Source of the DNA: Cyclobacteriaceae bacterium
GTDB lineage: Bacteria; Bacteroidota; Bacteroidia; Cytophagales; Cyclobacteriaceae
Length of the DNA stretch: 64,000 nucleotides
Direction: 5' to 3'
NCBI GenBank assembly: GCA_026129485.1
Contig: JAHCHY010000020.1
Span: 19,166-83,165, forward strand
The notes under the pieces were generated by a model. The model made no database searches. It was not told where the DNA came from and saw only the letters and a list, made by a program, of their open reading frames with translations. Both the position numbers and the translations under genes were made by a program. Positions 1-64,000 of this stretch are shown one piece after another (position 1 is the stretch's first letter; each line of letters begins with the position of its first letter).

Positions 1-2262
1 AACATTTCCGGGCTTAAAGATGCAGTAACCATTTATTACGATAGCCTGCTTATCCCTCACATCTTTGCCCAAAACGATGAAGACCTGTACCTGGCGCAAG
101 GTTACATTACTGCCCGTAACCGCCTGTGGCAGATGGAGTTTCAGACACATGCCGCTGCCGGCAGGATATCAGAAATAATTGGTGATGCGGCTTTGGATTA
201 CGACCGTACCCAACGCAGGCGTGGCATGGTTTACGCAGCCGAAAATGCATTAAAAGCTATGGAGGCTGATCCTGTTGCCGCCCGTATGGTGAACAGCTAT
301 ACGCGGGGTATTAACCAATACATTCAATCACTCAGCTATAAGGATTTACCCCTTGAATATAAGTTACTTGGTTATGAGCCGGAGCCCTGGACTAACCTGA
401 AGTGTGGTCTGTTGCTCAAAAACATGGCGCTTACGCTGAACAGTGGTGATAAAGACCTGGAGATGACCAACGCGCTGAAACTATTTGATAAGCAAACTAT
501 TGATTTGCTCTGGCCCGACAACGAAAACGTGGGCGATCCGATCGTGGACAACTCCGGTAAGTGGGATTTTACACCCCTTCGCCTGGATGGGTGGCCAATG
601 GCATTGCCCAATGAGTTGGTAGATGCCAAGCCCTTAGAGAAATCTCCGCCTGATGTGGGAAGTAACAACTGGGCTGTTAGCGGGACTAAAACACATAGTG
701 GCGCACCCATCCTGTGTAACGATCCGCACCTCAGTCTTTCCCTGCCCTCCATTTGGTACATCATTCACTTGCAGGCACCGGGTGTAAATGTAATGGGCGC
801 TTCTTTACCCGGTGCACCAGCCGTAATCAGCGGGTTTAACGATTCCATTGCGTGGGGTGTAACCAATGCGCAACGCGACCTGGTGGATTGGTACAAGGTT
901 GAATTTAAAGACAAATCGAAACGCGAGTATAAAAGCGATGATGTGTGGAGGCCTTCCCGCCAGGTGGTAGAGAAGTTCAGGATCAAAAATGGAAAAGACT
1001 TCTATGATACCATTACGTTTACCCACCACGGACCGGTTATGTACGATGAAGGCTTTAAGGGAGATAGTGAGATGAAATATTTTGCGTTGCGTTGGATTGC
1101 GCACGACCCTTCGGAAGAGATTATCACTTTTTTTAAACTGAATCGTGCCCGGAACCATGCCGGGTATATGGATGCATTAAATCATTATGCATCGCCAGCA
1201 CAGAACTTTGTGTTTGCCAGTGTAAGCGGGGACATCGCCATGCGCATCCAGGGAAGATTTCCGGTGCGCAGGAAAGAAGAAGGAAAGTATATATTGGATG
1301 GCACCCTTACCCGCACCGAATGGCAGGCATTTATTCCCAACGAACAAAACGTGATGTACAAAAATCCGGCACGCGGCTTTGTAAGCTCAGCCAATCAATA
1401 CCCGGTAGATAACACGTATCCTTATTACATCAATGCCACCAGCTATGAAGCTTACCGCAACCGGAGAATTAACAAGCTGTTAAGCGAGATGAGTGAAATT
1501 ACTCCACGCGATATGATGGAGCTACAGTTTGACAATTATAACCTGAAGGCCGAAGAAAGCCTCCCCGTATTTCTCAACCACCTGGATACCACGCAATTCA
1601 CGCAGGCTCAAAAAAGCGCTTATAAAATCCTGGCTTCCTGGGATTATGAGAACTCGGTTGAATCTGAAGGCGCATCTTATTACGAAGCCTGGTGGGATGC
1701 GCTTTATCCATTAACCTGGGATGAAATAAAAAATGCCAAAGTAGCGCTGGACTACCCTACGACCTACACTACCATCAAGCTCATCAAAGAAAAACCCGAT
1801 CTTTCTTTTTTTGATATTACTGAAACCCCGGAAAAAGAAACCGCCCGTGAAGTAATTCAGCTGGCTTTTATAAAAGGTGTGGATGCGATTGAAAAATGGA
1901 AAGCTGACCAGCAGAAAGAACCACGCTGGGCTGATTTTAAGGACACTTTTATTGGTCATTTGCTTCAGGGATTACCTGCCTTCAGCTATCATGTGCAGCA
2001 CGGAGGTAATCATGATATTGTGAATGCATCTTCGCGCAGGCATGGCCCAAGCTGGCGCATGGTGGTAAGCCTGGAAAAAACGGCAGTAAGAGCCTGGGGC
2101 GTGTATCCTGGCGGACAATCCGGTAACCCGGGAAGCCCGTACTACAATAACATGTTAAATACATGGGCCAGAGGAGAATATTATCCCCTTCAGTTCGATG
2201 CTGACCCCACGCGGTACAAATCCGTTCAGGCAACCTTAACGCTTAAACCCACTCAACCATGA
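1..2262 (+). CDS. Penicillin acylase family protein (5' end outside window)
   Basis: The frame is open from the first base, so the gene starts upstream. The visible 753 codons cover part of the alpha chain and the whole beta chain of an N-terminal-nucleophile (Ntn) amidohydrolase. The beta-chain nucleophile is the Ser of GSNNWAVSG (codon at 661-663). It is followed by the typical NDPHLSLSLPSIWY and GxPxxxxGFNDSIAWGVTN segments. Members are autoproteolytically matured periplasmic enzymes that cleave amides such as beta-lactam side chains, acyl-homoserine lactones or peptides; the substrate here cannot be told from sequence. The signal peptide, if present, lies outside the window. The stop overlaps the start of the next gene (ATGA), suggesting translational coupling with a small membrane protein. 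Confidence 0.93.
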   Translation, partial: NISGLKDAVTIYYDSLLIPHIFAQNDEDLYLAQGYITARNRLWQMEFQTHAAAGRISEIIGDAALDYDRTQRRRGMVYAAENALKAMEADPVAARMVNSYTRGINQYIQSLSYKDLPLEYKLLGYEPEPWTNLKCGLLLKNMALTLNSGDKDLEMTNALKLFDKQTIDLLWPDNENVGDPIVDNSGKWDFTPLRLDGWPMALPNELVDAKPLEKSPPDVGSNNWAVSGTKTHSGAPILCNDPHLSLSLPSIWYIIHLQAPGVNVMGASLPGAPAVISGFNDSIAWGVTNAQRDLVDWYKVEFKDKSKREYKSDDVWRPSRQVVEKFRIKNGKDFYDTITFTHHGPVMYDEGFKGDSEMKYFALRWIAHDPSEEIITFFKLNRARNHAGYMDALNHYASPAQNFVFASVSGDIAMRIQGRFPVRRKEEGKYILDGTLTRTEWQAFIPNEQNVMYKNPARGFVSSANQYPVDNTYPYYINATSYEAYRNRRINKLLSEMSEITPRDMMELQFDNYNLKAEESLPVFLNHLDTTQFTQAQKSAYKILASWDYENSVESEGASYYEAWWDALYPLTWDEIKNAKVALDYPTTYTTIKLIKEKPDLSFFDITETPEKETAREVIQLAFIKGVDAIEKWKADQQKEPRWADFKDTFIGHLLQGLPAFSYHVQHGGNHDIVNASSRRHGPSWRMVVSLEKTAVRAWGVYPGGQSGNPGSPYYNNMLNTWARGEYYPLQFDADPTRYKSVQATLTLKPTQP

Positions 2263-2585
2263 AGTTTGTTATCCATGTAACGGCAACAATAATCGTATGC
2301 TTTATACTCCAGTCTTTCCTGCCCTGGTGGTCGCTGGCTATTGGTACATTCCTGGTTGGGTTCATGCTTAAGAATAATGCCTTGCCTGCATTTCTGGCGG
2401 GGGTTCTTGGGGCTGTACTTTTGTGGGGTGGAATGGCATTCTATATAGATTTTACCACGCATTCCATTCTCACTGAAAAGATTAACAAGCTGCTACCGGT
2501 TAATTCGTTTTTGCTTACTGTACTCGTGGGCGGGCTTGTAGGTGGTTTGGCTTCGTTAACAGGTGCTTTAGCCAGGTCTAAGTGA
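2259..2585 (+). CDS. Small integral membrane protein, unknown function
   Basis: The 108-residue protein has three to four hydrophobic segments, at about residues 4-20, 24-42, 44-64 and 83-104, with little soluble sequence between them. I do not recognise a family. Its ATG overlaps the stop of the penicillin acylase gene by the ATGA arrangement, so it is probably co-translated with it. No signal peptide separate from the first membrane segment is visible. Confidence 0.75.
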   Translation: MKFVIHVTATIIVCFILQSFLPWWSLAIGTFLVGFMLKNNALPAFLAGVLGAVLLWGGMAFYIDFTTHSILTEKINKLLPVNSFLLTVLVGGLVGGLASLTGALARSK

Positions 2586-2609
2586 AGCAGAAAAAACACA
2601 AAAATCGCC

Positions 2610-2639
2610 TTAGAAAAGTGTATCTGAACATTATATTTG
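2610..2639 (+). promoter_or_regulatory. Bacteroidota-type promoter for tRNA-Ser
   Basis: The -7 box TATATTTG (2632-2639) matches TAnnTTTG exactly. A weak -33 element TTAG (2610-2613) lies 18 nt upstream. The tRNA 5' end is 24 nt downstream of the -7 box. Confidence 0.6.
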
Positions 2640-2662
2640 CACTCCCTTTTACAAAAGGTAAA

Positions 2663-2751
2663 GGAGAGGTGGGTGAGAGGCTTAAACCAGCAGTTTGCTA
2701 AACTGTCGTACGGGTTAAACCGTACCGGGGGTTCGAATCCCCCCCCCTCCG
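2663..2751 (+). tRNA. tRNA-Ser (anticodon GCT)
   Basis: The anticodon GCT (2697-2699) sits in a loop closed by GCAGT/ACTGT. There is a long class II variable arm (GTACGG/CCGTAC) and a T arm GGGGG-TTCGAAT-CCCCC. The acceptor stem is GGAGAGG (2663-2669) against CCCCTCC (2744-2750), with one A-C mismatch at the fifth pair. The discriminator is G2751. CCA is not encoded, so it must be added by the CCA-adding enzyme encoded at 35.7-37.2 kb. Confidence 0.93.
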
Positions 2752-2796
2752 CTAAACTGCGCTTTTTCGGCTTAAACTGAAAAAGCTTCGTTTAGC
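2751..2796 (+). other. Stem-loop abutting tRNA-Ser 3' end
   Basis: GCTAAAC (2751-2757) and GCTTTTTC (2761-2768) pair with GAAAAAGC (2779-2786) and GTTTAGC (2790-2796). This gives a 15-bp stem interrupted by a 3x3 internal loop. No T-run follows it, so it looks like a processing or 3'-end signal rather than a standard intrinsic terminator. Confidence 0.6.
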
Positions 2797-2820
2797 AGGC
2801 TAATATGGCCGTATTTTGAA

Positions 2821-3084
2821 ATGTGGTTCGTATATGTTATAAAAAGTATTAATCATCCTTTCGCTTACATTGGGTCAACCAATGATTTGGAACGAAGGTT
2901 AACACAACATAACAATGGATTGTCTCAGTCCACTAAACATTATGCACCGTTTGTATTGGATGCATATGTTGCCGTTAGGAGCGAAACAAGGGCGAGAGAA
3001 CTTGAACGATATTTTAAAACAGGTTCGGGTAAGGCGGTTTTAAAGAAAAGAATCGTTGACTGGCCGGGCCAAACGAAGCCATAG
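2821..3084 (+). CDS. GIY-YIG nuclease superfamily protein
   Basis: The 87-residue protein is a stand-alone GIY-YIG domain of the YhbQ/UPF0213 type (COG2827). The N-terminal strand VYVIKS pairs with the YIGSTNDLERRLTQHNNG segment, which carries the GIY-YIG signature and the catalytic Arg. A conserved Glu lies in RARELERYFKTGSGKAVL. Such small proteins are predicted DNA endonucleases of unresolved function and are often found beside tRNA genes in Bacteroidota, as here between tRNA-Ser and tRNA-Arg. The ATG at 2821 places the domain at the extreme N-terminus, as usual for the family. Confidence 0.9.
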   Translation: MWFVYVIKSINHPFAYIGSTNDLERRLTQHNNGLSQSTKHYAPFVLDAYVAVRSETRARELERYFKTGSGKAVLKKRIVDWPGQTKP

Positions 3085-3114
3085 TGATGGCCTGTGGATG
3101 GCAGGCGAAGTTTG

Positions 3115-3188
3115 GGTCTCGTAGCTCAACTGGATAGAGCAGCTGCCTTCTAAGCAGCAGGTTGCTGGTTCGAGTCCAGCCGGGATCA
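3115..3188 (+). tRNA. tRNA-Arg (anticodon TCT)
   Basis: The acceptor GGTCTCG (3115-3121) pairs with CGGGATC (3181-3187) using two wobble pairs. The anticodon stem GCTGC/GCAGC closes the loop CTTCTAA, with anticodon TCT at 3149-3151. The T arm is GCTGG-TTCGAGT-CCAGC. The discriminator is A3188; CCA is not encoded. Confidence 0.95.
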
Positions 3189-3214
3189 CAATTGATTTAA
3201 AATTCAATGATTTA

Positions 3215-3280
3215 AAATTCAAAATTAGGCTTACATTCGCGCCTCGAATTTGAAATTTATGAATCTTAAATTTTGAATTT
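3215..3280. repeat. AT-rich inverted repeat between tRNA-Arg and tRNA-Pro
   Basis: AAATTCAAAATT (3215-3226) and its exact complement AATTTTGAATTT (3269-3280) form a perfect 12-bp inverted repeat around a 42-nt spacer. A closely similar palindrome lies at 33049-33101, so this is probably a dispersed intergenic element. Confidence 0.6.
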
Positions 3281-3287
3281 ATTTCTT

Positions 3288-3361
3288 CGGGGTGTAGCGT
3301 AGCCCGGTATCGCGCTTGGTTTGGGACCAAGAGGTCGTCAGTTCGAATCTGGCCACCCCGA
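3288..3361 (+). tRNA. tRNA-Pro (anticodon TGG)
   Basis: The acceptor CGGGGTG (3288-3294) pairs with CACCCCG (3354-3360). The anticodon stem CTTGG/CCAAG closes the loop TTTGGGA with TGG at 3322-3324. The discriminator is A3361 and CCA is not encoded. The last 24 nt overlap, on the other strand, the end of the galactokinase reading frame. Confidence 0.95.
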
Positions 3362-4642
3362 CAGAAAGCTCTGCAAATGCAGGGCTTTTTTCATTATGTA
3401 CGTAGTGTATATCCTGCCCTGCATAGTGATTCTATAAATCGATTTTACACCGACCCAATCAATATAGTCGTTCAAACTATTCGATCTATATCCGGCAACC
3501 CCACTAGTTCCCTTACCCGGGCTTACTGCGTAGTGCGTCATTTCAACTCCAAAGCGATTGTAATAGGCAAGCCCGGCAGATTTCACAAGCGAAGGGACTA
3601 CACTGCCCCGGATCAGATTTAGGGTACAGCCTCCAAAACCTCCGCCAATCATCCTGGCTCCCAAAATTCCATTTGATTCTTTTGCCAGCTCAACCAGGAA
3701 ATCCAGCTCTTCACAACTGACTTCATACAATTTAGATAGACCTTCATGTGCCGCGAACATTTTCTTTCCAAATGCAACCAGGTCGCCACGCTTCAAATCC
3801 TTACCCGCCTCCACTACCCTGTTGTTTTCTTCTACCACAAACCGGCATCGGTTATAAATAACTCCCGGTAATTCATCCTTAAACTCCGGCAGCATGGCTG
3901 CGGTAAGGTCCCGCAAGGATTTTACTTCCGGGTATTTCTGCGCAATTACCGCTACGCCCTGCTGGCATTCGTTACGCCTGGTGTTATATTCCGAAGAAGA
4001 CAGCGCGTGCTTCACATTGGTATCGCACAGCAGGAGTGTATAATCGCCTAAGCTCAACGGCAGGTATTCATATTCCAGCGAACGGCAATCGAGCATAAAT
4101 GCATGGTTCTCCTTCCCCATCATACTGCTGAACTGATCCATAATACCGCACTTCACCCCGGCATAATGATGCTCGGCCCATTGTGCCATGTGGATCATCT
4201 CAAGCCGTGTTAACCCAAGCTTAAACAATTCATTCAACCCGAAAACAAAACCACACTCCATAGCTGCCGATGATGATAAGCCTGCACCGGTAGGCAAATC
4301 GCCATCAAACACACAATTAAAATTTCCGGTCTTCAGCCCCCGTTCATTCAACTGGTGCAGAATGCCTAAAAAATAATTTGCCCAACCCGGCTGCGCTACC
4401 TTACCCGGTTTTGAAAGATCCACCCGGAAAGCTTCATCATACTTGAGTGAGTAAATTGATGTTTCTGCAGCTTGCGAAGGAGCGAATGCAAACTGAACAC
4501 CCATGTGGATGGCGGCAGGCATTACAAAACCGTCATTGTAATCGGTATGCTCACCGATCAGGTTGATCCGGCCGGGTGCGTGAATAATAAGCGGCTCGGA
4601 ACCATAGCGCTCTGCAAACTTCAACTTTACGGAAGGGTTCAC
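3338..4642 (-). CDS. galK: Galactokinase with abnormal C-terminal extension
   Basis: This GHMP kinase phosphorylates galactose to galactose-1-phosphate (Leloir pathway, cytoplasm). The galactokinase signature APGRINLIGEHTDYNDG lies at residues 22-38, and the ATP loop PTGAGLSSSAAM at 117-128. The catalytic Asp is in GIMDQF (about 169), and GGGFGGCTLNLI is at 333-344. Family members usually end about where GKGTSGV falls (residues 376-382). Here the frame continues another ~52 residues through the tRNA terminator and stops inside the antisense tRNA-Pro gene. This suggests that the native stop codon was lost by mutation or by a sequencing error. The start ATG gives a standard N-terminus. Confidence 0.92.
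   Translation of the reverse strand: MNPSVKLKFAERYGSEPLIIHAPGRINLIGEHTDYNDGFVMPAAIHMGVQFAFAPSQAAETSIYSLKYDEAFRVDLSKPGKVAQPGWANYFLGILHQLNERGLKTGNFNCVFDGDLPTGAGLSSSAAMECGFVFGLNELFKLGLTRLEMIHMAQWAEHHYAGVKCGIMDQFSSMMGKENHAFMLDCRSLEYEYLPLSLGDYTLLLCDTNVKHALSSSEYNTRRNECQQGVAVIAQKYPEVKSLRDLTAAMLPEFKDELPGVIYNRCRFVVEENNRVVEAGKDLKRGDLVAFGKKMFAAHEGLSKLYEVSCEELDFLVELAKESNGILGARMIGGGFGGCTLNLIRGSVVPSLVKSAGLAYYNRFGVEMTHYAVSPGKGTSGVAGYRSNSLNDYIDWVGVKSIYRITMQGRIYTTYIMKKALHLQSFLSGWPDSN
3366..3391 (+). terminator. Intrinsic terminator after tRNA-Pro
   Basis: The arms AAGCTCTGC (3366-3374) and GCAGGGCTT (3379-3387) enclose the loop AAAT and are followed by a T-run to 3391. It ends the tRNA cluster transcript and lies inside the antisense galK extension. 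Confidence 0.8.
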
Positions 4643-4770
4643 TGTACGTTTTCTCCTTTAACTGTTTCTTTACGGATTTGCGGCCAATCGCTGAACATGG
4701 TACATATTGGATCATACGTCAAATAAACGCATGAGAAGTCCATGATTCGCAATTCAAGGTTAACCTGAAA

Positions 4771-5838
4771 TCATTTACTTTTACCGGTAAGCTTTTTTAT
4801 TACCGCTACTTCGTCTTTACTGAAAGGTGAGCCATCTTTTCTAAAGATATCATGAAACCATAGCTCCGGCTCAGCGCCCGAAGGAATGGGCGTATTCCAG
4901 GCATAGATGGTATTGGTTTTGCCCGACACAAACCCCCAATTGATGGCACCCACTTTTTTCTCTTTCAAAAGCGGCAGGATGGTTTGAAAAATGCTTCCGT
5001 TGGTTCGGGCCATGTATTCGGTACAAACTAATGGCCTGTTGTGCTTAGCCAGCGAGTCGATAGTAGCTTTGTGCTTATCGATATACTGGTACTGGTGGTA
5101 CGTGATGATATCGGAATTTTCAAGCTGAAATTTATTCAGGTCTTTGAATCCTGCACCTCCGTTCCAGATGCCAACCGAAACAGGTTGCGAAACATTCACC
5201 TGCCGGGCCCAGGTAAATACATTTTTCAACAGGGGCATGCTTTTATTCAGCTGGCCGCTATTGCCCGGCTCATTATATAAATCCCAAAACAACACGCGCT
5301 CGTCTTTGGCAAATGTTGTCATGATATCTTTCACATAAGCCTCCAGCACTTTCATCGTATCCGGATGTGCGTAGATCATTGTGCCCGGGTCGCGCACCCA
5401 GCCGCTGTTATGAATGCCCGGCTTAGGCTCAGGTTGTTTACCGGGTGCATAGGTATCGTTCCAGCAATCATCAAAGAATACAAAAATGGTTTTGATTTTA
5501 TGTTTGGATGAAACCGCCAGGTAATCGTGCAAACGCTTTTTAAAACCATCCTTATCGGTTGTCCATAAAATATGATGCAGGTAAACCCGCATAGCATTGA
5601 AGCCCAGCTCTTCGGCCCAGCCCAGTTCGCGGTCAATGGTGGCAGGGTCAAATGTTTCCTTCTGAAACATTTCCAGTTGGTTGATGGCGGTGCTCGGCTG
5701 AAAGTTTGAGCCTGTAATCCAGCCTTGCTTGGCATACCAATCATTCGCCTGTTTTTCCGTCCAGCGGTAAGTTTGCGCTTTCAATCCGGAAAAGGCAAAA
5801 AACAAAGTTACCAGGCCAAGCAATTTTATCCGTAACAT
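4771..5838 (-). CDS. Secreted GH5-like glycoside hydrolase (cellulase/mannanase type)
   Basis: This is a retaining (beta/alpha)8 hydrolase. I chose the ATG at 5838 because it gives a clean signal peptide (MLRIKLLGLVTLFFAFSGLKA, cleaved before QTY); an upstream ATG at 5865 would add nine polar residues. Numbered from the longer start, the acid/base Glu is E199 in WDLYNEPGN and the nucleophile Glu is E283 in PLVCTEYMAR. HxxxYQ and NWGFVSGKT segments are typical of GH5/GH-A clan enzymes. The product is probably periplasmic or outer-surface; no T9SS or lipobox signal is seen. It sits between galactokinase and the nagB remnant, in line with a role in sugar use. The exact polysaccharide is unknown. 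Confidence 0.82.
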   Translation of the reverse strand: MLRIKLLGLVTLFFAFSGLKAQTYRWTEKQANDWYAKQGWITGSNFQPSTAINQLEMFQKETFDPATIDRELGWAEELGFNAMRVYLHHILWTTDKDGFKKRLHDYLAVSSKHKIKTIFVFFDDCWNDTYAPGKQPEPKPGIHNSGWVRDPGTMIYAHPDTMKVLEAYVKDIMTTFAKDERVLFWDLYNEPGNSGQLNKSMPLLKNVFTWARQVNVSQPVSVGIWNGGAGFKDLNKFQLENSDIITYHQYQYIDKHKATIDSLAKHNRPLVCTEYMARTNGSIFQTILPLLKEKKVGAINWGFVSGKTNTIYAWNTPIPSGAEPELWFHDIFRKDGSPFSKDEVAVIKKLTGKSK

Positions 5839-5963
5839 TTCTTTTGGTTTAAGTTGTTTAAACACGACTTCAATTGTTGTTCATTACCCCACAAATTAAC
5901 AATAAATCGAATACACATTTGGTTTATATTGCCAGCCGGAAAATTTAACCATCAACCGGCATT

Positions 5964-6688
5964 ATGGACTTAAAAGTTTATTCCGACTACGAAAGCCTGT
6001 CTGCGCAAACGGCTGACCTTATTACACAATACATTAACCTAAAGCCGGATTCCTTAGTCTGCATCGCATCGGGTCATACCCCTGTTGGCGTATTTCAAAA
6101 GCTAAGGCTGGCCATCAACCAGGAAAAAGTAAACCTGGATAATTGTACTTTCCTTAGCCTGGACGAATGGCTGGGCATTGACCCTTCCGATCCCGGTTCG
6201 TGCCTCTCCATGTTACAGCGCGATTGTTTTATACTCCTGAACATCAAACCCAATAAGATCCAGTTTTTTAATGTAAAAGCTCCCGATCTGAACCAGGAAT
6301 GCAAACGCATTAACGAGCTGATAGCAAAAAACGGGGGACTTGATATTATGCTGGTAGGTGTTGGCACCAACGGGCATGTAGGCATGAATGAACCGGGTAC
6401 TTCATTTGATTCATTTGCACATGTAAGCCAGCTGGCAGAAGAGACCAAAACGGTCGGCCAGAAATATTTTAACACCGCTACTGAACTCTCAACCGGTATT
6501 ACATTGGGGGCTTAATCATCTGCGCCAGGCCCGCCTGCCGATCGTAATGGCCTAACGGATCGCGCAAAGCCGCAATTCTTGCCCGGGCATTAAAAGGTAA
6601 TGCAACGGAACAAATACCTGTAAGTGTTGTACACCTGATACCACACGCCCGGGTTATGCTGGATCAGGAAGCAGCAGGTTTACTCTGA
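5964..6688 (+). pseudogene. nagB: Glucosamine-6-phosphate deaminase (NagB-like), two frameshifts
   Basis: The intact first frame (5964-6515, 183 residues) carries CIASGHTP, LDEWLG and the NagB/SugI signature GVGTNGHVGMNEPG, then stops just after STGITLG. The normal C-terminus follows in other frames. From 6511 one reads LNHLRQARLPIVMA, and from about 6554 NGSRKAAILARALKG up to QEAAGLL and a TGA at 6686-6688. Removing one G from the G5 run at 6506-6510 and one C at 6551-6552 restores a single ~240-residue protein of normal family length. An intact enzyme would convert glucosamine-6-phosphate to fructose-6-phosphate plus ammonia. Both lesions are single-base insertions in runs, so sequencing error is a real alternative to decay. 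Confidence 0.85.
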
Positions 6689-6730
6689 CCAGATTGTTAC
6701 TGAATAGTTGTAGTATAGCTTAAAAGAAGT

Positions 6731-6784
6731 AGGCAATTGGCAGTCAAGATTTGTCTATTGTACCTGCCTGCTGCCTGTTTTTTT
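6731..6784 (+). terminator. Terminator-like hairpin downstream of nagB
   Basis: AGGCAattGGCAG (6731-6743) pairs with CTGCCtgcTGCCT (6764-6776) apart from a 3x3 internal loop. A run of seven T follows at 6778-6784. Confidence 0.55.
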
Positions 6785-6854
6785 AACCGGGTTTTCAATA
6801 TTTAGTTTGTCTTTGCATAAGTCCTGTTAGTAATTTGCGATTTAGTTTTGCATT

Positions 6855-7817
6855 ATGATTAGAAACTTCGGATGGGTAGAGGCGACATTGCTTACGCTGT
6901 TTCTGGTTGCGTACGGCATTTACCTTTGGCGCATTATGCGCATCAGCCGCGCGCTGCACTCCCCTGCCTACACCATCATCTTTAAGCTAATATTGCGATC
7001 GGTGGCGGTGGCGCTGGTTATCATTTCAATCCTGGGGCCGGCTATTGGCGATTCAAAAAAGGAAGTAAAATCGGTAGGTAAAGATATTATGATGTGTGTG
7101 GACTTATCCAAGTCGATGGATGCGTTTGACATTCAACCCACGCGCCTCGAAAAGATCAAGTTCGAGCTGAAAAAGATTGTAGCCGCATTTAATTCCGATC
7201 GCCTTGGCCTGGTTATTTTCTCGTCAGAAGCATTCATGCAATGTCCCCTTACATACGATCAGAACGCATTGAACCTGTTTATCGAAACCATGAATACCAA
7301 CCTGGTGCCAGCCAGCGGCACAGATTTCGGCCCGCCTTTAAAAATGGCGCTTGGTAAAATGAAAGACGACAACAGCCCGAATGACAGCCCCAAATCAAAA
7401 GTAATTGTACTGATAAGCGATGGCGAGGATTTTGGTGAGGAAACCGATAAGATAGCCCGCCAGGTGGAAGATGAGGGCATACGCCTGTTTACATTAGGTG
7501 TAGGCACGGAACAAGGCAGCCAGATCGCAGCCTCTAAAGGATTTAAGACCGATCAGAAAGGAAATGTAGTGGTGTCGCGGTTAAATCCTGCATCACTTAA
7601 AGATTTAGCCAGCAAAACCGATGGCCAGTATTTTGAAATCAACCAAACCCGGAATGATGTTAACCGGCTGATAAATGCTATTAACAAGATTGAAGGGCAG
7701 ATGCGCGATACCCGGCTGGTAGATGTTTCCGCAAATCGTTATTTTTACTTTTTATTAGCCGCACTGATCTTGTTGCTGATTGATGTAATGGTGAGTGTGC
7801 GTACGGTAAGGATTTAA
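6855..7817 (+). CDS. VWA-domain membrane protein, BatB-like
   Basis: Two N-terminal membrane helices (about 9-26 and 44-63) and one C-terminal helix (about 297-315) flank a periplasmic von Willebrand A domain. The metal-ion adhesion site is complete: D83-x-S85-x-S87 in DLSKSMDA, T156 in SGTDFG and D189 in ISDGEDFG. The length and helix arrangement fit the BatA/BatB 'aerotolerance' family, which works with MoxR ATPases. Only the TPR partner follows, and the usual moxR, DUF58, batD and batE genes are absent on either side. A TAgtTTTG box at 6843-6850 lies only 4 nt before the ATG, so any transcript from it would be nearly leaderless. Confidence 0.87.
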   Translation: MIRNFGWVEATLLTLFLVAYGIYLWRIMRISRALHSPAYTIIFKLILRSVAVALVIISILGPAIGDSKKEVKSVGKDIMMCVDLSKSMDAFDIQPTRLEKIKFELKKIVAAFNSDRLGLVIFSSEAFMQCPLTYDQNALNLFIETMNTNLVPASGTDFGPPLKMALGKMKDDNSPNDSPKSKVIVLISDGEDFGEETDKIARQVEDEGIRLFTLGVGTEQGSQIAASKGFKTDQKGNVVVSRLNPASLKDLASKTDGQYFEINQTRNDVNRLINAINKIEGQMRDTRLVDVSANRYFYFLLAALILLLIDVMVSVRTVRI

Positions 7818-7838
7818 AGCAGATGGAGCGCTGATGAA

Positions 7839-8660
7839 ATGGGTATGAAAAGTTTCGGATACTTGGTAATTGTGCTGGCCCTGGTGATCGATCCTGGAAA
7901 AATAGGCCGGGTCAACTCGCTTAAATCGCAGGCTAAAGATGCCTACCTGAAAGGCGATTTCAAGACCGCTATTTCAAAATACCGCACGCTGGTTGATTCG
8001 CTTGGTGTAACCGAAGATGAGGTGCGGCTTAACTTAGCCAATGCCTACTTCGAATCGAAAGATACAGCCAACACCGCCATGAGCTATCAGCCTTTAACGC
8101 AAAGCCACAACGCTAAAATCCGTTCTGTCGCGCACCAGCAACTGGGTGTGCTTTCCAACCGCGAAAACAAATATGAAGAAGCGCTGGCCAGCTTTAAGCA
8201 AGCATTAAAGGCAGACCCCGCCAATGAAGATGCCCGGTACAATTATGAAATGGTAAAAAAGAAGCTGGAGGAGCAGAAAAAGAAAGAGCAGGAACAGAAG
8301 AAAAACGATCCTAACCAGAAAGAAGAGAACAAAGATCAGCAGGATAAAAACAAGGACCAGCAAAAGGATCAGAAAGATCAAAAAGATCAGCAAAAACAGG
8401 ATCAGCAGAACAAAGAGCAGCAGGATCAGCAAAAGAAAGAGGAACAGAAACAGCAGGAACAACAGCAGAGCGAAGAAAAGAAAGAGCAGGACAAGAAGGA
8501 AACTCCTCAATCCGTAAAAGAAAAACTGAAGCAGATGGAAATGAGCGAAGAAAAAGCGCAGATGATCCTGGAGGCCATGAAGAACCAGGAGATTCAATAC
8601 CTGCAGCAGAATAAACGCAAAGCAACAAAACCCAAAGACAGAAGCAAACCGGACTGGTAA
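7839..8660 (+). CDS. TPR protein, BatC-like
   Basis: After a short hydrophobic N-terminus (a second ATG at 7845 is an equally good start), tetratricopeptide repeats occupy about residues 26-130, with the typical ASFKQALKADPANEDARYNY motif. A strongly Lys/Gln/Glu/Asp-rich low-complexity stretch follows (about 140-220), predicted to be a charged helix or disordered. The last part (SVKEKLKQMEMSEEKAQMIL) is the conserved C-terminal helix of BatC-type proteins. It lies 21 nt downstream of the VWA gene, and the pair presumably forms a periplasmic complex. BatC function is not settled. Confidence 0.82.
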   Translation: MGMKSFGYLVIVLALVIDPGKIGRVNSLKSQAKDAYLKGDFKTAISKYRTLVDSLGVTEDEVRLNLANAYFESKDTANTAMSYQPLTQSHNAKIRSVAHQQLGVLSNRENKYEEALASFKQALKADPANEDARYNYEMVKKKLEEQKKKEQEQKKNDPNQKEENKDQQDKNKDQQKDQKDQKDQQKQDQQNKEQQDQQKKEEQKQQEQQQSEEKKEQDKKETPQSVKEKLKQMEMSEEKAQMILEAMKNQEIQYLQQNKRKATKPKDRSKPDW

Positions 8661-8698
8661 CCACAAACATTGAATAGCAGCATTCAAATCATCTACCT

Positions 8699-9877
8699 AT
8701 GAAAGAAGTTTATATCGTTTCAGCCGTTCGTACACCCATCGGGAGTTTTGGAGGAACCCTTGCCGGCCTGACCGCCACACAATTGGGAGCGCTGGCCGTT
8801 AAGGCCGCCATTCAAAAAATCAACCTTGAGCCAAAACAGATTCAGGAAGTATTCTTCGGCAACGTAATTTCATCGGGTCTTGGCCAGGCACCGGCCACGC
8901 AGGTTGCAGTGGGTGCAGGTTTAGGATACGAAATTCCTACCACGTTGGTTAATAAAGTATGTGCTTCCGGCATGAAAGCAATCATGCTGGGCGCTCAATC
9001 TATTATGCTGGGGCAAAACGATGTGGTGGTTGCCGCAGGTGCCGAAAGCATGTCCAACATACCCTATTATTTAACCAAGGCACGGTACGGCTACAAGTAT
9101 GGCAATGGCGAAGTGCTGGATGGGTTAACGTTTGACGGGCTTACCGATGTGTACAACCGTTGTGCTATGGGCGTGTGTGCCGATAATACTGCGAAAGAAA
9201 TGAACATCAGCCGGGCTGACCAGGACAGCTATGCGATCAGTTCCTATAAACGCGCTGCCGCAGCATGGGCGGCCGGTAAATTTAAAGACGAAGTTATCCC
9301 GGTTGAAATCACCGGACGCAAGGGGGAAGTAAACGTATTTGCCGAAGATGAAGAATACAAAAATGTAAACTTCGACAAGATACCCGGCTTAAAACCTGTG
9401 TTTACAAAAGAAGGTACCGTAACGGCAGCTAATGCATCAACTATTAATGATGGCGCTGCAGCCGTTATCCTGGTGAGCAAAGAGAAAGCAAAAGAGCTTG
9501 GCCTTACGCCCATTGCCAAAATAAGAGGCTTTGCCGATGCTTCGCAAGACCCGATGTGGTTTACCACTACCCCATCGCTGGCTATTCCCAAAGCCCTGAA
9601 AGCGGCTGGTGTTGAGGCCAAAGATGTGGGCTACTATGAAGTTAACGAGGCATTTTCGGCTGTGGCATTGGCTAACAACATGAAGCTTGGGCTGGATGTA
9701 TCTAAAGTAAATGTGAATGGCGGAGCTGTTGCCCTCGGGCATCCGTTAGGTGCATCCGGGGCCCGCATTACTATTACCCTGGCCAACGTGCTGAAACAAA
9801 ACAACGCATCCATAGGCGTGGCCGGTATTTGTAACGGTGGTGGCGGAGCCTCCGCTATTGTAATTGAGCGGTTGTAA
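8699..9877 (+). CDS. Acetyl-CoA C-acetyltransferase (thiolase II)
   Basis: This cytoplasmic thiolase condenses or cleaves acetyl-CoA/acetoacetyl-CoA. The nucleophile is C88 in NKVCASGMKA. The catalytic His is in GHPLGASGAR (about 348), and the C-terminal base Cys in GICNGGGGAS (about 378). The 392-residue length is standard for biosynthetic-type thiolases (AtoB/PhaA). No other beta-oxidation or PHB genes are adjacent, so degradative or biosynthetic use cannot be chosen from context. It lies 38 nt after the TPR gene and may be read from its own promoter. Confidence 0.95.
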   Translation: MKEVYIVSAVRTPIGSFGGTLAGLTATQLGALAVKAAIQKINLEPKQIQEVFFGNVISSGLGQAPATQVAVGAGLGYEIPTTLVNKVCASGMKAIMLGAQSIMLGQNDVVVAAGAESMSNIPYYLTKARYGYKYGNGEVLDGLTFDGLTDVYNRCAMGVCADNTAKEMNISRADQDSYAISSYKRAAAAWAAGKFKDEVIPVEITGRKGEVNVFAEDEEYKNVNFDKIPGLKPVFTKEGTVTAANASTINDGAAAVILVSKEKAKELGLTPIAKIRGFADASQDPMWFTTTPSLAIPKALKAAGVEAKDVGYYEVNEAFSAVALANNMKLGLDVSKVNVNGGAVALGHPLGASGARITITLANVLKQNNASIGVAGICNGGGGASAIVIERL

Positions 9878-9988
9878 AAACAACATCCAGGCTAACCGGA
9901 CGTTCCAGTTAATGGAATTGTTGTTTAGTTCTTGATTTTATTTGGAAGTAGTAACATGACTCATAAAGAACCAACCAATAGGCAGGAG

Positions 9989-10024
9989 CAGTAGGCATGG
10001 GTAAACGTATGATTTTGCCTACTG
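9989..10024. repeat. 9-bp perfect inverted repeat, intergenic
   Basis: CAGTAGGCA (9989-9997) and TGCCTACTG (10016-10024) are exact complements around an 18-nt loop in the 223-nt gap between the thiolase and YwqK-family genes. There is no T-run, so it may be an operator or a processing site. Confidence 0.4.
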
Positions 10025-10100
10025 TTAGTTTCCTACTATTGATAAGGAAAGATGTTAATACAAAACAAATCACTAAACGATTAAAATAACCCCCTTTCCC

Positions 10101-11411
10101 ATGCTTCGTTCCGTGTTGATCATTGGACTTTTTTGCACAGTCCCGGCTGCGGCTCAAAATATCCTCAAAACTTACCACGACCCCATGCAGCTTAAGGTTG
10201 ATGAAGAGATGACCGTATCGGCTGTAGATGGAAAAACCATGGAAGGTCGATACCGCAGGTTCTTTCCCAACGGTAAGCTTTCCATCGAAGGGAATTTTAA
10301 AAACGGTGTACGCTGGGGAACATTTTACGAATACCACCAGAACGGAACACTCATCCGCAAAATTGATTATGAAGACGGTATGCGCCATGGTTCGGTAGAG
10401 GTGTATGACGAACAGGGCCGGAATATCCAACGCGCATTTTACCAGAACAACAAGCTGATTGACAGCATCAAGTCGTTTTTTCCCAATGGCATAATTAAGC
10501 AGGAAGGTATTTTTGTGAAGGGTAAGCCTGACGGCCTGGTAAAGGAATATTATACTTCGGGCAAGCTGCAGAAGGAAATCATGTATGCCCGGCAAAAGCC
10601 CAATGGCATAACCAAAACCTATTACGAAACCGGTGTGCTGGAAAGCGAAGCCAATTATGCAGATGGTTTTATATCCGGCTTCTACAAGCTGTATTATCCA
10701 AACGCACAACTCGAGCTGGTTTACACGATCAAGGAAGGCAGTAAAGTAGGCGACTTTTTACATTACGATCAGCAGGGAAACAAGCTCCTGGAAGGTCATT
10801 TTATGAGCGCCCGGCTACACGGTGAAAATACCGGCTACTACCCCGATGGCACGGTGCGCCACAAATACCAGTTTAAGGAAGGCAGCAAGATCGGAACCAA
10901 TACCGATTACTACCCGAATGGCACCATCCGGGCCAAAGAGCAATTCGCGACAAATGGCCTTGACAGTAAGCTGACTGAATACACCCCGGAAGGAAAAACG
11001 GTTTACGAAAAATCATTCCGGCAGGGAAAGCCAAATGGCGCCTGGAGTTTTTATAATGAAGATGGCAAAACGCTGAAGCTAAAGGAAAGCTACGAAGCGG
11101 GCCAGCTTCACGGAATACGTACCCTGTACCACCCCAACGGGCAGAAAGCAACAGAAGAAACCTGGAAGTTTAACCTGCTGACCGGGGTGGTTAAAAATTA
11201 CTACGAAGATGGCAAGCTGCTATCGGAATGCATGTACCGCGGCAACCGGCAGCATGGCACCTACACAAAATATTACCCGGGTGGAAAAATCATGGAACAA
11301 GGCGAGTACGTGGCCAACAAAAAGCACAAGGAGTGGAAAGAATTTGATGAGTTGGGCAAAGTGATAAAAACCTATGTTTTCCGGGCCGGAATTTTAGTTG
11401 AGGAGAAATAA
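10101..11411 (+). CDS. Secreted YwqK/MORN-type repeat protein
   Basis: A signal peptide (MLRSVLIIGLFCTVPAAAQ) precedes about 16 tandem units of 22-24 residues built on YYPNGxLxxExxYxxGxxxGxxxxYY. These units match the MORN_2/YwqK repeat (COG2849). The database label 'toxin-antitoxin YwqK family antitoxin' is often attached to such proteins, but the signal peptide and the absence of a toxin gene argue against that role here. Beta-hairpin solenoids of this sort are likely periplasmic or surface scaffolds. No operon partner is evident. Confidence 0.82.
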   Translation: MLRSVLIIGLFCTVPAAAQNILKTYHDPMQLKVDEEMTVSAVDGKTMEGRYRRFFPNGKLSIEGNFKNGVRWGTFYEYHQNGTLIRKIDYEDGMRHGSVEVYDEQGRNIQRAFYQNNKLIDSIKSFFPNGIIKQEGIFVKGKPDGLVKEYYTSGKLQKEIMYARQKPNGITKTYYETGVLESEANYADGFISGFYKLYYPNAQLELVYTIKEGSKVGDFLHYDQQGNKLLEGHFMSARLHGENTGYYPDGTVRHKYQFKEGSKIGTNTDYYPNGTIRAKEQFATNGLDSKLTEYTPEGKTVYEKSFRQGKPNGAWSFYNEDGKTLKLKESYEAGQLHGIRTLYHPNGQKATEETWKFNLLTGVVKNYYEDGKLLSECMYRGNRQHGTYTKYYPGGKIMEQGEYVANKKHKEWKEFDELGKVIKTYVFRAGILVEEK

Positions 11412-11468
11412 AATTTAGCTATGCCGGGTTAACCGTGTTAGCTATTTTGCGTGCTCCAAAAATGAGTC

Positions 11469-12404
11469 ATGCAATCCATAAAAGAAACCCACTTTAACTT
11501 TAAAGGTCAGACCGGGTTTTACCGGGGCAAAGTACGCGATGTGTACTACTTTGGCGATACGATGGCTATGGTCGCCACCGATCGCATCTCGGCCTTCGAT
11601 GTTATTCTGCCGGAAGCCATCCCCGACAAGGGCCGGGTGCTTAACCAGATCGCGGCCAAAAACCTGGAGGCCACTAAAAACCTGGTTCCGAACTGGGTAA
11701 TGCAAACACCCGATCCCAACGTTACCATCGGCTTCAGGTGCGAACCCTTCCCCGTGGAAATGGTTGTGCGCGGATACCTGGCCGGCCATGCTGCCCGCGA
11801 ATATAAAGCCGGCAAACGCATGCTGTGTGGTGTGCCCCTGCCCGATGGTCTGAAAGAAAATGACAAGCTCCCCACGCCCATCATTACACCCACAACCAAA
11901 GCCAAAGTGGGGCACGATGAAGATATTTCGCGCGAAGAAATTCTGAAACGCGGACTCGTAACACAAGCCGATTACGAACAGCTGGAAGATTATACCCTGA
12001 AGCTTTACCATAAAGGTTACGAGCTGGCTGCGGCCCGCGGCCTTATCCTGGTTGATACCAAGTATGAATTTGGTAAGCACAAAGGCGCTATTTACCTGAT
12101 TGATGAAGTGCACACGCCTGATTCATCGCGCTATTTTTACCAGGAAGGTTATGCACAGCGGCAGCAAAGTGGCGAGCCACAGAAGCAACTTTCCAAAGAG
12201 TTTGTGCGCCAGTGGCTTATCGAAAACGGATTCCAGGGAAAGGATGGCCAGCAGGTTCCGGAAATGACACCGGAAATTGTAACATCCATTTCCGAGCGTT
12301 ACCAGGAATTATACCGGCAGGTAACCGGGGAAACATTAGCCCCGATAAGCTACAATTCCATTTTGGAACGAATTGAACAGAGTATCGTTAAATCAATAAA
12401 TTAA
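11469..12404 (+). CDS. purC: Phosphoribosylaminoimidazole-succinocarboxamide synthase
   Basis: SAICAR synthetase adds aspartate to CAIR with ATP in de novo purine synthesis (cytoplasm). The N-terminal [36 protein letters not shown] and DTKYEFG (metal/ATP site) are all present. At 311 residues it is the longer, yeast-ADE1-like form common in Bacteroidota rather than the ~237-residue enterobacterial form. The ATG at 11469 gives the conserved start directly before the ATP-binding motif. Confidence 0.96.
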
Positions 12405-12431
12405 CTTATTTTTAGAGCTTAAACACAGCGT

Positions 12432-12806
12432 ATGAAGTATTCTATCGACAAGCAAGAAAAATATACCCTGCTCCGCCTGAACGAGGAAAAACTGGATTCA
12501 AGCATTGCTCCCCAGTTGAAATCGGAAATGGTAACCTTGCATGCAGAAGGTGTTCGCAATATCATTCTTGATCTTTCAGAAGTAAAATATACCGACTCAT
12601 CCGGCTTAAGCGCGTTGCTGGTGGGCAATCGCATCCTGCAGGAAGATAACGGGATTTTTGTGCTTACCCGGTTATCCGATCACACCATGAAGCTGATCAA
12701 AATTTCTCAGCTGGATAGCGTGCTGAATATTCTGCCAACAGTGGAAGAAGGTATTGATGCCGTTTTCATGCACGAGATTGAAAAAGATATGAAAGACGAT
12801 GATTAA
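12432..12806 (+). CDS. STAS-domain anti-sigma-factor antagonist-like protein
   Basis: The 124-residue protein is a single STAS domain. The conserved loop LSEVKYTDSSGLSALL (about 49-64) contains the Ser pair where SpoIIAA-type proteins are phosphorylated by a partner kinase. No RsbW/SpoIIAB kinase or PP2C phosphatase gene is adjacent. It lies 27 nt after purC and 25 nt before RNase Z and is probably co-transcribed with both. Confidence 0.88.
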   Translation: MKYSIDKQEKYTLLRLNEEKLDSSIAPQLKSEMVTLHAEGVRNIILDLSEVKYTDSSGLSALLVGNRILQEDNGIFVLTRLSDHTMKLIKISQLDSVLNILPTVEEGIDAVFMHEIEKDMKDDD

Positions 12807-12831
12807 TTAGCAAATGGCTAATTGATTTCAC

Positions 12832-13749
12832 TTGAGTTTTGCATTAACCATACTGGGATCGAGCGGTGCGTTACCCGCCTTTGGCCGGTTCCCTTCTTCG
12901 CAATACCTTACCATTCAAAACCGGCATTTCCTGGTTGACTGTGGCGAAGGCGCACAAATGCAGCTACTGAAATACCAGGTACCCGTTCATAAAATCAACC
13001 ACATCTTCATCAGCCATCTGCATGGCGACCATTACCTCGGCTTAATGGGTTTACTTTTCTCCATGCATTTACAACGAAGAGTGAACGACCTGCACCTGTA
13101 TAGTTCCGCTGGGCTGGACGAAATCCTGTTGCTGCATTTGAAGTATTCCAGATCAACCTTAAACTTTAATATCCGGTTTCACCTGTTCGATCCGCAACAG
13201 CAGGTTGTTATTTTTGAAGATGAAGCCCTTACGGTAGAAACCATTCCCCTGCTGCATAAGCTACCCTGTGCAGGGTTTCTGTTTCGCGAAAAGCAAAAAC
13301 CATTTAAGCTGGATAAGCAGAAACTGCTACCCGGTATGAAGCTGCAGCACCTGGCGCTTTTAAAAACCGGTGCCGATGTGCTGGATGAACACGGTAACCT
13401 CATCTATCGCAATGCCGATTTTACATTACCGCCCGTTCCCTCCTATTCGTATGCTTATTGCTCAGATACCGCATGGAACGAAAAGATGATCGGTCAGCTA
13501 AAAAATATTGACCTGCTGTACCATGAAGCAACCTTTATGGAAGAAGAGCGCGACAAAGCCATTGAAACCCGGCACAGCACCACATTAGATGCGGCTCGCA
13601 TGGCGTTACAGGCAAATGCCGGCAAATTATTGATCGGCCATTTCTCTGCGCGTTACCGCGAGCTGGAACCCGTATTAGCTGAAGCACGAACGGTGTTCGC
13701 CAATACCGAATTAGCGATTGAAGGAAATACTTTCGAACTTCCCGCATGA
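12832..13749 (+). CDS. rnz: Ribonuclease Z (tRNA 3' endonuclease)
   Basis: This metallo-beta-lactamase-fold tRNase Z removes the 3' trailer of tRNA precursors. The zinc motif is HLHGDH (residues 62-67). Further ligands are in SDTAWNE (Asp) and in the GHFSARY His. The 305-residue length is the short bacterial form. The start is a TTG at 12832, chosen because the conserved first strand (LTILGSSGALP) begins at once and no ATG lies upstream in frame. All three tRNAs seen here lack encoded CCA, the class of substrate this enzyme needs. The stop overlaps the next start by ATGA. Confidence 0.94.
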   Translation: MSFALTILGSSGALPAFGRFPSSQYLTIQNRHFLVDCGEGAQMQLLKYQVPVHKINHIFISHLHGDHYLGLMGLLFSMHLQRRVNDLHLYSSAGLDEILLLHLKYSRSTLNFNIRFHLFDPQQQVVIFEDEALTVETIPLLHKLPCAGFLFREKQKPFKLDKQKLLPGMKLQHLALLKTGADVLDEHGNLIYRNADFTLPPVPSYSYAYCSDTAWNEKMIGQLKNIDLLYHEATFMEEERDKAIETRHSTTLDAARMALQANAGKLLIGHFSARYRELEPVLAEARTVFANTELAIEGNTFELPA

Positions 13750-14531
13750 GCAAAACAGTTGAGCAGAAAAAGCATACGCTCTTTATGGTGCTGGCGGGAA
13801 TTTTTCTGACCAATGCAATTGTAGCTGAAATCATTGGCGGTAAAATTTTTTCCGGTGAAACCACGCTTGGGCTGCAACCCGCCAACCTGAACATACTGGG
13901 GTTTGTGATGGACTTTAACCTGACTGCCGGTGCGGTAATCTGGCCGATCGTTTTTATTACTTCGGACCTGATCAATGAATATTTTGGTAAGCCCGGTGTA
14001 AAGCGCATCAGCTACCTGGCGGCCATCCTGATCGCCTATACTTTTGTAGTAATCTTTATGACAATAGAGCTTCCCCCCGCACAATGGTGGCTGAATGCCA
14101 ATAATACCGATGCAGCCGGAAATTATTTTAATATCGACTTCGCCTTTGGTAAAATCATGGGCCAGGGTTTACGCATTATCATCGGATCGCTTGTCGCGTT
14201 TCTGATCGGGCAGCTGGTGGATGTTTTTATATTTCAGAAGCTCAGAAAAGTTACCGGCTCAAAAAAATTATGGCTTCGCGCTACAGGCTCTACACTTGTA
14301 TCGCAATTGCTGGATAGTTTTGTGGTGCTCTACATCGCTTTCTACGGCATCTTCCCTAATCAGCAAATTATTGCGATCGGGATTACCAACTACATCTACA
14401 AATTCCTGGTAGCTATATTACTTACCCCGCTTATCTATGCGGGTCATTATTTTATAGACCGGTATCTGGGCAGGGAACATGCAGTCCGGATCAGCGAAGA
14501 AGCAGCAGAAGGAAGCCAGTCATTTTTTTGA
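13746..14531 (+). CDS. Queuosine precursor transporter (YhhQ/DUF165)
   Basis: This integral membrane protein of about 261 residues has six hydrophobic segments. The family signature PIVFITSDLINEYFGKPGVKR follows the second segment. Members (COG1738) take up queuosine precursors such as preQ0/preQ1 for tRNA wobble modification. An insert near 100-130 (WWLNANNTDAAG...) is common in Bacteroidota homologues. It overlaps rnz by four nt, linking two tRNA-maturation functions. Its last 12 nt overlap convergently with the methyltransferase gene. No preQ1 riboswitch is seen, since there is no leader. Confidence 0.9.
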   Translation: MSKTVEQKKHTLFMVLAGIFLTNAIVAEIIGGKIFSGETTLGLQPANLNILGFVMDFNLTAGAVIWPIVFITSDLINEYFGKPGVKRISYLAAILIAYTFVVIFMTIELPPAQWWLNANNTDAAGNYFNIDFAFGKIMGQGLRIIIGSLVAFLIGQLVDVFIFQKLRKVTGSKKLWLRATGSTLVSQLLDSFVVLYIAFYGIFPNQQIIAIGITNYIYKFLVAILLTPLIYAGHYFIDRYLGREHAVRISEEAAEGSQSFF

Positions 14532-15266
14532 TTGGTGTATAACATCCAGCATAATGCCTGTGGCGATTGCTGCATTTAATGATTCCGCTCCGCCAACACG
14601 GGGAATGGTAACGCGTTTATTAATAAGTTTACCAACAGCTTGCGAAATACCATTTGCTTCATTGCCAATTACCAGCAAACCGCCCCCGGTAAAATTAACG
14701 TGGTGCACATCTGCGCCATCCATAAACGCACCGTAAACCAACCCCGAATAGCCCGGTAAAAAATCCGCAAGGTTTGTATAAAACACATTCACCCGGCAAA
14801 ACGAACCCATGGTTGCCGACAGCGCTTTCGGGTTATACAAATCGGCTGTTTCTGCCGATGCAACAACCTGCTTTATACCGTACCAGTCAGCCGTGCGGAT
14901 AATCGTACCGAGGTTACCCGGATCCCGGATGTCGTCCAGCGCAAGCGCAAGCTCGCGGGGCTGCAATACCGGGGCCGTGTTGGGTTTCATCCGGGCGACC
15001 GCCAGCGCGCCATCGTTGGTTTGAAACGAACCGGCCGCAGCCAGCTCGGGTTCTGTTGCTTCAACCGCTTCTACGTTCCGCTTGCTCAACAGTACCCGGT
15101 GCGACCGGATAAACGATTCTGTTCCGGCTACCCACAATACCTCAAAGCCGGAAGTCAATAGCTCTGCCACACTTTTTGCTCCTTCCACCACAAAGCATTG
15201 CTGCTCTTTCCGGTATTTTTTTATTTGTAGTGCTTTGATATGCTTAACTTTAGCCTTCGAAATCAT
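14520..15266 (-). CDS. TrmH/SpoU-family RNA 2'-O-methyltransferase
   Basis: This SPOUT-fold methyltransferase has an N-terminal substrate-binding domain (about 1-90, with CFVVEGAKSVAELL). The catalytic domain carries motif 1 (LDDIRDPGNLGTIIRTADW), motif 2 (LLVIGNEANGISQAV) and motif 3 (IPRVGGAESLNAAIATGIML), which form the trefoil knot that binds S-adenosylmethionine. The target could be 23S rRNA (RlmB-like) or tRNA; sequence alone does not decide. The ATG at 15264-15266 is only 2 nt from the start codon of the divergent TamL gene. Confidence 0.92.
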   Translation of the reverse strand: MISKAKVKHIKALQIKKYRKEQQCFVVEGAKSVAELLTSGFEVLWVAGTESFIRSHRVLLSKRNVEAVEATEPELAAAGSFQTNDGALAVARMKPNTAPVLQPRELALALDDIRDPGNLGTIIRTADWYGIKQVVASAETADLYNPKALSATMGSFCRVNVFYTNLADFLPGYSGLVYGAFMDGADVHHVNFTGGGLLVIGNEANGISQAVGKLINKRVTIPRVGGAESLNAAIATGIMLDVIHQSKK

Positions 15267-15268
15267 AC

Positions 15269-17743
15269 GTGAGCCGTTCAGGAAAAATAATTGTTTTTGT
15301 GTTCATACCCCTGCTGCTGGGAAGCTGCCGGGGTACACGATATCTCCAAGAAAACCAAAAGTTACTCGATAAGCAAAGTATTGAGACCCCAAAAGGTTTT
15401 AGCAAATCCGGGCTTACCGATTTATATGTACAAAAGGCCAACCGCAGGTTTTTAGGCTTACCCATAAACACCTTGGTGTGGATGCACCATGAAGGCGAAA
15501 AGCGGTACAATCAGCAGAAGTTTGTGGATAAAAAGGCTAAGGTTGAAGCCCGGTTCGACAAGAAAATTGCAGGCACGCAAAATGCAAAACGTGTTGCCAA
15601 CTATCAGTACCGCAAGCAAAACCATATTGATGAGCTGAACAAAAAGATTGAGAACGGCAACCTGTTTATGCAATGGGGCGAGCCTGCTGCCGTTTTTGAT
15701 TCGGCTAATGTGAAGGCAACGGAAGACAAGATGAGCGATTATCTTTTCAACCAGGGGTATTTCCGGAACCGGGTAACTTCAACGCTGAAAGAATACAAAA
15801 AACGAGTGGATGTTACGTACCATGTTAAACCCGGGCAGGCTTACTTTTTTGATACTATTTTTTACCAGATACCGGATTCCAGCATAAGGCGAATTATTCT
15901 TGATACCCGAAGCCAGAGCCTGATTCGTAAAAACGATCGCTATAAGCAGGAAACCCTGAACAAAGAGCACGAGCGGATTGACCTTCAATTGAAAGACCGG
16001 GGCTACTTTAACTTCACAAGACAGTACGTAGAGTTCTCGGTTGATACCGCCTATCGCGGGCCACGGCAGGTAGCCGTGCGCGTGGATATAGCCAATCCTC
16101 CGCGCAGAAACGCACACCGGCTTTACCGGGTGGATTCGGTGCTGTTCACTGCCGATGCCGGTGTAAATACCGGTGATACGATTAAACGAACTTCGGAAGA
16201 ATACAACTCCATTACCTTCAATTACTTTCGTAACCAGTATAATAAGAAAGTGCTTTCGCGCAGGGTATTCATTCATAAGGACAGCCTGTATAGCCGCAGC
16301 GCCACATTCAACAGCCAGCGGCAATTAGCTAACCTCGATATTTTCAAATTCATTAATGTAAACTACGACCAGGTAAATTCTGAAAGCGACTCAACTGTCA
16401 GTAAGTTTGTAGGTCATATTTTCTGCAGCCCGCTGGATCGTTACTCCTGGTCGAATGAAGCCGGTGTAACCGTAACACAAGGGTTTCCCGGGCCTTACTT
16501 CAGCACCAATTTCAAGATGCGAAATCTTTTCAGGGGCCTGGAGATACTGGAAATAAATGGTCGTTACGGATTTGAAGGTGTGGCATCGGCCACCGACCGC
16601 AGCAATTTTTACCGCAGCACGGAAGCCGGCCTGAACGGGAGCATTACATTCCCGCAGTTTCTTTTTCCCTTTAGTGAAAAGACCGCCACCCACTTAGCCA
16701 AGTATAATCCGCGTACGCGGCTGCTGGCAGGTTATACGTTTACCGAACGACCGGAATACACGCGCTCCATTACCACGGTGTCCAACACCTACACGTGGCA
16801 GAACAAGCAAACCACGCAGCTATCGCTTACGCTGATTAACCTGAACATTATCCGGTCGAAGTTAGACAGCACGTTTAATGCCTTGCTTACCGATCTGCAG
16901 AACAACCAGGGCAATAACCTGAAAAACTCATTTAACCCATCGTTTGTGAGCAGTATGATTTTTGGTATAACCTGGAACCCGAACAACTACGGGAACAGCG
17001 AAAAGAATGCGTTCTTTGTTCGTGCGCAGGCTGAATCCGGGGGAACCTTGTTTAACCTGGCGGAACCCGGCTACATTACGCGCAGGGGCTTAGAGCTTTA
17101 CCAATACGTACGGTTTAACCTCGATTTTCGCAAAAGCGTGGTGATCAATAAAACAACTGCGCTGGCTTACCGGCTCAATACCGGTATTGGCTACGCCTAT
17201 AGCTCAAACAAAGTTTTACCTTACGAGAAGTATTTCTTTGCAGGCGGCAGCAACAGCGTACGGGCGTGGCTTCCGCGCAGGTTAGGCATTGGCACCGTGC
17301 CTCCCAACCTGAGCGAAGAGCCCAACAAAGACGGCTTGTTCGATTACAGCTTTGAAAAACCGGGTGAAGTATTGCTGGAAGGAAGCATTGAATTACGCAA
17401 AAAACTATTTGGGTTTGTAAACGGGGCCATCTTTGTAGATGCCGGTAATGTCTGGTCGTTCCGGCAAATTCAGCTTGTGCGCGAAGGCTCTAATGTCGCT
17501 TCCTGGAGCGGCTCATCGCGTATCGATGGTAATTTTTATAAGCAGTTAGGCGTAGGTACCGGCTTCGGGTTCCGCTTTGATTTTTCTTTCTTAGTGCTGC
17601 GTATTGATATGGGTATGAAAGTGCTTGATCCCGGCAGACCGGAAGGCAAACGCTTTGTGTTGGATAAGGTTAAGTTCTTCGGCCCGTTTGGTGTTGACCG
17701 TGAGCCCGTGATCTTTAATATCGGTATCGGGTATCCGTTCTAA
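15269..17743 (+). CDS. tamL: TamL: Omp85/BamA-family outer-membrane lipoprotein
   Basis: The GTG start gives a lipoprotein signal peptide with lipobox LLLGSC (Cys about residue 20), as in the TamL proteins of Bacteroidota. POTRA-like domains follow (about 30-390; KPGQAYFFDTIFYQIPDS, LKDRGYFNFTRQYVEF). The C-terminal 16-strand beta-barrel carries the Omp85 lid-lock-like FFAGGSNSVRAWLPR and ends in a typical aromatic C-terminus (GIGYPF). It should act in outer-membrane assembly together with a TamB partner, not seen here. A later in-frame GTG would destroy the signal peptide. The gene is divergent from and nearly touching the trmH-like gene, and convergent (4 nt) with the E1 gene. Confidence 0.9.
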   Translation: MSRSGKIIVFVFIPLLLGSCRGTRYLQENQKLLDKQSIETPKGFSKSGLTDLYVQKANRRFLGLPINTLVWMHHEGEKRYNQQKFVDKKAKVEARFDKKIAGTQNAKRVANYQYRKQNHIDELNKKIENGNLFMQWGEPAAVFDSANVKATEDKMSDYLFNQGYFRNRVTSTLKEYKKRVDVTYHVKPGQAYFFDTIFYQIPDSSIRRIILDTRSQSLIRKNDRYKQETLNKEHERIDLQLKDRGYFNFTRQYVEFSVDTAYRGPRQVAVRVDIANPPRRNAHRLYRVDSVLFTADAGVNTGDTIKRTSEEYNSITFNYFRNQYNKKVLSRRVFIHKDSLYSRSATFNSQRQLANLDIFKFINVNYDQVNSESDSTVSKFVGHIFCSPLDRYSWSNEAGVTVTQGFPGPYFSTNFKMRNLFRGLEILEINGRYGFEGVASATDRSNFYRSTEAGLNGSITFPQFLFPFSEKTATHLAKYNPRTRLLAGYTFTERPEYTRSITTVSNTYTWQNKQTTQLSLTLINLNIIRSKLDSTFNALLTDLQNNQGNNLKNSFNPSFVSSMIFGITWNPNNYGNSEKNAFFVRAQAESGGTLFNLAEPGYITRRGLELYQYVRFNLDFRKSVVINKTTALAYRLNTGIGYAYSSNKVLPYEKYFFAGGSNSVRAWLPRRLGIGTVPPNLSEEPNKDGLFDYSFEKPGEVLLEGSIELRKKLFGFVNGAIFVDAGNVWSFRQIQLVREGSNVASWSGSSRIDGNFYKQLGVGTGFGFRFDFSFLVLRIDMGMKVLDPGRPEGKRFVLDKVKFFGPFGVDREPVIFNIGIGYPF

Positions 17744-17747
17744 AGCT

Positions 17748-19835
17748 TTACCACTTTAGCAGCTTATCCAGTTCAGCCACAACTTTCGCGGCATCAGGCA
17801 ACATCATTTTTTCGAGCGCCCGGTTAAGTGGTACGGCAGGCAGGTTCGCTGAACCTACCACGGACACGGGCGCATCAAGACTGGTAAAACATTTTTGTGA
17901 GATCCGGCCGGCAAGCGATTCTGCAAATGAGTTCAGAACAGGCTCTTCCGAAAGTACCATTACCCGGTTGTGCTGCTTTACGCGACCGGCAATCAAATCC
18001 CAATCTATCGGGTTAAGCGTGCGCAGGTCAACAATCTCTACCTGCCCGGGAAATGCAAACGCTGCTTCACGCGCCCAATACACACCCATACCGTATGTTA
18101 TGATCAACGCTGTTTGTGATGCCTTTCGTTTTTCTTCATCTGCATGCAAAACAACATCAGCTTTGCCTAAGGGTAAACGATAATCCGCACCGGGTTCCGT
18201 TGTTTTGGCATCGGCTGTTCCGGGTAGCTTGCTCCAGTATAAGCCTTTGTGCTCCAGCATCACTACGGGGTTCGGATCGTAAAAGGCGGCTTTCATCAAA
18301 CCTTTCATATCTGCCGCATTGGATGGATACACTACTTTTATTCCCCGAATGGTTAACAAGGTTGATTCAATGCTTCCGGAATGATAAGGTCCTCCGCCTC
18401 CGTAGGCTCCGACAGGAACACGGATCAGGGCCTGGATCGGAAACTTACCTTTCGAAAGGTAACAGCTCTTGGAAAGCTCTTCAACCAATTGATTGAGTCC
18501 CGGCCAGATATAATCGGCAAACTGGATCTCAACAATCGGCTTTACTCCCACTGCCGACATGCCTGCTGTTGACCCGATGATATACGCTTCCTGTATAGGG
18601 GTATTAAAAACCCGATCATCGCCATACTTTTGCGCCAGCGTGGCAGCCTCGCGAAACACACCGCCCAACCTTCCGCCTACATCCTGCCCGTAAAAAACAG
18701 CTGTGGGCTCATGCTTCAGAATTTCATCCACAGCATGCAGGGCGGCATCTACCATAATAACTTTTTGCGCCTTTGCCGGGCTTCGTTCCCCGCTCTCTTC
18801 CGTTATTGGTGCAGGTGCAAACTCATGCGAATCAAAATCAAGCGGGTCGGCATCTGCAGCCGATGCTGCCTTTTCGTAATCCGACAGTACAATTTTTTCA
18901 GCTTCACCGGAAATGGCCTTAAGCTCACGTTTACTTACACCCAGCTTTAGTAATTGTTTTTCCAAAAGCGGTAACGAATCGCGTTTGGCATGTTCAGCCA
19001 GGTCATCGCCCCGGTACCATTCTTTTCTTACCCCGGATGTATGATGGCCCAGCAAGGGACAGGTGGCATGCAACAAAACGGGCGCCCGCTTCCTGCGCAC
19101 ATAACTGATTGCCGATTCAACTGCTTTATAACTGGCTATAAAGTCCGATCCATCTACCTGCATACGATGCAGTCCTTTAAAGCCGGCCGCATATTCAAAT
19201 GCATTCATGGTACGCATCTCCGAACCTGTGGCCGAAATCCCCCAGTCATTATCCTGAACGAGGTAAAAAACAGGCAATGATTTTAAGGCTGCCATCTGAA
19301 ACGCTTCTGCTACTTCACCTTCCGTAACCGAGCCATCGCCCAGCGAGCACAGCACAACCGGGCGCTTATCTCCCTGAAGCAAGCCGGCAGATTCCAGGTA
19401 CGAAATACCATGAGCCATGCCTGTGGCAGGAATAGCCTGCATACCGGTAGCCGAGCTTTGATGCGGGATTACCGGGAACCCTTTACGCCTGAGTGCCGGA
19501 TGACCATAATAACTTCTGCCACCGGTAAACGGGTCATCGGCTTTGGCCATAAGCTGCAGCATCAGCTCGTACGGTTGCATACCCAGCCCCAGCAAAACAG
19601 ATTCATCGCGGTAATAGAGCGAGGCATAATCATAATCCTTCAATTGCAAACCCGCAGCTAACTGAATGGCTTCATGCCCGCGCGATGTGCTGTGAACATA
19701 GCGCGCGCAAACCTCGCGCTGCTCGTCATACAACCGTGCCATGCGTTCGGCCGTCTTCATCAGCTTATATGCTTTTTTAAGCAGTGCGATTGAGTCAACC
19801 CCTGATTGCTGCCTTTTTACTTCAGTTCCCGCCAT
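17748..19835 (-). CDS. 2-oxoacid dehydrogenase E1, fused alpha and beta subunits
   Basis: The single 695-residue chain joins the E1-alpha and E1-beta subunits of a thiamine-diphosphate dehydrogenase. The alpha part (about 1-330) has the ThDP/Mg motif GDGSVTEGEVAEAF (from about 166). The beta part (about 358-695) has FGQDVGGRLGGVFREA-like, EIQFADYIWPGLNQLVEE and LRTLNPIDWD segments. Such fused enzymes in Bacteroidota are annotated as branched-chain 2-oxoacid (2-oxoisovalerate) E1, supplying acyl-CoA primers for iso-fatty acids. The E2 and E3 genes are not in the window. Pyruvate as substrate cannot be excluded. Confidence 0.9.
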   Translation of the reverse strand: MAGTEVKRQQSGVDSIALLKKAYKLMKTAERMARLYDEQREVCARYVHSTSRGHEAIQLAAGLQLKDYDYASLYYRDESVLLGLGMQPYELMLQLMAKADDPFTGGRSYYGHPALRRKGFPVIPHQSSATGMQAIPATGMAHGISYLESAGLLQGDKRPVVLCSLGDGSVTEGEVAEAFQMAALKSLPVFYLVQDNDWGISATGSEMRTMNAFEYAAGFKGLHRMQVDGSDFIASYKAVESAISYVRRKRAPVLLHATCPLLGHHTSGVRKEWYRGDDLAEHAKRDSLPLLEKQLLKLGVSKRELKAISGEAEKIVLSDYEKAASAADADPLDFDSHEFAPAPITEESGERSPAKAQKVIMVDAALHAVDEILKHEPTAVFYGQDVGGRLGGVFREAATLAQKYGDDRVFNTPIQEAYIIGSTAGMSAVGVKPIVEIQFADYIWPGLNQLVEELSKSCYLSKGKFPIQALIRVPVGAYGGGGPYHSGSIESTLLTIRGIKVVYPSNAADMKGLMKAAFYDPNPVVMLEHKGLYWSKLPGTADAKTTEPGADYRLPLGKADVVLHADEEKRKASQTALIITYGMGVYWAREAAFAFPGQVEIVDLRTLNPIDWDLIAGRVKQHNRVMVLSEEPVLNSFAESLAGRISQKCFTSLDAPVSVVGSANLPAVPLNRALEKMMLPDAAKVVAELDKLLKW

Positions 19836-19958
19836 TCTACAATCGATTGAAATGGCTCTAATATAGATAATTTTCTATTGGTTGGCAGTGTTGCAACGGT
19901 TCGCGGTTTGGTGTCCGGACGGGAAATGTCAGCAGGAATTTTTGCGCTTGAGCGTGTG

Positions 19959-20837
19959 CTATTTGTTAGTTTGTCCGTTAATAAATTCCAAGAGTTTAGT
20001 TGCTGATAATTTTCCAAATTCGTTCGCGGCTTTCGGGCTTGCGCCTGTAATTAATTTTCTGTCAGCAAAACAAGTCTTGTCTGCTTTTGAGTTTACAATA
20101 CGCACACCCAATTTATTCAGCTTCTCTCCGAAAAACCAGGTCAACTGCCCGGGCATATAACCGATTAAAGGCGTTTGTCTGTCAACCTTGTCGGGAAAGG
20201 CTGCGATTTTATATCCGTTGAAAATAAATGGCTCGGTGTCATTGGCAGGTTTTGCCGCAAGCAATGCGGCAGGTCCGTGGCAAATTGACAAATTGAACAG
20301 GTCTTTTTTGAAAGCCCACTTAATTAAGTCGCCAACATTTTTGTCGTCTGGTAAACCAATCAAAGCACCGTGTCCGCCCGGAATGTAAATAGCAATGTAG
20401 CTGCGATTGTTGTCAAAATTGTTTTTTGCAAAGTCGGCAATGCTGTTTGGCTTGTCAAGGTGACTTTTATACTCGTCATAAATTGCCATAACATTTTTGT
20501 CCTTCTTTGGCATTGCCCACATTTCAAGTTGCACGGGTTTGCCTGTCGGTGTAAAAATATCAAAATCAAATCCTGCGTTTTTCAAATGCAACATGGGCAC
20601 AAGTGTTTCCACCGGGTGATTGCCCGTAGAAAATTTCTTTCCGTTAGTCATTGTCAGTTGCGATTGCTCTGTACACACGACTAATATTTTGAGTTGCCTG
20701 TCTCTGTTGGGATTACTGAAAATTATTGGCGTATAGTCTGTCGTGTCCGAAGTCGCCAACTTCAACGATAAGCTTGACGGGCTGTATGCTCCGTCTTCGG
20801 TTGGGTTGGGATTAAGTCCAAAAAGTTTCTTTATCAT
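19959..20837 (-). CDS. hchA: Hsp31-type glyoxalase III / protein deglycase
   Basis: This DJ-1/PfpI superfamily protein is closely similar to E. coli HchA along its length. Shared blocks are NGKKFSTGNHPVETL (E77 conserved), WAMPKKD, YIPGGHGALIGLP, LSICHGPAALL (nucleophile C186, H187) and AFPDKVDRQTPLIGYMPGQ (D216 of the triad). The reaction is glutathione-independent conversion of methylglyoxal to D-lactate, with proposed deglycase and chaperone activity. The first 33 codons diverge from E. coli and are duplicated just upstream. By eye it is somewhat AT-richer than the neighbours, and it opens a stretch with repeats and palindromes, so transfer is plausible. Confidence 0.92.
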   Translation of the reverse strand: MIKKLFGLNPNPTEDGAYSPSSLSLKLATSDTTDYTPIIFSNPNRDRQLKILVVCTEQSQLTMTNGKKFSTGNHPVETLVPMLHLKNAGFDFDIFTPTGKPVQLEMWAMPKKDKNVMAIYDEYKSHLDKPNSIADFAKNNFDNNRSYIAIYIPGGHGALIGLPDDKNVGDLIKWAFKKDLFNLSICHGPAALLAAKPANDTEPFIFNGYKIAAFPDKVDRQTPLIGYMPGQLTWFFGEKLNKLGVRIVNSKADKTCFADRKLITGASPKAANEFGKLSATKLLEFINGQTNK

Positions 20838-20868
20838 ATTACAAGGTTCAATAAATTTCTCTGTTCTT

Positions 20869-20957
20869 AGCGGAGTCTTCGCTTACGTATTTTATTTTAG
20901 TACAAGCCTCCTAAACAGCTCCGTTTAAAATCGCGGAGTCCGAAGCGAGACTCCGCT
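20869..20957. mobile_element. 89-bp MITE-like palindromic element
   Basis: The ends are AGCGGAGTCTTCGCTT (20869-20884) and AAGCGAGACTCCGCT (20943-20957), inverted repeats differing by a one-base indel. The interior holds a second palindrome, TAAAC-agctcc-GTTTA. The right end folds on its own as GCGGAGTC/GACTCCGC (20933-20940, 20949-20956). No coding capacity; it looks like a non-autonomous or REP-like dispersed element. Confidence 0.5.
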
Positions 20958-21045
20958 TGGAAATGAGCTTCAACGATAAGTTTGACGGACTGTATGCTCC
21001 GTCTTCGGTTGGGTTGGGGTTAAGTCCAAAAAGTTTCTTTATCAT
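20911..21045 (-). pseudogene. Truncated second copy of hchA N-terminus
   Basis: The frame starts MIKKLFGLNPNPTEDGAYSP as in hchA. It leaves homology after about residue 27, where the palindromic element begins, and stops at 20911 after 44 codons. It is a duplication remnant without any catalytic residue. Confidence 0.75.
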
Positions 21046-21108
21046 ATTGCAAAATTCAATAAATTTTTGTCAGTCCAAAGTTCGCAGTGCCATCCAAAGC
21101 ATAGCCGG

Positions 21109-21269
21109 TAACGTTTGTGTATGTGACGTTGCGGGTATAGGAGGGCAAATGAAGGAGGAACGACTGATTTGCCCGACTTGCCGCGAATTTTCCTGCGACA
21201 CAAAAATTGTTTGAAAAACTAAACTACGAACTTACACTGCACCCCGCAATGTTCACATACACTTTGTTA
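21109..21269. repeat. attC-like imperfect inverted repeat in non-coding gap
   Basis: The 27-nt arms (21109-21135 and 21243-21269) pair at 22 positions. They share TAAC at the outer ends, GTGTATGTGA, and C(G/A)TTGCGGG, with one extrahelical A and a mismatched 3-4-nt patch next to TAAC. The 107-nt spacer contains GGGCAAAT/ATTTGCCC. It fills most of the gap between the hchA remnant and the subtilase gene; I see no gene there. Outer GTTA/TAAC boxes, an unpaired base and a folded centre recall integron attC sites, but the 7-bp core consensus is only partly met and no integrase is in view. Confidence 0.45.
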
Positions 21270-21372
21270 TGCACATGTGCCGCATTTACCGTACTCTAAA
21301 CAACACGGATGCAAAGGGCTTTGGTTCGTATGCGGCAAGTGGGCCTTTGCATTGGTGTGGTTTTATGCTCTC

Positions 21373-23751
21373 CTATCGGTCAATGACTATTCTCCGTAGC
21401 GTTACTTCATTATTATACTTATACTGAATACGCAAGACGTACTGTCCGTTTTTCAGATGCGCGGTGTCTATCCGTTGCTTTTTATTTTTCGATGAAGTCT
21501 TCAATACTTCTGTTCCTGTGTAGTCAACTAAGGTAATCAGGTATAATTCTGCCTCGGTTACTATATCATCAGGCATCTCAATGTCAAGATAATTGTTTGC
21601 CGGGTTAGGGGAAACGGTAAAGAGCCAGGTACAGTTAACATATTCTACTTCAGTGCCTACCCAATTGGTTGAGCCGCATTCATTGGTTCCTCTAACCTCA
21701 AATACATAGTAGCCAACACTGGGCGGATAATAACTCCACAGATTAGGTGTGCCGGCCTGATACGTGGTAGTAGGTGATGTGTAAAGTACCGTTTGCCCCG
21801 TTATGTCCAACAGCCGTGCCTCAAAATTGGTACCGGGCGCTCCTGTATCTATTTCAAAATAATTGCCGTAGCTGCTGAAACAGAAGTACATGCCATCGTT
21901 TTCACTATTGGTGAAATAGATTGGGCCAGGAAGAAGCCCCTGAACCGAAAAATTGTTGCTCTGCACCTGAAAATTACCACAAGCAGTGCTGATCGTAAAT
22001 ATAACAATACCAGGCCCACCTATGGTGAGGTCGGCTGGTATCAATGTGGCATTGGTTCCATTACCACTATTTGTCTCAAAATAGCCTGGTGAAGCCTGCC
22101 ATGTTACCGTAGCTCCGGCAGGTACGTTGTTCAGGGTAAACGTTTCGCCCGTGCAAGCGATGACGGACGGGCCGGTGATGGTTGGTAAAGTAGCTTGCAC
22201 TGCGTTAAAGGCATTCACCCTTCCATAACCCATTTGATTATTCCATGTCAAGCCAGGTTGTTCTCCTGCTCCTAATGTATAAGTTACGCCTCCAACCTTA
22301 TTAGCAGTGCTTTCAATTATGTTACGGACTTGTTGTGAAGTGAGAGTAGGATTAATTGATAGTACTAATACTGCGACCCCTGCTACGTTTGGGCACGCTG
22401 CAGATGTACCTGTAAATCCCGAAAAATAATCTCCATTAGTACCATTCGATGTATTATATCCTATATTCCCTTGTCGGTCAGTTACAAAAATATCTACACC
22501 TGGCGCTACAACATCTAGCCCTGCACCAAAACTCGAAAAAGAAGCTCTTGTATCTTGGTTTGTTGTAGCCCCAACTGCTATAACGTTAGCGTTACTAGCA
22601 GGATAAGAAATTGCTGTATTGGAATTTCCTGATGCAGCTAACAATATACAACCCAAATTATTCCTTCCAGTCGTAACGGCATTATTTATAGCAGTTTCAA
22701 TGTTATTAGTTTGTTGAACACTAAAAGACATACTTATTACATCTGCGCCATTTAATACAGCCCAATCTATTCCTGCGGCTACAAAACCCGATTCTGTTAT
22801 TGTCCAATTTGCACTGCGGGTTGCTATTCTAATTGGGATTATGCGGGAATTATAAGCTACTCCAACAACGCCAATTTCATTATTCCCCTCCGCAGCAACA
22901 ATCCCCGCACAGGCAGTACCGTGAGCAATATCTCCTGTATTATCTAAAGGTGCCCCATCGCTATCTCCACCTGTAGCATCAAAACCTTGCAATAGGTTAT
23001 TTTCTAAATCCGGATGGTCAAGTTCAACACCAATGTCAAGAATTGCAGTCCTAATATCGTTGCATCCCGTTGTTAGGTTCCAAGCCTCAACCACATCCAT
23101 ATCATGGTTATTTACATTATTCAGTGCCCATTGATCTTCATAATGCTCGTCTTCTGTATTCATCTCAACAAAAAGCAAGAAGTTAGGCTCCACATATTGA
23201 AACAATCCACTATCGTGTAATTCGTTGGCTATTTCCATTGCATTCTTTGTTGCTCCATTTTCAAGCGTTAAAAAATATGTTTTAACATCATACTCATATC
23301 GTTTTTCAATACGAACTTTATACTTTCCTAACAAAGTCGTTAATACTGGTAAATCAGAGATGGATTTCAACCGAACAATAACTTGATTTGTAAAGGTACC
23401 AAATTCTTTCCCTGAATCATTAAGCAGAACAGGTGAAGCATAAGTAACTTCGTGATTACTACTTAGTGATTTTAGTACACTCTGTATTGCCTCATAAGAT
23501 GTGTTGTCAAATTCCATCAAAGTAAGTCCTTCAACAGATTCTAAATTAGTATATTTAACGGAAGATAGCTTGAGTACTTCTTCGTTTTTATGAATCTGAG
23601 CACCTTTGTTTTTATATTGTATAATTATACGATTGGATATTGTATAAGAAACCTTATCCCCTTTGACATAACTATAATATTTTTGCTGGGCAATAAGATT
23701 ATAAGACTGTAAAATGGTAATGGCTACAAAAATAATTTTGAACACCCTCAT
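21373..23751 (-). CDS. Secreted subtilisin-like protease with T9SS type A sorting domain
   Basis: A signal peptide (MRVFKIIFVAITILQSYNLIAQ) precedes a propeptide (about 23-200) and an S8 catalytic domain (about 205-525). The triad is D239 (ILDIGVELDHPDL), H277 (AHGTACAGI) and S450 (GFTGTSAACPNVAG), with oxyanion N375 (ASGNS). An Ig-like region (about 530-700) and a T9SS type A C-terminal domain follow (about 715-792; FTVSPNPANNYLDIEM to LKNGQYVLRIQY). The product should therefore be exported across the outer membrane. Base composition changes inside the gene: about 25-35% G+C in the propeptide/peptidase part, about 47-55% beyond about 22200. It follows the lipoprotein gene after 2 nt. Confidence 0.93.
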   Translation of the reverse strand: MRVFKIIFVAITILQSYNLIAQQKYYSYVKGDKVSYTISNRIIIQYKNKGAQIHKNEEVLKLSSVKYTNLESVEGLTLMEFDNTSYEAIQSVLKSLSSNHEVTYASPVLLNDSGKEFGTFTNQVIVRLKSISDLPVLTTLLGKYKVRIEKRYEYDVKTYFLTLENGATKNAMEIANELHDSGLFQYVEPNFLLFVEMNTEDEHYEDQWALNNVNNHDMDVVEAWNLTTGCNDIRTAILDIGVELDHPDLENNLLQGFDATGGDSDGAPLDNTGDIAHGTACAGIVAAEGNNEIGVVGVAYNSRIIPIRIATRSANWTITESGFVAAGIDWAVLNGADVISMSFSVQQTNNIETAINNAVTTGRNNLGCILLAASGNSNTAISYPASNANVIAVGATTNQDTRASFSSFGAGLDVVAPGVDIFVTDRQGNIGYNTSNGTNGDYFSGFTGTSAACPNVAGVAVLVLSINPTLTSQQVRNIIESTANKVGGVTYTLGAGEQPGLTWNNQMGYGRVNAFNAVQATLPTITGPSVIACTGETFTLNNVPAGATVTWQASPGYFETNSGNGTNATLIPADLTIGGPGIVIFTISTACGNFQVQSNNFSVQGLLPGPIYFTNSENDGMYFCFSSYGNYFEIDTGAPGTNFEARLLDITGQTVLYTSPTTTYQAGTPNLWSYYPPSVGYYVFEVRGTNECGSTNWVGTEVEYVNCTWLFTVSPNPANNYLDIEMPDDIVTEAELYLITLVDYTGTEVLKTSSKNKKQRIDTAHLKNGQYVLRIQYKYNNEVTLRRIVIDR

Positions 23752-23753
23752 AA

Positions 23754-24233
23754 CTATTGACGTTTAATGTCGAAACTCACACTTGAATAGCCAGTGGGGA
23801 CAATAGCAAAATAATTTATAGTAGTAATTACCTGCAATGCACCACCTCCATATCTAACCTCAAAGAGCAAGCCATTACAATTATCAATCACTCTCTCATG
23901 TATAATTTCATCAGAATAACTTGCTTTCACCCTTCCAGCTAACAAGGAATAATTATTAAAATCGATAGCAGGTCGTAATGTATCAGACCTTATACCCACA
24001 TATTCTTCATAGTTCTGTTGATCGCGAATAATGAGGTTAACCATAGATTCACTGTCGCTTACGTTCTGTATCCAAGCATAAGGCGTGTTCATATCAAAAA
24101 AAGTTAGGGTGTTAACGGCTGTGTATTCTCCGCTTGATGTACACGGAACACTGTTTTCACAACTTGCTCCCATTGATAAGAAACAGAACATAAGCAGGCA
24201 TTCCGCTTTCCTTGTTCGATTTGAATTTTTCAT
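23754..24233 (-). CDS. Putative lipoprotein, unknown function
   Basis: The ATG at 24233 gives a short basic N-terminus and a lipobox LSMGASC. An upstream ATG at 24266 would add 11 residues and spoil the signal. The mature part is about 135 residues. Its second half (AIDFNNYSLLAG..., YFAIVPTGYSSVSFDIKR) resembles the beta-rich fold annotated as PrcB-like (protease-complex subunit) in other bacteria. That is a weak, by-eye resemblance. The gene is AT-rich like the 5' part of the protease gene 2 nt downstream and is certainly in the same transcript, so a partner or modulator of the protease is possible. Confidence 0.65.
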   Translation of the reverse strand: MKNSNRTRKAECLLMFCFLSMGASCENSVPCTSSGEYTAVNTLTFFDMNTPYAWIQNVSDSESMVNLIIRDQQNYEEYVGIRSDTLRPAIDFNNYSLLAGRVKASYSDEIIHERVIDNCNGLLFEVRYGGGALQVITTINYFAIVPTGYSSVSFDIKRQ

Positions 24234-24351
24234 ACTGTGTATAATTTTATTTTTATGATTAGACACTTATTTTAATCCTTTCGTTGTAAGCGAAATTAAT
24301 CTTTTTTTTAGTTATTCAAATTGGCTCTTTTCCTTGCTTTGGTGTCGCGCA

Positions 24352-24419
24352 GGAATGTGCGGCAAGCAAAAGTGCCAATGTTCGAAGCACCGAATCTGTC
24401 CCGCAGCATTGTGCATAAC
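24352..24419. repeat. Imperfect palindrome ending in TGTGCATAAC
   Basis: AATGTGCGG near 24354 faces CCGCAGCATT (24401-24410), followed by TGTGCATAAC (24410-24419). This decamer is the exact inverse of GTTATGCACA at 21266-21275, on the other side of the lipoprotein-protease pair. TGCGGCAAG also occurs on both sides (21331-21339 and 24358-24366). The rest of the 24267-24530 gap is AT-rich without a gene. Confidence 0.4.
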
Positions 24420-24530
24420 TCGTTTATATATGTAATAAAACTAAACAAAAATTCTTAATTTATTTCAGCTATTATATAGTTAACCCCCCGTTACCTGTCA
24501 TACTCAAACTTGACAGTTCTACCAAAAAAC

Positions 24531-25307
24531 TTATGGATTGGTTAAAGCGTTCACAAACGTGCGGATATCAGCATCCCGGTCATCGCTCTTACTTAATTGC
24601 TGAATAAACGAGCTGCCTACAATGACTCCTGCACCGTAAGCACAGGCCTGGGCATACGTGGTGTAATTGGAAATCCCGAAACCAATCAGGAACGGATTTT
24701 TAAGCTTGTAAGATTTCAGTCTTTTGAAATACGTAAGCTGCTCATCCGTAAATTCACCTTTGGCTCCCGTTGTGCTGGATGCCGATACGGCATAGATAAA
24801 ACCTGTGCTGAGGCTGTCAATTTTTTTTATTCTCTCCTCGCTTGTAGTGGGCGAGATTAAAAACGAAACACCCAGGTTAAGCGAATCCGTAAGGCCCCGG
24901 TACTGCTCAAATTCATCCAAAGGCAGGTCGGGCAGAATCAAACCATCCACACCTGCACGGGCTGCATCCTGAAAGAATTTCTCAAAGCCGTATTGCATAA
25001 CCGGGTTTAAATAGCCCATTAATATGATCGGCAGCTCAATTTTTTTTCGGATAGCAGCCACTTGCTTCAGCAACAAGACTACTGTCATGCCATTGTCCAA
25101 TGCCTGCTTATTGCTGGCCTGAATGGTTGGCCCGTCCGCTACCGGGTCGGAAAACGGAATCCCGATCTCAATCATATCTGCACCGGCTTCCTCAAGCGCT
25201 ACCGCTATGGATTCCGTGTCTTCCAATCCTGGAAACCCGGCTGTATAAAAAACAGAAAGCACAGGCTTGCGGGCGTTCGACAGTAAATCGGTAATTCTAT
25301 TCTTCAT
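24531..25307 (-). CDS. trpA: Tryptophan synthase alpha chain
   Basis: This TIM-barrel subunit cleaves indole-3-glycerol phosphate to indole and glyceraldehyde-3-phosphate. ADMIEIGIPFSDPVADGP holds the catalytic Glu and the substrate-binding region; LILPDLPLDE holds the catalytic Asp. The phosphate site is in FGISNYTTY and GVIVGSSFI. At 258 residues it has normal length. It is the last gene of the trp operon, 15 nt after trpB. A CTGTCA/TGACAG stem lies at 24497-24518 just downstream, without a clear T-run. Confidence 0.97.
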   Translation of the reverse strand: MKNRITDLLSNARKPVLSVFYTAGFPGLEDTESIAVALEEAGADMIEIGIPFSDPVADGPTIQASNKQALDNGMTVVLLLKQVAAIRKKIELPIILMGYLNPVMQYGFEKFFQDAARAGVDGLILPDLPLDEFEQYRGLTDSLNLGVSFLISPTTSEERIKKIDSLSTGFIYAVSASSTTGAKGEFTDEQLTYFKRLKSYKLKNPFLIGFGISNYTTYAQACAYGAGVIVGSSFIQQLSKSDDRDADIRTFVNALTNP

Positions 25308-25322
25308 TTCAGTTTCTTTAGC

Positions 25323-26504
25323 TCAATATTTTCCCCAGCGGATGTACGTTTCCAGATCTTTATCTCCCCTGCCCGACAGGTTAATAACCACCACATCTTC
25401 TTCCGTAAGTTCTAATTTTGAAAGCGCTGCAATTGCATGTGCTGATTCAATTGCCGGAATGATCCCTTCGGTGCGTGCCAGCTCAATGCCGGCATGCATG
25501 GCTTCATCATCGGTTGCATTTACAAACTGTACCCTGCCCGTGTCAAACAGGTGCGCATGTAATGGCCCGATACCCGGGTAATCCAGCCCGGCAGAAATAG
25601 AATACGGCTCAATCACCTGGCCATCGTGCGTTTGCATGAGTAATGTTTTGCTGCCATGCAACACACCGGGTTTACCCAATGCTGTGGTAGCGGCAGACTC
25701 ACCGCTATCCACTCCCTTACCGGCAGCTTCCACGCCTATCAACGCTACATGCTCTTCATCGAGGTAATGATAAAATGCTCCTGCTGCATTGCTGCCACCG
25801 CCCACGCAGGCCACCACATAGTCGGGGTTGGGTTGCCCGATTTCTGATACGAGCTGTTTTCTGATCTCTTCACTGATAACGGATTGAAACAACGTAACCA
25901 TGTGCGGATAAGGATGCGGCCCAACCACCGAACCAATGATATAATGTGTATCTGCCGGGTGATTGATCCAATGCCGCATCGCTTCATTGGTGGCATCCTT
26001 CAGTGTCATGTTACCGGAAAGGGCGGGCACCACCTGCGCACCCAATATACGCATGCGCTCCACATTAGGGCGTTGACGCTCCATATCGAGCTTACCCATG
26101 TACACCACACATTCCATCCCCATCAAGGCGCACACGGTAGCCGTTGCTACTCCATGCTGTCCGGCTCCTGTTTCGGCAATAATTTTCTGTTTACCTAATC
26201 GCCTGGCTAACAAAATCTGGCCAATCGTATTGTTGATCTTATGCGCACCGGTATGGCAAAGGTCTTCGCGTTTCAGGTAAATTTTTGCCTTGTACTTTTC
26301 CGAGAGCCGCGCAGCATGGTAAAGTGACGTGGGGCGCCCTACATAGTTGCGCAGCAAATCTGTAAACTCCTTTTGAAAAACAGGTTCCCGGATAATTTCG
26401 AGGTATTGCATTCGCAATTCTTCTACATTCGGATATAACATTTCCGGAATATAGGCTCCACCAAAATTCCCGTAATAGCCGCGTTCATCAACTTCGTATT
26501 TCAT
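25323..26504 (-). CDS. trpB: Tryptophan synthase beta chain
   Basis: This PLP enzyme joins indole (channelled from TrpA) with serine. The Schiff-base lysine is K89 in HTGAHKINN. The PLP phosphate loop is [10 protein letters not shown], and [11 protein letters not shown] is the conserved COMM-proximal region. At 393 residues it is a TrpB1-type protein. It is 12 nt downstream of trpF. Confidence 0.98.
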
Positions 26505-26516
26505 AGCTTACTCCAA

Positions 26517-27161
26517 TTATATATTTAACCTGGATACTGATTCGATAAGATCATTTAATTTCTTCACATCCTTTAACCCGGGCTCTGTTTCCACACCGCT
26601 GTTCATATCGATGGCATGTAACTGTGGGTGTTTAAGCCCGCGCAAATCGTTCAGGCTTTGAACAGAGATACCGCCACTCAGAAAAAAAGGAACTACTCCC
26701 GTGTATTGTTGCAGCAAAGACCAGTCAAACTGCACCGCATTGCCGCCATAATGCTTTCCTTTTGTATCAAACAGAAAAAAATCAGACGATTGCCGGTACG
26801 CTTCGGTAACCGAAAAATTAAACTGCTCGTCCACCCGAAAAACCTTTATCGTTTTTACACCTTCAGCCTTCAGGTTTTGCACAACCGATACCGGCTCATC
26901 GCCATGAAGCTGAACAAAATCCAGCCGGTGCTTATGAACCATCCTGAGCATCTTACCGGGTGCTGCATTCACAAAAACCCCTACCCGTTTTACGCCTGCC
27001 GGAAAATCATCGGGGATGAAAAAATCCTTACCCACAAACCTCGGTGAACCTTCGTAAAATATAAACCCCATATAATCGGGAGCCAGCCGTGCAACCTCCT
27101 GCATATTGGCGGCATGTCGCATTCCACAGACTTTCCATCGTACGGAGCTCAAGTGATTCAT
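26517..27161 (-). CDS. trpF: Phosphoribosylanthranilate isomerase
   Basis: This TIM-barrel enzyme performs the Amadori rearrangement of phosphoribosylanthranilate. The catalytic Cys is in WKVCGMRHAANMQE near the N-terminus, and the Asp in the FLFDTKGKHYGGNA loop. GGISVQSLNDL and DMNSGVETEPGLKD form the phosphate site. The ATG overlaps the trpC stop (ATGA), giving coupled translation. Confidence 0.96.
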   Translation of the reverse strand: MNHLSSVRWKVCGMRHAANMQEVARLAPDYMGFIFYEGSPRFVGKDFFIPDDFPAGVKRVGVFVNAAPGKMLRMVHKHRLDFVQLHGDEPVSVVQNLKAEGVKTIKVFRVDEQFNFSVTEAYRQSSDFFLFDTKGKHYGGNAVQFDWSLLQQYTGVVPFFLSGGISVQSLNDLRGLKHPQLHAIDMNSGVETEPGLKDVKKLNDLIESVSRLNI

Positions 27162-27964
27162 CTCGTCTGCTGTTCCAGTTTTTTTAATTCAACTATAAAA
27201 TCATGGCAAGCCAGCTCAGGCTCACTGTGCTGCATAAAATTCTGTCCCATTAAAAAGCCCCGGTAATCATACCGCTTTAATTCCATAATGGTTTTCGGAT
27301 TCTCAATGCCACTCTCCGATACTTTAACAAAATGATCGGGGATAAACGCTGCCAGCTCGTTTGACAGGTTTACATCGGTAACAAATGTTTTCAGGTTCCG
27401 GTTGTTAACCCCGACCAGGTCAGCGCCCGCCTCCAAGTTTGCTTCCAGCTCTTCGCGGTTGTGCACTTCCAGCAATACTTCCAGACCCAGCGTGTGCGCT
27501 GCTGCCGCCAGTTGTTTCAGCTTTGCGGGTTTAAGCGCGGCAGCTATCAACAAAATCGCATCGGCACCAATCGATTTGGCTTCTATCACCTGGTATTCAT
27601 CTACCGTAAAATCCTTGCGAAGAATCGGGCAGGCATTCAGGCTTCGGGCTGCAATCAAATCATCATCGCTTCCGCCAAAATAGTTCAAATCGGTAAGCAC
27701 CGAAATAGCCGATGCACCCGCCTGTTCATACCCTACGGAAATCCGCTCTACCGAAACATTCGCATTAATCACTCCTTTGGATGGCGACTTTCTTTTAATC
27801 TCGGCAATGATACCCGACCGGTCAGGCCGTGTTACAAAATCCTTCAGCGAAAAAACAGAACGTTCAAAATACGGGCGCTTCTCTAATTGCGCTACCGGTC
27901 GCTGTGCTTTTCGCGCTGCAACTTCCCTGTACTTATAAGCAATTATCTCCTGCAGAATATCCAT
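27158..27964 (-). CDS. trpC: Indole-3-glycerol-phosphate synthase
   Basis: This enzyme closes the indole ring of the anthranilate-derived precursor. The frame stays open further upstream to 28069, but the ATG at 27964 is preferred because it gives the standard N-terminus (MDILQEIIAYKYREV) and overlaps the trpD stop as TAATG. IIAEIKRKSPSKG holds the catalytic Glu and Lys. LRKDFTVDEYQVIE carries the general-acid Lys, and GVNNRNLKTF and SESGI complete the active site. The resulting 268 residues match the family. Confidence 0.96.
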   Translation of the reverse strand: MDILQEIIAYKYREVAARKAQRPVAQLEKRPYFERSVFSLKDFVTRPDRSGIIAEIKRKSPSKGVINANVSVERISVGYEQAGASAISVLTDLNYFGGSDDDLIAARSLNACPILRKDFTVDEYQVIEAKSIGADAILLIAAALKPAKLKQLAAAAHTLGLEVLLEVHNREELEANLEAGADLVGVNNRNLKTFVTDVNLSNELAAFIPDHFVKVSESGIENPKTIMELKRYDYRGFLMGQNFMQHSEPELACHDFIVELKKLEQQTR

Positions 27965-28950
27965 TACTTTTCCATTAAGTTTGTAAACGCTTTTAATGCC
28001 TTGCCGGATTTCAGCGCATCTGTAGCACGGGCTACCGCATGGGGTAATCCTCCTTTTACATCGGCACAATATAAAGCCATAGCCGCATTGGCAATTACGG
28101 CCGATTGCTGTGCCTCTGTAGCTTTATTCTCCAGCACATTCATAAAAATACGGGCAGACTCTTCAACGGTCGCTCCGCCTTTTATCTCCTCGTATTTCAC
28201 TTTCGGCAAGCCCATATCAGCCGGGTTTCCAAGACGTTCGCCACCGTTATAAAAATATTTAAACGAACCGGTAAGCGATACTTCATCATAGCCATCCAAC
28301 GAATGGACAATCAAAAAATCTTTTCCGCTTTGCTGATACAGGTAACCATACTGCCGGGCCAGCTCTAAGCTGAATACGCCCACCAGCTGGCGCGTGGGAA
28401 AAGCCGGGTTAACCATTGGCCCCAGCATATTGAAAAAAGTTTTCACGCCAAGCTCTTTCCGGATAGGCGCAACATTTTTCATAGCCGGGTGAAACAAGGG
28501 CGCATGCATAAAGCAAATGTTGCTTCGGTCAAGGCTGCGTTTAAGCTCATCGTGATCATTGGTGAATTGGTAGCCAAAGTACTCTAACAGGTTAGAGGAA
28601 CCACATGCCGATGAAACACCGTAGTTACCATGCTTGGCTACAGGCTGGCCTGCGGCTGCTACTACAAAAGATGATAGCGTGGAAAGATTAATCGTATTTT
28701 TTCCATCGCCTCCTGTTCCACACACATCCATCACCGGCTGGTCGAACCGTACCGGAACACAAAGCTCAAGCATCGCATCGCGAAAGCCCTGAAGCTCGTT
28801 TACCGTTATGCTGCGCATCATATACACCGTCATGAATGCGGCCGTCTGGCTCAAATTAAATTTTCCACGGGCCAGCTCAACCAAAACGCGGTGAGCGGTT
28901 TCTTTGGTGAGGCTGCGGTGTTCGATCAGCTCTGTTAAAATCTCTTTCAT
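27964..28950 (-). CDS. trpD: Anthranilate phosphoribosyltransferase
   Basis: This enzyme transfers phosphoribose from PRPP to anthranilate. CGTGGDGKNTINLST (PRPP loop) and KHGNYGVSSACGSSNLLEYFG (anthranilate site) are intact, as is the N-terminal helical domain with ELARGKFNLSQTAAFM. The 328 residues are standard. It lies 6 nt after trpG and overlaps trpC by one base. Confidence 0.97.
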   Translation of the reverse strand: MKEILTELIEHRSLTKETAHRVLVELARGKFNLSQTAAFMTVYMMRSITVNELQGFRDAMLELCVPVRFDQPVMDVCGTGGDGKNTINLSTLSSFVVAAAGQPVAKHGNYGVSSACGSSNLLEYFGYQFTNDHDELKRSLDRSNICFMHAPLFHPAMKNVAPIRKELGVKTFFNMLGPMVNPAFPTRQLVGVFSLELARQYGYLYQQSGKDFLIVHSLDGYDEVSLTGSFKYFYNGGERLGNPADMGLPKVKYEEIKGGATVEESARIFMNVLENKATEAQQSAVIANAAMALYCADVKGGLPHAVARATDALKSGKALKAFTNLMEK

Positions 28951-28956
28951 ACAGGT

Positions 28957-29529
28957 TTATCGGTTATAATTTAACCAGTTCTCAATCATGCGGGGGCCTT
29001 CCGGTGTCATGATGGACTCCGGGTGAAACTGCAGGCCTTTCACATCATATTCAGCATGACGCAATCCCATAATCAACCCGGCCTCATTACGTGCCGTTAC
29101 ATGCAGCTCACCATTAATAGATTCCGGCACCACGGCCCACGAGTGATAATGCGTGGCCTCAAACTTATCCGAAACACCTTTGAATAAATATTCGGCATCA
29201 TCTTCAATTGCGCTTATGGAAGTTACCCCATGCAATACCTGCGGAATATTAAACAGGGATGCGCCATACACTTCAGCTATTCCCTGGTGCCCCAGGCAAA
29301 TACCCAGAATACTTTTGGATGGTCCATAATTTTTGATGAGTGCTTTCATAATGCCGGCTTCATCCGGGATGCCCGGCCCCGGAGAGAGTAATATCTTATC
29401 GTAGGCAGCTACCGCCTCCACACTTATTTTATCGTTGCGATACACATCCGGGGAATACCCCAGCACACGAATGATGTGTACCAGGTTGTAGGTGAATGAA
29501 TCGTAATTATCGAGTACCAGTATCTTCAT
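28957..29529 (-). CDS. trpG: Anthranilate synthase component II (glutamine amidotransferase)
   Basis: This class I amidotransferase supplies ammonia to TrpE. The nucleophile is C78 in GICLGHQGIAEVYG, and the His/Glu pair is in LQFHPESIMTPEG. The N-terminal LVLDNYDSFTYNLVH is diagnostic of TrpG/PabA. The protein may also serve 4-amino-4-deoxychorismate synthase, but its position between trpE and trpD supports the tryptophan role. Confidence 0.97.
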   Translation of the reverse strand: MKILVLDNYDSFTYNLVHIIRVLGYSPDVYRNDKISVEAVAAYDKILLSPGPGIPDEAGIMKALIKNYGPSKSILGICLGHQGIAEVYGASLFNIPQVLHGVTSISAIEDDAEYLFKGVSDKFEATHYHSWAVVPESINGELHVTARNEAGLIMGLRHAEYDVKGLQFHPESIMTPEGPRMIENWLNYNR

Positions 29530-29536
29530 ATAGCTT

Positions 29537-30928
29537 CTAAATTTTTTCCGCCAGCAGCACCGCTTTGCGCAATGCCTCCAGCTTATTGTTTACTTCCTGC
29601 AATTCACTTTCCGCTTTGGATTTTGACACGACCCCCGCACCGGCCTGGTAAATAAGTTGATTATCCTTGCTTAAAAATGTGCGGATCATAATAGCATGGT
29701 TAAAGGAATTATCGAACCCGATAAAGCCGATAGCCCCGCCATAAAAGCCCCGGTTTATGTTTTCATATTGATCAATCAGCTTCATGGCCATGTGCTTGGG
29801 CGCGCCTGAAAGTGTTCCTGCCGGAAACGTATCGGCAGCCACCTGCACCACTGAGGTGCCGGAACGCAACGTACCCGTAACCTTAGACACTAAGTGAATC
29901 ACATGCGAGTAGTATTGAATCTCTTTGAATACTTCCACGTGTACGGATGCTGCATTCCGGCTCATGTCATTACGGGCCAGGTCAACCAGCATGGTATGCT
30001 CGGCATTTTCTTTTTCATCGGCCGAAAGTCGCTCAGCCAATTGTGCATCTTCCTGGTCATTACCCGATCTGCGAAACGTTCCTGCAATCGGGTAAATGTG
30101 CGCCTTACCATTTCTGATCTGAATCTGCGCTTCGGGTGAAGATCCAAACAATTTGAAATTACCATAATCAAAATAGAACAGGTAGGGAGATGGATTAATA
30201 GACCTTAGTGCACGATATACATTAAATTCATCACCTTGAAAACCTGTAACAAATCTCCGTGAAAGCACGATCTGAAACACATCGCCCCTGAAGCAATGTT
30301 GCTTACCCCGGTTAATGATCTCCAGGAACTCTTCATCCGAATAATTGGACTGTTCCTGCCGGGTACGGTTAAACTGAAACGTGGTTACACGGTTATTATT
30401 GATCAGTTGCTCCAACCTTGGCAACGTGCTGGCTGTATGCTCACCTTCGGGCTGATGTTCGAATAAAGTCATCTCGTTATGAAAATGATCCACTACAATT
30501 ACATACCGGTAAAGCGAATACATCATATCGGGAATTTCCGGCCCGGTTTGTTGCAGCGTTAAGTCCTCGAAATAACGCACGGCATCGTAAGCCATGTAGC
30601 CAAACAAGCCGGCATGCGGATAGCGCGTGGGAACCACTTCTACCCGGAAGGAATTTTTAAACGTTTCAAAAAGCGAAACCAGCTCACCGGGCATGAAGCT
30701 AACGGTGCGTGCTTCCGTATCCGGCAAGGTAATTTCCGCCTTTCCTCCAGCCACTTTAAATATGGCAAGGGGTTCGCAACAAATAAACGACAAGCTGTTT
30801 TCATGACCGTGATAGTCGGAGCTCTCCAACAAAATGCTGGCTGCAAAAACATCCCGAAGCTTCAGGTAAATGTTTACCGGTGTAATCGTGTCGGCCAGCA
30901 ACTGACGGGTATAGGTTTTAAAATTCAT
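29537..30928 (-). CDS. trpE: Anthranilate synthase component I
   Basis: This chorismate-utilising enzyme makes anthranilate with ammonia from TrpG. The catalytic core contains FQIVLSRRF, IAGTFRRSGNDQEDAQLAERL, FPAGTLSGAPK and GFYGGAIGFIG. The start is set at the ATG at 30928 (MNFKTYTRQLLADT). The open frame upstream runs through the attenuator hairpin and is unlikely to be translated. The conserved feedback-site LLESSDYHGHENSLSF is present near the N-terminus, suggesting tryptophan inhibition. At 463 residues it has normal length. Confidence 0.96.
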   Translation of the reverse strand: MNFKTYTRQLLADTITPVNIYLKLRDVFAASILLESSDYHGHENSLSFICCEPLAIFKVAGGKAEITLPDTEARTVSFMPGELVSLFETFKNSFRVEVVPTRYPHAGLFGYMAYDAVRYFEDLTLQQTGPEIPDMMYSLYRYVIVVDHFHNEMTLFEHQPEGEHTASTLPRLEQLINNNRVTTFQFNRTRQEQSNYSDEEFLEIINRGKQHCFRGDVFQIVLSRRFVTGFQGDEFNVYRALRSINPSPYLFYFDYGNFKLFGSSPEAQIQIRNGKAHIYPIAGTFRRSGNDQEDAQLAERLSADEKENAEHTMLVDLARNDMSRNAASVHVEVFKEIQYYSHVIHLVSKVTGTLRSGTSVVQVAADTFPAGTLSGAPKHMAMKLIDQYENINRGFYGGAIGFIGFDNSFNHAIMIRTFLSKDNQLIYQAGAGVVSKSKAESELQEVNNKLEALRKAVLLAEKI

Positions 30929-30942
30929 TTTCGAAACAGGTT

Positions 30943-30978
30943 TAAAATAAGAAGGCCCACTGTGAACAGCGGGCCTTC
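30943..30978 (-). terminator. trp attenuator hairpin
   Basis: On the minus strand, GAAGGCCCGCTG (30978-30967) pairs with CAGTGGGCCTTC (30962-30951) around the loop TTCA: 12 bp with one G-T pair, followed by TTATTTT. It stands between the Trp-rich leader peptide and trpE. The competing helix is GTGAGCAG (31010-31003), which spans the leader's last Trp codon and stop. It can pair over 8 bp with CTGTTCAC (30969-30962), the top of the terminator. Confidence 0.9.
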
Positions 30979-31006
30979 GGCATATCATTTTACATAGCAG
31001 GGCTGC

Positions 31007-31063
31007 TCACCAATCGAATTTTGATTTGTGCCACCACCATGCAGTATGTACAAGCTGACTCAT
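31007..31063 (-). CDS. trpL: trp operon leader peptide
   Basis: The 18-codon frame encodes MSQLVHTAWWWHKSKFDW, with four Trp codons, three consecutive. It ends 28 nt before the attenuator hairpin of trpE. Expected role: when charged tRNA-Trp is scarce the ribosome stalls at WWW, leaving GTGAGCAG free to open the terminator. When Trp is plentiful the ribosome reaches the TGA, covers that segment and termination follows. The ATG overlaps the stop codon of the THX gene as TAATG, so translation is probably coupled. Confidence 0.9.
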   Translation of the reverse strand: MSQLVHTAWWWHKSKFDW

Positions 31064-31236
31064 TATTCTGCTTTCTTACGGCTTGTCTTCTTGGGTTTTG
31101 CTTCTACGGCTGCTACCGTAGTCTTCGTTGAAGCAACACGCTTCAGGCGAGCCTTGATTTTCTTACGGTTACGGGTAACCCCGAACGAACCTGTTGTTCG
31201 TTTACCTTTCCTGGATTTTTTATCTCCTCTTCCCAT
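31063..31236 (-). CDS. Small ribosomal subunit protein THX
   Basis: The 57-residue, very basic protein begins MGRGDKKSRKGKRTTGSFGV, then TRNRKK. It matches the THX (Thx) family that binds the head of the 30S subunit in Thermus and is conserved in Bacteroidota. The family core is about 26-30 residues. The rest (AVEAKPKKTSRKKAE) is a Lys/Ala-rich tail of the type often found on Bacteroidota ribosomal proteins. A good promoter lies 23-52 nt upstream. The next frame downstream on the same strand is the trp leader. Confidence 0.9.
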   Translation of the reverse strand: MGRGDKKSRKGKRTTGSFGVTRNRKKIKARLKRVASTKTTVAAVEAKPKKTSRKKAE

Positions 31237-31258
31237 TAAAAATTGATGTTTTGTGCGG

Positions 31259-31288
31259 CAAGTATAGTAAAGGGTTCTTTTACCACAA
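31259..31288 (-). promoter_or_regulatory. Promoter for THX-trpLEGDCFBA
   Basis: On the minus strand, the -33 box TTTG (31288-31285), an 18-nt spacer and the -7 box TATACTTG (31266-31259) match the Bacteroidota consensus TTTG/TAnnTTTG with one mismatch. No other consensus promoter is seen between it and trpE. Confidence 0.65.
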
Positions 31289-31378
31289 AATTTTCCAAAC
31301 GCTTTCTCACCAAAATCAGCTTCAAATCGGCTTCGACAAGCTCAGCCCGACATTCGAAGATGGTTTTTAGAGATGTCC

Positions 31379-31921
31379 TTAAAGTAACTGATGCAACGGA
31401 TAGGTAAACAAAACACAATCTTTCGACCGGTTATCCTGGTTGGGGAATTGCCACCAGTCCTTTACTATGGCTTCAACCACAAATCCGCATTTCTCCAGCA
31501 CGCGGGCCGAGGCATGGTTCTCCGCATCTATAAACGAACCGATCTTGTAAACGGGCTGCTTCAATAAAAGCTGAACCAAAGCCCGTGTGGCTTCCGTAGC
31601 ATATCCTTTGCCCCAATGCAGCGGCCCGAACACATAGCCCACCTGAATTTTACCGGCATCATTCAGAAATCCGCAAGCCCCTGTTAACCGGTTGGCGCCT
31701 TTCAACCTTACCGCGAATGAAAAATCCGTGCCCTGCTCCCACGCATGGCGGGCATACAACAGGAACGCACGTGTATCCTTTAATGATTGATGCACGGGCC
31801 AGCTTACAAAACGGGTGCTTTCGGGCTTGCTGGCATATGTATAGAAAATTTCTTCGGCATCGGCAAGCTGCAGCCTCGTTAAAATCAACCGCGGGGTTTC
31901 AACACGTTCAGGAATAAGCAT
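31379..31921 (-). CDS. GNAT-family acetyltransferase (RimJ/RimL type)
   Basis: The 180-residue protein has the N-terminal ETPRLILTRLQLADAEEIF typical of the RimJ/RimL branch. The acetyl-CoA loop is in VGYVFGPLHWGKGYATEAT, and the C-terminal motif is DAENHASARVLEKCGF. It probably acetylates a protein N-terminus or a small amine; the substrate is not predictable. Its start codon is 12 nt from that of the divergent small gene. Confidence 0.9.
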   Translation of the reverse strand: MLIPERVETPRLILTRLQLADAEEIFYTYASKPESTRFVSWPVHQSLKDTRAFLLYARHAWEQGTDFSFAVRLKGANRLTGACGFLNDAGKIQVGYVFGPLHWGKGYATEATRALVQLLLKQPVYKIGSFIDAENHASARVLEKCGFVVEAIVKDWWQFPNQDNRSKDCVLFTYPLHQLL

Positions 31922-31933
31922 ACATTTACCTTA

Positions 31934-32173
31934 ATGGCGAAAAGCAACAATATCGTACATCAATATTTCAAAAAAGAAATACCCGATGGTAAAATTCTGT
32001 TACGGGTTAACCCGATACAGCTTAAGGGAACCGAAATTTGGGTAAGCAACAAAGGTGTTGAAATGCGAAACCTCGATTTTGATGCCGCTATTTTTGAAGA
32101 CCTGGTGGCTGATGATTTTACAGAAGTCAACCCGATGGAATTCAACCTGTACCTTTCGGGATTGATTGAATAA
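31934..32173 (+). CDS. Conserved-looking small protein, unknown function
   Basis: The 79-residue, acidic C-terminal protein starts MAKSNNIVHQYFKKEIPDGK and has no signal peptide, membrane segment or recognised motif. It probably forms a small beta-rich domain (ILLRVNPIQLKGTEIWV). It is divergent from the acetyltransferase with overlapping upstream regions and is followed by the 4.5S RNA promoter. Confidence 0.65.
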   Translation: MAKSNNIVHQYFKKEIPDGKILLRVNPIQLKGTEIWVSNKGVEMRNLDFDAAIFEDLVADDFTEVNPMEFNLYLSGLIE

Positions 32174-32199
32174 GGCTGTAGTTATGTCGTGTATTTTAT

Positions 32200-32207
32200 T
32201 AGTTTTG
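32200..32207 (+). promoter_or_regulatory. -7 box of 4.5S RNA gene
   Basis: TAgtTTTG matches TAnnTTTG exactly and ends 5 nt before the predicted RNA 5' end. The -33 region is weak. Confidence 0.6.
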
Positions 32208-32211
32208 CACC

Positions 32212-32303
32212 GGCAAATCGGCACGACCAGCTCCTGCTGAACTCCCCCAGGGCCGGAAGGCAGCAAGGGTAGGTGGTTGTAGCGGTGCGATGTTCGGTTT
32301 GCC
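32212..32303 (+). ncRNA. ffs: Signal recognition particle 4.5S RNA
   Basis: The terminal helix pairs GGCAAATCG (from 32212) with CGGTTTGCC (to 32303). The apical domain CAGGGCCGGAAGGCAGCAAGG (about 32249-32269) contains the GGAA tetraloop and the asymmetric internal loop that bind Ffh. At about 92 nt it is the short bacterial form without an Alu domain. A T-run (ACTTTTTT) follows at once and probably terminates it. Confidence 0.93.
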
Positions 32304-32369
32304 ACTTTTTTAAATCCTGTGGAGTTTTCCTGTTTCCACTAACTTTAGGTCATCAATTCAATATCAATC

Positions 32370-33026
32370 ATGAAATTCTTCATCGACACAGCCAATCTAA
32401 ACGAAATAAAAGAAGCCTATGATCTGGGCGTACTGGATGGTGTAACCACCAACCCATCGCTTATGGCGAAAGAAGGCATTGCAGGCCACGAAAAAGTTAA
32501 GGCTCACTACAAAGCCATCTGCAACATTGTGGATAACAATGTAAGCGCTGAAGTAATCGCTACCGACTTTGAAGGCATTATCAAAGAAGGAAAGGAACTG
32601 GCCAAAATTGATGACAAGATTGTGGTGAAGGTACCTATGATAAAAGATGGCATTAAAGCCATTAAGAAATTTTCGAGCGAAGGCATTCGCACCAACTGTA
32701 CGCTGGTATTTTCACCGGGGCAGGCTATCCTGGCAGCCAAGGCGGGCGCAAGCTACCTCTCTCCTTTTATTGGCCGGTTAGACGATATTTCGCAAGACGG
32801 CCTGGATTTTATTGCCCAGGTAAGGTTGATTTACGACAATTACGGATTTGGTACGGAAATTCTTGCCGCCAGTGTGCGTCATTCCATGCACCTGATCAAG
32901 TGTGCCGAAATCGGGGCCGATGTAGTTACCTGTCCGCTTAACGTGATTATCGGCTTACTCAATCATCCGCTAACTGATTCAGGGTTAGCTAAATTTTTAG
33001 CTGATCATAAGAAGGCTAACTCATAA
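32370..33026 (+). CDS. Transaldolase / fructose-6-phosphate aldolase family
   Basis: The 218-residue short TIM-barrel aldolase begins [28 protein letters not shown] is the conserved phosphate-proximal segment, and the Schiff-base lysine is K87 in DKIVVKVPM. It belongs to the TalC/MipB-FSA subfamily. Proteins of this size are either pentose-phosphate transaldolases (more common in Bacteroidota) or fructose-6-phosphate aldolases, and sequence inspection does not settle which. Confidence 0.92.
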
Positions 33027-33048
33027 TCGTTACAAATTCAATATTTAA

Positions 33049-33101
33049 AATTCTAAAATTGAAAACGATGAATTTGAATCCTGAATTTCCAATTTTGAAT
33101 T
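33049..33101. repeat. AT-rich inverted repeat before ftsE
   Basis: AATTCTAAAATTG (33049-33061) is complementary, with one bulged T, to CAATTTTGAATT (33090-33101). It shares the AATTC-AAAATT core with the palindrome at 3215-3280. Confidence 0.5.
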
Positions 33102-33106
33102 AATCT

Positions 33107-33820
33107 ATGTTCTCTACCGACCCGGTTGTTCGCGTTAAAGAAGCCAGCATTTTCCAGGAGCACAACACCGTGCTCAACGAGATCAGCTTTGAGATCGATA
33201 AAGGAGAGTTTGTTTTTTTAATTGGCAGAACCGGTTCGGGTAAAAGCTCATTGCTTAAAACCTTGTATGCCGATCTGCCCCTGCGATTGGGCGATATCAA
33301 TATTGCCGGATTCAACATCCGCGATATTAAATCCGGGCAGGTGCCCATGCTAAGGCGTAAGATCGGGATTATCTTCCAGGACTTCCAGCTATTCCCCGAT
33401 CGCACCGTAGGCGAAAACCTGAACTTTGTGATGAAAGCCACCGGCTGGAAAGACAATGCCCGTATGAAAAACAGGTTGGCCGAAGTGCTGATGCAGGTGG
33501 GGCTGGGAGCTGTGGAAAAGAAAATGCCACACCAGCTTTCGGGTGGTGAACAGCAGCGCGTGGTAATTGCACGGGCTTTGATCAATGAGCCGCTTATTCT
33601 TATAGCCGATGAACCAACCGGGAATCTCGATCCTGAGGTTTCGCTGGGCATTCTTAAAATCTTTCAGCAGATCAACAAAAGCGGAACGGCTATTTTGATG
33701 GCCACGCACAGCTATGGTTTGATCAAACGCTTCCCGGCAAGGGTACTGAAATGCGAAGACGGTAAGCTGTTAGACAGCAACAAAGATAAATTTGAGTTGA
33801 AGAGCGAAGAAGATTTCTGA
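33107..33820 (+). CDS. ftsE: Cell-division ABC ATPase FtsE
   Basis: This ABC ATPase works with FtsX at the septum to activate periplasmic peptidoglycan hydrolases. Walker A is GRTGSGKSS, the Q-loop region is [16 protein letters not shown], the signature is LSGGEQQR, Walker B is [10 protein letters not shown], and the switch His is in MATHSYGL. At 237 residues it fits FtsE. ftsX is not adjacent; the genes downstream are convergent. Confidence 0.9.
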
Positions 33821-33825
33821 GCCAA

Positions 33826-34350
33826 TCAGATCGCAGCGTTTTTATCAGCACGGGCAGCCCGTTTCGATTCTTCCAGCTTGTGTATTTGTTGATTTAACAG
33901 ATCAATCCGCACCAGCATATTCAGCACCAGTGCATCTTTAACCTGCTCAGTCGGGTTAGTCTTCATTTGCTCGCGCAGAACCTGGTACATGGCATCCAGC
34001 TTTTTAAAATCCTGCGTAAACCTGTCGTCTTCAAAAGTATCGCGGGTATCGCTTATCCATTCCACTTTCTCGGCAATCTGTTCGGTGTAGAATTTTTCAA
34101 GGCTGGAAAACTCACCCTGCAACTGGGCTGTTTCCTGCCTGCTTGGGCCGGTTCCGGGCTTTTCAGCAAAAAACAACCAGCCCGAAATACCGAATAAAAC
34201 TATTGCAGCCGCACGCCATAGGGTAATATTATTCCAAAGCGAAGTTCGTGGAAGCTCAGCCTCAATCCCCTTCCATACCTTTTCAGACGGAGCGCGGTTA
34301 TCAAACTCCGCACGGTTGTTGTCACTAAAATTCTTTAAAGAGTCTTTCAT
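33826..34350 (-). CDS. Single-pass membrane protein, putative anti-sigma factor
   Basis: The 174-residue protein has a cytoplasmic N-terminus (about 1-40, FSDNNRAEFDNRAPSEKVWKG), one membrane helix (about 42-62) and a charged coiled-coil-like C-terminal part (about 70-165). The layout and the 4-nt overlap with the upstream ECF sigma gene suggest an anti-sigma factor. No zinc-binding HxxxCxxC motif is present, so the assignment rests on context. Confidence 0.65.
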   Translation of the reverse strand: MKDSLKNFSDNNRAEFDNRAPSEKVWKGIEAELPRTSLWNNITLWRAAAIVLFGISGWLFFAEKPGTGPSRQETAQLQGEFSSLEKFYTEQIAEKVEWISDTRDTFEDDRFTQDFKKLDAMYQVLREQMKTNPTEQVKDALVLNMLVRIDLLNQQIHKLEESKRAARADKNAAI

Positions 34351-34898
34351 TTTATTCCTTCCTCCAAAAGGTCTTTAAGCTTCTTTTTAGCCCGGTTAAA
34401 CTGCGACTTGGACGTGGATTCGGTTATACCCATGATCTCGCCTATCTCGGCATGATCATACCCTTCCAGCAGGTACAGGGAAAGCACCGACCGGTAGCCA
34501 TCCGGCAGCCGCTCAATTGCATTTCGCACCTGCTCTACCGTAAACGGAAAACTATCCAGTATATTTTCCTCTGCCTCTTCCGGCACATCCCACCGCTCAT
34601 CATCCGATATCCGTTCAGCCTTTCGCTTATGCAGATAGTTGATCGCTTTATTAATCACGATCCGCTTTAGCCAGGCGCCAAAAGTAGAATCTCCCCTGTA
34701 GTAGCCCAGGTTGCGGAATGCGCTGATAAAAGCTTCCTGCAGCACATCTTCCGCCTCTTCCTGATCGTTTACAATCCGGTAGCTCACATTATACATGCTG
34801 CGGCTATAGAGCTTATACAACTGGTAATACGCCTCCCGGTCGCCCCTACGGCAACGGTCAATCAAATCCTGATGTATATGTATGGCCTGAGCCTCCAA
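34347..34898 (-). CDS. ECF RNA polymerase sigma factor
   Basis: The 183-residue protein has region 2 (YYQLYKLYSRSMYNVSYRIV, DQEEAEDVLQEAFISAF) and region 4 (LPDGYRSVLSLYLLEGYDHAEIGEIM, followed by TSKSQFNRAKKKLKD). These are typical of group 4 (ECF) sigma-70 factors. The four-base overlap with the downstream membrane protein points to a sigma/anti-sigma pair responding to an envelope signal. Target promoters are unknown. Confidence 0.93.
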   Translation of the reverse strand: MEAQAIHIHQDLIDRCRRGDREAYYQLYKLYSRSMYNVSYRIVNDQEEAEDVLQEAFISAFRNLGYYRGDSTFGAWLKRIVINKAINYLHKRKAERISDDERWDVPEEAEENILDSFPFTVEQVRNAIERLPDGYRSVLSLYLLEGYDHAEIGEIMGITESTSKSQFNRAKKKLKDLLEEGIK

Positions 34899-34950
34899 AC
34901 AAAACGTTAACCGGTACTAAAGACTCACACACCGGTACAAGGTTGCACCT

Positions 34951-35703
34951 TTACTTAACTTTATTCAGATTTTGTTTTGCCAGCACGAAATCCGGGGCAA
35001 TTGCCAAAGCCTGGTCGAACAGTTTTTTGGCCACAGCTTTATCGCCCAGGTGTTCCAGCACCGCAAGGCCTTTCAGGTTAAGCAGGGCCACAGACATGGG
35101 GTATTCTTTAGGCTTATTTTCCACATCGTTATACGTTACCCTGGATGTTTCGACCTCCTTGTTTGTCAACAGGATGTCAACAGAGGTGATGGCCTCATTA
35201 AATCGCTTCAGCTCAAATTGCAGAAATGCCATTTTATATAATACGTGCACATTATTGGTAAGCAGGTACAGGCTTTCATAGCTCTGCAGCGCACGGTCGC
35301 GCACGCCCATCGATTCGTAGCCGATAGCCGCTATCTCCAAAGCCGTGGCATTTTTGGGATTACGGGCCAGCAACTGCTGCGACACCAGCACAGCCGGAAC
35401 GTGCTGCTGGTTTTCGTAATAGTGATAGGCCAGGCTTATAACCAGCGAGTCGTTCTGCGGATTTTCAATAATCAAATCGTACAAAGCGCTTTTGGCTACC
35501 TCGTAATCGTTCCACTTGATAGCTGTTATATATTTTTTGTAAAAATGTTCGGTTAATGCGCTAACTCCGGCCTGCTGGGGAGTTGCTTGCGGCTGGGGTT
35601 GGGCCTGCGTTTGAGCTTTAGGCTGTTCTGTTTTGGCGGTTTGCTTCTGAGCCCATGCGCCAAACGAAACACTTAACATCAAAATGAATACACACTTTTT
35701 CAT
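34951..35703 (-). CDS. Periplasmic TPR-repeat protein
   Basis: The ATG at 35703 gives the signal peptide MKKCVFILMLSVSFGAWAQ; an earlier ATG at 35736 would prefix 11 polar residues. A Gln/Pro/Ala-rich linker (KAQTQAQPQPQATPQQAG) is followed by about five tetratricopeptide repeats. Each includes an A-L/A-Y-x-x-G-type helix pair (IGYESMGVRDRALQSYESLY, GLAVLEHLGDKAVAKKLFDQ). It is probably a periplasmic scaffold. It lies 35 nt downstream of the CCA enzyme gene. Confidence 0.82.
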   Translation of the reverse strand: MKKCVFILMLSVSFGAWAQKQTAKTEQPKAQTQAQPQPQATPQQAGVSALTEHFYKKYITAIKWNDYEVAKSALYDLIIENPQNDSLVISLAYHYYENQQHVPAVLVSQQLLARNPKNATALEIAAIGYESMGVRDRALQSYESLYLLTNNVHVLYKMAFLQFELKRFNEAITSVDILLTNKEVETSRVTYNDVENKPKEYPMSVALLNLKGLAVLEHLGDKAVAKKLFDQALAIAPDFVLAKQNLNKVK

Positions 35704-35737
35704 TTGCTTGAATTTTATTCTTGGTTGAAGGGGCAAG

Positions 35738-37174
35738 TTAATTCTTTGATTCTTCTTTTACATGCAATCCATGTTCTGCAGCCAGCTTTAACATCAGCTC
35801 AAAAGCCTCCTCGCGCGAGTTCCGGATCGTTCCTTCCAGGATGGCCTCTTTTATGGCATCCTTGATTTCCCCAATTACCGGGCCAGGCGGAACATTAAAC
35901 AACCGGATAATCTCATCGCCCGAAACGGGGGGCTGAAACTGGCGGATATGATCGCGGGCTTCCAGGTCGGCCATCTTCTGCTCTACCGCATCAAAATTCC
36001 GGATATACCGGGCCACTTTATCGTTATTCTTCGAGGTAATATCAGCCCGGCAAAGCTTCATCAGGGCGTCCACATCATCACCGGCTTCAAACAACAGCCT
36101 GCGAATAGCCGAATCCGACACTTCCTTAACCAAAGCAATAGGCCTTAAGTGCAGCCGAACAAGCTTCTGAACAAAGACCATCTTCTCATTCATAGGCAGC
36201 TTAAGCCTACGAAAGATGCCCGGCACCATGCGCGCACCTTTATCTTCATGACCGTGAAACGTCCACCCCACTTCCTTATCAAAACGTTTGGTTGCCGGTT
36301 TCGCGATGTCATGCAGAATAGCTGCCCAGCGTAACCATAAATCGTCCGATACTTTAGCCACATTATCCAGCACCTGCAGGGTGTGGAAAAAATTATCCTT
36401 GTGAGCTTTGTTATCCTGGTACTCCACACCGTGCAGGGCCACCATCTCCGGAAAGAATATCTTCAGCAATCCGCTATGAAAAAGCAGCTTGAATCCATAA
36501 GAAGGCACTTTTGATTCAATGATCTTATTCAGCTCGGTGGTAATACGCTCCATCGAAACAATACCAAGCCGGTCCGTATTCTTCCCGATAGCTTCATACG
36601 TATCGGCATCAATATCAAACGAAAGCTGAGATGCAAACCGGATGGCCCGCATCATGCGCAAAGGATCATCCGAAAAAGTGATGTTCGCATCAAGCGGGGT
36701 TTTGATAATCTTCTCCTGCAGGTGCTGCTGCCCGCCAAACGGATCAATCAAATCGCCATAGCGGGAAGCGCTGAGGCTGATGGCCATGGCATTGATCGTG
36801 AAATCCCTGCGCTGCTGATCTTCTTCCAGCGTACCCATCTCCACATCCGGCTTACGCGATTCCTTACGATACGATTCCTTGCGGGCGCCCACAAACTCCA
36901 GCTCACGGTCCTGCCATTTGATCATAGCCGTACCGAAGTTCTTAAAAATCGTAACGGGTAAATTTCCAAGCCGTTTTGCAACTGCCTGCGTCAGGTCGAT
37001 TCCATTCCCCAGGCATACAAAGTCAATATCCTTATTCGACCGGTTTAAAATCAGGTCGCGCACATAACCGCCTACCACATAGGCAGGAACATTCAATTCG
37101 CGGGCTGCTGCTGCTACCTCGCCAAAAACTGAATCCGACTCTAAATGTTCTTTAAAATTCACGCTTACCCGCAT
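35738..37174 (-). CDS. cca: CCA-adding tRNA nucleotidyltransferase with HD domain
   Basis: This class II nucleotidyltransferase adds or repairs the tRNA 3' CCA. The N-terminal polymerase domain has VVGGYVRDLIL and the catalytic DIDF (D49, D51), then RRDFTINAMA and the DPLRMMRAIRFA neck. A C-terminal HD domain (ILHDIAKP, HGHEDKG) suggests added phosphohydrolase activity. At 478 residues it is typical of Bacteroidota. All three tRNAs in the window lack encoded CCA, so they depend on this enzyme. Confidence 0.95.
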   Translation of the reverse strand: MRVSVNFKEHLESDSVFGEVAAAARELNVPAYVVGGYVRDLILNRSNKDIDFVCLGNGIDLTQAVAKRLGNLPVTIFKNFGTAMIKWQDRELEFVGARKESYRKESRKPDVEMGTLEEDQQRRDFTINAMAISLSASRYGDLIDPFGGQQHLQEKIIKTPLDANITFSDDPLRMMRAIRFASQLSFDIDADTYEAIGKNTDRLGIVSMERITTELNKIIESKVPSYGFKLLFHSGLLKIFFPEMVALHGVEYQDNKAHKDNFFHTLQVLDNVAKVSDDLWLRWAAILHDIAKPATKRFDKEVGWTFHGHEDKGARMVPGIFRRLKLPMNEKMVFVQKLVRLHLRPIALVKEVSDSAIRRLLFEAGDDVDALMKLCRADITSKNNDKVARYIRNFDAVEQKMADLEARDHIRQFQPPVSGDEIIRLFNVPPGPVIGEIKDAIKEAILEGTIRNSREEAFELMLKLAAEHGLHVKEESKN

Positions 37175-37187
37175 TCAAAATGAGGGT

Positions 37188-37195
37188 CAAAGGTA
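37188..37195 (-). promoter_or_regulatory. -7 box upstream of cca
   Basis: On the minus strand this reads TACCTTTG, an exact TAnnTTTG match 13 nt before the cca ATG. No clear -33 TTTG is seen, and the leader would be very short. Confidence 0.45.
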
Positions 37196-37222
37196 ACAGA
37201 ATAACAGGAATTTGCCGGGTGC

Positions 37223-38236
37223 CTACTTCCGGATGAATGTAGGGCAGGGAATAAACTTATCCTTCCGTTTTGTTTTTACGTGCGTGGCCGCCTGGAATTT
37301 ATACTTCACGGCTACTTCATGCGCACCACCCGAAACCGGTCCAAGCTCTGAAACCGTAAAATCGTAACTGTAGCCCAATTCCAGCGTTTCAAACTGGAAC
37401 CCGAGAATAACCACCATAGCATCCTGGCTAATGTTGTCCTTTACATTTTGTTGTATCGGAATACCCCTGTACCATACACCCAGCATAACAGGATCGTACA
37501 AAAAATGAATACCGAGGTCGAGCTGGTCAAACCGGCCCTGCTTTTTGTAAACAAATGATGGCGCCAGCACCGATATATGCTCTTTCTTGAACGGGCCGCC
37601 ATACAACGGAACTCTTACACCGCCATGAAAGCTGGTCTTAATCGGAATTTCTGCCTCCTGGTTAATCAACGACCGGTTAGGCGTATTCAAATGACTGGCT
37701 GCAAAACCGAACCAGAAATTTTTATTGTAGGCCAGCACTCCCGAATTAAAATCGAAGTAATGTGTATTTCCCAGGCTAAACAATGCCGGGTCATCCGTAG
37801 GCACATTTCCATTTGAATCAAACTGAAGCTGATCGCCAAAAATCAGGCGATTAAGATCAATGGATCGGAATGCATAGCCAAAATTCAGTCCTGCCGAAAC
37901 AACCCATTTATTCGAAACATTCCACTTGTATGAATAAAGGAAATTAAACTGCGAAGATCGCATACCGGCAGTACCGGCCTGATCTACCGTAGCCAAAAAT
38001 CCGATTCCGCTGTTATAATGATTCAGGTTAACATCGTACGAAAAGGCGTAGGTAACAAAGCCACGCGCTGCATTGGGCCATTGGTTACGGTAGTTGGCAA
38101 TAAACCGATGATCTTCTGAAGTTCCCACGAATGCCGGGTTAAGATACAAAGGCGCAGCATAGTATTGCGAAAACTGCGGATCCTGCGCTACCAGTTTTGC
38201 TGTGCAAAAAATAAATATGAAGTAAACTTTTTTCAT
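37223..38236 (-). CDS. PorP/SprF family type IX secretion membrane protein
   Basis: The signal peptide is followed by the family start AQDPQFSQYYAAPLYLNPAFVG. A predicted outer-membrane barrel follows (NYRNQWPN, YSYKWNVSNKW, GFQFETLELGYSYDFTVSEL). SprF-type proteins are needed for the T9SS-dependent display of one particular adhesin, here most likely the 1238-residue PKD protein whose gene overlaps it by four bases. It is paralogous to the gene at 42105-43133. Confidence 0.93.
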   Translation of the reverse strand: MKKVYFIFIFCTAKLVAQDPQFSQYYAAPLYLNPAFVGTSEDHRFIANYRNQWPNAARGFVTYAFSYDVNLNHYNSGIGFLATVDQAGTAGMRSSQFNFLYSYKWNVSNKWVVSAGLNFGYAFRSIDLNRLIFGDQLQFDSNGNVPTDDPALFSLGNTHYFDFNSGVLAYNKNFWFGFAASHLNTPNRSLINQEAEIPIKTSFHGGVRVPLYGGPFKKEHISVLAPSFVYKKQGRFDQLDLGIHFLYDPVMLGVWYRGIPIQQNVKDNISQDAMVVILGFQFETLELGYSYDFTVSELGPVSGGAHEVAVKYKFQAATHVKTKRKDKFIPCPTFIRK

Positions 38237-41200
38237 CGGATAAGGTTAACATCGCCTACTCGCACCACGCGCTCGCCATTATCAAAAGATGCGGCTACCT
38301 TATAGATATACACATCCTGCTGGCATAACCTGCCCTGGTAAGTTCCATCCCACCCGCGCTCGGGGTCGCGGCTTTCAAACAGCAGCTCGCCCCAACGATT
38401 AAAGATCAACAGCTCAAACTCAACCACGCCACGCATTACCGGCAAGAATATATCGTTGGTTCCATCACTCATTCCGCCACCGCCCCCGGTTGAAGAAAGG
38501 TTGGGTGAAAACGCATTGGGAATTAATACCTGGCCACCTTTTAATACACGCACTGCATTTTGGCGCACCGTTGAATCTGCGCAACTGAAGATATTAAAGG
38601 CTGTGAGCTTGATGGTGTACAAGCCTTCATCCTGGTACCGGTGTTCCGGCTCAAAAGCGGTAGATGTATTACCATCACCAAAATCCCACAGGTAAGTGTT
38701 TGCGTTAAAGCTCCGGTTATCGGTATACATAATTCCACCGGGTATGTAAACCAGCAAGGGCTTAACTTCAAAGTCCGCACGGGGCAAAGGAAAAACTTCA
38801 ATAATCCCGGGTTTGCTTTCCGTTACCGTTTGCCCTGTAATGTTGGTTGCCGACAATGAAACCGAATACACACCGGGTTGATAATAAACGTGCGTTGGAT
38901 TAATTGCTGTTGAGGTAGCCCCATCACCAAAATCCCAGCGGTACGAATTCTCATCGGCAAACTGCGAAAGGTTTGTAAACGTTACCGTCAGGGGCATACA
39001 GCCTGAAGGCGGGTCGTACGAAAAATCTACTATAGGCGGTATAGCTAAAATTTCAACTTGTTGCGCCTGTGTTTCAATACAAACATTGTTGGTAACCGTC
39101 AGGCGGATAGTGTACACACCGTATATGCCATAGGTATGAGATGTAACGGAAGCGCTGGTTGAAGTAGTGCCATCGCCAAAATCCCACAGGTAAGTCCATG
39201 GGCCCGGGTTAGTGGTATTGGTGATCGTAACCGTTGATGCGGGTAACGATTGGCTTATGGGGGTAGCTGTGAATCCTGCATTGATATTATCGCGGCTGGG
39301 CACTATTATAGACTGAGTGCTGACAGGGCTGGAACAGTTTGCAAAGTTTTGTGTATCTAAGCTAAACCCGACTGCCAATGAGGGTGATGCTGCCGGAGGA
39401 CGATTGAATGTATGCTCGATAAAATCAACACCTGAGGTTTGATCTATAATAGGAATACCATTCTCCGTAATTACCCAACGATAGCTTGTTAATCCTTTTT
39501 GGTTGGCCGAAAGCCTGATCGTCATAATATTACAATCAAACGCAAGCGTATCGATCACAAACTGCGATGAAGGTATCGGGCTGATCCGGACTGTGCGGGT
39601 AGAATCGCCAAAGCAGCCGGTAACCAGCGAGGTTTGCAGCGTAACAAAAAAATTCTTGATCGCCTGCGTTGTATTTACAAACTCGTAGCTGAACGTTGGC
39701 GTGGTGCCGGTGCTGATGTCATCCAGCAGTCCGCTGCTATCACTTATACGCCAGCGATACTCGGAAGGATTAAGCGATTGTGTTTCCGTATCAACTGTAA
39801 AGTTGATGGTTTGCGGTGAGCAGTTATCGTTAAATGGTGAGTAGTTGGTAGAAATAAACCCGGATCGTGTACCGGGGAAAACGGTTATCGTTCGTGGCGC
39901 TGAAATAGTTTCGCAGCCTCCTGCCCCAATTACACGTAACCTTACTTCAAAGTTTTTATCGGTTGTCCCGATGTTTTCAAAGTCATGCGCAAAAAACGGG
40001 GAGAACGCTGGGTCGGATGGTATTTGCGTACCTATCGGCTGAAAACCGAGGCCACCCAATTCGTCAACTTCCCATACATAGCTGGCAATAGGTGCAGGCT
40101 GAGAAGCCGCACCGGTATTGTTAAAGGTAACGGTAAGTATGCTACAGCCCGAAGTTACATCAGGCGTGAACGTGGCTATTGGCAACGGATCAACCACTAC
40201 CGGCAAAACCAGTATCTCTGAACACGCCACCTGGTTGGTGGTTACCCGCAAGGCGACCTGGTAAGTACCTGCCGGTCCCAATACCCTGTCAAAAGCAGTT
40301 TGGTTATCAAAAGCCGGATCCTTGTTAAAAGTACCTGAATAATTAAAATCCCATTCGCGCAATACAATTGTTTCACCGTTAATTGCCTGAAGGGTTGATG
40401 CTTCAGCAAACGATGTGGGCTGGCCCGAACAAACCTGCGTGGCCGTAAAAACCGGGGCCGGCTTTTCAAACACGCGCACCTGCACTTCATCTACCGATTC
40501 GCATGAGGTAACGTTGTCGCGTACAATCAACCGCACGCGGTATATACCCCGGTCGAGGTATGACTCATCAAAAGGACCAAGTGGAACGGTTGAAAACCCC
40601 GCAGCCGGCTCCTGGCGTACCAATACATTGGTTTCGTTATAAAACTCCCAGCGCCATTGTGTGGTAGGTGTTATACTGCCTACAGATACATCGTTAAACC
40701 TTACCTGAAATGTTGTAAACGGAGCCAATGCATTCTGACAAAAATCAGGTGTAATTACATTGTTGCTTAAATCCGTTACCCGGATTTGGGCAATCAATGA
40801 AGGTGAAATGGTAATAATCTTTTCCACAACAGCCACACAATTACCGGCTGCATTCTGGTCGCGCACAGAAAGCCTGATCAGCTTCTGACCCGATGTTGGA
40901 TAAGCAAACGTGGGGTTACGATTAGTAGCGGTGGCCAGCGGAGCGCCTGAACCCGTGTCGTTATCATAGAACTGCCACGTGTAAGCAAAGGAAGCCCCGG
41001 CTATGTTTGGGGTTTCATTATCAAAGTAAATATTATCGCCCACGCAAAAGATGGTTTGAACGGGGCCTCCGCTCCCGCCTAAACGAGTCAGGTAATCCGG
41101 TTCGGGTGAAGGCACAATTACAATGCGTGCGGTAGTTACCTGAGGTGGGTTGTCTCCGTTAACGAGGTTGCCATTTACCGGGTTGAACGGATTCAGGTCA

Positions 41201-41949
41201 GTGAGTACATTATCATAAGGATTACACTGGTTCCAGTTTTTAAGCGTGATTACAAACTCGCGACCTAAATCTGCCGGTGCAGTAACCGGTACCTGGATAG
41301 GTAAGCTAACCTGCCCGGGAGCCAGCACCGGGTAAATCGGGTTGGTAGCTGGCGCTGGATTGAGATAGGGAAACCCACCGGGAGCAACACCATTTACCTG
41401 CACACCCGGTATCTGGTTGGCCAAAGGCCCGGTTCCATACAACCATTGTATCCACCGCGGTTCATTATTCTCACGGGTAGCCCGCGGAAAACAATTCCAA
41501 TCACTGTCATCCGTAAACTGGACGCTCGCTGCATACCCCTGGCAAACCCGGTATGTTGCCGGGCTGATGGAAATAACATCGTTTGTCCAGACAATAACCT
41601 GCGTATTGATGGGCACCACGCTTCCGCGGGGATTACAGGCATTGGCTGCGTCAATGGTTACATCATACCCGCAGTTTACCGATGTGTTGGGATACGTGTG
41701 CGCTATGGTAACACCCGTGGGGTTTACCTGTGTATAGGTCTCTTCCGGTGTGCCATCGCCCCAGTTAATAAAGTATTGGGTACCGGGAGTTGATGAAAGG
41801 TAAAGTGTTTGAATATTAACCGTAAACGGAGCACACCCCCGGCTGCTGGTTAAAAACGCAAAACCGGGCTCCATGATATTGCACTGACCAAACAGGGATT
41901 TCGCTCCAAAAAGAATAACTATACAGGCAAGGGTAAACTTCCGCTTCAT
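38233..41949 (-). CDS. PKD-domain surface protein with T9SS type B sorting domain
   Basis: The 1238-residue protein has a signal peptide (about 1-21) and then multiple PKD/Ig-like domains. The first is YFINWGDGTPEETYTQ; several clear ones lie near the C-terminus (YLWDFGDGTTSTSASV, YRWDFGDGATSTAINP, YLWDFGDGNTSTAFEP). The last ~95 residues are the gliding-motility-associated C-terminal domain (VLIPNAFSPN, FELLIFNRWGELLFESRD, GWDGTYQGRLCQQDVYIYKV), the type B T9SS signal. A Gly-rich insertion (STGGGGGMSDG) interrupts the start of this domain. It is expected at the cell surface as an adhesin or gliding protein, paired with the PorP/SprF gene downstream. Confidence 0.93.
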   Translation of the reverse strand: MKRKFTLACIVILFGAKSLFGQCNIMEPGFAFLTSSRGCAPFTVNIQTLYLSSTPGTQYFINWGDGTPEETYTQVNPTGVTIAHTYPNTSVNCGYDVTIDAANACNPRGSVVPINTQVIVWTNDVISISPATYRVCQGYAASVQFTDDSDWNCFPRATRENNEPRWIQWLYGTGPLANQIPGVQVNGVAPGGFPYLNPAPATNPIYPVLAPGQVSLPIQVPVTAPADLGREFVITLKNWNQCNPYDNVLTDLNPFNPVNGNLVNGDNPPQVTTARIVIVPSPEPDYLTRLGGSGGPVQTIFCVGDNIYFDNETPNIAGASFAYTWQFYDNDTGSGAPLATATNRNPTFAYPTSGQKLIRLSVRDQNAAGNCVAVVEKIITISPSLIAQIRVTDLSNNVITPDFCQNALAPFTTFQVRFNDVSVGSITPTTQWRWEFYNETNVLVRQEPAAGFSTVPLGPFDESYLDRGIYRVRLIVRDNVTSCESVDEVQVRVFEKPAPVFTATQVCSGQPTSFAEASTLQAINGETIVLREWDFNYSGTFNKDPAFDNQTAFDRVLGPAGTYQVALRVTTNQVACSEILVLPVVVDPLPIATFTPDVTSGCSILTVTFNNTGAASQPAPIASYVWEVDELGGLGFQPIGTQIPSDPAFSPFFAHDFENIGTTDKNFEVRLRVIGAGGCETISAPRTITVFPGTRSGFISTNYSPFNDNCSPQTINFTVDTETQSLNPSEYRWRISDSSGLLDDISTGTTPTFSYEFVNTTQAIKNFFVTLQTSLVTGCFGDSTRTVRISPIPSSQFVIDTLAFDCNIMTIRLSANQKGLTSYRWVITENGIPIIDQTSGVDFIEHTFNRPPAASPSLAVGFSLDTQNFANCSSPVSTQSIIVPSRDNINAGFTATPISQSLPASTVTITNTTNPGPWTYLWDFGDGTTSTSASVTSHTYGIYGVYTIRLTVTNNVCIETQAQQVEILAIPPIVDFSYDPPSGCMPLTVTFTNLSQFADENSYRWDFGDGATSTAINPTHVYYQPGVYSVSLSATNITGQTVTESKPGIIEVFPLPRADFEVKPLLVYIPGGIMYTDNRSFNANTYLWDFGDGNTSTAFEPEHRYQDEGLYTIKLTAFNIFSCADSTVRQNAVRVLKGGQVLIPNAFSPNLSSTGGGGGMSDGTNDIFLPVMRGVVEFELLIFNRWGELLFESRDPERGWDGTYQGRLCQQDVYIYKVAASFDNGERVVRVGDVNLIR

Positions 41950-42104
41950 GCTTAAAACCGATAATTATCGATTCAAAGCCCACTCGTAGACTTCGGTATA
42001 TACCAAAGAAATGTATCAGTCCTCACACCCGGCTCAAATCAACTATAACCGGTTGTTACAACCGATTAACTTACCTGCGCAAGGGTTAAAAAGGAGTTAC
42101 CGGG

Positions 42105-43133
42105 TTAATTACCCCAGAATGATTTTTTGGTATTGAAAGTTGGACAGGGAATAAGGCGGTTACGCTTCTTTACGCCACGGTGAAGCGGCTTGGCGACAAA
42201 CTCATACACGATTGAAATTTCATGAGCCCCGCCTGAGCTGGTCGATAGTTCGGACACAGAGAAATCGTAGCTATACCCCACAACAATGTCTTTCAGATAA
42301 ATACCGAGGGTAAGGATCAAGGCGTCCTGGTTAACCGTTCCGATCACATTTTTCTCAAATGGCTTACCGCGATACCAGGCTCCTATGGATACAGGATCAA
42401 TATGGTAATTCAACCCGAAATCAAGCTGGCTGATTGGGCCTTGTCTTCTGTAAATGAAAGATGGTGTCAGATAAGAAGCGCGATCCATTTCGCGCGGCCC
42501 ATCCATTAAGGTAATCCGGGCACCGCCATGAATGGTGGTTTTCATCGGTACGCGGCTTACATCGTTCAGAATAGAAACGTTTGGCGTATTCATATGACCG
42601 AATGCAGCGCCTATCCAAAGGCTACGGCTGTAGAACAAAAAACCCGACCCAAAATCAAAATACTGTTGATTGCCCAGCTTATTTAAATCCGGATCAAGTG
42701 AAATCCCATCATATTCCAATCCATCACCCATTCTTAGCTTACTCCTGTCCAGGCCATTGATTCCATAGCCGAAGTACAGGCCGGGCGAGAAAACAATCTT
42801 ATTGTTCAACCGTACTTTATAGCTGTAGTTTAAACCTACCGTTGTAGTACGCCATCCGGCAGAACCCATCTTATCGGTAGTGGCCAGGATCCCGAATCCG
42901 CTGCGGAGCTCATCAACAAAAATATCGTAGCTGGCTGAATAGGTTGAAAAAGCCTGGGGCAGGTTAGGCCATTGAATGCGGTGGTTAATGGCCACCCGTT
43001 GCTGCGGGGTAATCCCGGTAAAGCCCGGATTCAGGTAGAGTGGCGCCTGGTAGTATTGCGAAAATTGCGGATCCTGCGCCTGAAGCCCCACGCCTGTCAT
43101 CAACCCAAACACAATCAATAAAATCTTCTTCAT
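42105..43133 (-). CDS. PorP/SprF family type IX secretion membrane protein (second copy)
   Basis: This protein begins AQDPQFSQYYQAPLYLNPGF after its signal peptide and has the same barrel motifs as the copy at 37223-38236 (INHRIQWPNLPQAF, VVGYSYDFSVSEL, CPTF near the end). The 342-residue length matches. It starts 19 nt after the stop of the 5497-residue adhesin gene, so the two presumably work as an SprB/SprF-like pair. Confidence 0.93.
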   Translation of the reverse strand: MKKILLIVFGLMTGVGLQAQDPQFSQYYQAPLYLNPGFTGITPQQRVAINHRIQWPNLPQAFSTYSASYDIFVDELRSGFGILATTDKMGSAGWRTTTVGLNYSYKVRLNNKIVFSPGLYFGYGINGLDRSKLRMGDGLEYDGISLDPDLNKLGNQQYFDFGSGFLFYSRSLWIGAAFGHMNTPNVSILNDVSRVPMKTTIHGGARITLMDGPREMDRASYLTPSFIYRRQGPISQLDFGLNYHIDPVSIGAWYRGKPFEKNVIGTVNQDALILTLGIYLKDIVVGYSYDFSVSELSTSSGGAHEISIVYEFVAKPLHRGVKKRNRLIPCPTFNTKKSFWGN

Positions 43134-43152
43134 GCTTACGTATTTATAGCAT

Positions 43153-46100
43153 TTACCTGATCATTGTTACATCTCCGATCTGTGTAGACCGCTGGCCATC
43201 GGATAGCCTGATGGTAAGCTTGTACACATAAACACCAGCCGGCAACAGTCTGCCATTCTTATCATAGCCATCCCAACCAATGTTGGCGCTGTTGCTCTCA
43301 AATATCAGGTTACCCCAACGATCGAAGATCTGCATATTAAACTCTTCTGCGCCTTTAACAATTGGCAGGAATACATCGTTAAATGTTCCGTTACCTCCGG
43401 TGCCTCCGCCACCACCGCCTCCGCTTGGCCCGCTCGGGTTAGGTGTAAACGCATTTGGCACCTTTGTTACACCACCCTGCTTGGCGGTTACCTGCCTGGT
43501 CAAGGTATCGGTACACAGCAGACCGCCTCCATGATCATTGATAGCCACTAATTGAACATCGTACACTCCTTCAACCCTGTAAACATATTTGGGTTCCCGG
43601 TCATCCGAAGTGCCTCCATCGCCAAAATCCCATGCATAGTCTGTAGCTCCTGTACTGAAGTTAAATGTTGTCATTTCAGTATCCGGAACAAATACCACAT
43701 TCGGACGCAGGTCAAACGATGCTAACGGATTATCGAATATTTCAAATCCATCTTTCTGGATATTCGCTACCTGGCCGGTAATTGAATTCCTGGTTGTCAG
43801 GAATATGGAATACACACCCGGAGCAGTAATGCTGAATATCGGCAGCGGGGCGCTGGAAGTTGCAGATATCCGCCCGTTGCTATCCACCACGCGCCACTCC
43901 ATAATATCTCCTGTAGAGGTATTTTCCGTTACCACAATGTTGGCCGGGAAGCAGGCTCGCAAAGGATTTGCTTCAAATGCAGCCACCAGCGGCAACAATT
44001 GTATATTGATTGTTTTACTGAAGGTGCTTTCACAACCCATACCGGCAGTTTCGGCAGCAATGTTCACTACCCGCAGGCTTATATCGCGCGGGCCCGGTGT
44101 GCTGTAATCAACTGAGAACGGACCTGCACCGGTTGCCGTTGCCGGTGTTGCATTCAGGCCAAAACTCCATTCATACCGGAATTGCGCAGGATCGACCGGT
44201 GTTGATGTATTGGTAAAGTTAACCGTTGCATTTCCCCCGATAAACGGAGGCACCGTACCTTCATCAAATCCGGCCACAATATCGCGGTAAACCGTAATTG
44301 GCATCACTACATCTGCAGCCGGGCAGTTACCATTATTGGCCTGGTACACCACTTCATACACAATCGGGTTAGTGGTAGATGTATTGACGAGGTTGTAATT
44401 CGCAGTTGGCGTAGTACGAATATCAATTTCGGTAGTGGTACCCTGCACGCGATAGAACCACCTGTGCGAAGTTGCGCCAAAGCTTTGATTGAAGAGCTGC
44501 ACATTTTGCCCGCTGCATATTTCCGTTCTATCCGGGAACGCATTCGTAATGATGGACGGGAATATGGTTATATTCTGCTGCACCGATTTGAAGCAGCCCG
44601 GGAACGGAGCCGGTAGCTGGGTTCGTAACGTTACCTTATAAGTAATCGGGGCATTCGGGTTCGGATTACTGAATGTGTGCGTAATGGTATGGTTAGGTAT
44701 AGTAGTGGCCGCCAGGAACACATCATCCGGTGAGCCATCAAACCACTGCCAAGTGTATTCTGTGCCTGCTACCTGGTTAAACTGGAAAGTTGCTGTATAA
44801 GGTCCGCAGGAAGAAGCCGGTCCTACAATGCTGAAGTTCGCATCCGTTTCGCCAACGGTTACCGTTACACTCTGGCCAACCGGGGTAAAGGTACATCCTA
44901 ATGCATCCGTTACCATGCCCAGGGTATATGTGGTGGTGGCGGTTGGCGTTACCGGTATAACCCTGAAGTTACCCGCATTTACTACCGGAATATTGGAAGC
45001 ACCGTCATTATAGCTAAAGCTAAACGGAGCCTGACCATCTAACTGAACGATCAGGAATTCCGTACTTCCTCTACAAATGCTGGAATTGGTATTGACAAAC
45101 TGAGCATTCATCTGAGGCGAAACGGTTACGATCAGGATCTTCGGATCACCCTGGCAGTTACCGGGGCCGGTTGGTGTAATCGTATAAGTCAGTGAAGCCT
45201 GCGAACCTGTGGTGTTATTAAGCAACTGGTTAATTGTGTTACCGGAACCTGATAACGGAACTCCTAATCCGCTCGGATCATCCACAATCCAGTCGAACGT
45301 AGTGCCTGCTACATTGCTCACCAACGGCTGGTTCAGGGTATTGCCATGACATACCGTTACCGGGGGAGGTAATGTAAGCACCGGCTTGGGATTAACCACA
45401 ACCGGGATAGAAATGGCAGGCCCATCGCAACCATTTACACGCGGTGTAACAGTGTATGTAACTGTTGCCGCAGCATTGTTATTATTGAACAAGGTCTGGA
45501 AGATCAGGTTACCGGCTCCGTTACTTGCTCCGGAAACTCCTGCAGGCGCTGATACTGTCCATACCGCTACCGTATTGGCCACATCTGGCGTAAGGGTAAT
45601 ATTGATAAACTCGCCACTACAGATATCCGCCTGAGGACTCGCAGTGATTGTAGGTAATGGATTCACCGTGATCGTTACCACAACATTATCTCCCACGCAA
45701 CCCAAGCCACCGGCAATCTGCGGTCTGAACGTATACGTAACGGTCTGAGCTGTTGTAGTCGGATTATCCAGCACATCCGCCAGCGCAGAGCCGGGAATAA
45801 AGATTGTACCGGCTGCCGACATGCCTGTTACACCTCCTATTGCATTGGCGCTCAACAATTCAAACTCAACCGTTCCGGCAGAAGGAACCGTTGCACTGTT
45901 AAGTGTAACATTGGTAACGACACCCTCGCAACGGGTTTGAATAAGCGGTGAAGCAACCATTTTAGGCTTGGGCTCAACCGTTACCACAATATCAACTGCA
46001 GGTGGTAAGCTGGAACAACCGCCACCGTTTTTAGCGCCATTGGCCACGGCTGTGATTGAATACGTAACGGTTGCCGGAGCATCGGAATTATTCACAAGGG

Positions 46101-49100
46101 CATCCGTAATCTTGTAGTTTTCAGGCAGGTTGCTCAATACCGGAACAAACCCGCTGATTAAACCTCCTACTGAAGACACCGCAGTATAATTAAAGGTGAT
46201 TACACCGGCTGTTGGATTGGTTGGTGAAATAAGATCAATATCCGTGGTTCCGTTGCTACAGATTACCGGGGCATTATTAACCGGTGCCGCAATTACTTCC
46301 GGCTCAACAGTCAATACCACATTTCTTACAGGGCCAAGACAGGAAGCGCCTGAAACAGCCTGCACACCATACGTAACCGTTAACGGATCGTTGGTAGGGT
46401 TACGGAACTGATCTGCCTGGATATCATTTGCCGATACTCCGTTGCGGGGCACTACCCCACTACCGGCCGTACGAACCAACCCGGCCTGCGCGCTGATCGA
46501 TACAATGTTATAAGAAGCTGCCGCCACACTTAGCGGTGAAATCTCGGTGGCGAACACAATGCCACTTGTTTCGTCTGAGCAAACTGTCCGGTTCAGGTTA
46601 TCTTCAACTGCAGGAGCCGGGTTAACGGTAAACACAATTGTAAAATCACCGCCACGGCAACCATTTGCAATCGGCACTACCGTATAGGTTACCAATAAGG
46701 GCCCATTGGTTGTATTGGTGAATGTGTCGTTTGCAAGGAAGTCTGACTGACCACCTGGTAAGTTTGCCGGATAGGTGCCCAAACCGGCATTGCTGCCCCC
46801 TGCCACAAGTGCCGGAGCTTTTACAATGTTCTTCAGCTCGAAATCGGTAATAGCAGTTGATCCTGCGGCAGGCCCTACAATAATACCTGAAGGCACATCG
46901 CTACACAGGTTGGCAGTTCCCGGGGACAGGATAGGCTGAGGATCGATAGTCAGGTTGATCGTTTGCGGCTGGCCTTCACAATTTGAAGGGCTGATACCCA
47001 AAACTTCATAAACAACTACCACTGGTGCACCCGTGGTATTCGTGTATTTATCGCTTCTGATCAGGTTGATATTACCCACTGTTCCGGCCGGTACGTTCAA
47101 CGGATCTGCTGTAATTGTTCCCGGCACAGCTACACTTACCAGCCTGTAGGAATTAGCCGCTACTGAAACCCCATTTGTACTGAGGATAATGCCCGCATCC
47201 TGTCTGCTGCAAACCGTATTGTCCAATCCCGGGTTAATAACCGGTTCGGGGTTAACTGTAAGCTCAACTACTTTCGGATCGCCCACACAGCCATTGGTTC
47301 CATGAGGTGTAATGGTATAGGTAACTTTCAATGGAATAGAGTTTACGTTCACGAACGCATCATTCACCAAAGCATTTGCGGCAAGACCCAAGCCTGTTGT
47401 TGGTGTACCGGTCAATCCCGGATCTGCAACAGCCGATACATCGTATGTAGAAGCTCCGACAGATACTCCATTCGTATCCATCAATGTGTTATAAGGTGCC
47501 CTGCTGCACACAATCGCATTTAATGAATTCGATACGACCGGCTCAGGCTCAATCGGAACTGTGATGATAAACGGATCGCCCACGCAAGTACCCGCAGTTG
47601 GGGTAACAGTATAGGTAGCATTCAAAACGGTGTTAGTCGTATTGGTTAGCGTTCCACTTATATTACCGGTACCTGAAGCCGGAGGAACAGCACCGCTTAC
47701 TGACAAGCCCGGCTGGTAAACAGCAGTCCAGGTAAATGTGGCTATAACCCCATTTGTAATGTCAACCTGCGGATCGTAGTTAAAGGCTACATCTGAACAG
47801 GTCGCAGCCTTGGTAGCATCTGCCCCCACGGGCTTGGAGCTGATTGTTACCGCGTAGGTAAACGGAGTTCCTTCGCAATTGTGGGCCGAGCTAAATGGCG
47901 TAATCGTGTATGTTACGGTTACATCAATACCTGTTGAGTTAGTGTACGAGTCCGTAATCGGGGCGCCTGAAGCCACAACCCTGTCTGCAGCCGGAGGAAC
48001 ACCTACCGGATCGGATGAAGAAACCGTATAGGTAAATACACTGGGTACAGCATTACCCAACGTATTTATATTCTGGGTTTGAATGTTATAATTCAATGCA
48101 GTACTACAAACCGGATCCACTACATTGGCGCCAACCGGTTCCGGATGCACCGTAACACGCAATGTAAAGGGTGTACCCTCGCAATCATTTGCCAGGCTTA
48201 CCGGTGTAACCGTGTAGGTAATCTCCACATCAGCATTGGTTGTATTCGTGTAAACATCAGCAATAGGAGCCGGTGTTGGCGTATTGCGGTTAGGGCCAGG
48301 CGCTACAGCCAATGCGTTGCTTGAAGAAACGGAATACCGGAACTTGCTTGGCACGCCATTACCAGTACCCGCTGTATTAATCACATCCTGCAAATCGAAA
48401 TTAACCGGATCATCACTGCAACGCTGAATAGTTGTATTAGGGCCAAGCGGCTCCGGATGAATCGTGAATACCACATCAAACGGATTACCCAAACAGTTTC
48501 CGATTACGCTAAGTGGCGTGATGGTATAGGTTATCAGCACATCGTTGCTGGTTGTATTGGTATATACATCCGTAATAGGCGCTGAGCTTGCTGCCGCCCG
48601 GTCTTTACCCGCTGCCGAAACATTACCGGGATCTGAGGATACTACTGTGTACGTGAACTGGCTGTTAACCGAGTTTCCTAACAAGTTAATGTTACGGGTT
48701 TGAATGTTATAGCTTATCGCCTCATCGCTGCAAACGGCATCCGCATCCGCTGCTCCAATTGGCTGAGGACGCACCGTAACAGAAACCGTAAACGGATTGC
48801 CTTCACAACCATCACCGCTTGTAGGTATAACTGTATAAACTACAACCTGGTTGGCAGAAGTTACATTGGTTAATACATCCGTAATAGTTGAAGTGCCGGT
48901 AGGAACCAAGGTTTCACCTGATATGTTGGCATTATCAGCGGCCTGCCATTCAAACGTTGTGCCTGCCACGAGGTTATTTCCGCCCGAGCCTGTGTTGGCG
49001 ATGTTAGCCGACAAGCTATAATTTACTGCGGCATTGCTGCAAATAATTGGCGACACATCATTAAATCCTCTTGGCTCCGGACGTACCGTTACAGAAACCG

Positions 49101-52100
49101 TAAACGGATCGCCCACACAGCCATTTGCGCTGGTAGGCGTAACGGTATAATTAACGGTTTGATTAGCGCTGGTAACGTTGTTCAGCACATCGGTAATAAC
49201 ACTACCCGACTGTGCTGTGGTGCTCTCTCCGCCAACATTCGCATTGGATGCAGCCACCCAACTATAGGTTGTACCGGTAACCAGGTTATTTCCGCCTGAG
49301 CCAGTATTGGCAATATTCAGGCTAAGGTCGTATGCTACTGCATCATCACTACAAATGATTGGCGAGTTATCCGTAAATCCACGTGGTTCAGGACGAACCG
49401 TTACAGAAACGGTAAACGGATCGCCCACACAGCCATTATTGCTGGTAGGTGTAACCGTGTATACCACTACCTGGTCAACATTAGTAATGTTATTCAGCAC
49501 ATCATTAATGATAATCGAAGTACCCGGAGTTACACTGGATTCACCTGTAACGTCTGCATTTGGAGCCGCAATCCAACTATACGTGGTTCCGATAAGCAGG
49601 TTATTACCACCTAACCCGGTATTGGCAATATTGGTAGCAATGTCATAATTCACATTCGCATCACTGCAAATCGTCTTGGCATCATCAAATCCGCGCGGCT
49701 CGGGTCGTACGGTGACAGAAACCAGAAAATTATTGCCCACACAACCATTGTCACTTGTTGGCGTAACCGTATATACCACCACCTGATTGGCATTGGTAAT
49801 ATTGTTCAATACATCTGTAATCGTGCTGCCCGTCTGTGCCGATAAGCTCTCACCTGTTATATTCGGGTTATCAGTTGCGATCCATGAATAGGTAGTTCCG
49901 GTTACAAGGTTGTTACCCCCCGATCCGGTGTTTGCTACGTTCGCAGCCAGGTTATACCCTACCGGAGCATCGCTACACACTACCGGAGTCGGGTCATTAA
50001 ATCCACGCGGCTCAGGTTGCACCGTTACGGATACTGTGAATGTATTACCCACACAACCGTTACCGCTGGTTGGCGTTACCGTATATACAACCACCTGATC
50101 ACTGTTGGTTACGTTATTTATAATATCGGTAATGATTGCTCCTGTTCCACTTCCCTCTCCTGTTACAAAGGCATTAGATGTTGCTACCCAACTATAAGTG
50201 GTTCCTGTAGTCAGATTATTACCACCCGCACCTGTATTGGCAATGTTGGCCGCTAAATCATAATTGAAAGCTACATCACTACACGCTACCGGTGACGGAT
50301 CATTAAATCCCCTCGGTTCAGGACGTATTGTAACGGATACTGTGAACGGATCGCCCACGCAACCATCTGAACTGGTTGGGGTGATGGTGTAAACCACTAC
50401 CTGATCAATATTTGTTACATTGTTAACGACATCGGTAATCGTAGAGGTGGTTCCGGCAATAATGGTTGTTTCACCCGTAACATTCGGATTGTCCGCTGCA
50501 ATCCAGCTAAAGGCTGTTCCGGTTACGAGGTTATTTCCACCAGCTCCTGTATTGGCTATGTTATTCACCAGGTTATAGTTGATGGCCACATCGCTACATA
50601 CCACAGGCGTAATGTCATTGAAGCCCCTGGGCTCCGGTCTTACCGTTACCGTAAGTGTAAATGGATCGCCCACACAACCATCTGCGCTGGTAGGTGTAAT
50701 GGTATATATAACCACCTGATTTGAATTGGTTATATTATTAAGTGCATCCGTGATGGTTGCACCACTTTGTGCAGTTGTGCTCTCACCTGATACATTTGCA
50801 TTGCTGGCCGCAATCCAACTGAAAGTAGTTCCGGTAACCAGGTTGTTTCCACCCAGACCGGTGTTACCTACGTTCAACACCAGGTCATAGCTAACCGTTG
50901 CATCACTACAGATTGTTTTTACATCGTTATATCCTCTTGGCTCAGGCCTAACTGTTACAGAAATTGTAAACGGGTTACCCACACAGCCATTTGAACTGGT
51001 TGGCGTAACAGTATAATCTACAACCTGAATTGCGTTTGTAACATTGTTCAGTACATCTGTGATCGTTGCACCCGATTGTGGAGTAGTACTTTCACCGCTC
51101 ACGTTTCCATTTGAAGCAGCTACCCAGCTGTACGTAGTACCTGTAACCAGGTTATTGCCACCGGCACCTGTATTGGCAATGTTGGCGCTCAGATCGTAAT
51201 TCACAGGCTGATCACTACAGATCAACGGGGTATTATCATTAAATCCTTGCGGCTCAGGACGTACGGTAACCGTAACCGTAAAGGGATCGCCCACGCAACC
51301 ATTTGAGCTGGTAGGTGTAACGGTGTAAACAACCTGCTGATTCGAATTAGTCGTATTAGTTAACGTATTATTGATGATGCTTCCGGTTTGCGCAGAAGTA
51401 CTCTCACCTGTTACAACCGGATTATCGGCAGCCACCCAACTGTACGTGGTACCGATAACAAGGCTGTTACCACCAAGGCCTACGTTTGAAATATTGGCAA
51501 CAAGATCATAGTTCAGGGCTACATCGCTACAAACCACCGGGCTATTATCATCAAATCCTTTCGGTTCCGGGCGAACGGTTATCGAAACCGTAAACGGATT
51601 GCCCACACACCCATCTGAGCTGGTTGGTGTAACGGTATACACGACCACCTGGTTCGCATTGGTGATATTATTCAATACATCGTTAATCACGCTTCCGGTC
51701 TGAGCTGATGTACTTTCACCGGATACATTGGGGTTGCTGGTAGCAATCCAGCTATACGTGGTACCACCAATCAGGTTGTTTCCGCCTGAACCTGTATTGG
51801 CAATATTAGCGCTCAGATCGTAGTTCACATTCGCATCGCTGCAAATGACCGGGGTAGTATCATTGAACCCACGCGGTTCCGGTTGCACCGTTACGGATAT
51901 TGAGAAAGGATTACCCACACAGCCATTTCCGCTTGTTGGCGTAACTGTGTAAACCACCGCCTGGTTGGTATTCGTAACATTATTCAATACATCCGTTATG
52001 ACCGAACCAGTCTGAGGCAACAGGCTTTCACCGCTTACATTGGCATTATTTGCTGCTATCCAGCTGTACGTGGTACCTGTAACCAGATTGTTACCCGCAG

Positions 52101-55100
52101 CAATGTTGGCAGCCAGGTCGTAGCCAACTGTGGCATCGCTACAGATTGTTATGGTATCGTCAGTTCCTACAGGTTCCGGCCTGATGGTTACAGAAATCGT
52201 AAACGGATTACCCACGCAACCATCTCCGCTGGTTGGCGTAACCGTATAATCAACCACTTGGGCAGTATTGGTTACGTTATTAATCACATCTGCAATTACA
52301 CTGCCGGATTGCGGGGTTAAGCTTTCGCCTGTTACAGACGTATTATCTGCAGCCACCCAACTGTATGTAGTTCCGATAGCCAGGTTGTTTCCTCCAAGTC
52401 CTGTATTGGTAATGTTCGACACGAGGTTATAGTTAACAGACGCATCGCTACAAACCACCGGGCTGGAATCGTCATAGCCACGGGGCTCGGGTCGGACCGT
52501 AACAGAAACCGTAAACGGATCACCCACGCAACCATTCTGGCTGGTAGGCGTAACCGTATAAACAACTACCTGGTTAGAGTTCGTTACATTATTAAGCACA
52601 TCAATTAGTACACTGCCGGATTGAGGTGTAGTGCTCTCACCGGTTACTGTGGCATTGGATGCTGCAACCCAACTGTAGGTGGTGCCTGTTGTTAAGTTAT
52701 TTCCCCCAAGACCCACATTCGCTATGTTAGCGTTAAGGTCGTACGTTAAAGGAATATCGCTGCACACAAAAGGGGTAGCATCATTATAACCTTTGGGTTC
52801 AGGCCTTACCGTTACGGAAACGGTAAACGGATCGCCCACACAACCATTGGAACTGGTTGGTATAACCGTATAGACTACTACCTGATCGGAATTGGTAATA
52901 TTATTCAAAATATCCGTTATCGTGGCACCGGATTGTGCCGTAGTGCTTTCGCCAGCAACGTTTGCATTAGAAGCAGCAGACCAGCTATAGGTTGTGCCAG
53001 CCGTGAGGTTGTTTCCGCCTGATCCAATATTGGCAATGTTTGCCGTTAATGAATAGTTAACAGCAGCATCACTACAGATTATCGGATTATTATCATCGAA
53101 ACCTTTTGGTTCCGGTCGCACGGTAACAGAAACGGTGAACGGATCCCCCACACATCCGTTTGTGCTGGTAGGGGTAACCGTGTACACCACAACCTGATTT
53201 ACATCTGTGATGTTATTCAGCACATCGGTAATGGTAGATGTCGTGCCACTGCCTTCTCCTGTAACATCAGGATTAGCAGCAGCCACCCATGAATAGGTTG
53301 TTCCGCTTATCAAACCATTGCCCCCCAGGCCCGTATTGAGAATATTGGCTTCCAGGTTATAATTAACAGCTGCATCACTACAAATAAGCGGAGAAGCATC
53401 GTTGTAACCACGAGGTTCCGGTCTTACCGTGACGGAAACCGTAAATGGCACACCCACACAACCATGCTGACTGGTCGGAGTAACGGTGTAAACAACTGTC
53501 TGGCTGCTATTGGTGATGTTATTCAGAACATCTATGATGACAGCACCGGTTTGCGGTGTTGTGCTTTCACCCCCTACATTGGCATTTGCAGCCGCAACCC
53601 AACTGTACGTAGTGCCCGTTACCAGGTTGTTTCCACCCGCCCCGGTATTACCAATATTGGCTGCAAGATTATAGTTAACATTGGCATCACTGCAAATTAC
53701 AGGGGTATTATCATTATAGCCTCTTGGCTCTGGTCTTACCGTTACATTGATTGTAAACGGAGCCCCTATACATCCTGAACCACTTGTAGGCGTAGCTGTA
53801 TATTGAACCACCTGATCGCTATTGGTGATGTTCGTCAATACATCCGTAATAATTTTTCCGGATTGCGGTGTTGTGCTCTCACCTGTAACATTACCATTGG
53901 CTGCGGCAACCCAGCTATACGTATTGCCGGCTACGAGGTTATTACCGCCAGCGCCTGTGTCGGCAATATTGGCTTCAAGGTCGTATCCAACAGCAACCCC
54001 GCTACAGGCTATCGGGGTATTATCGGTATGACCAACAGGTTGCGGGTTAACCGTGATTACAATGGTTTCGGCCGCGCCTACACATCCGGCTCCACTGGTT
54101 GGCGTGATTACATAGTTAACAATTATAGGAGCATTGGTAAGATTAGTCAGTACATCATTGATATGAATAGTACCGGCTATGCCCATCGGAATATTAACTC
54201 CACCAGTCGCAGGGCCGGCTCCATCCGGATCGGGCCAGTTAAACAAGGTACCGACTGGCAGGTTGGACGGAGTTAATAATATTTCTTTTGCAACGGGTGC
54301 TCCGCTACAAATGGTCTTTGCTTGATTAGCTTGAATAACGGGTTGAGGATTAACCGTAACCGTAAAGTTTTGCGGTGTACCCGGGCAGTTATCCGGTGCC
54401 GGGCCTATTGGCGTAATGCGATAGGTTACTGTGGCATTAACACCTGAAGTATTCAGTAAAGTCTGATTTATGGATGTAACTCCATTCGCCAGATCGCCCA
54501 AAATTGCACCAATTACTGAACCTGTCACATTTATTACTTCCCAATTGTACGTTGTGCCCGCAATATTGGATGTAAGTGTATGAGCTGTTGCCAGATTAGT
54601 ACCGCTGCATACCGTACTTGATGCTGTAGAAGTAATCGTAGGTCTGTTGACAACCGTAACCGGGAATGGCGCTGCCGCAGGAGATGTACATCCTGTTCCA
54701 CTGGCATGCGTTACGGTAACATTACCACTGAAAGTACTCATCTGAACGGTGATGGTGCTTGCTGTAACCGGTAACGATGTTATGGTTGCGCCAGCGGGTA
54801 ACGTCCAGCTATACGTACCTGCAACAGGATTGCTCACGCTGTAAACAACACCGCTTTGGTTTGAACAAACTGAACCTGGGCCCGTGATAATCGGCTGGGG
54901 AGGTGAGCCTTCAACAATTATGCGCGTGTCTATGGTATTACCATCGCAGAGAGCGGTTCCCAATGTTTCTTTAACAGAGATTGGAACACCTGTAGGGTAT
55001 AATGTTCCTCCGCCCGGAATGGGGTTGGAAAAACGCAAGATGATAAAGAATCCTGTAGTACCGGAAAGCAATTCAAACTCGCCTGCATAAGATGGCGGTG

Positions 55101-58100
55101 GTACTGTCCAGGTATAAGTCGATCCGGGGTTTAAACCCGGGTCGATCTGCAACAGCACAAGGTTATTGCTTGCACAAACCGTGTAAGTGGCACCTAGTAC
55201 CTGGCCGATACCATCAGAAATCTGGTTGTTATTTGGCCTGGCCTGATAATCTAACGAAAGGGTTGCAGCCCTGAAACAACCCGGTGTTGATGGTGTTGTG
55301 TCTATAACTTTGGCGTGCAACGTTACATCTGCATTTACGGTGTAATTTTCTTCTGCGCCAATTGCAGCACCGGGAGGAATTAAAAATCCCGCTCCGAGGC
55401 TGGCATCGGTGTACCACTCCACATCGCGGTTGGCGACTCCCCCGGTAATGGCATTTTCATAATCCTGTAGGTTGATGCCAGTACGTTGATTGGAGCCAGG
55501 AGGAAAATCTTCGCAGATCTGAGCCGCATGATTACTAACAACGGGTAATGTACGAACCGTAAACGTAACAGTACCATCGCTAATACATTGCGTAACAGTA
55601 TTTCTGACCCTTGTGAACCGAACCATACCATTGGTAACGGTTATCGGAGCCATGATCTGGTTAGTTCCTGCAATCCGATCGGCCGCAGTCGGGTAATATT
55701 GTACAATAATATCGGCTGGTGAGCCGCCCATTACTGCAGCGTCATACCCGGTAAGGTCAACATTGGCAGTAGATGCCCCCGTAAATACATCCTCACAAAG
55801 TATAGGAGTCAGGTTGTTTACAACCGGACGCGGATTTACGGTAAGAATAACATCATCAAAAGATGGAGCACAAACCCCCAATGCACTATTCGCAGTCCAT
55901 CTTAATGTGGTTGATATTGGCGCACCACCCGGAATATCTTGCGGAAGTCCTGTAACCGTAGATGTGGCACTGGTTGGAGTTGTAATAACGATAGAACCGA
56001 CAGGCCCAACTACCGACCAGACCCCATTACCTCCATTATTGACTGCTGTGGCTGCAAGCGTTGCACTGGTTCCGCATAATAAAGGCTGATCGGGGCCTGC
56101 TGCTGCAGGGGCAGGTATTACGTCACGTGTATGGTTAACAGCAATAGAAGGCCCCAGACAGTTGGTTGGCGCAAGATCGGCCCGGGTAAAGGCATGATAG
56201 GTCGCGGTTGCAGTACTGGTAGGGGTAAATGTATTGCCCCTTGTTCCGCCAGTAGTACCAGCCGCTGCCGTAAATGTTGGTGAAGCTGTAGAAGACCAGA
56301 CTATTGTAAAATTAGCCCCGGGGTCAGCAACACTTATTGGCGCACCGGTAAGATCTGTACTACAGGCAGTATTGGCAACAGGCCCGGTAGGCGCAGCCGG
56401 TCTTGGGTTAATAATTAAAATGGGGCCATTAATAGGTACAGCACCGGCACATAAGGTTGTAGTGTTTTGAATAGCAGTAATGACTACCTGGTAGCCTTGC
56501 GGATCTGCGGGAACTGCCCCAAATTGTGCATATGTTGGCGCCAAATTCACAATCCCGGCAGCAGTAGAACTCCCTGTAAAATTGATTGACCCCGGCAAAA
56601 ATGTATTAGTACTTACCCTGCGTAAGCGATAAGTAATGGCATAGTTCTGAGTTGAGTTAGGCAATAAGTCAAGAATTGCATCAGGAGGATTTGTCGAGGC
56701 CCCATCATCACACACTGGCGCCTGGGCGGTAAAGCTTTCAACTGTTGGAGGAGGTATTAGCTGAACATTTACATTAGCAGCCCCCCCCATAGATGTACCG
56801 GAACAGGTATTCGCATCGGTAAGCGAAGTCATCGTATAAGTAGTAGATGCACCCGGGTTAGGTGCAATAATTGTATAAGTAGTGGATGCATGACCAACAA
56901 CATTAATTGGAGCACCAGGCGACACATTAATCGTAAAGTTAAATGGCGGAGTCCCGGTTAAAGTCCATTCAATATCCGGGGCTGGGGTACCGCTACAGGC
57001 TGAGCCACCGCCTGATACAGTAGCCGTTGGCAATGGATTAACGGTTACTTCTACAGCAGCGGTTGCCTGCTCAGCACACTGTCCCCCGGTCGCCACTCTC
57101 CTATACCATGTTGTTTGTGTGAGTCCTGAAGGGGGATCGTAAGTTAAGCCGGTTGCAGCCGGTGTAACATTAGAAAAACCTGCTGTTGCACTTGTAGTGG
57201 ACCTTTGCCAACGGTAGGTAAGCGCTCCGTTACCACCGGAAGGCGCGGTTGTTGAAGTCAGCAGGCCAGGATCGCCACCGGAACAAATCGTTTGTGCGCC
57301 AGCAATAGCGCCCGGGTTTATCGTAGGCTCCACGGTCATCACGATCACATTAGAGAAAGCAGATAACGGAACGCAAACACCCGAGGTATTAACCCTGCGG
57401 AAGTAAGTGGTCTGCGTCAGAACCGGGGGATCATATGTAGCGCCCGTTTGGCCGGGTATCGTATTAATATCCGCACCAAAATTATCCGTACTCTGCTGCC
57501 ATGAATAGCTTGTTGACCCACTTCCACCTGAACCTGAGGTAACATTGGTAATGGCTGTGGGGTTAGTAACACCACTGCACAAAGTCTGAGGGTTTCCAAT
57601 CGTTCCGCCATTTACCGGGGTGTGAAGCTGGAATTCTATAACATTGGAAAACACATCAGCACAATCTCCTGACCTCACCCTTCTTCTGAAAAATCTGCCG
57701 GCTGCAATTTGAGCAGGGGTTGGATCAAAAGTGGGTGAGGTTGCTCCACCTATATCATTATACGTTCCGGCTAATGTGGTTGCCTGCTGCCATTGATAGG
57801 TAAACGTACCTCCCGGGCCGCCTCCCGTTCCTGAAGTTACATTGGTAAAAGCAACCGGGTCTGTTGTGTTACAAATAACTATAGGCGAAGCTCCTAATGG
57901 ATGACCAATAGTCCCCGGAGTATTGGTGTCATCAATCCGAATTGTGATTGTAGTGGGTTGACTTGTACAGTTATTACTGCCCTGAGTTACCGTTACGTAG
58001 CGCGTAAAAGTCTGACTTCCGTTAACCGTTTTGTTGATTCTCATTGCCATCGGCCCTTCTGTAACCGGATTGAATGTATTATCTGTGTTTGGTCCTTGTA

Positions 58101-59646
58101 AAACCTGAGTCAGCGCTGCATTTGCATACCAGGTATAGGTAAGGGTACCAGCACCGGCACCTGTTGCCGTAAAATTGAAAGCACTGTTTGCATCGTTCTC
58201 ACAAAAAGGGCCGGGGGGTGTAACAGTTGGAGGGTTAGGGCTTGTTATAATTTCTACAAAATTTTCAATAGTAACCGGTGCCGGGTTATTGGGGTTTCCG
58301 GCATTGTATGGATTACAGATGTCCCAATATTGTAAACGAACATAAAAACGATCACCTACCACATGATTAGCTGTTGAGGTTGTAGTGATTAGTTGCATGA
58401 ATGTGGTGGCTGTTGCTGCAGTAACAGGTGTTGCCAATTGGATTACACCATTAAAATCCGGGACACCAATTCCTCCTGCTCCGGTAGGTGCATAGCCAAC
58501 CCCACCACCTAATACCGGGTTAGCTGGGAACAGGTGCGTTCCTGCTGCATTATTACTGGTTACAGGCGTACCGCCAACGCGAATATCAGGGATGTTGGTG
58601 CCTAAATTCTGACTTCCATACACAATCCTGATATGACGGGCCTGATCGTTGGGTACAATGGGTTCAATTGCTGCCCGACAATTAAGTGCTGTTGCATCCG
58701 TAAACCGCATGTTAACATTATTCCCCAAGCAAACAAGGTTGGAGTTAACCACGGAAGGAGGCATAGCCAATGTTCCTGAATTTGCATTATCTGTATCGTA
58801 GGTAGCAAAAAGGGTTGTAGTAGTGATACTAGGACAATTTGCTACTCCACTTACAAAAGGAGTTAAACTAAAATTAAAACTACAATCTGTTGGATTAGCT
58901 GCCGGGTAGTTATGAGTAGGTCTTCCTGTCAGAATTATGGCCGGGCTCGCACCAGTAAATCCAGTATTATCAATAAAACCTGCATTTGCGACTCCTGATA
59001 TATCAGACACATAGGGATTCACATTTTGTGTTGCCGCATCACCCCACGAAATGTTATAGAAAATACTTGCTAAGTTAAAATTACTACTATTCCTGAATCG
59101 TAAGGATAAACGATAAACGTATTGAGTAAAGTTCATAACAACAGGAGAACAAACATCTACGGAAGCGTATGCCTCCTGTTTGAAGAAAATCATTTCTCCA
59201 CAATTGAATACAAAATTATTCTGAGATACCTGCAAACCCGTATTCGCAACTCCGCCTGCCGAGGTAACTGCCCCGGCACCATTGTACTGCACTCGTAAGG
59301 TTTCACCAGGTTTGAGAAAGTTTTGGCCTGCCGTGTGACCAGCAATTCCACTTGCATCAAACTGAAGCCTGATGGTGTTTGGCCCAAAATTTCCTGTAAC
59401 TGTAAATGGAACAGCCGTACCATTTATTGTAACCGTCCAGCCTGTAGTGGAGGGTGCTCCGGAAGTAACTGCCTGGTTGAATGTAACATCAACTTCTCGT
59501 TGTGATAGCGTTTCATGTCTAGCAGAAACAAATGTGGCCTGAGCCTGCAATTCACTTACAGCAAGGGATGAGAGAAGAAAACCAAAAAGGAGAAATACGT
59601 ATGGGGTTAGCCTGAAGCGCAAGATCATAGGTATAGTTTGAATCAC
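43153..59646 (-). CDS. Giant PKD-like repeat surface protein (5497 aa), T9SS type B
   Basis: After a signal peptide (to about residue 36; an ATG at 59628 is an alternative start) comes an Ig/SwmB-like domain (about 37-150). A long array of PKD-like/Ig-like domains follows. Residues ~1867-3624 are 17 close copies of a ~104-residue unit (PEPRGFND..ICSD to VYTVTPTS..GCVG.PFTVSVTV). More divergent relatives follow to about 4600, then classical PKD domains (YAWDFGDGGTSDDREP). The final ~95 residues form the type B T9SS domain (VPNAFTPN, MQIFDRWGNLIFES, GWDGYDKNGRLLPAGVYVYK), again with a poly-Gly insertion. It is expected to form a very long surface filament for adhesion or gliding, secreted with its PorP/SprF partner. 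Confidence 0.94.
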   Translation of the reverse strand: MIQTIPMILRFRLTPYVFLLFGFLLSSLAVSELQAQATFVSARHETLSQREVDVTFNQAVTSGAPSTTGWTVTINGTAVPFTVTGNFGPNTIRLQFDASGIAGHTAGQNFLKPGETLRVQYNGAGAVTSAGGVANTGLQVSQNNFVFNCGEMIFFKQEAYASVDVCSPVVMNFTQYVYRLSLRFRNSSNFNLASIFYNISWGDAATQNVNPYVSDISGVANAGFIDNTGFTGASPAIILTGRPTHNYPAANPTDCSFNFSLTPFVSGVANCPSITTTTLFATYDTDNANSGTLAMPPSVVNSNLVCLGNNVNMRFTDATALNCRAAIEPIVPNDQARHIRIVYGSQNLGTNIPDIRVGGTPVTSNNAAGTHLFPANPVLGGGVGYAPTGAGGIGVPDFNGVIQLATPVTAATATTFMQLITTTSTANHVVGDRFYVRLQYWDICNPYNAGNPNNPAPVTIENFVEIITSPNPPTVTPPGPFCENDANSAFNFTATGAGAGTLTYTWYANAALTQVLQGPNTDNTFNPVTEGPMAMRINKTVNGSQTFTRYVTVTQGSNNCTSQPTTITIRIDDTNTPGTIGHPLGASPIVICNTTDPVAFTNVTSGTGGGPGGTFTYQWQQATTLAGTYNDIGGATSPTFDPTPAQIAAGRFFRRRVRSGDCADVFSNVIEFQLHTPVNGGTIGNPQTLCSGVTNPTAITNVTSGSGGSGSTSYSWQQSTDNFGADINTIPGQTGATYDPPVLTQTTYFRRVNTSGVCVPLSAFSNVIVMTVEPTINPGAIAGAQTICSGGDPGLLTSTTAPSGGNGALTYRWQRSTTSATAGFSNVTPAATGLTYDPPSGLTQTTWYRRVATGGQCAEQATAAVEVTVNPLPTATVSGGGSACSGTPAPDIEWTLTGTPPFNFTINVSPGAPINVVGHASTTYTIIAPNPGASTTYTMTSLTDANTCSGTSMGGAANVNVQLIPPPTVESFTAQAPVCDDGASTNPPDAILDLLPNSTQNYAITYRLRRVSTNTFLPGSINFTGSSTAAGIVNLAPTYAQFGAVPADPQGYQVVITAIQNTTTLCAGAVPINGPILIINPRPAAPTGPVANTACSTDLTGAPISVADPGANFTIVWSSTASPTFTAAAGTTGGTRGNTFTPTSTATATYHAFTRADLAPTNCLGPSIAVNHTRDVIPAPAAAGPDQPLLCGTSATLAATAVNNGGNGVWSVVGPVGSIVITTPTSATSTVTGLPQDIPGGAPISTTLRWTANSALGVCAPSFDDVILTVNPRPVVNNLTPILCEDVFTGASTANVDLTGYDAAVMGGSPADIIVQYYPTAADRIAGTNQIMAPITVTNGMVRFTRVRNTVTQCISDGTVTFTVRTLPVVSNHAAQICEDFPPGSNQRTGINLQDYENAITGGVANRDVEWYTDASLGAGFLIPPGAAIGAEENYTVNADVTLHAKVIDTTPSTPGCFRAATLSLDYQARPNNNQISDGIGQVLGATYTVCASNNLVLLQIDPGLNPGSTYTWTVPPPSYAGEFELLSGTTGFFIILRFSNPIPGGGTLYPTGVPISVKETLGTALCDGNTIDTRIIVEGSPPQPIITGPGSVCSNQSGVVYSVSNPVAGTYSWTLPAGATITSLPVTASTITVQMSTFSGNVTVTHASGTGCTSPAAAPFPVTVVNRPTITSTASSTVCSGTNLATAHTLTSNIAGTTYNWEVINVTGSVIGAILGDLANGVTSINQTLLNTSGVNATVTYRITPIGPAPDNCPGTPQNFTVTVNPQPVIQANQAKTICSGAPVAKEILLTPSNLPVGTLFNWPDPDGAGPATGGVNIPMGIAGTIHINDVLTNLTNAPIIVNYVITPTSGAGCVGAAETIVITVNPQPVGHTDNTPIACSGVAVGYDLEANIADTGAGGNNLVAGNTYSWVAAANGNVTGESTTPQSGKIITDVLTNITNSDQVVQYTATPTSGSGCIGAPFTINVTVRPEPRGYNDNTPVICSDANVNYNLAANIGNTGAGGNNLVTGTTYSWVAAANANVGGESTTPQTGAVIIDVLNNITNSSQTVVYTVTPTSQHGCVGVPFTVSVTVRPEPRGYNDASPLICSDAAVNYNLEANILNTGLGGNGLISGTTYSWVAAANPDVTGEGSGTTSTITDVLNNITDVNQVVVYTVTPTSTNGCVGDPFTVSVTVRPEPKGFDDNNPIICSDAAVNYSLTANIANIGSGGNNLTAGTTYSWSAASNANVAGESTTAQSGATITDILNNITNSDQVVVYTVIPTSSNGCVGDPFTVSVTVRPEPKGYNDATPFVCSDIPLTYDLNANIANVGLGGNNLTTGTTYSWVAASNATVTGESTTPQSGSVLIDVLNNVTNSNQVVVYTVTPTSQNGCVGDPFTVSVTVRPEPRGYDDSSPVVCSDASVNYNLVSNITNTGLGGNNLAIGTTYSWVAADNTSVTGESLTPQSGSVIADVINNVTNTAQVVDYTVTPTSGDGCVGNPFTISVTIRPEPVGTDDTITICSDATVGYDLAANIAAGNNLVTGTTYSWIAANNANVSGESLLPQTGSVITDVLNNVTNTNQAVVYTVTPTSGNGCVGNPFSISVTVQPEPRGFNDTTPVICSDANVNYDLSANIANTGSGGNNLIGGTTYSWIATSNPNVSGESTSAQTGSVINDVLNNITNANQVVVYTVTPTSSDGCVGNPFTVSITVRPEPKGFDDNSPVVCSDVALNYDLVANISNVGLGGNSLVIGTTYSWVAADNPVVTGESTSAQTGSIINNTLTNTTNSNQQVVYTVTPTSSNGCVGDPFTVTVTVRPEPQGFNDNTPLICSDQPVNYDLSANIANTGAGGNNLVTGTTYSWVAASNGNVSGESTTPQSGATITDVLNNVTNAIQVVDYTVTPTSSNGCVGNPFTISVTVRPEPRGYNDVKTICSDATVSYDLVLNVGNTGLGGNNLVTGTTFSWIAASNANVSGESTTAQSGATITDALNNITNSNQVVIYTITPTSADGCVGDPFTLTVTVRPEPRGFNDITPVVCSDVAINYNLVNNIANTGAGGNNLVTGTAFSWIAADNPNVTGETTIIAGTTSTITDVVNNVTNIDQVVVYTITPTSSDGCVGDPFTVSVTIRPEPRGFNDPSPVACSDVAFNYDLAANIANTGAGGNNLTTGTTYSWVATSNAFVTGEGSGTGAIITDIINNVTNSDQVVVYTVTPTSGNGCVGNTFTVSVTVQPEPRGFNDPTPVVCSDAPVGYNLAANVANTGSGGNNLVTGTTYSWIATDNPNITGESLSAQTGSTITDVLNNITNANQVVVYTVTPTSDNGCVGNNFLVSVTVRPEPRGFDDAKTICSDANVNYDIATNIANTGLGGNNLLIGTTYSWIAAPNADVTGESSVTPGTSIIINDVLNNITNVDQVVVYTVTPTSNNGCVGDPFTVSVTVRPEPRGFTDNSPIICSDDAVAYDLSLNIANTGSGGNNLVTGTTYSWVAASNANVGGESTTAQSGSVITDVLNNVTSANQTVNYTVTPTSANGCVGDPFTVSVTVRPEPRGFNDVSPIICSNAAVNYSLSANIANTGSGGNNLVAGTTFEWQAADNANISGETLVPTGTSTITDVLTNVTSANQVVVYTVIPTSGDGCEGNPFTVSVTVRPQPIGAADADAVCSDEAISYNIQTRNINLLGNSVNSQFTYTVVSSDPGNVSAAGKDRAAASSAPITDVYTNTTSNDVLITYTITPLSVIGNCLGNPFDVVFTIHPEPLGPNTTIQRCSDDPVNFDLQDVINTAGTGNGVPSKFRYSVSSSNALAVAPGPNRNTPTPAPIADVYTNTTNADVEITYTVTPVSLANDCEGTPFTLRVTVHPEPVGANVVDPVCSTALNYNIQTQNINTLGNAVPSVFTYTVSSSDPVGVPPAADRVVASGAPITDSYTNSTGIDVTVTYTITPFSSAHNCEGTPFTYAVTISSKPVGADATKAATCSDVAFNYDPQVDITNGVIATFTWTAVYQPGLSVSGAVPPASGTGNISGTLTNTTNTVLNATYTVTPTAGTCVGDPFIITVPIEPEPVVSNSLNAIVCSRAPYNTLMDTNGVSVGASTYDVSAVADPGLTGTPTTGLGLAANALVNDAFVNVNSIPLKVTYTITPHGTNGCVGDPKVVELTVNPEPVINPGLDNTVCSRQDAGIILSTNGVSVAANSYRLVSVAVPGTITADPLNVPAGTVGNINLIRSDKYTNTTGAPVVVVYEVLGISPSNCEGQPQTINLTIDPQPILSPGTANLCSDVPSGIIVGPAAGSTAITDFELKNIVKAPALVAGGSNAGLGTYPANLPGGQSDFLANDTFTNTTNGPLLVTYTVVPIANGCRGGDFTIVFTVNPAPAVEDNLNRTVCSDETSGIVFATEISPLSVAAASYNIVSISAQAGLVRTAGSGVVPRNGVSANDIQADQFRNPTNDPLTVTYGVQAVSGASCLGPVRNVVLTVEPEVIAAPVNNAPVICSNGTTDIDLISPTNPTAGVITFNYTAVSSVGGLISGFVPVLSNLPENYKITDALVNNSDAPATVTYSITAVANGAKNGGGCSSLPPAVDIVVTVEPKPKMVASPLIQTRCEGVVTNVTLNSATVPSAGTVEFELLSANAIGGVTGMSAAGTIFIPGSALADVLDNPTTTAQTVTYTFRPQIAGGLGCVGDNVVVTITVNPLPTITASPQADICSGEFINITLTPDVANTVAVWTVSAPAGVSGASNGAGNLIFQTLFNNNNAAATVTYTVTPRVNGCDGPAISIPVVVNPKPVLTLPPPVTVCHGNTLNQPLVSNVAGTTFDWIVDDPSGLGVPLSGSGNTINQLLNNTTGSQASLTYTITPTGPGNCQGDPKILIVTVSPQMNAQFVNTNSSICRGSTEFLIVQLDGQAPFSFSYNDGASNIPVVNAGNFRVIPVTPTATTTYTLGMVTDALGCTFTPVGQSVTVTVGETDANFSIVGPASSCGPYTATFQFNQVAGTEYTWQWFDGSPDDVFLAATTIPNHTITHTFSNPNPNAPITYKVTLRTQLPAPFPGCFKSVQQNITIFPSIITNAFPDRTEICSGQNVQLFNQSFGATSHRWFYRVQGTTTEIDIRTTPTANYNLVNTSTTNPIVYEVVYQANNGNCPAADVVMPITVYRDIVAGFDEGTVPPFIGGNATVNFTNTSTPVDPAQFRYEWSFGLNATPATATGAGPFSVDYSTPGPRDISLRVVNIAAETAGMGCESTFSKTINIQLLPLVAAFEANPLRACFPANIVVTENTSTGDIMEWRVVDSNGRISATSSAPLPIFSITAPGVYSIFLTTRNSITGQVANIQKDGFEIFDNPLASFDLRPNVVFVPDTEMTTFNFSTGATDYAWDFGDGGTSDDREPKYVYRVEGVYDVQLVAINDHGGGLLCTDTLTRQVTAKQGGVTKVPNAFTPNPSGPSGGGGGGGTGGNGTFNDVFLPIVKGAEEFNMQIFDRWGNLIFESNSANIGWDGYDKNGRLLPAGVYVYKLTIRLSDGQRSTQIGDVTMIR
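48775..54047 (-). repeat. 17 tandem ~310-bp coding repeats
   Basis: Each unit encodes about 104 residues and ends TVRPEP. Each has two fixed cysteines (in ICSD and NGCVG) and central TTYSWVAA..NVTGES motifs. Copies are highly alike as protein but differ at many synonymous positions. The seventh lacks the NTGAGG segment, and a few have GEGSGT-type variants. Confidence 0.9.
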
Positions 59647-59705
59647 ATTTTAAATACCGAGGGAAACAATTTTGTAACCCATTAAAAAAATGATACACTT
59701 TCCTC

Positions 59706-59713
59706 CAAACCTA
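59706..59713 (-). promoter_or_regulatory. -7 box of the giant adhesin gene
   Basis: On the minus strand this reads TAGGTTTG (TAnnTTTG), 60 nt before the first ATG. The -33 region is not a clear match. Confidence 0.45.
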
Positions 59714-59756
59714 CCCATAATTTCCTCAAAAACGAAATAAAACTGAATTTAAGCGG

Positions 59757-59786
59757 TTTGTTAAAGACTATAATACCCTACCTTTG
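59757..59786 (+). promoter_or_regulatory. Promoter of pyrG
   Basis: TTTG (59757-59760), an 18-nt spacer and TACCTTTG (59779-59786) fit the Bacteroidota consensus exactly. The pyrG ATG is 29 nt downstream. Confidence 0.75.
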
Positions 59787-59815
59787 CGACCAAATTTTTA
59801 AGGGGTCTTCGTATC

Positions 59816-61426
59816 ATGTCTTCTGCCAAATATATTTTCGTAACGGGGGGGGTAACCTCTTCTTTGGGTAAGGGTATTATCTCCGCCTCATTAGGTAAGC
59901 TCCTTCAGGCCCGGGGTTTTTCGGTAACTATTCAAAAGTTTGACCCTTATATTAATATAGATCCGGGAACCCTGAATCCGTATGAGCACGGTGAGTGCTA
60001 TGTTACGGATGACGGGGCCGAAACCGATCTTGACCTTGGTCATTATGAGCGCTTTCTCAACGTTGCCACCAGCCAGGCCAACAATGTAACCACCGGGCGC
60101 ATCTATAATAATGTGATTACCAAAGAACGCAGAGGCGAGTACCTCGGTAAAACCGTGCAGGTCGTTCCACATATTACCGATGAAATCAAACGCAACATAT
60201 TTCAGCTTGGAGATAGCGGTAAGTACGACTTTATTATAACCGAAATCGGTGGCTCGGTGGGCGATATTGAATCCCTTCCCTTTGTGGAAGCTGTAAGGCA
60301 GGTTAGGTGGGATCTTGGATCAAACAATGCTTTGGTCATTCACCTGACACTTATCCCCTACCTGAGCGCGGCAAAGGAATTAAAAACAAAACCCACGCAA
60401 CACTCTGTAAAAGAATTACTCTCGTATGGGATCCAGCCCGATATCTTAGTGTGCCGTACCGAGCATCCGCTTTCAACGGATATCCGTAAAAAACTGGCTT
60501 TGTTTTGCAACGTAAACCTCAACTCCGTAATTGAGGCTATTGATGCGGATACCATTTACGATGTGCCGCTTTTAATGCGCAAGGAAAAGTTAGATGAGCG
60601 TGTGCTTTCCAAGCTTAAGGTAACCCCCAAGCAAGAGCCTGACTTGGAGCAATGGAAAGTATTTTTGGGCAAGCTCAAAAACCCGGTCAATGAAGTTAAC
60701 ATTGGTCTGGTAGGGAAATATGTATCATTACCGGATGCCTACAAGTCTATTGCAGAAGCATTTATTCATGCCGGGGCGCAGAATGACTGTAAGGTTAAGC
60801 TCAAATGGATTTCATCGGAAGACATTAATAAAGAAACCGTTACAAACATTCTGGGAAGCCTGAATGGGGTATTGGTAGCGCCCGGGTTTGGCGAGCGCGG
60901 CCTGGAAGGAAAAATTGAGGCTATCCGCTATGTACGGGAAAACAAAATTCCGTTCCTCGGCATTTGCCTGGGTATGCAATGCGCGGTGGTAGAATTTGCC
61001 CGCCATGTGCTGCACCTCGAAGCCAGTTCAACCGAGCTGAATCCCAAAACCAAGCACCCGGTTATTGATATGATGGAGGAACAGAAGAAAATCACCAATA
61101 AAGGCGGTACCATGCGCTTGGGCGCCTATACCTGTAAAATCAAGAAAGGCACCCGCGCCTTCCAGATTTATGGTGATACTTCCATCCAGGAAAGACACCG
61201 GCATCGTTTTGAATTCAACAATAAATACCTGGAACAGGTTGAAGAGGCTGGTTTAAAAGCTGCCGGGATTAATCCGGATACAGGCCTTGTTGAAATTGTT
61301 GAGCTGAAGGATCACCCCTGGTTTATGGGCGTGCAATACCATCCCGAACTGAAAAGCACGGTTTTAAACCCGCACCCGCTATTTGTAAAATTTATTGAGG
61401 CTTCGCTCAGTAATCGTAACATCTAA
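59816..61426 (+). CDS. pyrG: CTP synthase
   Basis: This enzyme converts UTP to CTP with ATP and glutamine. The N-terminal amidoligase domain begins [17 protein letters not shown] and includes [18 protein letters not shown] and [13 protein letters not shown]. The C-terminal class I amidotransferase has the nucleophile Cys in [17 protein letters not shown] and the His/Glu pair in VQYHPELKS. The 536-residue length is standard. It is 38 nt upstream of yidC, an order seen in many Bacteroidota. Confidence 0.97.
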
Positions 61427-61464
61427 AAAGATACATATTAAAAATAGTTTAAGATTGATAGAGA

Positions 61465-63261
61465 ATGGACAGGAACTCAGCTATTGGATTAACGCTTATT
61501 GCCGTATTGTTACTGGTGTACTTCAACTTCCTTGCACCGGAACCTCCCAAACCCGAAACTACCGCCCCGGCCAGGGTAACCGACTCTATTGCCAAAGACA
61601 GCACGCAGACCAAAGCTGAACCTAAATTAGATAGTGCTGCACTGCGGCAGTATGGTTCACTGGCATCATTCCTGAACGGAACCGAGGATGAAACCAGCAT
61701 CGAAAATGCTGACCTTCGCATAAAGATCTCTAACCGGGGCAGGTTAAACGAAGTTGAACTCAGGAATTTCAAAACGTACTGGCAAAAGCCCCTCTATCTT
61801 GCACAAAAAAGTAACAACACGTTCTCGCTGCTCACTTCTTACCAGGGAAAGCAGGTTAACCTGTACGATCTATACTATCAGTCCGCTACCGAAACCAAAG
61901 GCGACACGACCAGGATCATATTAACAGCTTCATTCGGGCCGGATGCTTTTATTAAACATATTTATTCCGTTCCCCCTTCGGGCTTTGTAATCGGTTATCA
62001 ATTGCAAACAAAAGGTGTTGAGCTTTCGGGCAGTGAATTTTCTTACCGATGGCACGACCAGATCCCGGTACAGGAAAAAGCAATTGCCGACAGCCGGGCA
62101 AAAACCAACGTTAACTGGTATTTCGCCAATGGCGATTTTGATTATATCTCGCAAAATGCTACCGACCTGGAATCAAAAAGCTTAACCAACCCGGTTAAAT
62201 GGATCTCCATCCGTCAGAAATTTTTTGTTTCGGCCATTATTGCCGAACAACCTTTTTCCAATGCAGAGGTGAAGACCTTTGCTAACCCGGCTGACACATT
62301 GGTGGTAAAAGATGCCACGATAGCCGCCAGCTTCCCTGCCGAATATGCTACAACCGGTAAAGCGAGGTTCAGCTACTACTTCGGGCCAAACGACTATGAA
62401 GTTTTACCGGGTGTTACTGAAGGCTTCAGGGAAAACCTGGACCTGGGCTGGCCTCCCATGTCGTGGATTAACCGGTTTGTCATCATCCCTATCTTCAAAT
62501 TCCTCGAAGGCTTTATCGGCAACTATGGGATCATCATTGTGTTGCTGGTGCTGTTTGTTAAAATCATTTTGTTGCCGCTCTCTTACAAATCATACCTCGG
62601 CATGGCCAAAATGCGTCTGCTGAAACCTGAGCTTGACCTGATCAAAGAAAAGAATGGCGACAATATGACACAGGCCCAGCAAGACCAGATGAAATTGTAC
62701 CAGCAGGCCGGGGTAAATCCTTTCAGTGGCTGTATTCCTTTGCTGCTGCAAATGCCCATCTTGTTTGCCATGTTTTATTTTTTCCCGGTATCCATTGAGC
62801 TGAGACAAAAGCCCTTCCTGTGGGCAGAAGATTTATCAACCTACGACTCTATCATCAACCTGCCGTTTACGATTCCTTTCTATGGCAGCCACGTAAGCTT
62901 GTTTGTATTGCTGATGACAGCCTCCACCATTATCTACACCTGGCAAAACAACCAGCTTACCAGCGTACAAGGCCCCATGAAATCGATGGGGTATATTATG
63001 CCGGTTGTTTTCATGTTTGTCTTGAACTCGTTTTCATCGGGATTAAGTTTCTACTATTTCGTTTCAAACCTGATCACCTTTGCCCAGCAGGCCATTATCA
63101 AACGCTTTGTGGATGAAGACAAAATCAAAGCCGTAATGGACGAGCACAAGAAAAAGTACCTGGCCGGAGAAAGTTCCGGAAAGAAATCAAGCTTTATGAA
63201 CAAGCTGGAACAGGCCATGAAAGCCAGCGAAGAGGCGCGCAAAGCTTCTAAAAAGAAGTAA
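61465..63261 (+). CDS. yidC: Membrane protein insertase YidC
   Basis: This Oxa1/YidC insertase places proteins in the inner membrane with or without SecYEG. There is an N-terminal anchor (about 6-24). A large periplasmic P1 beta domain follows (about 60-330; YFGPNDYEVL). Then come the five-helix core (EGFIGNYGIIIVLLVLFVKI, VNPFSGCIPLLLQMPILFAM, YYFVSNLITFAQQAIIKR) and a basic C-terminal tail (EEARKASKKK) that contacts ribosomes. At 598 residues it has the usual Gram-negative form. Confidence 0.97.
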   Translation: MDRNSAIGLTLIAVLLLVYFNFLAPEPPKPETTAPARVTDSIAKDSTQTKAEPKLDSAALRQYGSLASFLNGTEDETSIENADLRIKISNRGRLNEVELRNFKTYWQKPLYLAQKSNNTFSLLTSYQGKQVNLYDLYYQSATETKGDTTRIILTASFGPDAFIKHIYSVPPSGFVIGYQLQTKGVELSGSEFSYRWHDQIPVQEKAIADSRAKTNVNWYFANGDFDYISQNATDLESKSLTNPVKWISIRQKFFVSAIIAEQPFSNAEVKTFANPADTLVVKDATIAASFPAEYATTGKARFSYYFGPNDYEVLPGVTEGFRENLDLGWPPMSWINRFVIIPIFKFLEGFIGNYGIIIVLLVLFVKIILLPLSYKSYLGMAKMRLLKPELDLIKEKNGDNMTQAQQDQMKLYQQAGVNPFSGCIPLLLQMPILFAMFYFFPVSIELRQKPFLWAEDLSTYDSIINLPFTIPFYGSHVSLFVLLMTASTIIYTWQNNQLTSVQGPMKSMGYIMPVVFMFVLNSFSSGLSFYYFVSNLITFAQQAIIKRFVDEDKIKAVMDEHKKKYLAGESSGKKSSFMNKLEQAMKASEEARKASKKK

Positions 63262-63301
63262 AAAGCAACCTTTGGGCCACTAATTTCGGCTTTTGGTCAC
63301 A

Positions 63302-63331
63302 TTGGTTGGCAGCTACATTAACTTATATTTG
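63302..63331 (+). promoter_or_regulatory. Promoter of parA
   Basis: TTGG (63302-63305), an 18-nt spacer and TATATTTG (63324-63331). The expected transcription start (~63338) would fall inside the left arm of the adjacent terminator hairpin. Confidence 0.6.
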
Positions 63332-63332
63332 C

Positions 63333-63367
63333 AACCCTGACGTTTTTGCCGTCAGGGTTATTTTTTT
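63333..63367 (+). terminator. Intrinsic terminator after yidC
   Basis: AACCCTGACG (63333-63342) and CGTCAGGGTT (63350-63359) form a perfect 10-bp stem with loop TTTTTGC, followed by A and seven T. Confidence 0.88.
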
Positions 63368-63391
63368 AGCTGAACAACCACAACGTGTATC

Positions 63392-64000
63392 ATGGGTAAA
63401 ATAATCGCAATTGCGAACCAAAAAGGAGGTGTAGGAAAAACCACTTCGGCCATAAACCTGGCGGCAAGCCTGGCCGTGCTGGAATGCAAAACCCTGCTGG
63501 TGGATGCCGACCCACAGGCCAACTCTACATCCGGCCTGGGCATTAATCCGAAGGATGTTACCAAAAGCATTTACGAGTGCATGGTAGATGGCGTGCCCCC
63601 GCAGGAAGCAATTGTGAAGAATGAACTGAAGTACCTGGATATTCTGCCTTCGCACATCGACCTGGTGGGTGCCGAGGTAGAGATGGTGAGCATCGCGCAT
63701 CGCGAAGAAAAGATGAAAGCCGCGCTGGCCAAAGTAAAAGATCAGTACGATTTTATAATCATCGATTGCTCGCCCTCGCTGGGGTTAATCACCATTAATT
63801 CGCTTACTGCCGCAGACTCGGTAATTATTCCGGTTCAGTGCGAATACTTTGCCCTCGAAGGATTGGGCAAGCTGTTGAATACCATCAAAATCATTCAAAC
63901 CCGGCTCAATCCCCAACTGGAGATTGAAGGCATATTGCTAACCCTTTACGACTCACGAACCTCGCTGGGCAACCAGGTAGAGGAAGAAGATCGCACCCAA
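63392..64000 (+). CDS. parA: ParA family ATPase, chromosome partitioning (3' end outside window)
   Basis: The first 203 codons are visible and in frame to the last base. The deviant Walker A motif [18 protein letters not shown], the DADPQANST switch I region and [20 protein letters not shown] (Walker B) identify a ParA/Soj ATPase. It should work with ParB, probably encoded just beyond the window, in origin segregation. The ATG at 63392 gives the usual [13 protein letters not shown] start. Confidence 0.95.

Follow-up and report, generated by a model that had tools for sequence, protein, structure and literature searches.

Locus organization

The window (the whole stretch of DNA analysed here, 64,000 nucleotides from a Cyclobacteriaceae bacterium) carries a short leader reading frame, a terminator and the trp genes, all on the minus strand, with the operon downstream of the terminator in the order trpEGDCFBA (Table 1). 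Relatives back a trpE start at 30928, whereas the mechanical ORF list puts it at 30988, upstream of the terminator. A first-pass annotation had read this site as a trp attenuator, and the features on which it built are present. The 18-codon frame with four Trp codons, three of them adjacent, for which no strand had been given, runs from an ATG at 31063 to a TGA stop at 31009-31007, and its fourth Trp codon lies at 31012-31010. The 12-bp hairpin with its U-rich tail precedes trpE, and a segment at 31010-31002, GTGAGCAG(C), covers the stop together with the final base of the fourth Trp codon. This segment can pair with the top of the terminator as claimed, GTGAGCAG with CTGTTCAC (30969-30962), over 8 bp, or 9 bp counting the next C-G. 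Two elements had been missed. One is a protector helix, in which segment 1 pairs with GATTGGTG (31015-31008). The other is bTHX, encoding 30S ribosomal protein THX, whose TAA stop overlaps the leader ATG as TAATG. Among Pfam models, bTHX matches RPS31 alone, under the cut-off of that model.

Table 1. Features of the bTHX-leader-trp region, in window coordinates.
Feature	Position	Strand	Basis
Candidate -33 box of the bTHX promoter, TTTG	31286..31289	-	Sequence; scan of coupled loci and controls; presumed Bacteroidota promoter form
Candidate -7 box, TATACTTG	31259..31266	-	5/6 to TAnnTTTG; 19 nt past the -33 box, 22 nt upstream of the bTHX ATG
bTHX, 30S ribosomal protein THX, 57 aa	31063..31236	-	NCBIfam TIGR04560, 36.7 bits (cut-off 26)
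Leader peptide ORF, MSQLVHTAWWWHKSKFDW	31007..31063	-	18 codons; conserved upstream of trpE
Three adjacent Trp codons (codons 9-11)	31031..31039	-	WWW in 90/110 family regions
Segment 1 (arm 1), CACAAATC	31023..31030	-	Helix 1:2 counts on alignment A1, 91.1% of cells paired
Segment 2, GTGAGCAGC	31002..31010	-	Pairs with segment 3 in 24/24 A1 rows; almost invariant
Segment 3, GCTGTTCAC	30962..30970	-	Within terminator 5' arm and loop; A1 pairing, shuffle test
Terminator hairpin (3:4), 12 bp, GAAGGCCCGCTG-TTCA-CAGTGGGCCTTC	30951..30978	-	Fold and comparison in relatives
U-rich tail, TTATTTTA	30943..30950	-	Sequence and hairpin scan of loci
trpE	29537..30928	-	Best NCBIfam model TIGR00564, 413 bits, under its cut-off of 517.7
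trpG, trpD, trpC, trpF, trpB, trpA	24531..29529	-	trpF models score under their cut-offs

About 1 kb upstream of bTHX lies a small SRP RNA (RF04183, 80.9 bits; window 32205-32307, plus strand), and such an RNA is also found close to trpE in L032, L036, L040, L050, L058, L075 and L167. A scan of the window returned a second attenuator candidate, MSVPFWWYS at 10354, with a long but weak hairpin; it was set aside as probably due to chance.

Conservation of the Trp leader upstream of trpE

We sought trpE in 118 genomes of the family, found a match in 112 and took 80 named loci. The 110 family regions compared include two from G115 and omit G046, G081 and G087, where the match begins at a contig end or within trpE; of these three, G081 and G087 do have WW leaders. 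Beyond the family, 40 of 47 TrpE-like matches were taken (G128 twice; one from the same order, the rest from the same class), and those omitted were G152, G172 and G122, at a contig edge or fragmentary, along with G160, G258, G164 and G226. L194 and L227 are short pieces.

A leader with two adjacent Trp codons (WW) precedes trpE in 101 of the 110 family regions, with WWW in 90 and no WW leader in nine. Outside the family, 23 of 40 regions have a WW leader, with WWW in 16, and 17 have none. An ATG-initiated ORF that contains WWW and is no longer than 30 codons occurs at most 350 nt from trpE in 89/110 family regions vs 2/22,000 mononucleotide shuffles. The fourth Trp codon is not conserved, being W in close relatives only and M, L, R or other residues elsewhere. 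Taken as a bare string, TGGTGGTGG has 109 sites in the genome vs 74 for the reversed control, and we rejected it as an uninformative signal; since the string is not rare, the argument rests on context and conservation, with chance levels judged from trpE-upstream regions and shuffles.

In all, 19 of 190 trpE rows show no WW leader within 340 nt. Among these, L081, L082, L103 and L109 carry a WWW leader farther upstream, L083 is cut off, and L024, L157, L168 and L169 are matched by model R1, which was built in this analysis from coupled loci, those in which bTHX adjoins the leader (41 rows, 39 distinct). At L168 and L169, the R1 match lies upstream of trpE and the Trp run is Trp-Tyr-Trp. A GIY-YIG endonuclease-like gene (PF01541, 64.3 bits; L109:2628-2924) sits between the Trp leader and trpE of L109, and a frame resembling it, judged by eye only, is present in L081, L082 and L103.

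Three alternative helices in the leader region

The remaining 171 of the 190 loci (160 distinct) have a WW leader at most 340 nt from trpE, and a hairpin with a U-rich tail precedes trpE in every one of them (171/171). Because this hairpin search is loose, a shuffle control was run: 159/160 distinct loci score -12 or better vs 77/1,600 shuffles, and the score of the locus itself was equalled in 0/1,600. The fold of the 145-nt leader region in the window has an energy of -46.8 kcal/mol (z -4.38), which none of 200 shuffles matched. The duplex between segment 2 and the terminator 5' arm and loop, the putative antiterminator, reaches p<=0.05 against dinucleotide shuffles in 80/160 distinct loci (mean z -1.95), to which the coupled loci contribute 31 (of 41) and the other loci 49 (of 119).

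We then asked the alignments how well each helix is kept. Alignment A1 holds 24 rows of subgroup A, including the window (24 of 25 loci, L042 being omitted as nearly identical to L004; the 3' tails of L008, L037 and L065 were shortened), and alignment A2 holds 16 rows of subgroup B. In these counts the rows are related and the cells are not independent events. In A1, helix 1:2 has 12 cells changed on both sides, and helix 3:4 is 100% paired with 13 such cells. Helix 2:3 is likewise 100% paired, with 8 of 9 pairs invariant, so the covariation in its favor is drawn from subgroup B and from comparing the subgroups with each other. In A2, pairing amounts to 92.0% for helix 1:2, 96.9% for helix 2:3 and 94.3% for helix 3:4, with 4, 5 and 19 cells changed on both sides, respectively. 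Sliding the helix partners lowers pairing in every case in both alignments. Some pair measures do not rise above shuffles; the double-change pairs of A2 helix 1:2 are matched by 426/500. The antiterminator letters differ between the subgroups yet pair in both, GTGAACAGC with GCTGTTCAC and GATCGG with CCGATC. In four subgroup B loci (L011, L052, L058 and L060), one segment 2 position changes jointly with its partners in arm 1 and segment 3, the pattern expected of a strand that takes part in two alternative helices; since the four loci are close neighbors on the tree, a single inherited event may account for it. Three mutually exclusive helices (1:2, 2:3 and 3:4) are thus supported by covariation. 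Conservation and covariation in relatives, the check that the first-pass annotation had proposed for its reading, bear it out: the Trp run is kept, and so are the alternative pairings, which covary.

Together, leader conservation, its rarity in shuffles and helix covariation make ribosome-mediated trp attenuation well supported at the level of sequence. Three elements of such a switch are found here: a short Trp-clustered ORF, predicted to be translated, upstream of the trp genes; an intrinsic terminator between the leader and the first gene; and mutually exclusive antiterminator and protector helices, the antiterminator almost invariant in subgroup A. That the hairpin is a plain bTHX terminator beside a chance WWW ORF is highly improbable. 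The hairpin would indeed also end the bTHX mRNA, but the excess of WWW frames over shuffles, the alternative helices and the occurrence of this leader in lineages where bTHX is not next to it all argue against it. Nor do we give much credence to an additional action in trans of the released leader RNA or peptide, for which there is precedent (in the part of PMC7298713 consulted). His directly follows WWW in 88/141 loci, but the His codon lies inside helix 1:2, and conservation beside WWW is at least partly due to pairing.

Relation to known leader RNAs

Two catalogued leaders resemble the one in the window. RF01692 (Bacteroid-trp) is a tryptophan peptide leader RNA of Bacteroidetes, where leaders of this kind are described from flavobacterial sequences (Weinberg et al. 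2010, PMC2864571). The proteobacterial trp leader (RF00513) shares the Trp-codon leader, three exclusive helices and a terminator before the trp genes; the leader in the window differs in following bTHX and in starting without a Shine-Dalgarno sequence. The first-pass description of the site as attenuation of the proteobacterial type is supported by sequence but incomplete, RF01692 being equally near as a catalogued kind. In Flavobacterium psychrophilum, clues of leader-peptide attenuation have been reported at amino-acid operons (PMC9723704), in an article whose main text contains neither "tryptophan" nor "trp". The authors of PMC2965389 were aware of no leader-peptide attenuation beyond Proteobacteria and Actinobacteria until they described cases in Firmicutes.

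At Rfam gathering thresholds, the window has no match at the leader. RF01692 scores 19.9 of the required 49 bits (E 4.7, no better than the chance matches listed), and its threshold is reached by 0/20 coupled loci. RF00513 scores 20.3 of 41 bits, and no model has a better E-value in the region than its 0.042, which covers the whole model. GibS, an unrelated sRNA model, scores 22 of 115 bits there, so the RF01692 and RF00513 scores alone prove nothing. T-box models give no match in the window at gathering and none in 30920-31080 up to E 10.

RF01692 does match leaders upstream of trpE in L093, L107, L196 and L203. All four also carry a WWW ORF, and no bTHX coupling is seen in their leader-proximal sequence. 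R1 overlaps these four places at 22-32 bits, but plain terminators elsewhere give 28-36 bits, and we dropped R1 as proof of common descent with RF01692; any common descent would thus rest on place, order and the WWW ORF. R1 has a single match in the window's genome, at the leader site, and matches in 69/118 family genomes, seven of them solely away from trpE. At the off-trpE matches in G083, G038, G040, G013, G039 and G049, no ORF shows a run of Trp codons, although one carries two that stand apart. R1 also misses G017, from the window's own genus, despite its WWW leader. The comparisons above provide sequence evidence for all three trp attenuator helices in a Bacteroidota branch that the Rfam models miss.

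The leader is joined to a ribosomal-protein gene

Across the 39 distinct coupled loci, the distance from the bTHX stop to the leader ATG ranges from -4 to +18 nt, with a median of 3. The bTHX frame is altered in its 3' part in L034 and L035, which could be sequencing error; in L035, bTHX ends 4 nt past the leader start, and the overlap is kept.

We scanned for one promoter type (TTTG, 18-21 nt, TAnnTTTG), scored out of 10. A site of at least 9/10 lies upstream of bTHX in 38/39 coupled loci, none of them perfect, vs 856/7,800 dinucleotide shuffles. At least 8/10 is reached in 39/39, but 3,397/7,800 shuffles also reach it, so the looser count says little. The best site lies 16-31 nt before the bTHX ATG in 38 loci and just 3 nt away in L040. 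Upstream of the leader itself, no coupled locus (0/39) has a site of at least 8/10, whereas 101 of 117 uncoupled loci do, 89 of them reaching 9/10. A perfect -7 box (TAnnTTTG) at most 45 nt from the leader is likewise found in 0/39 coupled loci, 3/13 loci with a distant bTHX and 68/107 without bTHX; this box count treats L033 and L034 as uncoupled, because the bTHX pattern missed them, but both are coupled by eye and were excluded from the 117-locus control.

A quick tree search on TrpE, with SH-aLRT as the sole support measure, places all 41 coupled rows in a single branch (support 100) that contains no uncoupled rows. In other lineages the leader directly follows a promoter of its own, so a single derived change is the simplest account of the coupled state. 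In the Bacteroidota branch that contains the window, the switch has apparently given up its own promoter and begins at the bTHX stop codon, and trp transcription is probably read-through from the ribosomal-protein unit. The first-pass reading of the leader was in this respect incomplete: attenuation holds on the sequence evidence, but the leader is not a free-standing 5' leader, as it overlaps the bTHX stop and has no convincing promoter of its own. Very probably, the site is a ribosome-mediated attenuator of trp transcription, added at the end of the transcription unit of a ribosomal-protein gene.

It is unlikely, in our judgement, that the attenuator is real but bTHX a mere neighbor, with a weakly matching or different promoter inside bTHX driving trp. 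Only one promoter type was scanned, and a 5/6 -7 box occurs at most 45 nt from the leader in 7/39 coupled loci, at scattered distances; the split between coupled and uncoupled loci upstream of the leader, and the 9/10 sites upstream of bTHX, speak against such a promoter and for read-through.

In nine loci (L079, L084, L089, L092, L098, L102, L104, L106 and L107), the end of the -7 box lies 5 nt upstream of the leader ATG. The box position is given as -12 to -5 for F. psychrophilum, where just 5.5% of mRNAs are leaderless (PMC9723704), so these transcripts would start about at the ATG and be nearly leaderless.

A proposed model of attenuation coupled to bTHX translation

The ORF, the three helices, the conserved order and a promoter-like site before bTHX but not before the leader are supported by our comparisons; from these we infer the stalling, the response to tryptophan, the co-transcription and the hand-over of ribosomes from bTHX. 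RNA polymerase would start upstream of bTHX and read bTHX, then the leader, and a ribosome ending bTHX would already sit at the leader start codon (TAATG). When charged tRNA-Trp is scarce, the ribosome would stall at WWW and cover segment 1, so that 2:3 pairs, the terminator is blocked and trpEGDCFBA is transcribed. When tryptophan is ample, a ribosome at the stop would cover segment 2 and 3:4 would form; without a ribosome, helix 1:2 would hold segment 2, again allowing 3:4. Once 3:4 has formed, transcription would end past bTHX and the leader. Ribosome footprint sizes, as generally known, enter the masking argument. Segment 2 lies about 20 nt past WWW and in the window begins at the stop. 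It begins 20-25 nt upstream of the stop in 15/41 coupled loci, which fit the model less well, as a stop-bound ribosome would mask segment 2 only partly.

We tentatively propose, at a likelihood just short of even, that this is a translationally coupled attenuator: in one branch of the Cytophagales, the trp leader gave up its promoter and came to follow bTHX as its downstream partner. Transcription would run through bTHX, with ribosomes passing from bTHX to the leader. A somewhat less probable but still quite conceivable arrangement is that the two are co-transcribed while the leader is initiated afresh, the overlap reflecting compact packing. Distances of up to +18 nt and the A-rich sequence preceding the leader ATG fit fresh initiation; the close spacing held across the whole branch favors hand-over. 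If the coupled attenuator is real, transcription of the Trp enzymes would be read-through from a ribosome-synthesis promoter, and a ribosome passed on where stop and start overlap would already be trailing each polymerase that reaches the switch. The switch would then read growth rate jointly with tryptophan, and gene order would solve the old problem of ribosome-polymerase synchrony. The switch seems to have been rewired in evolution: once served by a promoter of its own, very near the start of the leader, it now sits at the tail of a gene for a ribosomal protein. It thereby offers a natural system in which to study how an attenuator is loaded with a ribosome in time, in bacteria not reliant on Shine-Dalgarno pairing.

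Attenuators of this kind are already known, and the version joined to bTHX adds a new variant. A search of the open-access literature with loose terms returned nothing relevant on a link between bTHX and trp. A comparable arrangement involves E. coli rplT, the gene for L20. In rplT-pheM-pheST, as in the window, a leader-peptide attenuator lies behind a ribosomal-protein gene (PMC5371410); pheM, unlike the leader in the window, senses Phe and is not homologous as far as known, and the part of that article consulted describes no stop/start overlap for rplT-pheM.

Attenuators can also stand in series. Upstream of trpE in ten loci (L018, L064, L105, L149, L167, L174, L175, L183, L184 and L185), there are two Trp leader ORFs, each with its own terminator, and a perfect -7 box precedes the first leader in 8/10 and the second in 0/10. 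Salmonella mgtCBR similarly has two ORF-based attenuators in series (PMC3641672), although it does not respond to tryptophan and the window has a single attenuator. At the ten trpE loci, a tandem arrangement would sharpen or extend the response.
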